Shown here: positions 1 to 35,028 of the stretch, piece after piece | Layout of the letters: each line of letters starts with the position of its first letter | How positions within the stretch are numbered: the stretch's first letter is position 1 | Source of the DNA: a virus | Virus record (IMG/VR): IMGVR_UViG_3300048440_000240 | Location: 1 to 35,028 of that record | Reading direction: 5' to 3' (one strand) | Length of the DNA: 35,028 nt | Position numbers and translations under genes: made by a program | The notes under the pieces: generated by a model | The model's database searches: none | Told to the model about the DNA's origin: nothing | What the model saw: the letters and a program-made list of their open reading frames with translations, nothing else

Positions 1-127
1 AAACATATGCTGGGCCGGAAACGCTAGCTGCGACAAATTCGGCAAGCAGATTGCAGAGCGACTCAGCAACAAGGCGCCGGCTGACATTTACAAAATACTT
101 GCGCCGCTACTGACTGCGCTTATGATA
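1..127. repeat. 127-bp terminal direct repeat, left copy (circular-contig overlap)
   Basis: These bases are identical to 34902-35028. The repeat lies inside one reading frame, the small terminase gene, and has no feature of a biological terminal repeat. Exactly 127 bp matches the largest common odd k-mer of de Bruijn assemblers, so this is best read as the assembly overlap of a circular or circularly permuted genome. The unique length is 34,901 bp. Confidence 0.93.
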
Positions 128-229
128 TTTGAACCGATACGAAAATTGAAAACCGCGCCGGGGAACATTAACTTGCCAGAATGGGTGATCGAATGTTTCG
201 AGACTGAGCGTAAACAATACTTAAAATGA
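1..229 (+). CDS. terS: Small terminase subunit, C-terminal part (gene continues from 34438 across the break)
   Basis: The reading frame (codons begin at position 2) is the end of the gene that starts at 34438. Joined across the 127-bp overlap it gives about 230 aa. This part reads ENICWAGNASCDKFG at the overlap and ends IECFETERKQYLK before TGA at 227-229. Small terminase subunits bind the packaging site and recruit the large subunit. The C-terminal section is helical and would make the large-subunit contact in the lambda gpNu1 model, which is an inference here. Its stop overlaps the ATG of the next gene (ATGA), so the two are translationally coupled. Confidence 0.7.
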   Translation, partial: NICWAGNASCDKFGKQIAERLSNKAPADIYKILAPLLTALMIFEPIRKLKTAPGNINLPEWVIECFETERKQYLK

Positions 230-399
230 ATACAGAAAACCCAACAAAACGAGGACCGGGCCGCCCGGCATTAACTGAGCCAAAAGTTGCAATTACGCTG
301 CGAGTCAAACCATCCATAGCTCAACGCTTTAACGATCTATGCAAGCTCAACGGATTGAGCCAGTCGCGTATGTTTGCGAAACTATTTGAGGGGGAATGA
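226..399 (+). CDS. Small ribbon-helix-helix-like protein with AT-hook-like N-terminus (paralogue A)
   Basis: A 57-aa protein beginning MNTENPTKRGPGRPA, where KRGPGRPA resembles an AT-hook. Then comes ITLRVKPSIAQRFNDLCKLNGLSQSRMFAKLFEGE, the beta-strand plus two-helix pattern of a ribbon-helix-helix (MetJ/Arc) DNA-binding domain. It starts inside the stop of the small terminase gene (ATGA) and ends overlapping the next ATG. A near copy of its C-terminal half is found at 746-946. A DNA-binding role, perhaps at the packaging region or as an autoregulator, is inferred from the fold pattern only. The gene is too short to appear in a 60-codon ORF scan. Confidence 0.75.
   Translation: MNTENPTKRGPGRPALTEPKVAITLRVKPSIAQRFNDLCKLNGLSQSRMFAKLFEGE
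315..399 (+). repeat. 85-bp direct repeat, copy 1 (3' half of the paralogous RHH genes)
   Basis: Bases 315-399 match 862-946 at 79 of 85 positions by hand alignment. Both copies end at the stop codon of their gene. The near identity, including silent positions, points to a recent duplication or gene conversion. Confidence 0.9.
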
Positions 400-539
400 C
401 GCTGCCTAAAACAAAAAGACTTGTTCGCATATTTGGCGGGTGCTCAATGTTACCTATGTCAGTTATTATGCTCTCAAATGGTCACGGAGAAGCTGCGGCA
501 ATTTGGGGCGTTGTGGGGTGCTATCTAATTTTTATTTAA
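396..539 (+). CDS. Tiny predicted membrane protein
   Basis: A 47-aa ORF starting ATG at 396, overlapping the previous stop (ATGA). It has a basic N-terminus (MTLPKTKRLVRIFGG) and two hydrophobic stretches, CSMLPMSVIMLS and AAAIWGVVGCYLIFI, the second long enough to enter a membrane. No family is recognised. The coupling to the upstream gene supports it as a real gene; the length makes it uncertain. It could be a small inner-membrane accessory protein. Confidence 0.5.
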   Translation: MTLPKTKRLVRIFGGCSMLPMSVIMLSNGHGEAAAIWGVVGCYLIFI

Positions 540-572
540 CTTTGCAAAAAACAAACAAAAGATGAAAAAGTG

Positions 573-601
573 CTTGCATTTAATCAAATAAAGTGCATTT
601 T
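573..601 (+). promoter_or_regulatory. Promoter-like CTTGCA box before 609
   Basis: GCTTGCA at 572-578 supplies TTGCAT as a -35-like hexamer at 574-579. A 16-nt spacer leads to CATTTT at 596-601, and the ATG follows 7 nt later at 609. It belongs to a set of GCTTGCA boxes placed before genes at 3127, 28653 and 33340. Confidence 0.4.
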
Positions 602-608
602 AGTAATC

Positions 609-779
609 ATGACAGCAAACGAAATAAAAGATTACCTAAAATTCAAAGCCGCTCAGTTCTTCCGCCTTCGGGGAATTGAGATTCCAAAAGAAACAGAAGC
701 GCAGAAACAGCTACTTGCAACAATTCCACAGGAAATAAAAAAACAATGGGCAATCGAAGTTATACAAATGGGAGCATAA
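609..779 (+). CDS. Hypothetical small protein, 56 aa
   Basis: I chose the ATG at 609 (MTANEIKDYLKFKAAQFFRLRGIEIPKETEAQKQLL...) rather than the upstream in-frame codon at 570, because the CTTGCA promoter-like box at 573 would lie inside the longer form. The protein is helical and charged and ends AIEVIQMGA. It overlaps the next gene (746) by 34 bp in another frame. No family was recognised. The spacing from the promoter box would make its mRNA nearly leaderless. Confidence 0.55.
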   Translation: MTANEIKDYLKFKAAQFFRLRGIEIPKETEAQKQLLATIPQEIKKQWAIEVIQMGA

Positions 780-946
780 GCCACGGCGGAAAAAGAAAGG
801 GAGCGGGGCGAAAGCCTCGCGCAATTCCCTTGAAAACATTTACGCTGAGAGTAAAGCCAGACATAGCTCAACGCTTCAACGATCTATGCAATCTCAACGG
901 ATTAAGCCAGTCGCGCATGTTTGCGAAACTATTTGAGGCAGAATGA
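746..946 (+). CDS. Small ribbon-helix-helix-like protein (paralogue B)
   Basis: A 66-aa protein beginning MGNRSYTNGSISHGGKRKGAGRKPRA, a basic GRKPR segment comparable to an AT-hook. It continues FTLRVKPDIAQRFNDLCNLNGLSQSRMFAKLFEAE, almost the same as residues 23-57 of the protein at 226-399. The N-termini differ, so only the DNA-binding half was duplicated or converted. It overlaps the end of the 609 gene by 34 bp. The family pattern (RHH) suggests a DNA-binding dimer; mixed dimers with paralogue A are possible but inferred. Confidence 0.72.
   Translation: MGNRSYTNGSISHGGKRKGAGRKPRAIPLKTFTLRVKPDIAQRFNDLCNLNGLSQSRMFAKLFEAE
862..946 (+). repeat. 85-bp direct repeat, copy 2
   Basis: Partner of 315-399; six differences in 85 positions by hand alignment. 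Recombination between the copies would delete 547 bp, including the membrane protein gene at 396 and most of the gene at 609. Confidence 0.9.
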
Positions 947-977
947 GCTATACACATAACAAAGGAGATATATAATT

Positions 978-1259
978 ATGAGAAATGGAAATAAAAATTT
1001 TACAGATGTATGCTCATCCTTACCAGACAAATTACGAAATGAAAATGGTAGCGGATTTGGCTTTGTTTGTATATGGAGATTTGACGATGAGGGGGAAGAC
1101 GCCAGAACATGCACAGTAGAGGAGTGGTTGTCTAAGCCAGAAAATTTTGGAGGCGAATGGCTTATTGATGGTGGATGGGGAGGGCCACCAGGCCCAATAA
1201 AAGTTAGATGGGATGGTGAAAAATGGCAAAATCTTGGTTTTCCACCGTGGCAAATCTAG
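978..1259 (+). CDS. Hypothetical protein, 93 aa, Trp/Gly-rich
   Basis: Starts at ATG 978 behind one of the best Shine-Dalgarno sites in the window (AAAGGAGATATATAATT, 961-977), close in form to the T7 gene 10 leader. The protein is rich in Trp and Gly at its end (EWLIDGGWGGPPGPIKVRWDGEKWQNLGFPPW), acidic in the middle (RFDDEGEDARTCTVEEW), and has no membrane segment. No family was recognised. It lies between the RHH pair and the large terminase. The strong ribosome site suggests it is made in quantity, perhaps as an early or accessory protein. Confidence 0.65.
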   Translation: MRNGNKNFTDVCSSLPDKLRNENGSGFGFVCIWRFDDEGEDARTCTVEEWLSKPENFGGEWLIDGGWGGPPGPIKVRWDGEKWQNLGFPPWQI

Positions 1260-1289
1260 CAGAACACTGGAAAATAATAAGAAAAAACA

Positions 1290-3083
1290 ATGACATTGCC
1301 TGAAACAGAGCGCCAAGATCCGGTTGCATGGTGCGAGCAAAATATCCAGATCGACTACGGCAATTTTAAGCGCGAGAATCACCCGCTACTTGTTGACGTA
1401 CTCCGGGCGGCAGCAGAATCGCGCGGCGCTTATGTCGGCCTGATTGGATCGGTGCAGCACATTAAAACGCTCACGGCGCAGCTGCTGCAATTGTACTCGC
1501 TGCACGTATCGCCAGCAAGCTCTGCGCATTACGACTTGACCGGAGACGCGCTAAAAGAATTTAGCGACGACAAATTTACGCCATTGATCGACAGCACCGA
1601 GCGGATTATCAAATTGATACCGGACCAGAAGTACCGAAAAACAAAACTTTACACCAGCACGCCGCTCGGTCATGTGCGCTTGCTGTCTGCTAACGTGCTA
1701 GCAAACCGGAACTCGAAAACGCTTGAACGGATTACGGCAGATGAGTCATGGGCATACAAGGACGAGGAAAAATGGCTTGAGCAAATCCATTCCCGGCAAA
1801 ACTCTTTTAATTGGCAATGGCAAATGTTTCTGCCTTCATCCGGGCAAACTGAAGGCAGCGAGCTTGACCAGTTATGGCAGCGCAGCAGCAAGCACACTTG
1901 GCATGTAAAATGCCCATGCTGCGGGGAAGAGATACCTTACATTTGGAAGCAATCGCCAGTCGATGGCAAGGTGCCGCCTGGTGGCATCCGGTACGCTAGC
2001 CGCGATGAAGTCACAAATGCAGAGGGCGAAATTGATTGGCTAGCATTACGCGAGTCAGTATATTATCAATGCCAGCTTTGTGAAGGGCGCATTAATTGGG
2101 ATCCGGGAGCACAGCATGAACGCAATTTGACCGGGCGGTATATTCAAATGAACAGCAACCCGGACCCGCAATGTGTATTTTACCATTACAACGCGTTAGC
2201 GCATGCGCCGTGGCCGGAGCTTGTGACAAAATGGAAGCGGGCAACAATAGCGCGGAGCCGGGGCGACTTGTCCGGGCTTGAAGAATTTGTGCGCAAGCAA
2301 TTGGCGCAGCCGTGGAATGAGTCAAACTATGTCAGCGCGGAAAAGATCGAGCATGCGCGGGGCGATTATGTGCTTGGCGAAAAGTGGCATCCGAAAGGCA
2401 CCGAGCCGATAATGTTTGCAACGGTGGACGTGCAGAAAGACCACTTTTACGTGATCGTGCGGGCGTGGTCGATTATCGAGGGCGAGTTGCACAGCCGATT
2501 GATAGAGCGCGAAAAAGTATACAGCTCAGGCGCAATTTGTGACATTGCAGATAAATACGGACTGGCGGGCGCTACGATGTCACGCGTATTTTTAGACGGC
2601 AACTATAACCCGATCCAAGTGCAGCGCTTGGCAGCGGAAAACTATTGGATTGTATTCCGTGGAGACAAGGCGCGAGACTTTAGGCACATCGACGGTTTGC
2701 GCAGAATTTACGCCGAGACGGATTACATTGACGTTGGCGAGGGTACAATTGGCGCCGGGCGGAAACTTGTGCCTCAAATTAGGTTTAGCAAGCACGAGGC
2801 AATGAACAGGTTGTCATTGATACGCGGCATTAAAGGCCGGAACGATCAGCCAGTTTGGACGTATGCAAAAGACGCCGGGGCAATCTACGAGCGGCAGATT
2901 AATACCTGGCAAAAAATCAGCAAGACAAAGCCAAACGGCGAAGTATATTATGACTTTATAAACCGGGACTCGCACAACGATCACTTCGGAGACTGCGAAA
3001 AGATGAACATTGTCTGCGCGGCGATGGCCGGATTAATTGGCGTGGATTCTGAGCCGCAGCAGAAAAAAATCAAAAAACCTTAA
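1290..3083 (+). CDS. terL: Large terminase subunit, lambda gpA-type (ATPase and nuclease)
   Basis: A 597-aa protein of the usual length for the phage terminase GpA family, the motor that pumps DNA into the prohead and cuts concatemers. The N-terminal ATPase shows a Walker A-like segment IGSVQHIKTLTAQ (about 52-64) and a Walker B/acidic segment ERITADESWAY (146-156). A zinc-ribbon-like cysteine pair set follows, CPCC at 208-211 and CQLC at 261-264. The nuclease domain starts with the family signature ATVDVQKDHFYVIV (377-390) and ends with HNDHFGDCEKMN. The Walker A is odd: the glycine before the lysine in the family pattern Q-x-GKTE is isoleucine here. The gene follows the small terminase after several small genes. 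Confidence 0.93.
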   Translation: MTLPETERQDPVAWCEQNIQIDYGNFKRENHPLLVDVLRAAAESRGAYVGLIGSVQHIKTLTAQLLQLYSLHVSPASSAHYDLTGDALKEFSDDKFTPLIDSTERIIKLIPDQKYRKTKLYTSTPLGHVRLLSANVLANRNSKTLERITADESWAYKDEEKWLEQIHSRQNSFNWQWQMFLPSSGQTEGSELDQLWQRSSKHTWHVKCPCCGEEIPYIWKQSPVDGKVPPGGIRYASRDEVTNAEGEIDWLALRESVYYQCQLCEGRINWDPGAQHERNLTGRYIQMNSNPDPQCVFYHYNALAHAPWPELVTKWKRATIARSRGDLSGLEEFVRKQLAQPWNESNYVSAEKIEHARGDYVLGEKWHPKGTEPIMFATVDVQKDHFYVIVRAWSIIEGELHSRLIEREKVYSSGAICDIADKYGLAGATMSRVFLDGNYNPIQVQRLAAENYWIVFRGDKARDFRHIDGLRRIYAETDYIDVGEGTIGAGRKLVPQIRFSKHEAMNRLSLIRGIKGRNDQPVWTYAKDAGAIYERQINTWQKISKTKPNGEVYYDFINRDSHNDHFGDCEKMNIVCAAMAGLIGVDSEPQQKKIKKP

Positions 3084-3120
3084 TTTAATGCTTGCAGTTT
3101 ATTGTGCGGCCGCTTATTGT
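3081..3120 (+). promoter_or_regulatory. Promoter-like GCTTGCA module before 3127
   Basis: It starts in the stop codon of the large terminase gene: TAATTTAATGCTTGCA (3081-3096), then 17 nt between TTGCAG (3092-3097) and TATTGT (3115-3120), then 6 nt to the ATG at 3127. A 24-bp stretch (3081-3104) is nearly identical to 22212-22235. Confidence 0.55.
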
Positions 3121-3126
3121 CGGGGC

Positions 3127-3315
3127 ATGGAAAACGAAACAACACTAAGCCAAAAAGACAAAACACTAGCGCAGATTGCAAACAGTGAACTATATATCAG
3201 AACACTTCAGACTAGCAATAGCGATAGTCTTGACTTTCACGAGTTAGCAGTTTGGAACATTAAAGCAGCGCTAGAGGCCGCTTATAAAGCGGGTCAACAA
3301 TCTGTTTTCAAATAA
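3127..3315 (+). CDS. Hypothetical protein, 62 aa
   Basis: I took ATG at 3127 (MENETTLSQKDKTLAQIANSEL...) because a promoter-like module ends 6 nt before it; a longer in-frame form would overlap the terminase gene. The protein is helical and ends FHELAVWNIKAALEAAYKAGQQSVFK. No family was recognised. It is followed by a tiny hydrophobic ORF and then the head-joining gene. Its own promoter suggests timing separate from the terminase. Confidence 0.6.
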   Translation: MENETTLSQKDKTLAQIANSELYIRTLQTSNSDSLDFHELAVWNIKAALEAAYKAGQQSVFK

Positions 3316-3325
3316 GCAACTAGTT

Positions 3326-3463
3326 ATGTTAAAAAATATTTTTATATTTATTTGGTATAGTAGTTTTACTGTCAGTTTTGCAGATGTTATTATTTATCGT
3401 TGGACAGACGGAAAAATAGAATTGATATATTTAATGTTGAGTTTTATTTTTAATATCGAATAA
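3326..3463 (+). CDS. Tiny hydrophobic protein, 45 aa
   Basis: ATG at 3326 opens MLKNIFIFIWYSSFTVSFADVIIYRWTDGKIELIYLMLSFIFNIE. Residues 5-19 and 33-44 are hydrophobic, with a possible signal-like start ending near SFA. It is very AT-rich compared with its neighbours. Only 10 bp separate it from the previous stop. No homology was recognised, and the ORF could be chance in AT-rich DNA. Confidence 0.35.
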   Translation: MLKNIFIFIWYSSFTVSFADVIIYRWTDGKIELIYLMLSFIFNIE

Positions 3464-3483
3464 GCGCCACACTTAAACAAAAC

Positions 3484-3511
3484 TTGACAACAACCCTGCT
3501 TGCTATAATTT
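3484..3511 (+). promoter_or_regulatory. Promoter-like TTGACA module before 3518
   Basis: TTGACA (3484-3489) is followed after 16 nt by TAATTT (3506-3511) and after 6 more nt by ATG at 3518. A consensus extended -10, TGCTATAAT, sits at 3501-3509. TTG-N19-TAATTTTG also fits the Bacteroidota pattern TTG/TAnnTTTG, but only at this site. Confidence 0.55.
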
Positions 3512-3527
3512 TGTAGCATGCGGGGTT
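3492..3527 (+). promoter_or_regulatory. Hairpin overlapping promoter and start codon
   Basis: The left arm from AACCCTGC (3492) pairs with GCGGGGTT (ending 3527): 14 positions with one mismatch and one G-T pair, loop about TAATTTTG. T-rich sequence follows (TATTGTTT). It encloses the -10 region and the ATG at 3518. It may be a terminator for upstream transcription, or a structure that hides the start in read-through RNA. Confidence 0.5.
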
Positions 3528-3868
3528 TATTGTTTACAATATGGATACAAGCGGGAAAAACCGCATCCAGCACCATTGACGCGCTCGAAACGCTGACAGC
3601 AGGGCAGTTTGAGTCAGTGCAGCACGGCGGCGCGCGCATGGTCCGGGCATCACTTTCCGGCAAATCTTTTGACTACGAAATGCCTGCAAACTGGGGGCCG
3701 CATGATTTTATTGAGTCAATCCGCGAGTGCTACAAGATTGTGCGCACGCAAGGCGCAAGCGGTCAAATGACTGACCAAGAGCTTGTTGATTACGTTTTAG
3801 ATACTGCAAACCAAGTGAGCGATACTCAGTTTGCTAGAGTCAATCAATACATCAGATATGGCCGTTAA
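3518..3868 (+). CDS. gpW-like head-tail joining protein
   Basis: 116 aa. Residues from about 24 read LETLTAGQFESVQHGGARMVRASLSGKSFDYEM, then DFIESIRECYKIV. This fits the lambda gpW pattern (helix, LxxLxxGxxxxxVQ, beta hairpin, helix). Lambda gpW is 68 aa, so this version has an extra C-terminal helical part. gpW plugs the portal after DNA packaging and carries the next neck protein. The place between terminase and portal is the lambda order. It overlaps the portal start by 11 bp. The ATG at 3518 is used because the promoter spacing fits; TTG at 3530 is an alternative start. The family call rests on pattern and position. Confidence 0.65.
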   Translation: MRGLLFTIWIQAGKTASSTIDALETLTAGQFESVQHGGARMVRASLSGKSFDYEMPANWGPHDFIESIRECYKIVRTQGASGQMTDQELVDYVLDTANQVSDTQFARVNQYIRYGR

Positions 3869-5345
3869 ACCTATCAAACGAGCGCGCAAAAAATACAGCG
3901 CAGGCGCGACAAATTACAACAGCCGCAGCGGTACAAAAGAATTTTATGCAGGCGGGCGCAACGATCAGCGCAGGCTTACGACTCAGCAGCTAGCAAAAGA
4001 CATTCAGGACATGATGACGGCCAACCGTCACAAGATGATGCTCTGCGATGCGCGCTATATTTACCAGTCTTTTTCCAGTGTAGCCGGGGCCGTTAAACAA
4101 AAGGCAAACTACGTTTACGGCAACAGCTGGCGCTTACAGTCGCACAGTGCTGACTTAGATTTTGCGCAGGCGGTACAGGATGATTTCAAAAACCTAGACC
4201 ACTTCTTCGACATTCGCGGCAACAACTTTTCATTCCGCAAATCTATTTGGCGCGGATCAAAAGCGCTAGACGTGGACGGCGACTTCTTTGCAATCCTTAC
4301 CGAGCAGGAAGGCACCGGCTTTCCTAAAATTCAATTTATTGAGGCGCACCAGGTCGGGGACTGGGGAAGCATTAGCGACGGCATGGTAACAGACTCAGCC
4401 GCATATAATGGATTGAAGATTTGCGCGGGCGTCATTTTAGATGAGTATAATGCGCCGATTGCGTACCGGGTAAAGGATGACAGCCGCGCTTTAGGATTTC
4501 AAGATGTGCCCGCAAATTCAATGGTGCACTTTATGGATACCGAATGGTTTACGCAGTCGCGCGGACAGCCGGCAATTGCAGCCGCCGTCTTAGATTGGTA
4601 CGACCTAAGCGAGACGCGAGACGCGCAAAAGATTAAAACCAAAGTAAACTCAATTCTGACTTTGATCGAGTCGAACGAGTCAGGCAATAGAGATACCGCG
4701 CGCGATTTGATGGGGCTGGGCCAGGGGCAAAGCACGCCAGCAACTACTTACATGGATTCTGGCATGATTCGGATCATTAAAAACGGTGGCTCGCTAAAGG
4801 GGCACACTGTAAACGATCCGCCCGAAGCATGGCAAAAATTTACTAAGACAGTAGAGCAAAGCGCGTTTTACGCTTTAGGATGGCGGCGCGAAATGCTAGA
4901 CAGCTCTGAGGTCGGGGGCGCAGGCGTCCGGGCATTCCAGGGCGATATTAACAAAAGCATTAAGCTGCGCTGCGAGTGCTTAAACTACGGATTCAAGCGC
5001 ATAGCTCAATACATAATCTCAAAACGTGCGAAGCAAGGCGCGTACACATTGCCGGAGGATTGGTGGAAAGTATCATTCACAGCACCGGCAGAATTTACAG
5101 TCGATGAAGGCCGCATGCGCGCGGCAGATATTGAGGACTTGCGAGCAGGTCTAACGACTGCAACGAACATAATGGAGCGCCAGGGCCGCAACTTTGAAGA
5201 TGAGCTAATGCAGCGGGCAAAGGAGCTTGTAAAAATGAAAGAGATTGCAGAGCAGCACGGTTTAGATTATCGAGAACTTTCTTTAATAACAAGGCCCGGC
5301 GATATTGTGCCGGGGCAACAATTAACTAATACAGACGATGAATAA
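3858..5345 (+). CDS. Portal protein, lambda gpB-type
   Basis: 495 aa from ATG 3858 (MAVKPIKRARKKYSAG...); an upstream in-frame ATG at 3831 lies deep inside the previous gene and is less likely. The sequence follows the lambda-family portal: a basic N-terminus, the RHKMMLCDARYIYQ region, WRGSKALDVDGDFFAIL, then HFMDTEWFTQSRGQPAIAAAV, near the typical H...RPGQxRGxP motif. The late part has FYALGWRREMLDSSEVGGAGVRA. Portals form the dodecameric ring through which DNA enters and leaves the head and on which the prohead assembles. It overlaps the protease gene by 8 bp. Confidence 0.92.
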   Translation: MAVKPIKRARKKYSAGATNYNSRSGTKEFYAGGRNDQRRLTTQQLAKDIQDMMTANRHKMMLCDARYIYQSFSSVAGAVKQKANYVYGNSWRLQSHSADLDFAQAVQDDFKNLDHFFDIRGNNFSFRKSIWRGSKALDVDGDFFAILTEQEGTGFPKIQFIEAHQVGDWGSISDGMVTDSAAYNGLKICAGVILDEYNAPIAYRVKDDSRALGFQDVPANSMVHFMDTEWFTQSRGQPAIAAAVLDWYDLSETRDAQKIKTKVNSILTLIESNESGNRDTARDLMGLGQGQSTPATTYMDSGMIRIIKNGGSLKGHTVNDPPEAWQKFTKTVEQSAFYALGWRREMLDSSEVGGAGVRAFQGDINKSIKLRCECLNYGFKRIAQYIISKRAKQGAYTLPEDWWKVSFTAPAEFTVDEGRMRAADIEDLRAGLTTATNIMERQGRNFEDELMQRAKELVKMKEIAEQHGLDYRELSLITRPGDIVPGQQLTNTDDE

Positions 5346-6363
5346 TAATACATGGTACAACATGGCAAACAAAACAGACACCGAAGCCGAAGTCAGTATT
5401 TACGGCCCGATCGGTGGCTTTGATATTAATGCAAAAGACTTTGCAGAGGATTTGAAAGGCATTGACGCTGACACAATCCACTTGCGGATTGATAGTCCCG
5501 GCGGTAGTACGCAAGAGGGTTTTAACATTATCAATGCAATAAAAAGGCATCCAGCTAAATTGATTACTCACATTGACGGCATGGCCGCTAGCATGGCATC
5601 AGTTATTGCTCAGGCTGGCGATGTACGGCGTATGGCTAACAACTCATTAATGATGATTCACAAACCTTTAACGACAAAAGGGGGCAACGCTGACGAACTT
5701 CGTAAAAATGCAGATACGCTTGATAAAGTGGAATCTAATATATTAAAAGCATACGAAAAAAGTCATTACTCTGAAAATGAGATTGCGGATTTAATGAGAG
5801 ATGAAACAATTTTTACAGCCGAAGAAGCATTAAAAGCCGGGTTAATTGATGAGATTGAGGATGGATTGAAAGCCGTTGCATCTATTGTTGAAATGGCTAA
5901 AGATTCAGAAATTGAAATTCCAACTGACAAACTTATTGCCAGCATGAACGGCAAACTGGATGCAGTTGCAAAGCAGCGCGACGACCTAAGCGCAAAACTG
6001 ACAGCGCAATCTCAAGAGCTAGTCGATGCACGCGCAGAGCTAGAGGCTGCCGAAATTGTGCTTAAAAAAGTTGACGAAAAAGATGCAGCATTTAAGGCCG
6101 AACTTGAAACAGCAAAAACGGAACTTATAGCAGCACGCGCAGAGATTGAAACGTCAAAAGAGGTTACAGATCAAGCGGTCGCACTTAAAGCCGCCGAAAT
6201 GATGCAAATGAATGCTCATGCGCCGGTGGTAGGCAATAGCGAGCCAGTCGCTAAAAAGATGACTGAGCAAGAGTTTTGGGACAAATACAAAGAAGTCGGA
6301 GAGGCCGAAGGTTTGGCCGCTAAAAACAAATTTTACAAGGAAAACAAAGATTTAATTTCCTAA
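5338..6363 (+). CDS. Head maturation protease (ClpP/S49-like) with scaffold-like coiled-coil tail
   Basis: 341 aa. Residues 18-175 carry the ClpP/SppA fold: VSIYGPIGG, IDSPGGST (about 52-59), and IDGMAASMASVIAQAG with the nucleophile serine in GMAAS. The catalytic histidine is likely MMIHKP, followed by DETIFTAEEALKAGLIDEI. Residues about 195-290 are a long coiled coil (KQRDDLSAKLTAQSQELVDARAEL...). That is what a fused scaffolding domain looks like in lambda gpC/Nu3-type genes. The enzyme would cut scaffold and capsid precursors. ATG 5362 (MANKTDTEAEV) is an alternative start; no clear ribosome site decides it. The capsid gene follows directly. Confidence 0.88.
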   Translation: MNNNTWYNMANKTDTEAEVSIYGPIGGFDINAKDFAEDLKGIDADTIHLRIDSPGGSTQEGFNIINAIKRHPAKLITHIDGMAASMASVIAQAGDVRRMANNSLMMIHKPLTTKGGNADELRKNADTLDKVESNILKAYEKSHYSENEIADLMRDETIFTAEEALKAGLIDEIEDGLKAVASIVEMAKDSEIEIPTDKLIASMNGKLDAVAKQRDDLSAKLTAQSQELVDARAELEAAEIVLKKVDEKDAAFKAELETAKTELIAARAEIETSKEVTDQAVALKAAEMMQMNAHAPVVGNSEPVAKKMTEQEFWDKYKEVGEAEGLAAKNKFYKENKDLIS

Positions 6364-6388
6364 TTACTAACAACTAATAACTAATATT

Positions 6389-7267
6389 ATGGCTAACACA
6401 TTAGCAGGAGTAAACCTAGCAGAAATCGCACAACAAAGCCTTCCAGGGCTTTCGTCTTTATTCGCGCCACTAGCTGGCATCCACACGGATTTTTCTAACG
6501 ATTTGCAATCGCGCGGCGAATCAGTGACGACTCGCTTTCCAACAAAGCCAACTGCATCGAGTTTGGCAAGTGGATACGTCTCAGCAGCTCAGGACGTTGC
6601 AATGACTGCTCGCACCATTACGCTCAATCAATTCAAGGGCTTTGTATATGGCTTTGACGATTTAGAGCGTTCTAAGTCCAGCATTGACTTGCAATCGCTA
6701 TTTATTGAGCCAGCACAGCAAGCAGTCGGCGACGCTGTATTCGGTGACTTGTGGAACGAGGTAACAGCTGCCAACTTTGCAACTAGCAGCACGATCACAG
6801 CCGCTAATTTTGGGCGTGACGATTTGGTCGATTTAGGCACCACTTTGACAGCAACTAAAAAAGCACCACAGTCGAATCGCTTTGTATTGTGCAATCCGAG
6901 CTACTACGGTTCGCTTGTTAAAACTTTGAACAGCGCTGAAATCCCTGGCATCACCGAGGGTAAAACCGAAGGCATTGTGCCGCGCGTCAATAAGTTTGAC
7001 GTATACGAAACAGACCTCGCAGACGCTAATAGTGAAAACTTGGCAGCATTTGCAGCTCACAAAACTAGTTTGTTAATGGCAAGCCGGACCGTAGATGCAG
7101 GCAGTTTTGACGGAGAACTTGAAAACGTCGAAATCCCCGGCATCGGTTTGACCATACAATTCCGCAAATGGTACAGCAATGACACCGGCGTGGATTACAT
7201 TTCAATGGGCATTCTTTACGGAGTATCTAAGGGAGTAGACTACGGCGTACGAGTCACCTCTGCATAG
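6389..7267 (+). CDS. Major capsid protein
   Basis: 292 aa (MANTLAGVNLAEIAQQSLPGLSSLFAPLAGIHTDFSNDL...). The order after the protease/scaffold gene and the HK97-fold pattern (SVTTRFP then YVSAAQDVAMTARTITLNQFKGFVYGFDDLERS) mark it as the main shell protein. The pattern is close to the P22-coat-like capsid proteins of environmental siphophages. It lacks a long N-terminal delta domain, which agrees with a separate scaffold. The leader (TAACTAATATTATGG) is A/T-rich without a Shine-Dalgarno site and is nearly the same as that before 13666. A strong terminator lies one short gene downstream. Confidence 0.88.
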   Translation: MANTLAGVNLAEIAQQSLPGLSSLFAPLAGIHTDFSNDLQSRGESVTTRFPTKPTASSLASGYVSAAQDVAMTARTITLNQFKGFVYGFDDLERSKSSIDLQSLFIEPAQQAVGDAVFGDLWNEVTAANFATSSTITAANFGRDDLVDLGTTLTATKKAPQSNRFVLCNPSYYGSLVKTLNSAEIPGITEGKTEGIVPRVNKFDVYETDLADANSENLAAFAAHKTSLLMASRTVDAGSFDGELENVEIPGIGLTIQFRKWYSNDTGVDYISMGILYGVSKGVDYGVRVTSA

Positions 7268-7268
7268 C

Positions 7269-7478
7269 ATGATTGCACCAAACGCAACAATCTTGCTTGA
7301 GGATGGCAAAGCTGACTTTACAGTACTAGAATGCTCAAAGTCAGCAGACGTTTGCTTAAAAGCATTTGTTGAATGTGACAAGCCGGGCAAGGTTTTTTAC
7401 ATTCGCAAAGGCATGCTCGAAAAAAGCAAAACAAACAAAGCGCCAGCCAAAAAACGAGGCAGGCCAGCCAAAGCTTAG
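7269..7478 (+). CDS. Small protein with AT-hook-like C-terminus
   Basis: 69 aa. The first part (MIAPNATILLEDGKADFTVLECSKSADVCLKAFVECDKPGKVFYIRKGML) is compact and mixed. The end KTNKAPAKKRGRPAKA contains the canonical AT-hook core KRGRPAK. It starts one base after the capsid stop. The position after the capsid protein suggests a minor head or DNA-contacting protein, but no family was recognised. The same basic GRP motif occurs in the small proteins at 226. Confidence 0.7.
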   Translation: MIAPNATILLEDGKADFTVLECSKSADVCLKAFVECDKPGKVFYIRKGMLEKSKTNKAPAKKRGRPAKA

Positions 7479-7491
7479 CGTTTAATTTTTC

Positions 7492-7524
7492 AAGGGGTCG
7501 TCTTTTACCGGGCGGCCCCTTTTC
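7492..7524 (+). terminator. Rho-independent terminator after the capsid operon
   Basis: AAGGGGTCG (7492-7500) pairs with CGGCCCCTT (7513-7521): nine pairs including one G-T, loop of 12 nt, followed by TTTTC. It closes the head block and is followed at once by a TTGACA box (7526). Confidence 0.85.
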
Positions 7525-7525
7525 A

Positions 7526-7553
7526 TTGACAAAACACAACAATCAGTTAAAAA
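7526..7553 (+). promoter_or_regulatory. Promoter-like TTGACA box for the tail block
   Basis: TTGACA at 7526-7531, then TAAAAA at 7548-7553 after 16 nt. It lies between the terminator and the next genes, where a new promoter would be needed. The -10 is weak. Confidence 0.4.
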
Positions 7554-7566
7554 CAATTTAGCGCGT

Positions 7567-7650
7567 ATGGTGCCCGGGGAGATCCCGGGACAGGTTAGGT
7601 TTTTAATTTTTCGTTACCTTATGAAACAAAGCGCTTTTATTTTTACATGA
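7567..7650 (+). CDS. Possible 27-codon leader peptide with a CCCGGG hairpin
   Basis: ATG GTG at 7567 opens MVPGEIPGQVRFLIFRYLMKQSAFIFT, ending TGA at 7648-7650 within the ATG of the next gene (ATGA). Bases 7573-7589 form a GC-rich hairpin, CCCGGG-GAGAT-CCCGGG, six nt after the start codon, unusual for this AT-rich spacer. It could be a coupled leader peptide or a structured 5' UTR controlling the neck genes. No homology was recognised. Confidence 0.35.
   Translation: MVPGEIPGQVRFLIFRYLMKQSAFIFT
7573..7589 (+). promoter_or_regulatory. GC-rich hairpin in the leader of the neck genes
   Basis: CCCGGG, GAGAT, CCCGGG: a perfect six-pair stem (seven with a G-T pair). There is no T-tract, so it is not a terminator. 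It may be an RNA structure or a palindromic protein site. Confidence 0.5.
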
Positions 7651-7952
7651 ACATATTTGAATCAGTTGTAAAAAATGGATTAAGCATGGCGCTCAAATCA
7701 GTAGGCGAAGATGCCCAGATTGGCAGCACTAAATTTACAGCCAGCTTTGACGAGTCGGAAATGGCAGTCAGCCGCAACACATACGGCGATGAAGACGAAG
7801 TAACAACGACTGCAACGCTATTAAAAGCCGCTTTAGAAAGCAAGCCGACAGTCGGGCAATTATTGACTCGCGGAACTCAGCGCTACGTCATTTTGACCGT
7901 GCAGGAGGACGCGCAAAGCTACGAGATAGGACTGCGCGCGAAGGATGGCTAG
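7647..7952 (+). CDS. Putative head-tail connector (gpFII position)
   Basis: 101 aa: MNIFESVVKNGLSMALKSVGEDAQIGSTKFTASFDESEMAV..., ending PTVGQLLTRGTQRYVILTVQEDAQSYEIGLRAKDG. The small beta-rich C-terminal half (variation on V-G-x-x-L-x-x-x-G-x-x-Y-x-I) resembles gpFII-type head-tail connectors. Its place, after the head genes and before the tail-completion candidate, agrees. The link is by position and general pattern, not by a strong motif. It overlaps the next gene by 8 bp. Confidence 0.5.
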   Translation: MNIFESVVKNGLSMALKSVGEDAQIGSTKFTASFDESEMAVSRNTYGDEDEVTTTATLLKAALESKPTVGQLLTRGTQRYVILTVQEDAQSYEIGLRAKDG

Positions 7953-8793
7953 AAAAAGCAAAAGCTTGATCGTTGACGACAGTGTATTCCAACAACGCGC
8001 GCGGCGATTGGCCAAACTGCTCAAAGTGGACGAGCGGCAATTTGTGCGGGAGCAAGGCGGCTTATTAGCGCGAGACGTTGCAAAATATACGCCGCCATAC
8101 GCTACGTTTCCAAGCAAGGGCAAATCGACTATTGGCAACAAAAAAGACTTTGACGAGGGGCGCGGCAGTATTGTCAAAGATATGCTTTTAAATTTTAGGA
8201 TAACCGATCAATCATACATTGATCATATTTACGACATAACCGGCACAACTAAAAACATACGGCGCACGCTTAGAAACAGAAAAGGCAAGCAGTATTTAGT
8301 CGACGTGGATCGTCTAAATTTAGGATCAGTCAGCGAGGCCGTACAGTGGCACAATTCGCGACGACGAAAATCAGACGGTAGAGCAATGCACCGAGGCAAA
8401 GCAGGCGGCAACGATCCTAAGATTGGACGCTGGAAAAACCGTGACATTATGTGGGTAAGCCAAGACATTTTTAACAAAGCAAAAAAGCAATTGATCAAAA
8501 ATGTAGGCATAAGTAAAGCCGGGCCAGCAAAAGCCGCTTTGCAACTTGGCGCTAAGGGATCAATTCCGTTGCCAGTTAAAAAGCAACTAGGCCGCGTTAA
8601 GGCATCCGGGCGCATGGCACAGACTAGCAAAGGGCCGTACGCTATGATCAGAGCCAGCGCTAACAGGTCGCCAGGATTGGCGCACGTACAACATTTAATG
8701 CCAATGATTATGCGCGACAGGCTAATTAAAGCAGTCAAGCGCTTGCGATATATGAAACGGCAAACCGTGAAACGCGCAGGCTTTAGAAATTGA
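7945..8793 (+). CDS. Putative tail completion protein (gpZ-like)
   Basis: 282 aa and very basic. The N-terminal LLKVDERQFVREQGGLLARDVAKYTPPYATFPSK is like the start of minor tail protein Z-type proteins (KVVRDTAKxTPP). The middle has a run of charged residues (TTKNIRRTLRNRKGKQYLVDVDRLNLGSVSEAVQWH), the end SPGLAHVQHLMPMIMRDRLIKAVKRLRYMKRQ. gpZ-type proteins join the tail to the head. The TGA stop is embedded in the next TTGACA box. Function is inferred from order and the N-terminal pattern. Confidence 0.55.
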   Translation: MARKSKSLIVDDSVFQQRARRLAKLLKVDERQFVREQGGLLARDVAKYTPPYATFPSKGKSTIGNKKDFDEGRGSIVKDMLLNFRITDQSYIDHIYDITGTTKNIRRTLRNRKGKQYLVDVDRLNLGSVSEAVQWHNSRRRKSDGRAMHRGKAGGNDPKIGRWKNRDIMWVSQDIFNKAKKQLIKNVGISKAGPAKAALQLGAKGSIPLPVKKQLGRVKASGRMAQTSKGPYAMIRASANRSPGLAHVQHLMPMIMRDRLIKAVKRLRYMKRQTVKRAGFRN

Positions 8794-8817
8794 CAACGCA
8801 AGCAAATAATTTATTTT
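8790..8817 (+). promoter_or_regulatory. Promoter-like TTGACA module before 8824
   Basis: TTGACA (8790-8795) contains the TGA stop of the previous gene. A 16-nt spacer, TATTTT (8812-8817) and 6 nt lead to the ATG at 8824. The geometry is the same as at 3484 and 13632. Confidence 0.55.
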
Positions 8818-8823
8818 GACAGC

Positions 8824-9333
8824 ATGAGGGCGGTTAGCGACGCAGATTTATTTGACTTTGAAGGCAACTTGCAAGCTGCCTTTGTCGCTTATCTGACTGC
8901 GCAAGGGTTTACCATTGCAACCAGCAACGACCCGGAGCGATTAAGCCAAGACTTTATTGCAGTGCAAATATCTATACTAGGCTTGCAAAATGAGCACATG
9001 GTGCAACGGCCATACGGCGGCAACATGGAGTACGACCATTACAGCTATTCATGCTCAATAACCATTCACACTGACCGCACCGAGGACGCAACGCCGAGCG
9101 CAGAGTTTGCACGCTATCACCAGCAGCAGGTCGCAAAGTTGCGGCAATCATTGTCTATTTTAATCGCATACGACAAGGGCGGACTCAATAAGCATGTAAA
9201 TTTTTACACGATCAACAGGCTAATGCCAGCCGCCACAGAATACGAGGCCGACGGCATGGGCTATGATAGCACAACTTTGAACTACAACGGCGATTTTACA
9301 ATCAAGCAATCAGCATTTCCAATTAACAATTAA
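8824..9333 (+). CDS. Putative tail terminator protein
   Basis: 169 aa: MRAVSDADLFDFEGNLQAAFVAYLTAQGFTIATSNDPERLSQDF..., then YDHYSYSCSITIHTDR and EFARYHQQQVAKLRQSL. The mixed alpha/beta layout (helix, strand, strand pair with alternating polar residues, helix) and the place just before the tube gene match lambda gpU-like terminators, which cap the finished tail tube. No decisive motif is visible. A different neck role cannot be excluded. Confidence 0.5.
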   Translation: MRAVSDADLFDFEGNLQAAFVAYLTAQGFTIATSNDPERLSQDFIAVQISILGLQNEHMVQRPYGGNMEYDHYSYSCSITIHTDRTEDATPSAEFARYHQQQVAKLRQSLSILIAYDKGGLNKHVNFYTINRLMPAATEYEADGMGYDSTTLNYNGDFTIKQSAFPINN

Positions 9334-9345
9334 TTATTACACATC

Positions 9346-9720
9346 ATGGCAATCCCATACAATTCAGAAGCAAACCAGCCTTTAGGCTTAGAATCCGTTA
9401 CCATTAATTCGGTGGCTTACATTGTCAATTCAGTCGATTTATCTAGCATTGACAGTCGAATCATTTCACGTACAGACGCAAACGGAGACCGGGCCGGCTT
9501 TGCATTGCGTCCTGGTAGCGATCAAATTACTGGCTCAATGACGTTGCAACGCGCAACTGATACAACTGTATTACCAGCCGTAGGAAATGATTTTTCTTAT
9601 GACTACGACCGCAGCGGGACAGATTCAACTCTAGTTGTTCAAAATGTCAAAACAGCTCGATCAACTGACGAATTTGACGTATTTGAAATCGACGTTGTGC
9701 TCAAGACTTACCAAGGCTAA
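9346..9720 (+). CDS. Putative major tail tube protein
   Basis: 124 aa, beta-rich: VTINSVAYIVNSVDLSSIDSRIISRTDANGDRAGFALRPGSDQITGSMTLQRATDTT... and DEFDVFEIDVVLKTYQG. Tube proteins of small siphophages have this size and a pattern of strands around a G-x-x-T-x-x-x-A-T loop. It lies between the terminator candidate and the chaperone/tape-measure pair, and a strong terminator follows its stop, as expected for a protein needed in many copies. Leader without a Shine-Dalgarno site. Confidence 0.65.
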   Translation: MAIPYNSEANQPLGLESVTINSVAYIVNSVDLSSIDSRIISRTDANGDRAGFALRPGSDQITGSMTLQRATDTTVLPAVGNDFSYDYDRSGTDSTLVVQNVKTARSTDEFDVFEIDVVLKTYQG

Positions 9721-9743
9721 TTTTTCTTATATGCTAATCAACG

Positions 9744-9774
9744 GCCCTGCTCGCGTTGCGGGTGGGGCTTTTTT
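9744..9774 (+). terminator. Rho-independent terminator after the tail tube gene
   Basis: GCCCTGCTCG (from 9744) pairs with CGGGTGGGGC (to 9768): ten positions with three G-T pairs, loop of 5, then TTTTTT (9769-9774). The next ATG is only 3 bases further at 9777, so the hairpin would also sit in that gene's leader. Confidence 0.8.
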
Positions 9775-9776
9775 AT

Positions 9777-10400
9777 ATGACAATTGCAGAACAGTACACC
9801 GCAGAGCGCGAGCGACTAGAACTTAACCGGGCACTTGATTGGAGCACGTACAGCCGCACATACAAGGCAGCCGGGGAAACATTAAAGCCGCTGACGGTGC
9901 AAGCTTGGTTTGATTTGCTCGCAGCCAAGTCTCCAATTTTAACCGGCGCCGGGCTTACAGTCGAATCAATTGTCGATTACATATGGCGATGCTCGATCAG
10001 GCACACAAGCAATGTATTGTTTAAGGAATGGCGCTTGTGGTGGATCCATTCGCGCGTCAATAAATGTTTAGACTCAACAGCAGGCGCGGAGGCTGTAATG
10101 GGCGTAATCAATCAGCACATAGGAGACGCATTCGACGAATATCCGGAACAGGTACAGGGCGGCAATTTCAGCGCACGTACTGCAATGCCGCACGCATCCG
10201 GGGAAGCTTACTTTGTTGACGAGCTTGCACACCGGTACGGCGTCAGTCCTGACCTTGTGTTGACGTGGAATTTGCGCAAAGCATTTCAATTGCAAAAAGC
10301 AGCCAGGACGGTTACTAATCCCGATTATAAAGCGCTTGAGCCGAGGTCGCTGTTAAATATCAAATCAGACTTTCTGAAACAACAAAATGCCATTAAATGA
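9777..10400 (+). CDS. Putative tail assembly chaperone (gpG position)
   Basis: 207 aa from ATG 9777 (MTIAEQYTAERERLELNRALDWSTYSRTYKAAG...). The in-frame codon at 9756 lies in the terminator stem and is rejected. It is helical, Trp-rich (FKEWRLWWIHSRVNK), without signal or membrane segments. It stands between tube and tape measure, where tail chaperones (lambda gpG/gpGT) are coded. I saw no obvious slippery site making a longer frameshifted form. It overlaps the tape measure start by 14 bp. Function is inferred from position. Confidence 0.5.
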   Translation: MTIAEQYTAERERLELNRALDWSTYSRTYKAAGETLKPLTVQAWFDLLAAKSPILTGAGLTVESIVDYIWRCSIRHTSNVLFKEWRLWWIHSRVNKCLDSTAGAEAVMGVINQHIGDAFDEYPEQVQGGNFSARTAMPHASGEAYFVDELAHRYGVSPDLVLTWNLRKAFQLQKAARTVTNPDYKALEPRSLLNIKSDFLKQQNAIK

Positions 10401-11925
10401 CGTCAATCTAAAATTCTCGCTAGACAGTAGCGGGATAAAAAAAGGACTTGCCCGGGCGCAAGCAAGTATTGCTGGATTTGCGAAAAATGCAATTAGTCAG
10501 TTCGGAGCTATAGCCGGGGCTGCAGGTTTTGGTATGCTTGGCAAAAGCGCCATTGATTTAGGTAGCCGAATCAGTGACATGGCTACGCAACTAAATATCG
10601 GCACCGACGAATTGCAGGCGCTTGAGTTTGCCGCAAATGAAGCAGGCGTTGAGATCGGTATTTTAGAACGTGCATTGCGTAACGTGCAAACCCGGACGCA
10701 AGAAGCTATAAACGGCAACAAGCGATACGGCGAAGCGTTTGAGCGCTTAGGCATTAACATAGACAATTTTAAAAAATTATCAGTCGAGAAAAGGCTGGAA
10801 GCAATTGCCATTGCCCAACAAAACGCAAGCGACAAATTAAGCGCATACAATGATGTTGCCATTATACTTGGTGAGCGAGCCGGCCCAAAAATGGCCGAAA
10901 TTTTGCAACGATTGGCAGGCAAAGAAGGATTTGCAGGAATAGAAGCCGCAGCAGATCGGGCAAATCAGCGTTTAAGTGAAATTGAAATACAACAGCTAGA
11001 CAAAGCAGCCGACAAGATTGTATTATTTAAACGCGCGATGCTAGTTTTAGCGGGCAAAGTTTTAGGCGTTGTATTGCCAGTATTCTCTATGCTAAGAAGC
11101 GAGTTTAAAGCGGGACAAGCTAGGTTTAATGATTTTGCTGTAAAAGTATATGCGGGACTTCGACTTATTGGTAGGTCGGTTGAAATAACTTTGAAGCCAG
11201 TAGTTGATCAATTTAAGTCGCTATCGTTAGCACTACAGGGAGCGGCCAAAGCTTTCACAAATCCGATAAAAGCGGCAAAACTATTTGATCAAGCATTGGG
11301 AATGCAAAAGCAATCGCTTGAAAGTTTGAAAAACATACCTGCCGAAATTGCAAACGAATATCAAATATCCCAAGACATGATGCAAATGTCTACTAAAGAC
11401 ACTGCAAAAGTCATTGCCGACGAATCGACCAACATTAAAAAGCAATGGGGGCTAATGATGGGAGACGTTGAGACGCAAACCGACAAAAGCGTTGACAAGA
11501 TAAATGATAGCATAAGCAACATAGAATCGCCAGCAGACGCGGCCAGCGGCAGCGGATCAAGTGCGGGGAGCGGACCTGCGCAAACATTTGACGCGGCAGA
11601 CGCAAATAAAAGCGGATACGTCACGCCAAGAGAGCAGCGCCGGGCCGAACGAGCACAGCGCAAAGCAGACCGCGAACGCCGCAAAAAAGAAGCCGCAGAA
11701 AGATCAGCAGAACGCGGTCGCAGTAATCGAGAACTTAGAGCAAAATCAGCAGCAGATATGACTGCACGCGAAAGAGCAGCAGGGTTTGGGCCAGGGGCAA
11801 AAGAAACGCCACAGCCAAAGCCGCAGGAAAGCGGAAAGAAGCAAAGCACTGAGCAAGCTCTATTAAAAAGCTCGCAGGAAACGGCCGAAGGAATTAAAAC
11901 AATTGCAAAAGAGGTGACACAATGA
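10387..11925 (+). CDS. Tape measure protein
   Basis: 512 aa. N-terminal SSGIKKGLARAQASIAGFAKNAISQFGAIAGAAGFGMLGKSAIDLGSRISDMATQLNIGTDELQALEFAANEAGVE is the standard tape measure start. A hydrophobic helix pair (RAMLVLAGKVLGVVLPVFSMLRS) lies near 215-240. The C-terminal third is disordered and highly charged (REQRRAERAQRKADRERRKKEA...). At roughly 1.5 angstrom per residue the tail would be about 75-80 nm, an estimate from the family rule. It is short for a siphovirus. Its stop overlaps the next start (ATGA). Confidence 0.88.
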   Translation: MPLNDVNLKFSLDSSGIKKGLARAQASIAGFAKNAISQFGAIAGAAGFGMLGKSAIDLGSRISDMATQLNIGTDELQALEFAANEAGVEIGILERALRNVQTRTQEAINGNKRYGEAFERLGINIDNFKKLSVEKRLEAIAIAQQNASDKLSAYNDVAIILGERAGPKMAEILQRLAGKEGFAGIEAAADRANQRLSEIEIQQLDKAADKIVLFKRAMLVLAGKVLGVVLPVFSMLRSEFKAGQARFNDFAVKVYAGLRLIGRSVEITLKPVVDQFKSLSLALQGAAKAFTNPIKAAKLFDQALGMQKQSLESLKNIPAEIANEYQISQDMMQMSTKDTAKVIADESTNIKKQWGLMMGDVETQTDKSVDKINDSISNIESPADAASGSGSSAGSGPAQTFDAADANKSGYVTPREQRRAERAQRKADRERRKKEAAERSAERGRSNRELRAKSAADMTARERAAGFGPGAKETPQPKPQESGKKQSTEQALLKSSQETAEGIKTIAKEVTQ

Positions 11926-12593
11926 GCATACCATACACAAGCGAAGATTTTACAACGCCGCGCGCTGGCGGGGATAGCTGGGTCGAGTATCCATTTATCG
12001 AATACGGCGACAACAGCAGTAAAGTATATCACATGCGCTGCACGGTCAATAAAGACGACTACACGGCAATTGCGCTTGATACAACGATGGCTAGCGCCAG
12101 CAATGCCAGTGTATTAGTTTTGCCATTTGCAGCAGATACAAGCGCTTATTTTGTTGGAGACTTTAATCACAGGGTAAAGGACGGCGCATTGATTGAATTT
12201 GACAGGCAGTTTTCGACAATACCGGCAACAAGAACAGAGCACGAGGGCAGCTTAGTTTTTGAATATCCAGGTTATGAAAGTGTAAACACTGGCACTGGTT
12301 TTTCGGCGTTAGAATTGCTTAGGGGTAAATTTAGTGAAATAAGCAAATTAAAAACAACTTACAATTATCAATTAGGAACTAATTTTACATTAGATTCTAT
12401 TTTTAGCATATCAATTGGAAATTATCGGTATGATAATTTTAATGTTAGAGATGGATCTTCATCTGAATTTCCTGCTACTAGTCCTACACTTTCAGCTTAC
12501 CAAAATTTGAATGAATTAGTTTACAGCTCTGAAATAATAAAATACAAAGGCAATATACACGCTAAAAAAACTGTATACGTTGAAAGAAAATAA
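11922..12593 (+). CDS. Tail-tip/baseplate protein, unknown family
   Basis: 223 aa: MSIPYTSEDFTTPRAGGDSWVEYPFIEYGDNSSKVYHMRCTVNKDDY... Beta-rich with few helices. It is coupled to the tape measure by ATGA and to the next gene by TAATG. Bases from about 12280 are more AT-rich and use TTA and AAT codons, unlike the 5' half. That break inside the gene suggests a swapped C-terminal domain. Position suggests the distal tail; nothing more can be said. Confidence 0.6.
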   Translation: MSIPYTSEDFTTPRAGGDSWVEYPFIEYGDNSSKVYHMRCTVNKDDYTAIALDTTMASASNASVLVLPFAADTSAYFVGDFNHRVKDGALIEFDRQFSTIPATRTEHEGSLVFEYPGYESVNTGTGFSALELLRGKFSEISKLKTTYNYQLGTNFTLDSIFSISIGNYRYDNFNVRDGSSSEFPATSPTLSAYQNLNELVYSSEIIKYKGNIHAKKTVYVERK

Positions 12594-12847
12594 TGACTCA
12601 ATTAAAAATAAATGACCGGCTAGGATGGCGCAATCGCCTTAATATGATTAATTTGATTATTAAAAAATTAATGCCATTAACGCGTTTAGAAATTAAAAAA
12701 GGCAATAGTAACAAAATTATACAATCAGAAAATAATACTGTTATTCAAGTAGCAGGAGGTATCCCAGAAGGATATGAGGAAACTGACATCGTATTATGTG
12801 AAAACGGCACGCCAGTTAATGGCAAAATTTTATTTAAGGAAGATTAA
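12593..12847 (+). CDS. Small tail-region protein, 84 aa
   Basis: Begins MTQLKINDRLGWRNRLNMINLIIKKLMPLTRLEIKKGN and ends IPEGYEETDIVLCENGTPVNGKILFKED. It is linked on both sides by one-base stop/start overlaps (TAATG, TAATG). Basic first half, acidic second half. It is in the AT-rich segment. No family was recognised; the tight coupling to two tail genes supports it as real. Confidence 0.6.
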   Translation: MTQLKINDRLGWRNRLNMINLIIKKLMPLTRLEIKKGNSNKIIQSENNTVIQVAGGIPEGYEETDIVLCENGTPVNGKILFKED

Positions 12848-13635
12848 TGCCGACAGCAACGCCATTTAAAGCACTTGGTAAAGGCAATGGATTTACTAAT
12901 TGTGTTTCTCAAGATATAACTGGTTTTGACAGCTGGACGACTTTAAGCGGATGGAGTAAAAACAATCAGCCATCATCGCAATCTGCAAAATTAGCTAGCA
13001 TTGAAGAATCAAGGCGATTAGCTATGATGCTATTTTGGAATTTAAGCGAAGTTACTGGAACAGTTAATACTACAAGTTATCAACACGGTAGCTCAAGTTT
13101 AAGCTCTTCGGGTAATATAACAGTACAGCCAAAAAATAGAGTATGCTTATCTAATATTACAGGTTATGCAGAAGATGGGGATGGATACCCAGCTTACAAT
13201 AAATATTCAATTTTAGGTGCTAGTAATGTTGGTTTTTATATTACAGCAATGTATAATAATACTCAATTAGTTGGTTATGGGGTAGAATATGGATTTCAAT
13301 CAGTTGCTTTTTCTGGTTCAAACGCTTTGCGAGTAAACGCTAGATTAATTTTACGTTCTTTTGAGGGATATACTGTTAATCAATACGAAAACAGAGATTA
13401 CGTCACTTTAAATATAAATAATGATTCTTTTAGTTTTGTTTGTACTGCCCATGTTTCTACTGGAGGTGGACATATTACTGCTAGTTACACAATTAACAGA
13501 AACGCATTAAATTTATTAGCACAAGGAACGGCAAGCAGATCACTTGCTAAAGACAATGATGGAAACTGGTTGCCGCCAGTGCAAGTAGCATCATCCACTG
13601 CTCAAATTAATAGTTTCGATTTTTATACTTATTGA
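12847..13635 (+). CDS. Tail-region structural protein, unknown family
   Basis: 262 aa: MPTATPFKALGKGNGFTNCVSQDITGFDSWTTLSGWSKNN..., rich in Ser, Thr, Asn and Gly with alternating strand patterns (HGSSSLSSSGNITVQP, HVSTGGGHITASYTINRNA). This is the character of a surface-exposed, beta-sandwich adhesion protein. It is AT-rich throughout apart from the ends. The TGA stop is embedded in the TTGACA box at 13632. It probably belongs to the tail tip or fibre attachment; no enzymatic motif is visible. Confidence 0.6.
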   Translation: MPTATPFKALGKGNGFTNCVSQDITGFDSWTTLSGWSKNNQPSSQSAKLASIEESRRLAMMLFWNLSEVTGTVNTTSYQHGSSSLSSSGNITVQPKNRVCLSNITGYAEDGDGYPAYNKYSILGASNVGFYITAMYNNTQLVGYGVEYGFQSVAFSGSNALRVNARLILRSFEGYTVNQYENRDYVTLNINNDSFSFVCTAHVSTGGGHITASYTINRNALNLLAQGTASRSLAKDNDGNWLPPVQVASSTAQINSFDFYTY

Positions 13636-13659
13636 CAATTTAAACACACAAATTTAACT
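13632..13659 (+). promoter_or_regulatory. Promoter-like TTGACA module before 13666
   Basis: TTGACA (13632-13637, holding the previous TGA) and, 16 nt later, TTAACT (13654-13659), then 6 nt to ATG 13666. TAATAT at 13659-13664 is another -10 candidate but is too close to the ATG. Confidence 0.45.
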
Positions 13660-13665
13660 AATATC

Positions 13666-16185
13666 ATGGCAACGATCAAACTTTACATTAACACGGATCG
13701 AGGCGACATTAGCCGCGCATTTGTCAAATCTACTAGCGAGCCAACGACAAACGCTTTGCCGCCTGCATTGGTAGCTGGCAACAAGCGCAATATTGAAGTC
13801 TATTTGATTGACAGCGCAGGCAATTACGACGCGCGAAGCGGTGCCAGCAATTACGCTTTATCAATTGGAGCCGGGCCGATAGCGGGAACGCCATCCAGCG
13901 GGACGTTTACTTTAACGGATGGCACAGCAACGACGCCAGCACTTGTGCACAATGCAACCGCTCAGGCCGTCGAGGATGCGTTAAACGCTTTGAATAGTAG
14001 CGCAGGGCCATTCAGCCAACTTGTCGATGTAACGAGCACTTACGACGGCAACTATTTATGCAAATTTAGGACGACAGGCGCAGTCGCTGCATTGGCCGGG
14101 GATGCTTCCGAGTTGTCACCTCAAAGCGCCGTTGTAGTCGATGAGGCGCGGGCCGGGGATGGCAGCACAAAAGAGCAGCAGTATATCCGCTTGTTAAGAC
14201 AGCCGGCAATTTTTCAAGACTCATTTACGCAAATTGCAAACGGATGGAGCGGCGAACTCAGCGCGAACAATGCGCGAGTATTGGAGTTGATGGCCGGGCG
14301 CGATACGATTGCGATTCCGCTTGACGTTGAACTAACCGAGACAGGCAACGAACCGGAAACGATTGCACGCGGCAATATGCTTTTGTCTAATGAGGTGATC
14401 AACCCGGCGTCGATTGATCCTGCAAATTTGGCGCAGATATTGACTCAAGCTTTAGGTGATGCGCGGTACTTGCGTACGACAAACAATTTATCAGACGTAA
14501 CAAACGCAGCAACGGCCCGCTCTAATATCGGGGCTGCGGCTGCGGCAGATTTAACAGCGCACGCTAACAGCACAAGCAACCCGCACAGCGTCACGGCGGC
14601 GCAGGTAGGACTTGGCAACGTAGATAACACAAGCGACGCTGACAAGCCAGTATCGACGGCACAGCAAACAGCGCTGGATCTTAAAGCGGATGCCACAGCA
14701 TTGACGACGGAAACTAATGCGCGGATCGACGCTGACAACCGCAGAGAGTTTGCGGGCGGGGTTGCGTTTATTAATCCAACAGCTACTACCTCTTATTTGT
14801 TAGAAGGCCCTATTGGGGTGATAAACACTAATAATTTTACAATACAGTTTAATGGCCGTATTTTAACTACAGGCGGAGCACTGTATGGAGATGTCTTGAT
14901 AAATATCAGCGGTGGAAGCAATACTTTTTTTATTAATTTTAATAGAAATACAAATACTAGTAGCAACAATCCTGGAAATCTTAGAATTTCTATTGCATCT
15001 AATTCTTTTGGAATTGATTTTGAGACAGCTTCATATTTTGAAGATGATGCAAAATGGTTATTTAGCGTTGATCGAAATGGTTATTTTACAGTATTCAAAA
15101 ATGGGGTAAATGTTGGCAGCGTCGATATTTCTAGCGTGTCTTCTGTTGAATTAGACGGAACTGTTTTAAGTATTTGCAATCGTTTTGGTTCTGAATGGAT
15201 TGCTCGCGACTTTGCCATATTCAACACAGCGCTAACCGCAACCCAAGCCGCCGAGCTATACCAGCAAGGGCTGCAACCGTGGCTCGCTGCGAATCCTAAG
15301 TATCGGCGGGCGCAGGATTTGACAACCTTAAACGCAGAAGATAATAGTACGAGCGGATGGTTAGATTTAGATTTTGGAGGATCGACAAGCTTAGTTTCGA
15401 TAGAATCAAGTAATCCTATAACTGGCAGTTATTCCTACAAGTTTGCAAATACAACAACAGGCACAAGCGATAGTTACCCAAGATTCAGGAGACAATCTTT
15501 ATTGTTTAATTTTGTTGAAGGTAATACTTACAACATTAAGTGTAAATTAAAATTAATTAGCGGAAGTGCTGCTGTAATTGGAAGAATAGGATCAGGTACG
15601 GGAATTAACACTAGGTTTTTGAGTTATACTACTCTTACACTAAATAACGTACTAGAGGTGAATAGCACAATTACTCCTACAGATATAGTCGGAATACAAA
15701 ATGCTATTGAGTTTATTTTTAATGGCACACTAGGCGCTTTTGAGGTGCTATGTGATGACATTGAAATAACGCAAATCGGATCACTAGCAACCTTGCCACT
15801 AGATGACGACTGCCGACAACTAAAAGACATCAGCGGCAACCGCAACGACGCAACGGCCAGCGAGTCAGGAGTCACGCATTTGAAGCAAAAAGACCTGCAC
15901 ACATTTCGAGACGATCACGCCGACGGCACAGGGGGCAGCTACTTAATTGCCAATGCTGACATACTTGCAGAAAATGAAGTCATTACAGGCGTAACAGTAG
16001 ACGGCAGATTCTATGCAGCCAGCGGTGCGCAGGACTTAACCAAGCGCAGGATCAAGCTGCAAGATCACGGCTCGCATGTTGACGTTAAACGCTCGAACGG
16101 CACGACAGACGACTCAGCAATTGCAGTAACAAATCCAAACGACGGCACCGACTTTGCAATCTCAGTATTAACCCAACGCATTTAA
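13666..16185 (+). CDS. Large tail fibre with fibre repeat and LamG-like domain
   Basis: 839 aa. The N-terminal ~250 residues (TDRGDISRAFVKSTSEP...) are probably the attachment part. Around 265-345 come ARYLRTTNNLSDVTNAATARSNIGAA and LTAHANSTSNPHSVTAAQVGLGNVDNTSDADKPVST, the collar/repeat motif of many phage tail fibres. Residues about 360-540 look like a concanavalin/LamG jelly roll (FTIQFNGRILTTGG, FTVFKNGVNVGSVDISS, ARDFAIFNTALTATQAAELYQQG). About 550-710 form a second beta domain (LDLDFGGSTSLVS...). Codon use is AT-rich at about 14760-15780 only, so the receptor-binding part looks imported. It is a host-recognition protein. Confidence 0.85.
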   Translation: MATIKLYINTDRGDISRAFVKSTSEPTTNALPPALVAGNKRNIEVYLIDSAGNYDARSGASNYALSIGAGPIAGTPSSGTFTLTDGTATTPALVHNATAQAVEDALNALNSSAGPFSQLVDVTSTYDGNYLCKFRTTGAVAALAGDASELSPQSAVVVDEARAGDGSTKEQQYIRLLRQPAIFQDSFTQIANGWSGELSANNARVLELMAGRDTIAIPLDVELTETGNEPETIARGNMLLSNEVINPASIDPANLAQILTQALGDARYLRTTNNLSDVTNAATARSNIGAAAAADLTAHANSTSNPHSVTAAQVGLGNVDNTSDADKPVSTAQQTALDLKADATALTTETNARIDADNRREFAGGVAFINPTATTSYLLEGPIGVINTNNFTIQFNGRILTTGGALYGDVLINISGGSNTFFINFNRNTNTSSNNPGNLRISIASNSFGIDFETASYFEDDAKWLFSVDRNGYFTVFKNGVNVGSVDISSVSSVELDGTVLSICNRFGSEWIARDFAIFNTALTATQAAELYQQGLQPWLAANPKYRRAQDLTTLNAEDNSTSGWLDLDFGGSTSLVSIESSNPITGSYSYKFANTTTGTSDSYPRFRRQSLLFNFVEGNTYNIKCKLKLISGSAAVIGRIGSGTGINTRFLSYTTLTLNNVLEVNSTITPTDIVGIQNAIEFIFNGTLGAFEVLCDDIEITQIGSLATLPLDDDCRQLKDISGNRNDATASESGVTHLKQKDLHTFRDDHADGTGGSYLIANADILAENEVITGVTVDGRFYAASGAQDLTKRRIKLQDHGSHVDVKRSNGTTDDSAIAVTNPNDGTDFAISVLTQRI

Positions 16186-16187
16186 AT

Positions 16188-16430
16188 ATGGAGCTATCAA
16201 AAATCAATCAGCACGGATATTACTTCCGAAAGTCTAATTGCGAATGGACAGTGCATCACGATCAAGACACTTTCCCTAGCGATTTTGTATTTAACGATTT
16301 TGACATAGAGACGCTGGAAGTATCAGGCGCAGTTGCAAGCGAGACAGACGGCGAATATTTGGAGCTAGTGGTCACATTCACGCCGGAACAAGTCGAGGCA
16401 GCAAAACAAACTATTTACAACAATGAGTGA
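16188..16430 (+). CDS. Small tail-associated protein, 80 aa
   Basis: MELSKINQHGYYFRKSNCEWTVHHDQDTFPSDFVFNDFDIETLEVSG..., acidic, ending FTPEQVEAAKQTIYNNE. It starts 2 bases after the fibre stop and overlaps the next gene by 8 bp. It has the look of a small beta protein coded next to fibre genes, possibly a fibre chaperone. No family was recognised. Confidence 0.6.
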   Translation: MELSKINQHGYYFRKSNCEWTVHHDQDTFPSDFVFNDFDIETLEVSGAVASETDGEYLELVVTFTPEQVEAAKQTIYNNE

Positions 16431-16791
16431 TTACGCGCAAAACATTAGCTTGCCCGGCATTAAACGCGGGGACAGGTGGCAAGGCATAACGTCAATCGGC
16501 CCGATAACAATCGCAGACGGCCAGCCAGCGGTCACGCTTGCACGAGTGCGCATGCAGTTTAGGCTAGGCGATGCAGTGTACACGCTAGACAGCGACAGCG
16601 GACAATCACCAGACGCGCCCATCACGATCAGCAATCCGACAACATGGATTGCAACGGTGCCAGCAGTAGAGACAGGATTCTGCACAACGGCGGGCAAATG
16701 GATATTTGACATCGAGTTCTACGCCACCGGGCAAGGCCCGACAACGTACATTAAAGGCAGCATACAAATCTATGACGACGTAACGAAATGA
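16423..16791 (+). CDS. Putative baseplate/fibre-support protein, 122 aa
   Basis: MSDYAQNISLPGIKRGDRWQGITSIGPITIADGQPAVTLARVRMQFRLG..., then KWIFDIEFYATGQGPTTYIKGSIQIYDDVTK. The GD-x-W...R-x-Q-x-R and FDIEF...TYxKGSIxI pattern is that of the small beta-sandwich proteins that follow fibres in many phages (BppU-N-terminal-like). It is linked to both neighbours by 4-8 bp overlaps. The role in baseplate assembly is inferred. Confidence 0.55.
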   Translation: MSDYAQNISLPGIKRGDRWQGITSIGPITIADGQPAVTLARVRMQFRLGDAVYTLDSDSGQSPDAPITISNPTTWIATVPAVETGFCTTAGKWIFDIEFYATGQGPTTYIKGSIQIYDDVTK

Positions 16792-17303
16792 GCGCAACGG
16801 TAACAGATTTGCAAGTCAATGTCCCGGTAACACTCCAGGACGTTAATGCACTGGCATCCGCAACGGTGCCCGGCTCGCAAACGGTCGAAATACCGATAAC
16901 AATTGACGGCGAAACGACAACGCTCAGAGCGGCCATATTAGAAGCGCCAGAGATTGCAGCGCCGGTTACTATAGCAGAGACACTCGCAACGGCGACAATC
17001 ACAATACAAAGCGCGGCATTGATCACAATAGACGCCGACGTGGGCCGCACTACATGGGTCGAAACATTTGAGACAATATCGAAAAATCTCAAAAAGTATC
17101 CAGCAACTTTTACCTACGAAGGCGACAAGCTGCAGTCGGTGCAATATGCAACGCCAGGCGGCACGATCACAAAAACGCTAGCTTACAACGGCATTTATTT
17201 ACAGTCAGTCACTTTGTCCGGGGCAATCCCTGACTACGTGGCAACCGTCAAAACTTTTAGCTACTCAGCACAAAACAGACTAATCTCAATTAATTATTCA
17301 TAA
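16788..17303 (+). CDS. Tail structural protein, 171 aa
   Basis: The N-terminal half is Thr/Ala/Ile-rich strands (VTLQDVNALASATVPGSQTVEIPITIDGETTTLRAAILEAPE). The C-terminal half (VQYATPGGTITKTLAYNGIYLQSVTLSGAIPDYVATVKTFSYSAQNRL) has a YxYdxxGxl-like rhythm reminiscent of short RHS-type strands. It overlaps the next gene by one base (TAATG). No clear family; the block order suggests a tail-tip part. Confidence 0.55.
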   Translation: MSATVTDLQVNVPVTLQDVNALASATVPGSQTVEIPITIDGETTTLRAAILEAPEIAAPVTIAETLATATITIQSAALITIDADVGRTTWVETFETISKNLKKYPATFTYEGDKLQSVQYATPGGTITKTLAYNGIYLQSVTLSGAIPDYVATVKTFSYSAQNRLISINYS

Positions 17304-18619
17304 TGGCACTTATCATAGATCCGGACGACCTCAACCAGGGCACAGAGGTCACAATTAATACAACTGCAAAAACGATTGCGCTTAACGTCGCTGGCAATTT
17401 GTCAGACGATGGCGCAACCGGGCAGGCGTTTTATTCATTTTTGAAGGAGGAATGGAAAAATGACGCGTCTCTAATTGCGTACAACTTCCCAATGGTCTCA
17501 ATCACGCCAGAACAGTTTGAGTTTGTCAAGGGGTGGACGCCAGCAAACAACACAACCCGCAATTTACTGCGTAATGCAGGATGGCGCGAGATTAACGCAA
17601 GCGACGTTTTAGAGCGTGAGTACATGGGAGTTATTAGCCTGGGCAACATTGACGCCACAAGTACAGCATATTACGCATTCAGCAGCGATACAGCCAAAAC
17701 AGATTTTGATTTTACCGGGCCAATCAATCAAGCAATCCAAACTTACGGAAACGCTAGCAACGGCAACTTTGACAAGCGCGGCAATACGCTGACGGTTTAC
17801 ATCAGGTCGCAGGGCAAAACATACGCGAGCGCGACATCGACCAGCATCGGATTGACGGCGCTTAATTACATTGCAAACCGCTTCCCATTAGCTGAAGGGG
17901 TAGACAGTAAGATCAGCGCATCAGACTCCACAATTGCAACGACAGCGCCGTACACTGGAATGAGTATCACTTACGGCGCAACGACTCGCACAATCGGCGG
18001 CACGAGCTACAATTTTAATATCGTAGTCGATGGCAACAGCGGCACGACTCAACAGATTTACGAGTTTGTGCAGTACAGTCTGCGACAATCTAGCGACATT
18101 GACGCGGGCGCCGGGTCGCAGGTCGGACAACTTGCAAATGACTTGCTCAATTTTGAGGGCGATACGCTAAAAACAACTCAGGGCGTTGCAATTGACGACT
18201 ATCAAAGCACGAACCGTAACAATTTAGTATTTACCGACACCGGCGGCACCGAGCGCACATTCCCGTTCTTAGCGACTGGTACGATACTATTTAATGCCAA
18301 CTTGCAAAGCGATACGGCAGCAATTTACCGCATGTTTTTTAACTCAGGGTTTGGCACTGCAAGCGCAATTCTTGTAGACGACAACAGCGGCACTGACATT
18401 AGCGGCACAGTCAGCGGCGCGGCATCGGTTGCGTTTGATTTTGCTTATGACGAAAACACGCAAGGCGGCCGCACGGCGGGCACTGATGCAGCGGTCAAGG
18501 TTGTCGCAATGGGACTCGACCAGGCGCAGCACGTTATTGCAGACGCTACAATCACACGCGCAACCGGGCAAAACATATCGCTTGTTGCACCATTCGAGCG
18601 AAATTATAGCAACCCATAA
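17303..18619 (+). CDS. Tail structural protein, 438 aa
   Basis: Opens MALIIDPDDLNQGTEVTINTTAKTIALNVAGNLSDDGATGQAFYSFLKEEWKNDASLI, a start I have seen in proteins of environmental siphophages, followed by FPMVSITPEQFEFVKGW. It has a long Ser/Thr/Gly-rich beta body and ends VVAMGLDQAQHVIADATITRATGQNISLVAPFERNYSNP. That last block matches in layout the end of the next protein (RNYKNP), so the two share a C-terminal module. No enzyme motif. Likely distal tail or appendage. Confidence 0.6.
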   Translation: MALIIDPDDLNQGTEVTINTTAKTIALNVAGNLSDDGATGQAFYSFLKEEWKNDASLIAYNFPMVSITPEQFEFVKGWTPANNTTRNLLRNAGWREINASDVLEREYMGVISLGNIDATSTAYYAFSSDTAKTDFDFTGPINQAIQTYGNASNGNFDKRGNTLTVYIRSQGKTYASATSTSIGLTALNYIANRFPLAEGVDSKISASDSTIATTAPYTGMSITYGATTRTIGGTSYNFNIVVDGNSGTTQQIYEFVQYSLRQSSDIDAGAGSQVGQLANDLLNFEGDTLKTTQGVAIDDYQSTNRNNLVFTDTGGTERTFPFLATGTILFNANLQSDTAAIYRMFFNSGFGTASAILVDDNSGTDISGTVSGAASVAFDFAYDENTQGGRTAGTDAAVKVVAMGLDQAQHVIADATITRATGQNISLVAPFERNYSNP

Positions 18620-20418
18620 TGAGTTACAGTTATTCAGGCGGAGTTATAACTCAAACAGGTACAGAAACTGGCGACGATCAACTTGCTGGATTGTCTGGTT
18701 TGACAGGCGTTACCACTACAACATTAGGCCAGCGCACTGCTTACAGCATAAATAGCAGCACCCGCATTGCATTTAACGGCACTTGCCTTATTGACCCACG
18801 TTATTGCGAATTAGAAACTAACCGATTGGGTGGTAGTGTAATCGTTGTAAATGGTACGCTTGATTTAGGCAAAGAGCTTACTTATAGCTATGGCACGCAA
18901 TACACAAGTGGCAGAGCATTAAATATATTAGGAGGTAGCAATGTACCTTGGGGAGCTGTATTTGATGTGTATGGAACTGTGAATTGGTATGGTTGTCAGA
19001 TTGATACAGGGTCGGGAATTAGTATTAAAAATGGGGGTACAATTAAAATCAGAGACGGCATTTGGATTAGTCGATTGGGTAATCATACTATCCAGCAGGG
19101 CACGACAATCGTTTTTAATGCTGGTAGTACCGCAGACATAATTGGGCTGAATAAAACACTTACAGGAGCGTTGGTAATAGATAACAGCGCGGTAAACATT
19201 TTAGGGGTATTTACTACTGTAAATTTATCAGGAATTGTTAGTACAGGTGGTATTTCTCCAGACAATAGGTCAACCACGTTAGCACCTGTACCATTTGCTA
19301 CAGTATCTAATTTTGAACGATTACAGGACAGAATTGCACAATGCCGTACAGTTTTAGCACATTTTGACGACTGCGCTAGTTGGGACACAAGTTCTGCAAT
19401 GTTTTTAGGGTTAAGATCATCTTTCGGAACGGTTACTCGATACGGTCAAGCAGAGTTTTATCGTAATTGTAATGGCAAAATTTTGTTCAATGGATCTGGA
19501 TTGCAAGGCGTTAAGTTATATTGGAAAGACATCGATAACGGAAACAGGGGCGTAACAACTGCTACCGAGTGGGGCCAAACGTACAACAGTTACCGAGAGT
19601 ACAATGCAACAACTAACGCAAATGGAGATTTCACAAGCCGAGTTTTAGAATCAGCGTTCTATAATAGAAATCCAAACGTAGGTACAGGAACTGCGCCGTC
19701 AGTTGACGACCGAACAGAGTCAGGCCACAAAATTACATTTAAAGGATTTAAATACGGATACAGCCTTTTTGATATTCAATTTCAAGGCAACAGGATTGTA
19801 GCTGCTGAAGCAATCCAGCCAGTTATCGCAGACGCTAATGTCACAGAGTCAAACAAAGCAACGGTTGATGCTTACACAGATATTGATACGTCTGCAAAGT
19901 TTTACGACCGAGCAGCGTCCTACTTAGAAGATAATTTAGGCACCTACCTTGATTCCATCGTCACGCGATCAGGCAATCAGATTGACGCTGGCGCTTACAA
20001 CGTCAATGTTGACGCTACTGCGGCATCGGCCTTTGCCGTGTCTGGCAACGCTATAACGATCAAAGTCAGCACTTTTATTGGTGATATGGTGACGACAGGT
20101 ATTATTAATTTTGCAAACAATGAGTCATTTATTGGCACATTTACCGATGCCAACGGCACAACTACAATCACGGAATTGACGCTGACTGGATTGCAAGCCA
20201 ACTCAGAGGTCAGAATCTATCAAGCTGGCACAACGACCGAGATTGACGGAATTGAAAACAGCGGAACTACATTTGCAACGACAACAAGCCAGTCTAGCGT
20301 TGACATTGTAGTGCATGCGCTTGGCTACGAATACCAACGATTGAACGGCGTTGACACTAGCCAAAACTTGACATTGCCAATAAGTCAGCGAGTCGATAGG
20401 AATTATAAAAACCCATGA
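18619..20418 (+). CDS. Putative tail spike/appendage, 599 aa, beta-helix-like
   Basis: Residues 20-220 are a chain of short strands with G-T/N turns (GGSVIVVNGTLDLGKEL, GAVFDVYGTVNWYGCQIDTGSGISIKNGGTIKIRDGIW, GTTIVFNAGSTADIIG), typical of a right-handed beta-helix as in spikes. The C-terminal ~200 residues return to ordinary sequence (AYTDIDTSAKFYDRAASYLEDNLGTYLDSIVTRSGNQIDAGAYNV...) and end DTSQNLTLPISQRVDRNYKNP. The N-terminal half is AT-rich (about 18,800-19,560), the rest not, so the helix part looks exchanged. Enzymatic residues for glycan cutting cannot be assigned by eye. Confidence 0.65.
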   Translation: MSYSYSGGVITQTGTETGDDQLAGLSGLTGVTTTTLGQRTAYSINSSTRIAFNGTCLIDPRYCELETNRLGGSVIVVNGTLDLGKELTYSYGTQYTSGRALNILGGSNVPWGAVFDVYGTVNWYGCQIDTGSGISIKNGGTIKIRDGIWISRLGNHTIQQGTTIVFNAGSTADIIGLNKTLTGALVIDNSAVNILGVFTTVNLSGIVSTGGISPDNRSTTLAPVPFATVSNFERLQDRIAQCRTVLAHFDDCASWDTSSAMFLGLRSSFGTVTRYGQAEFYRNCNGKILFNGSGLQGVKLYWKDIDNGNRGVTTATEWGQTYNSYREYNATTNANGDFTSRVLESAFYNRNPNVGTGTAPSVDDRTESGHKITFKGFKYGYSLFDIQFQGNRIVAAEAIQPVIADANVTESNKATVDAYTDIDTSAKFYDRAASYLEDNLGTYLDSIVTRSGNQIDAGAYNVNVDATAASAFAVSGNAITIKVSTFIGDMVTTGIINFANNESFIGTFTDANGTTTITELTLTGLQANSEVRIYQAGTTTEIDGIENSGTTFATTTSQSSVDIVVHALGYEYQRLNGVDTSQNLTLPISQRVDRNYKNP

Positions 20419-20801
20419 GTTATACAAGGCCCGCAGACATTCCAGAGGACGTTTGGCAGCATTTGCCCGACGAGTTGCAATTTGCATTTAGTCGCAATAT
20501 TAACCGGTCATTCATTACGCCGATGGCCGAAAAGACGCACGAGGAATTGCGCAAAGCGGCGGTCATTAATTTGCGCATTAACTCAGCCGGCAATCAATTG
20601 CGAGCGATGGCTATTGATAGCGTAAAGGATGGCGACTTGTCCGGGGTGGCTGATATGGTTGAGAGCCGACACAATATGCTTAAAAAAGGCGAGCAAATTG
20701 AAAAAGAGATAAAGGATTTGCAAGATCGATTAAACGAGTTAAAGCAAATGATTATTGCGCGAGTGGAATTTTACGAAGGGGAATCAGATGGTAACATTTG
20801 A
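20415..20801 (+). CDS. Coiled-coil protein of the tail block, 128 aa
   Basis: MSYTRPADIPEDVWQHLPDELQFAFSRNINRSFITPMAEKTHEELRKAA..., then a coiled coil from about 85 (HNMLKKGEQIEKEIKDLQDRLNELKQMIIARVEFYEGE). It starts in the previous stop (ATGA) and overlaps the next gene by 14 bp; its last codons hold the GAAGGGGAA ribosome site for that gene. Family not recognised. It may be an assembly factor for the appendage proteins. Confidence 0.6.
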   Translation: MSYTRPADIPEDVWQHLPDELQFAFSRNINRSFITPMAEKTHEELRKAAVINLRINSAGNQLRAMAIDSVKDGDLSGVADMVESRHNMLKKGEQIEKEIKDLQDRLNELKQMIIARVEFYEGESDGNI

Positions 20802-21219
20802 CGGAGCCAACAAGCGCATAATTTTGCCAAGCACCGGCAGCTATAATGCCGAAATTGATTTTTACAGCGATTGGAAGGAGTGGGCGACTACTGGCGACAA
20901 TCTAAAATATCAGCCTGCATTTGAAACGATTGGCGGCGACGACATCGGAAGCGGACAAGAAGTCAGTCCCTATTTTTTCCTGCGAACTGATTTGGGGTGG
21001 AGAATACAGCCGCCGAATCAGGACGGCGAGATTTTAATTATTGGTAACATTTTTCCGCGAACAACTGGCGTATCAATTATGTTGCCAGCAGACAACCCAT
21101 ATTCAGTCACGACGCGCATTAGTGTATCGGCGCAATCGTTGACATCACGCGAGGCAGTATTTACTGAAACAGCGCTCAATCAAATAATCCAGGCGGCAAT
21201 TGCTGCAAATCAAACCTAA
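20788..21219 (+). CDS. Conserved siphophage tail-associated protein, 143 aa
   Basis: I used ATG 20788 (MVTFDGANKRIILPSTGSYNAEIDFYSDWKEWATTGDN...) because AAGGGG lies 7-10 nt before it; the in-frame codon at 20755 has no support. The FDGxNKxIxL...YSxWKEW...GGDxI...YFFLRxDxGWRIxPP pattern recurs in tail regions of many siphophages, as I recall from family experience. Its function is unknown to me. It ends the tail block, and a TTGACA box follows its stop directly. Confidence 0.65.
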   Translation: MVTFDGANKRIILPSTGSYNAEIDFYSDWKEWATTGDNLKYQPAFETIGGDDIGSGQEVSPYFFLRTDLGWRIQPPNQDGEILIIGNIFPRTTGVSIMLPADNPYSVTTRISVSAQSLTSREAVFTETALNQIIQAAIAANQT

Positions 21220-21247
21220 TTGACAAAAAACAAAAAACCGTTATTAA
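21220..21247 (+). promoter_or_regulatory. Promoter-like TTGACA module before 21253
   Basis: TTGACA (21220-21225), 16 nt, TATTAA (21242-21247), 5 nt, ATG at 21253. It abuts the stop of the tail block and would drive the small membrane/coiled-coil genes. Confidence 0.5.
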
Positions 21248-21252
21248 AAGTC

Positions 21253-21378
21253 ATGCCAAAAGTCAGAACTAAAAAAACTTACATCCGAAAAACAACTACG
21301 CCAGTGCGTAAAAAAACTACTCAGGTTGAGGAAAAGCCTGCGACATTTCGTCAACGCAAACGACGCGTACGAGGTTAA
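21253..21378 (+). CDS. Tiny very basic protein, 41 aa
   Basis: MPKVRTKKTYIRKTTTPVRKKTTQVEEKPATFRQRKRRVRG: about one third Lys/Arg, no hydrophobic core. It begins 6 nt after a promoter-like module and its TAA is close to the next start at 21383. Possibly a nucleic-acid-binding or membrane-active peptide (inference). The ORF is too short for standard scans but well placed. Confidence 0.5.
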   Translation: MPKVRTKKTYIRKTTTPVRKKTTQVEEKPATFRQRKRRVRG

Positions 21379-21382
21379 TGCA

Positions 21383-21799
21383 ATGGACCAACAACGCATA
21401 TTTGCAATTGCGTTAGGTGCAGCTTGGATTGCGGGCATTGTGGGCGCATATATAGCAAAAGGCATTTACAACGACGTGCATCAGCTAAACCCGCGAATGA
21501 GCGTTGCAGAATCGCGGCAAGTTGAATTTAAAAGGCGGTTTGACACAGTAGAACTTGAATTTAGAAGCCGTTTTGATGCAGAAAAAGAAAGCATTGCTAA
21601 AGTGCTAGAAAATATACAAAAACTAGTAAGTGAGCAGCAAAAAATGCACGCAAGTCACGATGCTCGATTAGCAGTTCTTGAGCAATCTGACCAACGCAGA
21701 AGTGTCGAAAGTCTAAACATGCAAAAAAAAATGGACACGCTTTTAGAAATTAGCATTGAGACAAAAACAATTTTAAGTACATTTGAATCAGTAGAATAA
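21383..21799 (+). CDS. Membrane-anchored coiled-coil protein, 138 aa (spanin- or holin-associated candidate)
   Basis: From ATG 21383: MDQQRIFAIALGAAWIAGIVGAYIAKGIYN, one membrane helix (about 5-26). A long coiled coil follows (VEFKRRFDTVELEFRSRFDAEKESIAKVLENIQKLVSEQQKMHASH...). This is the topology of an inner-membrane spanin (Rz) or of tail-fibre-adjacent membrane proteins. No lipobox partner was found nearby. The upstream in-frame codon at 21326 would overlap the tiny basic gene. It abuts the next gene by TAATG. Confidence 0.55.
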   Translation: MDQQRIFAIALGAAWIAGIVGAYIAKGIYNDVHQLNPRMSVAESRQVEFKRRFDTVELEFRSRFDAEKESIAKVLENIQKLVSEQQKMHASHDARLAVLEQSDQRRSVESLNMQKKMDTLLEISIETKTILSTFESVE

Positions 21800-22203
21800 T
21801 GTTTGGTTTGCCAGTAGAGGTTGTATTGAGCTTGGCAAGCCTATATCTTGGCTGGTACGGCGAGCAGAAAAAGCAACAGGCCGCAGACAATCACGCGCTA
21901 TCAATGGCGTTAAAAGACAGCGCAAATGCAGCCGAAAAGCGCGGAGGATCAGCGCTGCGAATGATTGTAGCGCTTGTCATTATATGCGTATCATTTGGCG
22001 GGCTACTGCTCGCACAATATACCGGGGCAGGCGTATCTCAAATATTTACTAAGGATCCCTGGTTGAATTTATTTGGTTTGGTAAAGCTAGGCGGCGGCAA
22101 AGAGGTCGTCACGGCAACTGGCTTTGTACTGCCGGAGTACGTCAAATACTCAGTATTGTCGATTGTGCATTTCCTGTTTGGGATGGCAGCCGGCAAGCGG
22201 TAA
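21799..22203 (+). CDS. Three-helix membrane protein, holin candidate
   Basis: 134 aa with three hydrophobic stretches: residues 1-19 (MFGLPVEVVLSLASLYLGW), about 52-74 (ALRMIVALVIICVSFGGLLLAQY), and about 112-131 (PEYVKYSVLSIVHFLFGMAAG). They are separated by charged linkers (KKQQAADNHALSMALKDSANAAEKRGG). The layout resembles the three-helix holins of gene-transfer agents and related phages. It is coupled to the coiled-coil gene before it. Holin function is an inference from topology and position. Confidence 0.55.
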   Translation: MFGLPVEVVLSLASLYLGWYGEQKKQQAADNHALSMALKDSANAAEKRGGSALRMIVALVIICVSFGGLLLAQYTGAGVSQIFTKDPWLNLFGLVKLGGGKEVVTATGFVLPEYVKYSVLSIVHFLFGMAAGKR

Positions 22204-22211
22204 AAAAAAGC

Positions 22212-22235
22212 TAATTTTGTGCTTGCAGTTTATTG
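22212..22235 (+). promoter_or_regulatory. GCTTGCA promoter-like element
   Basis: TAATTTTGTGCTTGCA (22212-22227) followed by GTTTATTG; 22 of 24 bases match 3081-3104. It is placed for transcription of the gene at 22298; a clear -10 is not visible. Confidence 0.45.
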
Positions 22236-22297
22236 GCTGCGCTTTCATGGTTTTGATCGTTGCGCAATTCCGCGCAGAATATAAAAAAGAAAAATCT

Positions 22298-22489
22298 ATG
22301 AAAGACACACGATATAAGGTAGCAATCAAATCTGCAATCAATACTCTGGCAATACTAATTGTTATGGAGCCAGAAAAAATTATCGACCTAATGACTGGAT
22401 GGGCTTGGGATGAAGAAGAAGCATCAGAGCTAAAAGACTCGGACACCGAGTTTGATATAATGAAGCATTTTATTGAAGACGATAGTTGA
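22298..22489 (+). CDS. Small acidic protein, 63 aa
   Basis: ATG 22298 (MKDTRYKVAIKSAINTLAILIVMEPEKIIDLMTGWAWDEEEASELKDSDTEF...), chosen because it follows the promoter-like box by a normal distance; ATG 22247 is a possible longer start. The leader AAATCTATGAAAGA is the same as before the next gene at 22511, so the two leaders may share a translation signal. One semi-hydrophobic helix, then an acidic tail. No family. Confidence 0.5.
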   Translation: MKDTRYKVAIKSAINTLAILIVMEPEKIIDLMTGWAWDEEEASELKDSDTEFDIMKHFIEDDS

Positions 22490-22510
22490 ATTACACCAAC
22501 GAATAAATCT

Positions 22511-22849
22511 ATGAAAGAACCAACAATGGAAGAAGTGCTAGAGCTTGTAAGCTTTTGGCGGGATGAAAGCGGAAAGCTACAAATCAGCAATGTTTTCGGG
22601 GGAGTTAAAAGCGTTCACGGCAGTATCTATGGCGACGTACACGGCAAAGTACACGGCAGCGTTGGCGGCGTTTATGGCAGTGTAAGCTATGTCCATGGCA
22701 GCGTCGGCTATGTTGACGGCTGCGTTGTAGGCGATGTAAAAGGCAGCGTTTTTGGAGACGTTGGCATTGTACACGGAAATGTCTCAGATGTTTTTGGTAC
22801 TGTTTGGGGGATTTCCAGTAACAAGTACGCGACAAAGTTGTTTAATTAA
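22511..22849 (+). CDS. Beta-solenoid-like repeat protein (four-residue xVxG repeats)
   Basis: 112 aa. After a short charged N-terminus (MKEPTMEEVLELVSFWRDESGKL), residues about 28-99 repeat a four-residue unit: VHGSIYGDVHGKVHGSVGGVYGSV and so on, about 18 turns of x-V-x-G. Such tetrapeptide repeats are found in phage and bacterial proteins and would fold as a very regular beta-solenoid. The DNA also repeats (GGCAGCGTTNNN...), which favours slippage and length change. Its job is unknown; a fibre-like tip, lattice or decoy is possible. Confidence 0.7.
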   Translation: MKEPTMEEVLELVSFWRDESGKLQISNVFGGVKSVHGSIYGDVHGKVHGSVGGVYGSVSYVHGSVGYVDGCVVGDVKGSVFGDVGIVHGNVSDVFGTVWGISSNKYATKLFN

Positions 22850-22858
22850 TAAAGTAAA

Positions 22859-23062
22859 ATGCAGTATCTAGTAGTAAAACGCGCGGATTTTACCGCCACA
22901 GAACCAGACGCAGCAGCGCACGACAATTTGCTCGACGCGCTGATCGAGCTTTACAGCACAAACGACAGCGCAAACCATACAATAGTGCGCGGCAATGATG
23001 GCGAGTTTGCAGAGTATATGCAGCAGCCAAAACTTAATTGGAGGGCAATAAATGCAAGTTAA
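22859..23062 (+). CDS. Hypothetical protein, 67 aa
   Basis: MQYLVVKRADFTATEPDAAAHDNLLDALIELYSTNDSANHTIVRGNDGEFAEYMQQPKLNWRAINAS. Small alpha/beta, with GGAGGG near its end acting as the ribosome site for the overlapping next gene (ATG 23052). First gene of the recombination/replication side. No family. Confidence 0.55.
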   Translation: MQYLVVKRADFTATEPDAAAHDNLLDALIELYSTNDSANHTIVRGNDGEFAEYMQQPKLNWRAINAS

Positions 23063-23210
23063 AGAAAACGACAGAGGCGGCTACTCAATAGCTATAAACG
23101 GCCAGCTTGTAGGCAACTACGCCACAAGGCAAGGCGCGCAGGCAGTGATTGACATTAACAACACTCCCGAATCACTTCGGGCACTTTTCTCAATGCTATA
23201 CGGACAATAG
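23052..23210 (+). CDS. Hypothetical protein, 52 aa
   Basis: ATG 23052 behind GGAGGG (23040-23045): MQVKENDRGGYSIAINGQLVGNYATRQGAQAVIDINNTPESLRALFSMLYGQ. The strand-strand-helix pattern (GGYSIAINGQLVGNYATRQGAQ) looks like a small folded domain. It overlaps the previous gene by 11 bp. A hairpin (CCCGAA-TCAC-TTCGGG, 23165-23180) lies in its last third. It is too short for a 60-codon scan. Confidence 0.5.
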   Translation: MQVKENDRGGYSIAINGQLVGNYATRQGAQAVIDINNTPESLRALFSMLYGQ

Positions 23211-23227
23211 CACAACCAAAAATAACC

Positions 23228-24025
23228 ATGAATAACGAAATACAAACCTACGAAAAAATGAACGACCTGCCAAGCGTGCAAGCGCTAGGCGGCGCAATTG
23301 CCACAAGCGGCATGTTTGGATGTGACAAACCAGAACAGGGCGTAATTATTGCGCTGCAATGTATTGCAGAAAATAAAGCGCCGCTCGAAATGGCAAAAAA
23401 TTATCACCTTGTAAAAGGCAAACTGACAAAGCGGGCCGACTCCATGCTGGCAGATTTTAAGCGCTCAGGTGGCAAAATTAAATGGGGTGATATTAAAAAT
23501 CGGGCAATACAGTCAGGCACGTTTACGGACCCGGACGGCAACGTTTACAACGTATCATACAGCATTGACGATGCAAAGGCGGCAGGCGTTTACAGCAACA
23601 AGGCCGAGTCACCTTGGCAAAAGACACCAGCAGCAATGATGCGGGCGCGGCTAGTATCGGAAACGCTGCGAGCAATTGCGCCGGAGATTGTAACCGGGGT
23701 ATATACGCCAGAAGAGGCGGCGCAGTTTGACGACGTACAGCCAGCGCAAAGCAAACCAGATGCAAAGCCTGCACAATCCGAGCCAGTACAAGCGCAGCCA
23801 ATACTTGAGGCCGAGACGGTAGAAGTTACTGAAAAAATCTCAACTAAGAAACTTGAGCGCTTAATCTTTGACGCAAAGGCCGAAGATCAGGTCAATAAAT
23901 ACTTTGAAAGCAAAGGCGCAATTGATCATCTAATCGAGCAAACTTGGCGCGACTTGCCAGATGCAAAATTGCAGCACCTGTTTGACAATTGGGAATCATT
24001 CAAATCCGCAGTACTAACAAAATAA
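23228..24025 (+). CDS. RecT-like single-strand annealing protein
   Basis: 265 aa. Residues 39-82 (VIIALQCIAENKAPLEMAKNYHLVKGKLTKRADSMLADFKRSGG) and 126-165 (AESPWQKTPAAMMRARLVSETLRAIAPEIVTGVYTPEEA) follow the pattern of the RecT-family proteins in phages, where a promoter of strand annealing is paired with an exonuclease or helicase. After residue 170 there is a Pro/Glu/Gln-rich linker and a C-terminal helical domain (KKLERLIFDAKAEDQVNKYFES...), likely a partner contact. The next genes are a coiled-coil protein and an SSB-like protein, a normal recombination set. Confidence 0.75.
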   Translation: MNNEIQTYEKMNDLPSVQALGGAIATSGMFGCDKPEQGVIIALQCIAENKAPLEMAKNYHLVKGKLTKRADSMLADFKRSGGKIKWGDIKNRAIQSGTFTDPDGNVYNVSYSIDDAKAAGVYSNKAESPWQKTPAAMMRARLVSETLRAIAPEIVTGVYTPEEAAQFDDVQPAQSKPDAKPAQSEPVQAQPILEAETVEVTEKISTKKLERLIFDAKAEDQVNKYFESKGAIDHLIEQTWRDLPDAKLQHLFDNWESFKSAVLTK

Positions 24026-24034
24026 AAAAAACCT

Positions 24035-24733
24035 ATGATCACAAAAATCGAAATAGACGAAACACAAATCGAAGTCATCCCGGAGGCATATCTTGCCAGG
24101 GATTCAGCAATCCACAAAGCCGAGCTAGTAACGACAGTTGAAGACGCTTTTGAGGCGCAATCAGCGAGCACAGCAATGCACGCGCTCAATGAGATTGTAA
24201 AGGGCATGGAGGCTAGCAGAAAGGATGCAAAAGCACCAGCACTGCAAGCAGGCCGTGCAATTGATGCAATTGCTAAAGACTTTCTCGCAAGCGCACAAAC
24301 GGAGCTAACGCGGGTCAAACGCTTGCTTGGCGAATACCAGCGAGTCGAGGCCGAAAAGAAGCGCAAAGCGGAAGCGGAAGCACGGCGCAAAGAACAAGCC
24401 GAGCGTGCAGCATTTGAAAAAGCCGAACGCGAACGCATCCAAAAAGAGAACGCCGGGCGAACCGGGACGCTTAATCAAGATTTGGACAAAGCCGCCGAAA
24501 AATTTGACAAGTCGGTTGCCAAGATCAAGCAAGACGCGGCTCAATCACATGCAGCAGTCACAGGGGTCAAAGTCCGCACGACAGTCAAATTCCGAGTTAT
24601 TGACGAGGCAGCACTCATGCAGGCCCGGCCAGAACTATTTACGCCAGACGATAAAAAAATACGCGCGGCGCTAAAACTAACAAAACAAATCCCAGGCTTA
24701 GAAATCTGGGAGGAATCGAACGCATACGCATAA
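24035..24733 (+). CDS. Coiled-coil recombination-associated protein
   Basis: 232 aa. Residues 40-160 are a long helix/coiled coil with a highly charged stretch (EKKRKAEAEARRKEQAERAAFEKAERERIQKE). The C-terminal globular piece FRVIDEAALMQARPELFTPDDKKIRAALKLTKQIPGLEIWEES is the kind of domain (DUF1351-like pattern) found next to RecT in phages. It is directly between the RecT-like and SSB-like genes. A structural role in recombination or DNA protection is inferred, not shown. Confidence 0.55.
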   Translation: MITKIEIDETQIEVIPEAYLARDSAIHKAELVTTVEDAFEAQSASTAMHALNEIVKGMEASRKDAKAPALQAGRAIDAIAKDFLASAQTELTRVKRLLGEYQRVEAEKKRKAEAEARRKEQAERAAFEKAERERIQKENAGRTGTLNQDLDKAAEKFDKSVAKIKQDAAQSHAAVTGVKVRTTVKFRVIDEAALMQARPELFTPDDKKIRAALKLTKQIPGLEIWEESNAYA

Positions 24734-24748
24734 AGAAAGGATTATATT

Positions 24749-25210
24749 ATGGGATTTATACCAACAGAAGAACATTTTCGCCCGCAAGGAAAATACATTG
24801 ATCAAGATGGAGAATACAATTTGAAGATTGTCAGCGTAGAGTCTAAAATTTCACCTAATGGCAATCCAGAAAAAAGAGTTGCACTTGTATGCACAGAATC
24901 GGGTAAAATATGTAACCAATCATTTTATGAAACCAAATTAGCAGAATATCGAATTGCATTACTTGCTAAAGCTTGCTCAATTCAAATTTTTAAGGGTGAA
25001 GAAATAGACCTTAATGAAACATGGATAGGCAAAACTTTTGATTGTGATATTGAAATGGGAGAGCCAAACGATAAAGGTCACAGTTATACAAATATTGTTG
25101 CATTTGGGCCGGGCAAGTTTGAGTCATTATTTAAAGAAGGCAAGGCACCAGCAGCGCCGGTCAAATACGATACAAAGCTAGATCAGGAAGGGGACGGCGA
25201 ATTATGGTAG
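24749..25210 (+). CDS. SSB-like DNA-binding protein (DUF669-like pattern)
   Basis: 153 aa with a Shine-Dalgarno site (AAAGGA). Begins MGFIPTEEHFRPQG, almost the same as the primase-helicase at 31146 (MAFIPTEAHLRP). Then an OB-fold-like beta body, GEYNLKIVSVESKISPNGNPEKRVALVCTESGKICNQSFYET, ...TWIGKTFDCDIEMGE, and an acidic, aromatic tail DQEGDGELW, which recalls the SSB C-terminal tip. DUF669-type proteins stand in for SSB in many phages. DNA is AT-rich to about 25,105, then changes to the usual composition within the gene. Confidence 0.6.
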   Translation: MGFIPTEEHFRPQGKYIDQDGEYNLKIVSVESKISPNGNPEKRVALVCTESGKICNQSFYETKLAEYRIALLAKACSIQIFKGEEIDLNETWIGKTFDCDIEMGEPNDKGHSYTNIVAFGPGKFESLFKEGKAPAAPVKYDTKLDQEGDGELW

Positions 25211-25389
25211 CGCAACCGACAACAGCCGAAAAAGCCGCCATCGTGGCACAGTGTGCAACTGCTATAATGTGTGCGCCGGATTCGCTAAAAATCTACGCTG
25301 AAACGAACCACAACGAGGAGACGTTTCGACAGTGGGCAATATCGCAAGCGCTGCCGATGGCTAAAGACATATTTAGCCGTTTGAAATAA
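25204..25389 (+). CDS. Small helical protein, 61 aa
   Basis: MVAQPTTAEKAAIVAQCATAIMCAPDSLKIYAETNHNEETFRQWAISQALPMAKDIFSRLK. It overlaps the SSB-like gene by 7 bp; its ribosome site (AAGGGG) lies in that gene. Helical throughout, perhaps a partner of the replication proteins. No family. Confidence 0.55.
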   Translation: MVAQPTTAEKAAIVAQCATAIMCAPDSLKIYAETNHNEETFRQWAISQALPMAKDIFSRLK

Positions 25390-25401
25390 TCAACCGCCCG
25401 C

Positions 25402-25427
25402 TGGCATGCCGGGTCAAACGCATGCCA
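25402..25427. repeat. Perfect inverted repeat before the helicase gene
   Basis: TGGCATGC (25402-25409), 10 nt, GCATGCCA (25420-25427), just before the ATG at 25436. No T-tract follows. It may be an operator or an RNA hairpin covering the translation start. Confidence 0.6.
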
Positions 25428-25435
25428 ATATTAAA

Positions 25436-26569
25436 ATGGAAAAACGAAAATACCAACTTGAGGCAATCGAGTACCTAAAGAACACAAAGCGCGCGCTACT
25501 GATTGCGCCAGCCGGAAGCGGCAAGACTTACATGGCAGCTAGTGCGGTCAATCAAAAGATTAAAATTACTCAGCCGCCGCGTTTTAGACCACTTGTTGAA
25601 ATTATGGTCAACACGACCGAGCAAAAGCAACAGATGCAAGACGCATTCGACCGCTTTTTCATTGGCAAGCGTTGCAATTTGCATATTTACTGCGCAGCTG
25701 GGGCGCCGATGGACACTGATCCGGACCTGCTAATCGTTGACGAATGCCATCATTCGACTGCTAAAACGTGGCGGCAAAAGATTGCACAATGCACAGCGGC
25801 CCGGTGGGGACTTAGCGCGACACCGTTTGAGGGAAAAGATCCGGATCAAGTAAAACTGATTAAAAAGCTATTTAGTGCGCAGCCGCATATCATTAAACGC
25901 GACCAGTTAGTCAATAAAGGCAACATAGCGCCAGCGCTTGTCAAATGGTTGACGCCAGTTTGCCCGCAAATCACGCTCAACAAAATTAATGATTTGGCAG
26001 ACGTGTTGACGCAAGAGCGGCGAAAAAAAATGCCTTGGTTTTTTAAGACGCAGGACAAAGCACGAGAGCAAGAGAGCCGATGCCTATGGCAAGCAGCGCT
26101 AAAAATAGGCATCCACGACAACCCGCTCCGGGATGTACTTATTATTGACACCGCAAATATGCTTACGCGCCAGGGCAAGCACGTAATTGTTCTAATCGCT
26201 AGCATTGATCATGGAAAAACCCTACATGAGTATATTTACGGATCAGAGTTATGTTATTCCAAAATGGGTGCAAAAAAGCGCCGGGAAACAATCGCAGAGT
26301 TTAGGGCTGGCCGCTGCAAATGTTTGATTGCAACGTCAATGTTAGACGAGGGATTCGATGCACCGATCGCGGATGCGCTGATTTTAGCTTATGCGGGCAA
26401 GTCACAACGCCGGGCAATACAAAGCACTGGTCGAGTGTTAAGGCCATACAAAGGCAAAGATTGCGGCTTTATATACGATTTTAAAGACACATTTAACGGC
26501 ATGCTAGCAAATCAAGCACGCAAGCGCCGGGCAATGTACAAGCAACTAAACTATAGCCAGGAGGGATAA
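25436..26569 (+). CDS. SF2 DNA helicase (DEAD/DEAH-box-like)
   Basis: 377 aa from ATG 25436 (MEKRKYQLEAIEYL, the Q/YQ motif of SF2 enzymes); an in-frame start at 25406 lies within the inverted repeat and is less likely. Walker A APAGSGKT (24-31), Walker B LLIVDECHH (98-106), motif III GLSATPFEG (125-133), motifs V/VI in CLIATSMLDEGFDAPIADALIL and QRRAIQSTGRVLRPYKGKDCG. It is a short, RecQ/UvsW-like translocase core without extra domains. Likely unwinds or remodels recombination or replication intermediates together with the RecT-like protein. Confidence 0.9.
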   Translation: MEKRKYQLEAIEYLKNTKRALLIAPAGSGKTYMAASAVNQKIKITQPPRFRPLVEIMVNTTEQKQQMQDAFDRFFIGKRCNLHIYCAAGAPMDTDPDLLIVDECHHSTAKTWRQKIAQCTAARWGLSATPFEGKDPDQVKLIKKLFSAQPHIIKRDQLVNKGNIAPALVKWLTPVCPQITLNKINDLADVLTQERRKKMPWFFKTQDKAREQESRCLWQAALKIGIHDNPLRDVLIIDTANMLTRQGKHVIVLIASIDHGKTLHEYIYGSELCYSKMGAKKRRETIAEFRAGRCKCLIATSMLDEGFDAPIADALILAYAGKSQRRAIQSTGRVLRPYKGKDCGFIYDFKDTFNGMLANQARKRRAMYKQLNYSQEG

Positions 26570-26571
26570 AA

Positions 26572-27159
26572 ATGGGATCACACGCAGAGGATTGCAGTAG
26601 TTTAATAAGATTTATGGATAGCATGGATTCAAAAATTGAGCGGATGAGCAATACGCCAATTGTTGACATATCACACAATCTAAAAACAAAAAAAGCGGCA
26701 GCCATTAAAAAGCAAAAAGAGGACACCGCAAAAGCGCTTAAAGCGGCGATGGCGTTTGATTTTTCTAAAGTCAAAAAAAATAAAAAGCCATTTGTTAAAA
26801 AAGTATTCGTCGCTGGCATGACATCGACTAAAAAAGCCGCGCTTTTAAAAAAAGTCATTGCTTTGCATAAAGCAAGCACGCCATTAAATGATATAGCCGA
26901 AAATCTAAAAATTAACAAACAGACGGCCCGCATGTATTTGCTGAGATCAGGTCACAAGCCAATTCGGAGCGTAAAAATTACAAAAGGGATGCAAGATAAA
27001 GTTAATCTTGCTATTAAATATCACAAGCAGGGCATTCCATTGTGCGACATCGTGCAAAAAGTAAAAATTGATAAAAGAACCGCCAAACGGTATTTAATAA
27101 AAGCCGGGCACAATCCAATTCTAAAAAAGCGCGGTCCAGAAAAAAAAGGGTCAAAGTGA
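26572..27159 (+). CDS. Tandem helix-turn-helix DNA-binding protein
   Basis: 195 aa. Residues 89-130 (AALLKKVIALHKASTPLNDIAENLKINKQTARMYLLRSGHKPI) and 140-182 (MQDKVNLAIKYHKQGIPLCDIVQKVKIDKRTAKRYLIKAGHNPI) are two copies of the same HTH unit about 50 residues apart. They resemble HTH modules of resolvases and transposase-like regulators. The tail is basic (KKRGPEKKGSK). Its stop (27157-27159) overlaps the GTG of the methyltransferase gene and lies next to the ATG of the embedded ORF, so it may couple both. Role likely transcription control; substrate unknown. Confidence 0.7.
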   Translation: MGSHAEDCSSLIRFMDSMDSKIERMSNTPIVDISHNLKTKKAAAIKKQKEDTAKALKAAMAFDFSKVKKNKKPFVKKVFVAGMTSTKKAALLKKVIALHKASTPLNDIAENLKINKQTARMYLLRSGHKPIRSVKITKGMQDKVNLAIKYHKQGIPLCDIVQKVKIDKRTAKRYLIKAGHNPILKKRGPEKKGSK

Positions 27160-28115
27160 ATGAGTTACATTTATTTGCAGGAGCAGGGGGAGGAATTCTC
27201 GGCGGACAGTTACTTGGACATATCACAGTCTGTGCTGTTGAAATTGAAAAATACCCAAGACAAGTATTATTGCAGCGACAACGAGACGGAATCTTGCCAA
27301 AGTTTCCAATCTGGGACGACGTTTGCACATTCGACGGTAGACCGTGGAGAGGAACAGTTGACGTTTTGGCAGGAGGATTCCCATGCCAAGACATTAGTGC
27401 AGCAGGTAAAGGAGCAGGAATTGCCGGAGCACGTTCGGGATTGTGGAAAGAGTATGCGCGAATTATTGACGAAATACGGCCTCGCTTTGTCTTTGCCGAA
27501 AACTCACCATTGCTTCGCACTAGGGGACTTAGAGTTGTCCTCGAAGATTTGGCCGCGCTGGGGTATGATGCTCGATGGTGCGTGCTGGGAGCTAGGGATG
27601 TCGGTGCGCCCCATAAAAGAGATCGAATGTGGGTCTTGGCTTACTCCAACTGTGCAAGACAGCAGCAAGGCAACAAAACGATGGAGAGAGAATTTTCAGA
27701 ACAACTTAACCGCTCAAATTTTAACGCCGAGCAAATGGCCAACGCCATGCACAAGGGATTACAAAGGGATAAATGCACCAGAAGGACTTATCCGCAAGGA
27801 CGGCAAGAGTCGAATGGATCAACTTCCGAATGCAGTGGCTTATGGTGGCAGCAAGATCCAGCAGACTTACCCGACTCCGAGATGTTTTATGCACAAAGAT
27901 GCTCTGAAGGATCGGGGGAAGTCAAACTTAGGGGAAGTGATAAACGAAAAAGAGCAAATGACGAAAACGGGCCAACTAAACCCTGCGTGGGTCGAGTGGC
28001 TAATGGGGTGGCCAATAGGGTGGACAGACTTAAAGCCATTGGAAACGGACAAGTACCGCAATGTGCAGCAATGGCATTCAGAATTTTATCAAAAGGACTA
28101 ATATGCGGAAAATAG
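27156..28115 (+). CDS. dcm: C5-cytosine DNA methyltransferase
   Basis: 319 aa, GTG start. Motif I LHLFAGAGGG (4-13), motif IV with the catalytic cysteine GGFPCQDIS (73-81), motif VI FAENS (113-117), motif VIII APHKRDRMWVLA (151-162), and motif X GRVANGVANRVDRLKAIGNGQVPQ (279-302), so the enzyme looks complete. It would transfer a methyl group from AdoMet to C5 of cytosine, protecting phage DNA from host restriction. The stretch between VIII and X (target recognition) is polar and low in hydrophobic residues. A second gene (27160-28101) lies wholly inside it in the +1 frame. It overlaps the resolvase start by 13 bp. Confidence 0.92.
   Translation: MNELHLFAGAGGGILGGQLLGHITVCAVEIEKYPRQVLLQRQRDGILPKFPIWDDVCTFDGRPWRGTVDVLAGGFPCQDISAAGKGAGIAGARSGLWKEYARIIDEIRPRFVFAENSPLLRTRGLRVVLEDLAALGYDARWCVLGARDVGAPHKRDRMWVLAYSNCARQQQGNKTMEREFSEQLNRSNFNAEQMANAMHKGLQRDKCTRRTYPQGRQESNGSTSECSGLWWQQDPADLPDSEMFYAQRCSEGSGEVKLRGSDKRKRANDENGPTKPCVGRVANGVANRVDRLKAIGNGQVPQCAAMAFRILSKGLICGK
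27160..28101 (+). CDS. Embedded +1-frame protein of the LNPxWVEWLMGxPxGWTDL family, 313 aa
   Basis: ATG at 27160, 4 nt after the methyltransferase GTG, sharing the AAGGG ribosome site at 27146-27150. It runs 313 codons without a stop inside dcm. Motifs known to me from phage proteins annotated as hypothetical or methylase-associated: THHCFALGDL...WPRWGMMLDGACWEL (115-145), SWLTPTVQD (159-167), KWPTPCTRDYKG (192-203), YPTPRCF (237-243), SNLGEVIN (255-262), GQLNPAWVEWLMGWPIG (271-287). The motifs at residue 280 onward equal the shifted reading of dcm motif X. Function unknown; perhaps a partner or specificity factor of the methyltransferase. Confidence 0.75.
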   Translation: MSYIYLQEQGEEFSADSYLDISQSVLLKLKNTQDKYYCSDNETESCQSFQSGTTFAHSTVDRGEEQLTFWQEDSHAKTLVQQVKEQELPEHVRDCGKSMRELLTKYGLALSLPKTHHCFALGDLELSSKIWPRWGMMLDGACWELGMSVRPIKEIECGSWLTPTVQDSSKATKRWRENFQNNLTAQILTPSKWPTPCTRDYKGINAPEGLIRKDGKSRMDQLPNAVAYGGSKIQQTYPTPRCFMHKDALKDRGKSNLGEVINEKEQMTKTGQLNPAWVEWLMGWPIGWTDLKPLETDKYRNVQQWHSEFYQKD

Positions 28116-28597
28116 GAATAGACACCGGGAAGCATGGCGGCATTGTCGCGCTGAACTCGAACAATGCCATTATTGGCAAATGGGTCATGCCATTAGACCA
28201 AGGCGGCGAAATAGACCTGAAATCGATTGATGTCATATTCAAAGGATTCAGGCCGTCGGTTTACGGCGATGCGATTGTCACGATTGAGGATCCGGGAAAG
28301 CACGCAAAAAGCAGCCAAGCAATCGGCGGCATGCGGTACGGATTCGGGATAGTCAAACAAGCGTGCGTCTCAAATGGCATAAGTTTCCACACAACCAGCA
28401 GCCGCGTTTGGCAGTCCTATTATTGGACTAATCGAGACGACAAAACGACAAAAGAGAAAGCGCTTGAAGTAGCATACGACATATGGCCGGATGAAACATT
28501 TTTACATCCAGGCAAACCGCGCAGCAGAAAGGCGCATGATGGCTTAGTGGATGCCGCACTGATTGCGCTTTATGGGATAACTTGGATATATGATTAA
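28103..28597 (+). CDS. RuvC-like Holliday junction resolvase
   Basis: 164 aa from ATG 28103; the longer in-frame start at 28061 would lie deep in the overlapping pair. RNase H fold motifs: IGIDTGKHGGIVAL with D7, TIEDPGKHAKSSQAIGGMRYGFGIV with E62, and RKAHDGLVDAALIALYG with D146 and D150. This fits phage RuvC-like nucleases that cut four-way junctions before packaging. It overlaps the methyltransferase end by 13 bp. Confidence 0.85.
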   Translation: MRKIGIDTGKHGGIVALNSNNAIIGKWVMPLDQGGEIDLKSIDVIFKGFRPSVYGDAIVTIEDPGKHAKSSQAIGGMRYGFGIVKQACVSNGISFHTTSSRVWQSYYWTNRDDKTTKEKALEVAYDIWPDETFLHPGKPRSRKAHDGLVDAALIALYGITWIYD

Positions 28598-28605
28598 AAA
28601 ATAAC

Positions 28606-28621
28606 TAATTTAACGCTTGCA
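28606..28621 (+). promoter_or_regulatory. GCTTGCA promoter-like element before 28653
   Basis: TAATTTAACGCTTGCA at 28606-28621, third copy of the core TAATTT-N3-GCTTGCA. TAGCAT (28646-28651) just before ATG 28653 is a weak -10 at an unusually long spacing. Confidence 0.4.
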
Positions 28622-28652
28622 AACAATTATTGCAGCAGTCAAGGCTAGCATT

Positions 28653-28874
28653 ATGAAAAACCTAACAGATAAACAAAAAATCGAACAGCAGCGGCAGCAA
28701 ATCCAGCTAATGCAAGCTGACATTATTAACCGGCAAGAGCGTAAGATTGCAGAGCTAGAGCTTCAAATTGAGGAGCTTGAGTGCAAACTGCAAGGGCTGA
28801 TCAAGTGCATTGAGTGCGACGGTGACGGCGGCAATTTTGCTGGCAGCACTGGCAGGCTAGGGCATCCACAATAA
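28653..28874 (+). CDS. Coiled-coil protein with interrupted DnaJ-type zinc motif
   Basis: 73 aa from ATG 28653: MKNLTDKQKIEQQRQQIQLMQADIINRQERKIAELELQIEELECKLQ is a coiled coil, then CIECDGDGG, one CxxCxGxG zinc knuckle, and LGHPQ, TAA at 28872. In the same frame the DNA continues for 18 codons to TAA at 28929 and encodes PQTWEYCKACNGQGWLKD, i.e. the second CxxCxGxG. A four-cysteine zinc domain is thus split by one TAA (HPQ-stop-PQT, likely an old CAA or CAG). Either a nonsense mutation, read-through, or a natural shorter form. Confidence 0.6.
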   Translation: MKNLTDKQKIEQQRQQIQLMQADIINRQERKIAELELQIEELECKLQGLIKCIECDGDGGNFAGSTGRLGHPQ

Positions 28875-28946
28875 CCGCAGACATGGGAATACTGCAAAGC
28901 GTGCAACGGTCAAGGATGGTTAAAAGATTAACTAATAAAAAACAAT

Positions 28947-31142
28947 ATGAAATACGAAACATTTATAAAACAGAAAAACAAACAATCAGATAATTATGGA
29001 TTTGATCCATTGCCACTTATTGCGCCATTATTTGATTGGCAAAAGCACATTTTACAATGGGCAGTAAGAAAAGGCCGATGCGCATTGTTTGAAGATTGCG
29101 GACTTGGCAAAACTGTACAGCAATTAGAATGGGCATCGCAGGTATTTAGAAAAACTGGCGGCAGCGTCTTAATTTTAGCACCGCTTGCTGTTGGCGAGCA
29201 GACTAGAATGGAAGGTAAAAAATTTGGTATAGATATTAAAGTTATAGCATCTGACGATGAAATTAATCAGCCTGGCATTTACATTACTAATTATGAAAAA
29301 TTAGATCATTTTGATTGTTCAATATTTGCCGGAGTAGTACTAGACGAAAGCTCAATACTTAAAAGCTTTACAGGTAAAACAAGGAAAGCATTGACTGCAT
29401 ATTTTAAAGATACTCCTTACAGGTTATGTTGCACTGCGACACCATCGCCCAATGATTACACAGAACTAGGACAGCACGCAGATTTTTTAAGCATTTGCAC
29501 ACCGGCTCAAATGCTTTGCACGTATTTTATTAATGACACATTCAATACAGGGGATTGGAGACTTAAAAAACATGCAGAAGATGAATTTTGGCAATGGCTA
29601 GCATCATGGGCTGCATGTGTATCAAAGCCATCCGATTTAGGATATCCGGACGATGCATACAATTTGCCAAAGTTGCACATGAATGATATTACTGTAAAAG
29701 TTGATCAATCCAAAGAAACAGGCGATGATTTATTTAGAATTGCGACATTGAGCGCAACAACTATGCATAAAGAAATGCGTATAACTGCACCAGCTAGATG
29801 CGATGCAGTTGCTAACATGGTTAACAATTCAAATGAATCTTGGATTGTATGGTGCAATACAAATCTGGAATCAGATGAACTTAAAAAACGCATAATTGAT
29901 GCAGTTGAAGTAAAAGGTAGCGACAAGCCATCTGTTAAACAAACAAGATTGTCAGATTTTACACAAGGCAAAGTCCGTGTAATTATAACAAAGCCAAGCA
30001 TTGCAGGATTTGGATTAAATTGGCAACACTGCAACAATGTAGCATTTGTTGGATTGAGTTATTCATTTGAGGATTTTTATCAAGCTTTGCGTCGATCTTA
30101 TAGGTTTGGACAAAAAAAAGAAGTAAATGCTTACATCGTGCAAGCCGAGACTGAAGGAGCAATTATTCAATCAATAAAACGAAAAATCAAACAGCATGAA
30201 ACAATGCAACAATCTATGAAAAAAGCAGCTGCAGAACTAAAAAACGAAAAAACTGAATCAATTAACGCTAAGACAAATATTGATTTGTATGAAGGCAACG
30301 GATGGAAAGTATATCATGGCGATTGCGTTCGGGTAGCACGCGAAAAAATAGCAGATCAATCAATCGGTTTTTCTATATTTTCTCCACCATTTGCAGATTT
30401 ATTTACATATTCAGCGGATCCGCAAGATATGGGAAATTGTAAAGATATGGATGAGTTTATGAAGCATTTTGATTATTTGATTGCTGAAATTAAACGCATA
30501 ATGATACCAGGCAGAGAAGTTGCAGTTCATTGCGTTGATTTACTATCTACAAAATGGAAGCATGGAAGCATTCAATTGCAGGATTTTTCTGGCGAAATAA
30601 TACGCGCATTTTGGAACCATGGCTTTTTGTTTCATTCAAGGATTACAATTTGGAAATCGCCAGTTACTGAAATGCAACGAACTAAAGCTCATGGATTGCT
30701 TTACAAAACATTAAAAAAAGATAGCTCATCGAGTAGAGTCGGAGTGCCAGACTATTTGCTAGTTTTTAGAGCACCAGGAGAAAGCAAAATACCTGTCACA
30801 AAATCGCCAGACGATTATAGCGTTGATTGGTGGCAAGAAGTAGCATCTCCAGTTTGGATGACAGTAGATCAAGGGCGGGTATTAAATAAAAATGGAGCTA
30901 GGGATCACGCAGATGAAAAGCATATTTGCCCACTACAATTAGACGTAATTGAGCGAGGTATTGAGTTGTGGAGTAATCCTGATGATTTAGTATATAGTCC
31001 TTTTACTGGAATTGGATCAGAAGGGGATGGCGCTTTGTCATTAGGTCGTCAATTTGTTGGCAGTGAGTTAAAAAAAAGCTACGCAAAACAAGCTGCTGAT
31101 AATTTGAAAAACATTAATGCACAAACGACATTAAACATTTAG
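28947..31142 (+). CDS. SNF2-like helicase fused to an N4/N6-type DNA methyltransferase
   Basis: 731 aa. The N-terminal ~420 residues are an SF2/SNF2 helicase: Walker A FEDCGLGKT (48-56), Walker B VVLDESS (130-136), CTATPSPND (162-170), late motifs KPSIAGFGLNWQHCNN and YQALRRSYRFGQKKEVNAY. The C-terminal part has the permuted (beta-class) amino-methyltransferase order: FSPPF (478-482, the catalytic SPP[FWY] form usual for N4-cytosine enzymes), then AdoMet motif YSPFTGIGSEG (about 682-692). Such fusions occur in phages and may methylate while translocating. The whole gene is AT-rich with TTA and AAT codons, unlike its neighbours, suggesting recent transfer. Confidence 0.85.
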   Translation: MKYETFIKQKNKQSDNYGFDPLPLIAPLFDWQKHILQWAVRKGRCALFEDCGLGKTVQQLEWASQVFRKTGGSVLILAPLAVGEQTRMEGKKFGIDIKVIASDDEINQPGIYITNYEKLDHFDCSIFAGVVLDESSILKSFTGKTRKALTAYFKDTPYRLCCTATPSPNDYTELGQHADFLSICTPAQMLCTYFINDTFNTGDWRLKKHAEDEFWQWLASWAACVSKPSDLGYPDDAYNLPKLHMNDITVKVDQSKETGDDLFRIATLSATTMHKEMRITAPARCDAVANMVNNSNESWIVWCNTNLESDELKKRIIDAVEVKGSDKPSVKQTRLSDFTQGKVRVIITKPSIAGFGLNWQHCNNVAFVGLSYSFEDFYQALRRSYRFGQKKEVNAYIVQAETEGAIIQSIKRKIKQHETMQQSMKKAAAELKNEKTESINAKTNIDLYEGNGWKVYHGDCVRVAREKIADQSIGFSIFSPPFADLFTYSADPQDMGNCKDMDEFMKHFDYLIAEIKRIMIPGREVAVHCVDLLSTKWKHGSIQLQDFSGEIIRAFWNHGFLFHSRITIWKSPVTEMQRTKAHGLLYKTLKKDSSSSRVGVPDYLLVFRAPGESKIPVTKSPDDYSVDWWQEVASPVWMTVDQGRVLNKNGARDHADEKHICPLQLDVIERGIELWSNPDDLVYSPFTGIGSEGDGALSLGRQFVGSELKKSYAKQAADNLKNINAQTTLNI

Positions 31143-31145
31143 GCA

Positions 31146-33077
31146 ATGGCATTCATACCAACTGAGGCGCATTTACGCCCGCCGGAGCCATCGCAATCAA
31201 TTGACTACAACCAACTCGACAGCAGGCTAGCCGAAAACATAGAAGGCAACCTGCAACGATGGTTTGATGGCAAACCTATAAAGCACGCCGGGGCATGGTA
31301 CAAGATAGGCAACAAGGGCAGCCTAGCGGTCAATGCACATGACGGCCACTGGCATAGCCACGAATCAGGCGAGGGAGGGCAAGGCATGCTCTCCCTTTAC
31401 GCTTGGCAGTTTAACCTAGACACCAAGACAGCCGCCGAGGATTTAGCGAATGACTCGAACTTGATCACATTCCGCGAGGCCCGGCCAACTATAAAAAAGC
31501 AGCTGGTCAAGCAGTGGGAGCACTCAACAGAGATACCAACTGTTACGCCCAGCGATCATTTTGAGTATGGAAAAGCGGATCACGTTTACCGATACCGCGA
31601 TGCAGACGGCAACCCGGTCGGCGTGGTCATGCGATGGGACAAGACAGAACAGCGCGAAAAAGAGATCCGCCCGATGTCCTGGGTACAAATGCACGACAAG
31701 CGTGAGCCTGAATGGAAGTGGTGCGGATTTGCAGAGCCGCGCCCATTGTACAAAGGCGAACTGCTAAAACAAAAACCAGACGCGCCAGTGGTGATCGTGG
31801 AAGGAGAGAAAGCGGTCGAGGCACTTCAGCCATTATTGCCGGATCACATTGTCGTGACATGGTGCGGCGGCACCGGGCAACTAGGCAAGGCCGATTTTAG
31901 CGCGCTACAGGATCGCAAGGTCATTATTTGGCCAGACAACGACGAACCGGGGCACAAGGCCGTAAAAGCTATTTGCGAGTTACTGCCAAAGGCCAAGGCC
32001 ATCGACATACCAAAGCAAGCGCCGGACAAGTGGGACGCCGCCGACGCCATTGCAACAGGCATGCAACCGGACGCAATCAAAACGCTATTGCAGACAGCAG
32101 ATTCTAATTTACCGCAAATTGAGTGCGGCATGCAGGGGATGCCAACAAGCTTAGACAAAGCAAAGGCCATCCGCCCGGAAATCATTATTGACGGCCTGCT
32201 ATACGCTAGAAGCAAAATGCTAGTAGGCGGGGCGGCTAAAGCGGGCAAAAGCCATTTTGTGATGGATCTAGTCGCCAGCTTATGCAATGGCATGCCGTTT
32301 CTAAAATGGGCACCAGCGAGGCCGTTTCGGGTATTGTACGCCGATTTTGAACTACACGAGTGGGAGTTTAGGGAGCGGGCAGGCAAAGCATTTCAATGGT
32401 GCATACCGGACACATTCGGCCGGCTATCGCTGCGAAAGCACTACAATGTCAGAAGTCCGCAAGAGATAAGCAAGGTATTGGACCGGATAGATGCCAGTCA
32501 ATGGGACGTGATAGTCCTCGATTGCTTGTACAAGTTTAACCAGGCAAAGGATGAAAATGACAACAGCCAGATGCAGGCAATATGTGCTTGGATGGACAAG
32601 ATTATAACTCAGTATGAGATCACACCGATATTGATTCACCATTTCGGGAAAGGGTCGCAGGCGGGCAAATCGGTCATTGATCGCTTCCGGGGCGCGTCGT
32701 CATTGGGCGGAGATATGGACGCAATTTTAAGTCTGACGCCACACGAGGAGGACAAAAATATAATCGTTGAAACTGAGGTCAGATCGTTTGCACCGACAGA
32801 CAATTTTGTTGTGCGGTGGGACTATCCGAACTTCATTATAGATAAGGCAAAAGATGCCAGCAAGCACGCAAAGCCGGGCGCACAGCGCAAACATTCAGAT
32901 GACGACATTTTGCTCAAATTGCCAGTTGGAGAGGCCAATGCAATGCACTTTGAAGCGCTTGGCTGCGATATGAATAAGCGGTCATTTGAGGCCAGAATTG
33001 CGCAAATAATCGGCGCAAATGTCACAAAAAAGCTGAATGCCAACAAAAAGCTAGAAAAGGCCTTTTATCGTGAATAA
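31146..33077 (+). CDS. TOPRIM primase and RecA-like helicase (primase-helicase)
   Basis: 643 aa. It opens MAFIPTEAHLRPPEPSQ, sharing the FIPTE peptide with the SSB-like protein at 24749. Residues 40-100 carry a primase zinc-region-like block (WYKIGNKGSLAVNAHDGHWHSHESG). TOPRIM motifs are VIVEGEKAVEAL (216-227, E219/E221) and IIWPDNDEPG (260-269). The AAA_25/RepA-type ATPase has KMLVGGAAKAGKSHF (357-371), then VIVLDCLYKF, RFRGASSLGGDMDAIL. It is the replicative enzyme of the phage; no DNA polymerase was found, so the host enzyme must synthesise DNA. A repeat-rich region follows the gene. Confidence 0.85.
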   Translation: MAFIPTEAHLRPPEPSQSIDYNQLDSRLAENIEGNLQRWFDGKPIKHAGAWYKIGNKGSLAVNAHDGHWHSHESGEGGQGMLSLYAWQFNLDTKTAAEDLANDSNLITFREARPTIKKQLVKQWEHSTEIPTVTPSDHFEYGKADHVYRYRDADGNPVGVVMRWDKTEQREKEIRPMSWVQMHDKREPEWKWCGFAEPRPLYKGELLKQKPDAPVVIVEGEKAVEALQPLLPDHIVVTWCGGTGQLGKADFSALQDRKVIIWPDNDEPGHKAVKAICELLPKAKAIDIPKQAPDKWDAADAIATGMQPDAIKTLLQTADSNLPQIECGMQGMPTSLDKAKAIRPEIIIDGLLYARSKMLVGGAAKAGKSHFVMDLVASLCNGMPFLKWAPARPFRVLYADFELHEWEFRERAGKAFQWCIPDTFGRLSLRKHYNVRSPQEISKVLDRIDASQWDVIVLDCLYKFNQAKDENDNSQMQAICAWMDKIITQYEITPILIHHFGKGSQAGKSVIDRFRGASSLGGDMDAILSLTPHEEDKNIIVETEVRSFAPTDNFVVRWDYPNFIIDKAKDASKHAKPGAQRKHSDDDILLKLPVGEANAMHFEALGCDMNKRSFEARIAQIIGANVTKKLNANKKLEKAFYRE

Positions 33078-33078
33078 G

Positions 33079-33094
33079 CTGGTTGTATGTATTA
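33079..33094 (+). repeat. Iteron copy 1 (CTGGTTGTATGTATTA)
   Basis: Differs from copy 2 by one base (T for C at the eighth position). It begins in the first bases after the primase-helicase stop. Confidence 0.75.
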
Positions 33095-33113
33095 CTGGTT
33101 GCAGGTTGCATGT

Positions 33114-33129
33114 TGATACATACAATCAG
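33114..33129 (-). repeat. Inverted iteron copy
   Basis: TGATACATACAATCAG is the reverse complement of copy 1 with two mismatches, so copy 1 and this copy can form a hairpin or face each other as protein sites. Confidence 0.55.
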
Positions 33130-33156
33130 CCGCAATCCTTGCAAACAAGCGGCTTG

Positions 33157-33172
33157 CTGGTTGCATGTATTA
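33157..33172 (+). repeat. Iteron copy 2 (CTGGTTGCATGTATTA)
   Basis: Starts 78 bp after copy 1. Confidence 0.75.
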
Positions 33173-33237
33173 AATTTGCAATCAATGCAGGCAGAACTCA
33201 AAGGTATGATTTGCGCAGCTTACAGCGCAATCATTGC

Positions 33238-33253
33238 CTGGTTGCATGTATTC
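33238..33253 (+). repeat. Iteron copy 3 (CTGGTTGCATGTATTC)
   Basis: Starts 81 bp after copy 2 and directly follows a GCAATCATTGC box (33227-33237). Confidence 0.75.
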
Positions 33254-33302
33254 ATTAATTCTCTATAAGGAACAACAAGCAGCAGGCACTTAAAATAAAG
33301 CG

Positions 33303-33331
33303 CTTGCAAAATAATAAAAACCGCCTAAAGT
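33303..33331 (+). promoter_or_regulatory. Promoter-like GCTTGCA module before 33340
   Basis: GCGCTTGCA, with TTGCAA at 33304-33309, 16 nt, TAAAGT (33326-33331), 8 nt, ATG 33340. It would drive the run of small genes up to the small terminase. Confidence 0.5.
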
Positions 33332-33339
33332 GGCACAAT

Positions 33340-33507
33340 ATGAAACCTGAAAAAATAAACACAACAGCACCGGTAAGCGAAGCAAAAGTCACATACGTGC
33401 TTGAGCTACCATTCGACACATACGCAAAGCTTTTGAAGTATGGAAAGCGTAACGAACAGTTAATGGAGGAAACCGTTAGGGATTTGATCGAGGAACACTG
33501 CAAATGA
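33340..33507 (+). CDS. Small RHH-like protein, 55 aa
   Basis: ATG 33340 (MKPEKINTTAPVSEAKVTYVLELPFDTYAKLLKYGKRNEQLMEETVRDLIEEHCK). The strand followed by two helices (VTYVLELPFDTYAKLLKYGKRNEQLMEETVRDLIEEH) is a ribbon-helix-helix pattern, so it is a candidate repressor for the adjacent promoter or iterons. The shorter start fits the promoter; a codon at 33304 lies inside it. It is coupled to the next gene by ATGA. Confidence 0.6.
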   Translation: MKPEKINTTAPVSEAKVTYVLELPFDTYAKLLKYGKRNEQLMEETVRDLIEEHCK

Positions 33508-33773
33508 AAACCGAACAGATAATCAAAACGCTAAAAGAGCACAACGATTGGAGGCGGGGAGTTGGCAAGTGGGACAATGGCGAAAAAGCAAATTACTTTG
33601 AAACAATATCCGCTTATGAATTAGGTCAGACAATAGATGCAGCCATTGAACGGTTGCAGACGCTTGAGAAGGAGCGAGACCAAGCGAGGCAAGAAGCGGA
33701 AACATTCAAAGAAATTTGTGGTTTTAGGGAGTTGAGAGATAGTTTTTTACCTTGGGAGAAGGGCAACGAATGA
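33504..33773 (+). CDS. Coupled small protein 1 of the GNE cassette run, 89 aa
   Basis: MKTEQIIKTLKEHNDWRRGVGKWDNGEKANYFETISAYELGQTIDAAIERLQTLEKERDQARQEAETFKE..., helical with a coiled coil at about 45-70, ending FLPWEKGNE. The C-terminal codons contain the ribosome site (GGAGAAGGG) and the stop/start ATGA for the next gene. The pattern (helix, L-E-x-E-R-D-x-A-R) is shared with the two genes after it. No family was recognised. Confidence 0.6.
   Translation: MKTEQIIKTLKEHNDWRRGVGKWDNGEKANYFETISAYELGQTIDAAIERLQTLEKERDQARQEAETFKEICGFRELRDSFLPWEKGNE
33750..33773 (+). repeat. Stop/start coupling cassette, copy 1
   Basis: 24 bp from CCTTGG to ATGA, coding PWEKGNE-stop; the copies at 33959-33982 and 34165-34188 differ by one base. 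Each holds GGAGG-type ribosome bases and the ATGA overlap. Confidence 0.85.
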
Positions 33774-33982
33774 AAAATTTATACACATATAAAGAAATTA
33801 AAGATTCAATAAATTCAGACCATAGGCTAAGAAACACTACCATTGAGAAAATGTTGAGGCATTTACTGATGCAGTATGCGTGCCTTGAGTGGGAACGAGA
33901 TGAAGCGAGGAAGAAAGCTGTTTTACTTAGAGATCATTACGAAGAGGGAAATTTGTTCCCTTGGGAGGAGGGCAACGAATGA
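33770..33982 (+). CDS. Coupled small protein 2 of the GNE cassette run, 70 aa
   Basis: ATG 33770 in the previous stop: MKNLYTYKEIKDSINSDHRLRNTTIEKMLRHLLMQYACLEWERDEARKKAVLLRDHYEEGNLFPWEEGNE. Paralogue of the next protein (LYTxxEIxDxINS...MLxHLxxxYAxLExxxxEAR...FPWEEGNE). Helical; function unknown. The copies suggest a locus that gains genes by tandem duplication. Confidence 0.6.
   Translation: MKNLYTYKEIKDSINSDHRLRNTTIEKMLRHLLMQYACLEWERDEARKKAVLLRDHYEEGNLFPWEEGNE
33959..33982 (+). repeat. Stop/start coupling cassette, copy 2
   Basis: Contains GGAGGAGGGCAACGAATGA; identical to copy 3 over 24 bp. Confidence 0.85.
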
Positions 33983-34188
33983 AATCCTTATACACATTTA
34001 ACGAAATTATTGATAAGATAAATTCACACGATTATAATGCAGAGATGATGTTGCAACACTTGATTGTGCGGTATGCAGAACTAGAGAAGAAGCTAGTCGA
34101 AGCAAGGATAGAGGCAGACATAGTTAGGAGTTTTTTAGATGCTGACTATGCTCGATGGACGTTTCCTTGGGAGGAGGGCAACGAATGA
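33979..34188 (+). CDS. Coupled small protein 3 of the GNE cassette run, 69 aa
   Basis: MKSLYTFNEIIDKINSHDYNAEMMLQHLIVRYAELEKKLVEARIEADIVRSFLDADYARWTFPWEEGNE, clear paralogue of the previous protein in the first 50 residues. Its end again codes the ribosome site and ATGA for the following ORF. Function unknown. Confidence 0.6.
   Translation: MKSLYTFNEIIDKINSHDYNAEMMLQHLIVRYAELEKKLVEARIEADIVRSFLDADYARWTFPWEEGNE
34165..34188 (+). repeat. Stop/start coupling cassette, copy 3
   Basis: Identical to copy 2. It leads into the MTTRSQ ORF at 34185. Confidence 0.85.
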
Positions 34189-34203
34189 CAACGCGTTCAC
34201 AAA
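34185..34203 (+). repeat. 19-bp direct repeat upstream of the small terminase, copy 1
   Basis: ATGACAACGCGTTCACAAA with the palindrome AACGCGTT. The second copy starts 104 bp downstream at 34289. It could be a shared gene start or a pair of terminase-binding (cosB-like) sites. Confidence 0.85.
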
Positions 34204-34292
34204 GCATAAAAGGTTATGCGTATTGGATGTTGCCGCCACTTATAGCTGCGCCGACTGTCGTGCTTTACTTTTATTTTTTTATTTGGAGATGA
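34185..34292 (+). CDS. Tiny membrane protein, 35 aa
   Basis: MTTRSQSIKGYAYWMLPPLIAAPTVVLYFYFFIWR: one membrane helix (about 13-34) after a polar start, stop TGA overlapping the next ATG. It starts on the third cassette. Its first 19 bases recur at 34289. Too short for standard ORF calls but well coupled. Confidence 0.5.
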   Translation: MTTRSQSIKGYAYWMLPPLIAAPTVVLYFYFFIWR

Positions 34293-34307
34293 CAACGCGT
34301 TCACAAA
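34289..34307 (+). repeat. 19-bp direct repeat, copy 2
   Basis: Identical to 34185-34203, 131 bp before the small terminase ATG (34438). Confidence 0.85.
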
Positions 34308-34411
34308 TCATGCCAAGTTGCACACAAATAGACCCCCCGGGTAAGGAATCTTTTAATGCTGCGCAGATCGAGGGTTTGATGCCTTGCTGCGTTTTTCTAT
34401 GCAAGCTATAA
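34289..34411 (+). CDS. Short ORF of doubtful coding, 40 aa
   Basis: MTTRSQIMPSCTQIDPPGKESFNAAQIEGLMPCCVFLCKL, ATG within the previous stop (ATGA). It shares only its first codons with the 34185 ORF. The unusual GC-rich CCCCCCGGG at 34333-34341 and the cysteine-rich end argue for a packaging-site or regulatory DNA rather than a protein. A hypothetical call at best. Confidence 0.3.
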   Translation: MTTRSQIMPSCTQIDPPGKESFNAAQIEGLMPCCVFLCKL

Positions 34412-34437
34412 ATTAAAAAAGTAGTGTTATCTGACAA

Positions 34438-35028
34438 ATGAAAAACAAATTGGCACAAAAAGAGCTAGCGGAAAAGTGGGGCATTAGTCAAACTAATGTC
34501 AGCAAATACGCACGCATGGAATGCCCTTGGGATGAGCCGGATCCGGTTGTCGCAATGTGGATCATGAAGCACGCAAAACGCAAGTCAGCAGCACTCAAAG
34601 TTGCATTGCGCAAAGCGATGGCCAAAACGCCAACACGTAAAAAGACAGCAGCAAAGAAAGTGCCGGAAAAGGCGCGCGGCAAAAAGCAAATCAAATCACT
34701 TGAGGGAGTCCGCGACTATTACAACGAGCAACTGATCATCGCGACAGAAACGACGACGCCAGACCATGAGATAATCAAATTCTGGAACGATCTATTGATC
34801 AAGACTGAAAAATGCTTACGCGAGGCACAGGCGCACGAGAAAAAGCTTGGAATCGAAAAGGGCGAAATGTTGGCCCGCGCAGAAGTCGAGCGCATCTTGG
34901 AAAACATATGCTGGGCCGGAAACGCTAGCTGCGACAAATTCGGCAAGCAGATTGCAGAGCGACTCAGCAACAAGGCGCCGGCTGACATTTACAAAATACT
35001 TGCGCCGCTACTGACTGCGCTTATGATA
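34438..35028 (+). CDS. terS: Small terminase subunit, N-terminal part (Nu1-like; continues at 128-229)
   Basis: ATG 34438: MKNKLAQKELAEKWGISQTNVSKYARMECPWDEPDPVVAMWI is a winged-helix/HTH start similar to lambda gpNu1, followed by a basic stretch (AKTPTRKKTAAKKVPEKARGKKQ) and a helical domain. With the part at 128-229 it totals about 230 aa. It would bind the packaging site, perhaps the 19-bp repeats just upstream. The gene runs off the window because of the circular break. Confidence 0.78.
   Translation, partial: MKNKLAQKELAEKWGISQTNVSKYARMECPWDEPDPVVAMWIMKHAKRKSAALKVALRKAMAKTPTRKKTAAKKVPEKARGKKQIKSLEGVRDYYNEQLIIATETTTPDHEIIKFWNDLLIKTEKCLREAQAHEKKLGIEKGEMLARAEVERILENICWAGNASCDKFGKQIAERLSNKAPADIYKILAPLLTALMI
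34902..35028. repeat. 127-bp terminal direct repeat, right copy
   Basis: Identical to 1-127; see there. One copy should be removed to obtain the true circular sequence. Confidence 0.93.

Follow-up and report, generated by a model that had tools for sequence, protein, structure and literature searches.

A locus of a tailed phage encodes, with a probability that we put at about 0.88, a single C5 cytosine DNA methyltransferase composed of two chains that are read from the same DNA in two frames, a catalytic chain (alpha) and a target-recognising chain (beta). Conserved motif IX is missing from alpha and is carried by beta, which makes the two proteins most likely two subunits of one enzyme. The locus lies on a 35,028-base virus record from IMG/VR, the whole of which is referred to here as the window; the other genes on the record are those of an ordinary tailed phage, including terminase, portal, protease, tape measure, RecT and primase. 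A preliminary description of the window, made from its letters, had proposed that the two overlapping frames encode a modification pair. The pair is supported, but with motif IX in beta the partners are most likely two subunits rather than an enzyme and its companion.

Results

The alpha frame (27156-28115, 319 amino acids) extends from a GTG at 27156 to a TAG at 28113-28115, and nested within it, in the +1 frame, beta (27160-28101, 313 codons) extends from an ATG at 27160 to a TAA at 28099-28101. Both genes lie on the plus strand, as do all the starts, motifs and modules located below. The stretch common to the two frames, 27160-28101, comprises 942 bases, exactly as the preliminary description had given it, and beta spans about 98% of alpha. 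The start codons form a tandem GTGAATG (27156-27162) in which the beta ATG (27160-27162) follows four bases after the alpha GTG (27156-27158), and an upstream gene with helix-turn-helix motifs (26572-27159, same strand) has its own TGA stop (27157-27159) between them. A weak Shine-Dalgarno-like sequence, AAAAAAAAGGG (27140-27150), is probably common to both start codons. At the opposite end lies a RuvC-like resolvase reading frame (28061-28597, phrog_1770). With the listed start at 28061 three frames would overlap; the ATG at 28103, directly after the beta stop, is probably the better choice.

The tandem in the form NTGAATG is found in 67 of 118 homologous alpha genes, with Shine-Dalgarno-like motifs ahead of 60 of these 67 starts, and in many members that have no tandem the beta ATG sits five bases ahead of the alpha start. 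Alpha genes that start with Met-Asn-Glu/Asp encode the asparagine at position 2 with AAT in 66 cases and with AAC in none, counts that come from related sequences and hence do not represent 66 independent events; over the rest of the same genes the ratio of AAT to AAC is 578:808. The choice of AAT, which is silent in alpha, by itself creates the beta ATG. Coupling to an upstream gene through its stop codon was considered as a general rule and rejected, as a reading frame of at least 50 codons ends at the TGA of the tandem start in only 29 of the 67 cases and the other two frames together have 17 such open frames.

One alternative is that the +1 frame is a non-coding shadow, kept open by the conserved residues of alpha and by base composition, since overlapping frames can stay open by chance. 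In the window the +1 frame contains 0 stops and the +2 frame 25. Synonymous shuffling of the alpha codons introduces 7.8 ± 1.8 stops into the +1 frame, recoding of alpha with the phage's own codon usage introduces 10.5 on average, and under neither scheme was any of 20,000 recodings free of stops. Among 118 distinct homologous alpha genes from IMG/VR, a set that is biased towards beta because well over half of its loci were found with beta, the +1 frame is stop-free in 104; the mean number of stops per gene is 0.14 compared to 5.3 expected, and 16.3 in the +2 frame. Over the first 90 codons the +1 frame is stop-free in 105 of the 118 genes compared to 24 expected. The loci found by alpha patterns alone give the same picture as the full set. 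Stops in the +1 frame or in alpha do occur at a few loci. The frequent stops among homologues that would have spoken against a second gene are thus not seen, and the +1 frame is a second gene, not a shadow, as the preliminary description had held.

How well the +1 translation is conserved was compared with synonymous shuffles (z-scores of 3 to 43 per stretch), but this measure was dropped as evidence because it is not frame-specific: the same test gives similar z-scores in the +2 and antisense frames, because double coding freezes the silent sites of alpha. That this simple test also responded in control frames is a point in favour of a shadow. We rely on overlap-aware counts, in which each change is assigned to a class according to what it does in the two frames; 31 pairs of loci were used, with no locus in more than one pair. 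The resulting ratios are 0.34 [0.32-0.37] for beta (dNN/dNS) and 0.28 [0.25-0.30] for alpha (dNN/dSN), compared to 1.29 for the same calculation in the +2 control frame. These values come from a simple counting method and from pairs that retain some phylogenetic dependence, and the small number of sites at which changes are silent in both frames are saturated. Purifying selection acts on both frames, as the overlap-aware check suggested in the preliminary description was meant to establish. The balance between the frames can be followed along the locus with the ratio dNS/dSN, that is, alpha-changing and beta-silent divergence over alpha-silent and beta-changing divergence. It amounts to 0.12-0.48 over motifs I-VIII of alpha, rises to 3.45 after motif VIII, 3.07 in the variable stretch and 4.66 in the motif IX stretch, and falls to 0.19 over motif X. 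Constraint is thus handed over from the alpha frame in I-VIII to the beta frame in the modules and motif IX, and once more to the alpha frame at motif X. The pattern is the same, though the intervals are wider, when the analysis is confined to the ten pairs of alpha-selected loci.

Within beta, dNN/dNS is 0.22 over alpha codons 130-160, which correspond to the beta core, and the first ~95 residues are barely constrained as amino acids (0.6-0.9). The first 90 codons are nevertheless kept open, and this, together with the choice of AAT, indicates that beta is read from near the alpha start. The first ~95 residues probably form a lead-in under loose constraint, and in view of this some members may start beta at a more internal site. 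The weakly constrained N-terminal third is a second point that a shadow would explain, and a third is that the WGMM of beta is partly forced by the LGYD of alpha. The same dependence affects the assignment of the +1 protein to a phage family by its motifs in the preliminary description: the family is real, but LGYD partly dictates the WPRxGxM motif, so that motif recognition alone is weak evidence. Against these points stand the recodings, none of which stayed open, the open frames of the homologues, the overlap-aware contrast between beta and the +2 frame, the stronger constraint on beta than on alpha over the variable and motif IX region, and the homology of beta to the C-terminal half of other methyltransferases described below. 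We consequently give practically no credence to the non-coding alternative and return to a two-gene locus.

Alpha is a C5 cytosine methyltransferase and carries motifs I-VIII and X. In order, it contains motif I (LHLFAGAGGG, AdoMet binding, 27165-27194), motif IV (GGFPCQD, with the catalytic cysteine, 27372-27407), motif VI (AENS, 27495-27515), motif VIII (HKRDRMW, in APHKRDRMW, 27603-27644) and, directly 3' of motif IX of beta, motif X (RLKAIGNGQVP; DRLKAIGNGQVP..., 28023-28079), all placed by alignment and coordinates. Invariant columns in an alignment of 56 alpha sequences are F7, G9, G11, P76, C77, E115, N116, R155, R157, G296 and N297, and thus include F and G columns of motif I. Alpha matches phrog_363 (8.7e-73) among PHROGs and PF00145 in Pfam (E=1.7e-34), the latter over residues 3-222 only; in bacterial genomes where the nested type occurs as well, the match of ordinary single-chain enzymes to PF00145 covers 1-322. 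Alpha aligns to M.HhaI over residues 4-168 only, and to canonical enzymes up to about residue 168 and then weakly at motif X. Motif IX was sought in the alpha frame and is absent. The preliminary description was therefore right about motif I, PCQ, EN, motif VIII and motif X, and its statement that the main frame holds all key motifs does not extend to motif IX. In the AF2 model of alpha, residues 1-165 and 299-315 are mostly confident and the variable region 170-290, the place expected for the small domain, is mostly disordered; Foldseek matches the model to M.HhaI over ~172 columns. Judged by sequence and by this predicted structure, alpha is without the small domain for target recognition and without motif IX, and the combination of a recognition domain and motif IX in one chain that characterises single-chain enzymes is not found in it.

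Beta consists of an array of "WPTP" modules followed by LNPxWVEWLMGxPxGW, preceded by a conserved core, SLPKTHHCF...WPRWGMMLDGACWE (residues 111-144, 27490-27591), which overlaps alpha motifs VI-VIII and has the invariant residues P132 and G140. Three putative target-recognition modules follow, of the WLTP type (27634-27735), the WPTPCTRDYKG type (27736-27867) and the YPTPRCFMHKD type (27868-27975), and after them the motif IX equivalent, LNPAWVEWLMGWPIGWTDL (27976-28032), which shows the strongest constraint in the beta frame. Relatives have one to five modules, and the same module types recur at other positions and in arrays of other size. By analogy, the WPTP modules would be recognition domains. 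The +1 protein does belong to a real phage family, as had been supposed: it matches phrog_1008, labelled "DNA methyltransferase", over residues 62-292 (7e-23) and phrog_26627 (7e-15), two clusters that each of the 86 aligned beta sequences matches as well. Searches of beta against Pfam and NCBIfam found no family, a Pfam search with its relatives, among them the ones that extend as far as motif X, found nothing, and neither did a PDB sequence search with the beta profile.

The link from beta to other methyltransferases is provided by single-chain enzymes of actinophages, in which motifs I-VIII, PTP modules, a RLNAAFAEWMMGWPAGW-like motif and GNG all lie in one frame and which align end to end with ordinary C5 enzymes (Pfam 1-347). 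In hhalign comparisons the part of beta comprising the modules and motif IX matches these enzymes with a probability of 96.4 (E 1.3e-9), and its motif IX matches them over 17 columns (E 1.2e-7). The motif IX profile compared directly with ordinary bacterial enzymes gives no significant match (probability 0.3); the connection to ordinary enzymes runs via the actinophage proteins. On the strength of these profile alignments, the C-terminal half of beta is homologous to the recognition and motif IX part of single-chain enzymes. An AF2 model of beta alone has a pLDDT of 53 with only the motif IX helix confident, and it was left out of the fold search; such a poor model fits a chain that would fold only on alpha, but is no positive evidence of it.

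The order of the segments on the window DNA, namely motifs I-VIII in the alpha frame, modules and motif IX in the beta frame (27634-28032) and motif X in the alpha frame (from 28023), is the same as in the actinophage single-chain enzymes. This collinearity of the motif-bearing segments, along with the existence of single-chain relatives, could suggest that programmed frameshifting produces one fused chain, which would start with I-VIII of alpha, shift by +1 to the modules and motif IX of beta and then shift back to motif X. Each chain would, however, need two opposite shifts. Moreover, the +1 frame is open from the very start and not just after motif VIII, the beta ATG is kept by the exclusive use of AAT, and the beta core that overlaps alpha motifs VII-VIII is itself under selection. 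Fusion by frameshifting is for these reasons extremely unlikely. As to the origin of the two genes, a single-chain gene would acquire the layout seen in the window through two compensating frameshifts, and in the reverse course the single chain may have arisen by fusion of an overlapping pair.

It is also conceivable that alpha is active alone and that beta is a separate protein, such as an anti-restriction protein, a regulator of alpha or a DNA-binding protein. The Firmicute phages MM1 and PWc, which carry a complete canonical alpha as well as a nested +1 reading frame, speak for such an arrangement. In the family of the window, by contrast, alpha has neither motif IX nor a folded small domain, and the C-terminal half of beta is homologous to exactly the part that alpha is missing. 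In every locus examined beta is accompanied by alpha, apart from two that are cut by a contig end. An independent function of beta is, on this evidence, very unlikely.

We return to the two subunits of one enzyme and the way in which they would work. Ribosomes would enter at one site and start either alpha at the GTG (27156) or, as we infer, beta at the ATG (27160). Alpha would provide the large domain with AdoMet binding and catalysis (motifs I-VIII and X) and beta the small, DNA-facing part with the recognition modules and motif IX, and the two chains would assemble into the active enzyme in analogy to M.EcoHK31I and M.AquI. The enzyme would methylate cytosines of the phage DNA at sites chosen by the beta modules. 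There may be several target sequences, probably one per module if multispecific phage enzymes are a guide. The methylation would then protect the phage DNA from host restriction. The same phage carries a second modification enzyme in the window at 28947-31142, a protein of 731 amino acids with an SNF2-type helicase and an N6/N4 DNA methylase domain (PF00176, PF00271, PF01555).

Relatives of beta occur in at least 598 viral stretches and, searched for with a beta motif, in at least 315 stretches of bacterial and archaeal genomes. Layouts were surveyed in 223 entries, made up of the listed IMG/VR loci, the loci in prokaryote genomes and the window, which is counted twice. In 205 of the 223, motifs I-VIII and X lie in one frame and motif IX in the +1 frame. 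Seven entries (L044, L045, L047, L061, L128, L145, L185) resemble M.AquI in that alpha ends after motif VIII and motif X follows motif IX in the beta frame. The remaining entries are truncated or broken, and none of the 223 has I-VIII and IX within one reading frame. At six loci (L048, L072, L102, L180, L184, L208) an in-frame stop lies between VIII and X and motif X is found in a separate alpha-frame reading frame, with beta open; motif X would be a third chain there, or the gene is decaying.

Related forms are present in the named phages Acinetobacter ABMM1, Burkholderia BcepC6B, Escherichia ESSI2_ev129 and fTaEco01, and Paenibacillus Diva. The enzyme is split after motif VIII in the mycobacteriophages Arturo (gp76/gp75) and Catdawg (gp6/gp5), and all motifs lie in one chain in Gordonia Leonard gp5, Propionibacterium PFR2 and Mycobacterium JoeyJr; the Arturo and Catdawg pairs and Leonard gp5 are intermediate forms. 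Leonard (L264, 1129-2688 and 1469-1903) has PTP modules in both frames: five are in the alpha frame and two in the +1 reading frame, which looks like a module array interrupted by a frameshift. In Stenotrophomonas phage SBP5phi2 (L266, 1244-1855) an unannotated beta-like +1 reading frame lies inside an alpha labelled "hypothetical protein"; it has hardly any module, and LNPCFGDWVMGWVTGW replaces the usual motif IX. For the most part alpha alone is annotated and beta is not, the annotated nested pairs being Diva gp49/gp50 ("g49 internal gene"), fTaEco01 TE1_031/032 and Streptococcus phage MM1 orf13/orf14.

MM1 (L260, 1348-2505 and 1499-1924) and Weissella phage PWc (L267, 1129-2166) have complete canonical C5 enzymes with motifs IX and X and a putative nested +1 reading frame that ends in LSDILE...YFLS/YYLS and bears in MM1 the label "C5 methyltransferase beta subunit". 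A WGMM-like +1 sequence in these enzymes was considered as proof of an old shared beta core and rejected, because the +1 reading of ELGYDVEW in alpha gives NWGMMLNG with suitable codons. The m5C enzymes of Paracoccus prophages, which have relaxed specificity, were considered as tested relatives and dropped, the homologue Pyei1 p05 being a 2-kb gene that has no match to beta.

Discussion

The small-chain gene of the C5 methyltransferase M.EcoHK31I lies inside the large-chain gene in another frame, and its beta is shorter than that of the window. The window shares this nesting, with beta inside alpha in the +1 frame, and by its motif layout it likewise has I-VIII and X on alpha and IX on a second chain. 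M.EcoHK31I, which has the target YGGCCR, is described in PMC3404938 as a two-polypeptide enzyme that needs both chains (Lee, Kam and Shaw 1995, via PMC3404938). The same account places I-VIII and X on the large chain and motif IX only on the small chain, and reports the target-recognition domain as predicted on the large chain. The window differs in that its putative recognition modules, as judged by selection and homology, lie on beta, and, as far as descriptions can be compared, in that beta covers ~98% of alpha and the start codons are 4 bases apart. M.AquI (CYCGRG) is a C5 enzyme split after motif VIII into alpha and beta, with IX and X on the small chain (PMC3404938). The window enzyme is also in two chains, but its motif X stays on alpha and it is thus not of the M.AquI type, which Arturo gp76/gp75 and Catdawg gp6/gp5 appear to represent.

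Several further systems share part of the layout. In the window, three module-like repeats stand in series before motif IX of a solitary phage enzyme, and the array is on a separate chain in an overlapping frame. The multispecific phage enzymes SPR and phi3T, which are single chains, reportedly have a series of recognition modules, ~40 residues each, ahead of motif IX. In Diva, fTaEco01 and MM1 a beta-like reading frame lies inside alpha in the +1 frame as in the window, but beta starts 88-184 bases inside alpha, and in MM1 alpha is complete and beta has no motif IX. The entries phrog_1008 and phrog_26627 are sequence clusters, and the label of phrog_1008 makes no mention of overlap or of a subunit role.

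M.EcoHK31I thus already provides an example of a C5 enzyme in two chains in which motif IX, and no other motif, is on the small chain. What is new in comparison, as far as the searched literature with its few subscription papers shows, is the near-complete overlap with starts four bases apart, the apparent location of the recognition part on beta, the shuffling of a module array in a doubly coded stretch, the handover of constraint between frames and the extent of the arrangement in phages. The arrangement is therefore less exceptional than the preliminary description had supposed: the two frames are used in the same way at more than 200 homologous loci, a few phages have annotated nested or overlapping pairs, and M.EcoHK31I, which that description had missed, is a characterised two-polypeptide precedent.

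Conclusions

At this locus there is very good evidence for two long genes with nearly all their bases in common, for which the two halves of an enzyme would provide the functional reason. The handover of selection between frames is visible along the sequence, which may make the family a benchmark for the detection of overlapping genes. Because most annotations omit beta, many of the "DNA methyltransferases" listed in databases are probably only one half of an enzyme. A clone of alpha with changed codons would no longer encode beta, and its product would probably be inactive. Should the modules be recognition domains, the family provides a modular collection of cassettes for target recognition.

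More broadly, we consider the chances about even that these loci represent a widespread class of phage enzymes in which the gene of the catalytic subunit houses that of its own specificity subunit, which is exchangeable and built of several modules, with modules gained, lost and swapped between phages while both frames stay open. If this is true, each protein would be functional where the other is filler, and the two would dominate the sequence in turn. The stoichiometry of the subunits would be set by two start codons four bases apart, and combinatorial switching of targets inside a doubly coded gene would constitute a new mode of specificity evolution.

Follow-up and report, generated by a model that had tools for sequence, protein, structure and literature searches.

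Two overlapping reading frames of one phage gene probably encode the two subunits of a C5-cytosine DNA methyltransferase

A phage gene was found whose two overlapping reading frames very probably encode both subunits of a two-polypeptide C5-cytosine DNA methyltransferase. It lies in an IMG/VR virus record; the window, i.e., the whole stretch of DNA that was analyzed, comprises 35,028 bases. The anatomy of the gene, its conservation, the hand-over of conservation from one frame to the other, the selection for an open second frame and the distribution of the arrangement were all observed in the sequences. The larger ORF was designated alpha and the ORF nested within it, in the +1 frame, beta. 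The following features were identified:

27156..27162, plus strand: twin start GTGAATG, with the alpha GTG at 27156 and the beta ATG at 27160 (4 nt apart).
27156..28115, plus strand: alpha, C5-cytosine methyltransferase ORF with a GTG start, 319 aa, containing motifs I-VIII and X.
27160..28101, plus strand: beta, +1-frame ORF nested in alpha, with an ATG start, 313 aa, containing the putative target-recognition region and the putative motif IX.
27550..27573, plus strand: beta WPRWGMML opposite alpha LAALGYDA, doubly constrained (alpha four-fold divergence 0.27 versus 0.43-0.69 in the other bins).
27640..27969, plus strand: putative target-recognition region, beta residues 161-270; beta third positions are most variable at 161-230 and the alpha reading is filler.
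27976..28026, plus strand: putative beta motif IX (hallmark), LNPAWVEWLMGWPIGWT; conservation is beta-driven in 63 distinct loci that were not chosen by the hallmark, and a profile matches single-chain enzymes.
28023..28058, plus strand: alpha motif X, DRLKAIGNGQVP; conservation is alpha-driven.

The alpha protein matched PF00145 in Pfam (1.7e-34) and resembled M.HhaI and M.HaeIII both by sequence and by fold, the fold comparison being made on an AF2 model. The catalytic PCQ and ENS as well as the cofactor motifs were present in alpha, and the residues G74, P76, C77, E115, and N116 were invariant in 77 rows. However, the motifs I-X that characterize PF00145 are not all in one chain, since motif IX was assigned to beta and motif X to alpha. 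The AF2 model of alpha was confident at residues 1-165 and in the motif X helix, and of low confidence for most of 199-295. For beta, no match near the cut-off was obtained in Pfam or NCBIfam, and a sequence search of the PDB gave no meaningful match. Beta matched PHROG 1008 (DNA methyltransferase) with 7e-23 over profile positions 33-282, and the alpha motif X matched positions 293-319 of the same profile weakly (0.014). Modeled alone by AF2, beta gave a poor structure (mean pLDDT 54.8), and a small-domain fold was not supported by this model. Downstream, a Holliday junction resolvase-like gene (28094-28597; PHROG 1770, 5e-21) overlaps the end of alpha, and 28947-31142 encodes a 731-aa protein in which one chain carries SNF2/helicase domains and, behind them, an N6/N4 DNA methylase domain.

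The initial annotation had proposed that the protein family carrying the hallmark LNPxWVEWLMGWPxGWT is mostly encoded inside dcm genes. A search with the DNA pattern WLMGxPxGW returned at least 120 viral and at least 118 cellular loci. In viruses the proposal was borne out: among the matches listed, 113 of 120 loci had a methyltransferase in the -1 frame, 104 of them with an alpha catalytic ORF spanning the hallmark and the other 9 with motif X in that frame, mostly cut by a contig end. The seven viral exceptions among these matches (L015, L026, L036, L040, L049, L073, and L116) had motif X in the same frame as the hallmark or were split. In cellular genomes the proposal held only in part, the overlap being found in 55 of the 118 loci listed. 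Seventeen of these 118 had no hallmark context and look like chance matches, and the 101 listed loci in context comprised 55 overlaps, 42 loci with motif X in the same frame (28 of them single chains, the remainder split or cut) and 4 that were unplaced. Among the matches listed, some of which were cut or unplaced, none was clearly a hallmark gene standing alone with no methyltransferase parts in its vicinity. The pairing of hallmark and methyltransferase is far beyond chance. At three loci (L026, L036, and L143) motif X was read in the frame of the hallmark and not in that of alpha, which suggests that motif X may have moved between frames. On a Bacteroides fragilis plasmid (L341) and a Halotia branconii plasmid (L342), the +1 frame of dcm reads a motif-IX-like string, by which the overlap reaches Bacteroidota and cyanobacteria.

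In the window, the reading of 27996-28046 in two frames was confirmed: alpha reads VANGVANRVDRLKAIGN and, one base on, beta reads WLMGWPIGWTDLKPLET. Thus, the alpha frame from 27996 gives VANGVANRV followed by DRLKAIGN, and the beta frame from 27997 gives WLMGWPIGW followed by TDLKPLET. The hallmark had been regarded as motif X read in the shifted frame. The pairing on the same DNA stands, whereas the exact register does not, as the hallmark precedes motif X: WLMGWPIGW (27997-28023) lies opposite alpha VANGVANRV, immediately before motif X, and it is TDLKPLET that corresponds in the +1 frame to motif X proper (DRLKAIGN). In 95 of the 120 viral loci listed, the distance from the W codon to the GN downstream, read in the -1 (alpha) frame, was exactly 44 nt.

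It had also been argued that a fixed motif X makes the hallmark invariant; on this view the hallmark would be the passive shadow that motif X casts in the +1 frame, and overprinting of dcm genes would have created the beta family de novo. The occurrence of hallmark and methyltransferase on the same DNA in the 113 of 120 viral loci listed speaks for this, as does the fact that some other beta strings are indeed shadows of alpha motifs: beta AKT, KT, and WGMM are the +1 readings of alpha PCQ, ENS, and LGYDA, and beta DLKPLE likewise is the +1 reading of an alpha motif. Two canonical enzymes, L338 and L339, have strings like AKT, KT, and WGMM in their +1 frames as well, and these frames are closed by stops. 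Against this explanation stands the frame in which the hallmark is conserved. A hallmark-blind sample was assembled by searching viral sequences with alpha residues 1-170 only; 80 loci were kept, of which 76 were usable and 63 distinct around motif X. In these 63 alpha-selected loci, beta was conserved from -66 to -18 nt before the alpha GN (P in 62, E in 60, M in 61, W in 58, and T in 55 loci) with third codon positions free in most beta codons, and the alpha residues varied over the hallmark (e.g., D in 24, N in 18, and H in 17 loci at -39). From -15 on, alpha was fixed (R, G, N, and Q in 63/63) and its wobble positions were free, the alpha-driven conservation beginning at DRLKAIGN. When the alpha proteins were held fixed and their synonymous codons resampled, 0.04 hallmark matches were expected in the 63 loci versus 46 seen, and the mean frequency of the major beta residue over -66 to -18 was 0.76 versus 0.27 expected. 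Furthermore, 10 viral overlap loci among the matches listed kept the hallmark with a motif X that was displaced from +44 to positions between +59 and +146, mostly clear of the hallmark, and in at least 28 single-chain enzymes the hallmark was followed in its own frame by motif X, about 70-80 nt further on. The beta-frame conservation, the resampling and the presence of the hallmark both with a displaced motif X and in single-chain enzymes contradict an invariance imposed by motif X and indicate that the hallmark is selected in its own right. The origin of the hallmark as a shadow of motif X was refuted by the frame of conservation and by resampling, and the shadow explanation as a whole, including overprinting, is extremely improbable. 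A de novo origin of the hallmark is unlikely because it matches motif IX of ordinary methyltransferases.

The hallmark is best read as motif IX, because of its place, its profile match and the Pfam coverage of the single-chain enzyme L185. A hallmark profile matched single-chain actinobacterial enzymes with 1.1e-9 over 38 columns. In L185, residues 24-368 aligned with positions 3-312 of the 324 positions of PF00145, spanning its hallmark, and the protein matched PHROG 1008 at profile positions 159-315. The hallmark was also compared with the canonical letters of motif IX. The hallmark was degenerate in some relatives: 30 untruncated alpha-selected loci gave no match to the first regular expression. 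A loss of beta in these loci was considered and dropped, because an altered but still recognizable motif IX stands at the usual distance in most of them, and the beta profile found a match in their +1 frame. A short alpha (<270 aa) was observed in 40 of the 76 usable loci (among L245-L324), leaving little room for a recognition region in beta; motif IX was altered more often in these, the regular expression matching 14 of 40 versus 33 of 36 loci with a long alpha.

The driving frame was then followed along the whole gene. This along-gene profile was used in place of whole-domain four-fold divergence against 14 single-chain controls, which differ in base composition; as it was computed partly on hallmark-selected loci, the claim on the hallmark itself rests on the alpha-selected set. 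Over beta residues 1-158, alpha drives conservation in this profile, and beta residues 1-130 showed little constraint apart from staying open. Over beta residues 161-230, in the putative target-recognition region, beta drives: 0.61-0.68 of its third positions were variable, and alpha identity was 0.15-0.19 with one bin at 0.35. The bins of beta 231-260 held few pairs and had no clear driving frame, residues 271-290 were beta-driven again, and from 291 alpha (motif X) drives. The last hand-over, from motif IX to motif X, was also present in the alpha-selected set. The low confidence of the AF2 model of alpha for most of 199-295 agrees with this profile of frame hand-over.

The position of the beta start was compared in the 80 alpha-selected loci. 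Relative to the alpha start, a beta ATG was located at +4 in 45 loci, at -5 in 23 and at -2 in 1, whereas in 9 loci no beta ATG was nearby, several having it at +16, and for 2 the rule applied gave no alpha start; MNELHLFA was among the peptide patterns behind this set, which favors the +4 form. The +4 twin start is also present in the cultured Salmonella phage S9-5 and Acinetobacter phage ABMM1. The 93 hallmark-selected viral overlap loci among the matches listed comprised 49 with a full-length beta, 33 of them with the ATG at +4, and 44 in which the beta frame begins inside alpha. The latter loci raise the question of whether beta starts inside alpha in the window as well, the open frame upstream of that start having another cause, and it fits such a start that clear beta constraint within the catalytic stretch was seen only near residue 131. 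However, the ATG is fixed at +4 or -5, and in 75 of 76 alpha-selected relatives no stop interrupts the +1 frame within the catalytic domain. The expected probability of such an open frame per locus was 0.004-0.006 from pooled codon use and 0.025-0.045 from within-gene shuffling; the loci are related and their counts not independent, so that these per-locus figures are not joint probabilities. In the +2 frame of alpha, stops occurred as expected. None of 117 neighbor genes had an open +1 frame over the same length, and their +1 stops numbered 7.31 observed versus 7.42 expected. An internal start of beta in the window is therefore considered unlikely. The gene upstream (26572-27159; 195 aa, weak helix-turn-helix matches) lies in the frame of beta; its stop codon TGA (27157-27159) overlaps the alpha GTG and directly abuts the beta ATG, so that reinitiation would be possible at either start.

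According to the two-subunit model, alpha would supply the catalytic large domain (motifs I-VIII) as well as the closing helix of motif X, and a loop of low model confidence would take the place where the recognition domain normally sits. Beta would supply the missing part, namely the target-recognition region and motif IX. As both starts lie at one site, neighboring initiation at GTG 27156 and ATG 27160 on one mRNA could yield both subunits, which would assemble into one enzyme. On the DNA, the order I-VIII, TRD, IX, X would be that of an ordinary methyltransferase and the frame alone would change, passing into beta once motif VIII is complete and returning to the alpha frame between IX and X. 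The hallmark would be conserved because it is motif IX, and the alpha reading VANGVANRV would be its passive echo. Translation of both frames, formation of a heterodimer, methylation activity, sequence specificity and the protection of phage DNA from restriction are predictions of this model. The motif order on the DNA is equally that of one chain, which ribosomes might produce by shifting from alpha to beta after motif VIII and back again before motif X. Such a product needs two shifts, leaves unexplained both the ATG fixed beside the alpha start and the open +1 frame upstream of the TRD, and differs from M.EcoHK31I, which is reported as two polypeptides (PMC3404938). We consider this double frameshift very unlikely, more so than an internal start.

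In the M.EcoHK31I (YGGCCR) system, the beta gene lies in an alternative frame inside the alpha gene. PMC3404938 places motifs I-VIII and X of this enzyme on the larger subunit and motif IX on the smaller one, a plan that was also found in the phage gene, and a 1995 title cited there states that both polypeptides are required for methylation. The predicted TRD of M.EcoHK31I was placed in alpha in the published description (PMC3404938) on which this comparison is based, whereas in the phage gene beta drives residues 161-230; moreover, the starts of alpha and beta are 4 nt apart in the phage gene, and beta extends over its full length. M.AquI is likewise a C5-methyltransferase naturally split into two polypeptides, but as described in PMC3404938 its small subunit has motif IX as well as motif X, while motif X of the phage gene is in the alpha frame. 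In Paenibacillus phage Likha (gp51/gp52) and Escherichia phage fTaEco01 (TE1_031/TE1_032), a second methyltransferase CDS containing the hallmark is annotated in the +1 frame inside the first; these beta genes start internally (+184 and +88, respectively) with no twin start, and the records state no mechanism. Single-chain actinobacterial C5-methyltransferases (e.g., L185) have the same hallmark before motif X and a full PF00145 domain, but in one chain and one frame, unlike alpha and beta. No description of the twin-start form was found in the literature searched, which covered few subscription journals. The two-polypeptide plan of C5-methyltransferases is known; the full-length form with a twin start appears to be new.

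For a phylogenetic tree, the initial 178 rows were reduced to 94, two rows with long branches were left out and three canonical phage enzymes served as the outgroup. In the free quick tree, the actinobacterial single-chain enzymes fell within the overlap group, with mixed support; the likelihood was better (p-AU 0.921) when the single-chain, canonical and actinobacterial split rows were constrained to group together. A single origin of the overlap from a single-chain ancestor was not rejected.

The annotation of 17 phage and plasmid regions was inspected. In 14 of them the alpha CDS was annotated, with the hallmark in its +1 frame; the remaining ones were L327, where beta is the only CDS, Mycobacterium phage Peaches, where the gene is split, and L335, which gave no match to the regular expression. 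Counting both annotated beta CDSs and the +1 frames of methyltransferase genes, the hallmark was present in 15 of the 17 regions, and beta itself was annotated in three only (L332, L333, and L327). In Pseudomonas phage VB_PaD_phPA-G (L327), beta is listed as a hypothetical protein and there is no methyltransferase CDS at this place. In Vibrio phage 1.091.O (L325), the overlap gene is followed after about 1 kb by another C-5 methylase gene.

The gene may represent a widespread and mostly unannotated class of phage and prophage genes, dual-coding over their full length, in which starts 4 nt apart behind one ribosome site would give two proteins of about 310 residues with coupled subunit supply, and in which the functional load would pass between the frames with a hand-over from motif IX to motif X about 1-2 codons wide; for this general statement we regard the chances as evenly balanced. 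Through this finding, an invariant signature that had been puzzling leads to a claim that can be tested, namely that many phage dcm genes encode two subunits of which annotation usually lists one. Alpha cloned alone is predicted to be inactive or to lack specificity. The gene permits a stretch-by-stretch measurement of which frame is constrained, and it could show whether neighboring starts set the stoichiometry of the subunits.
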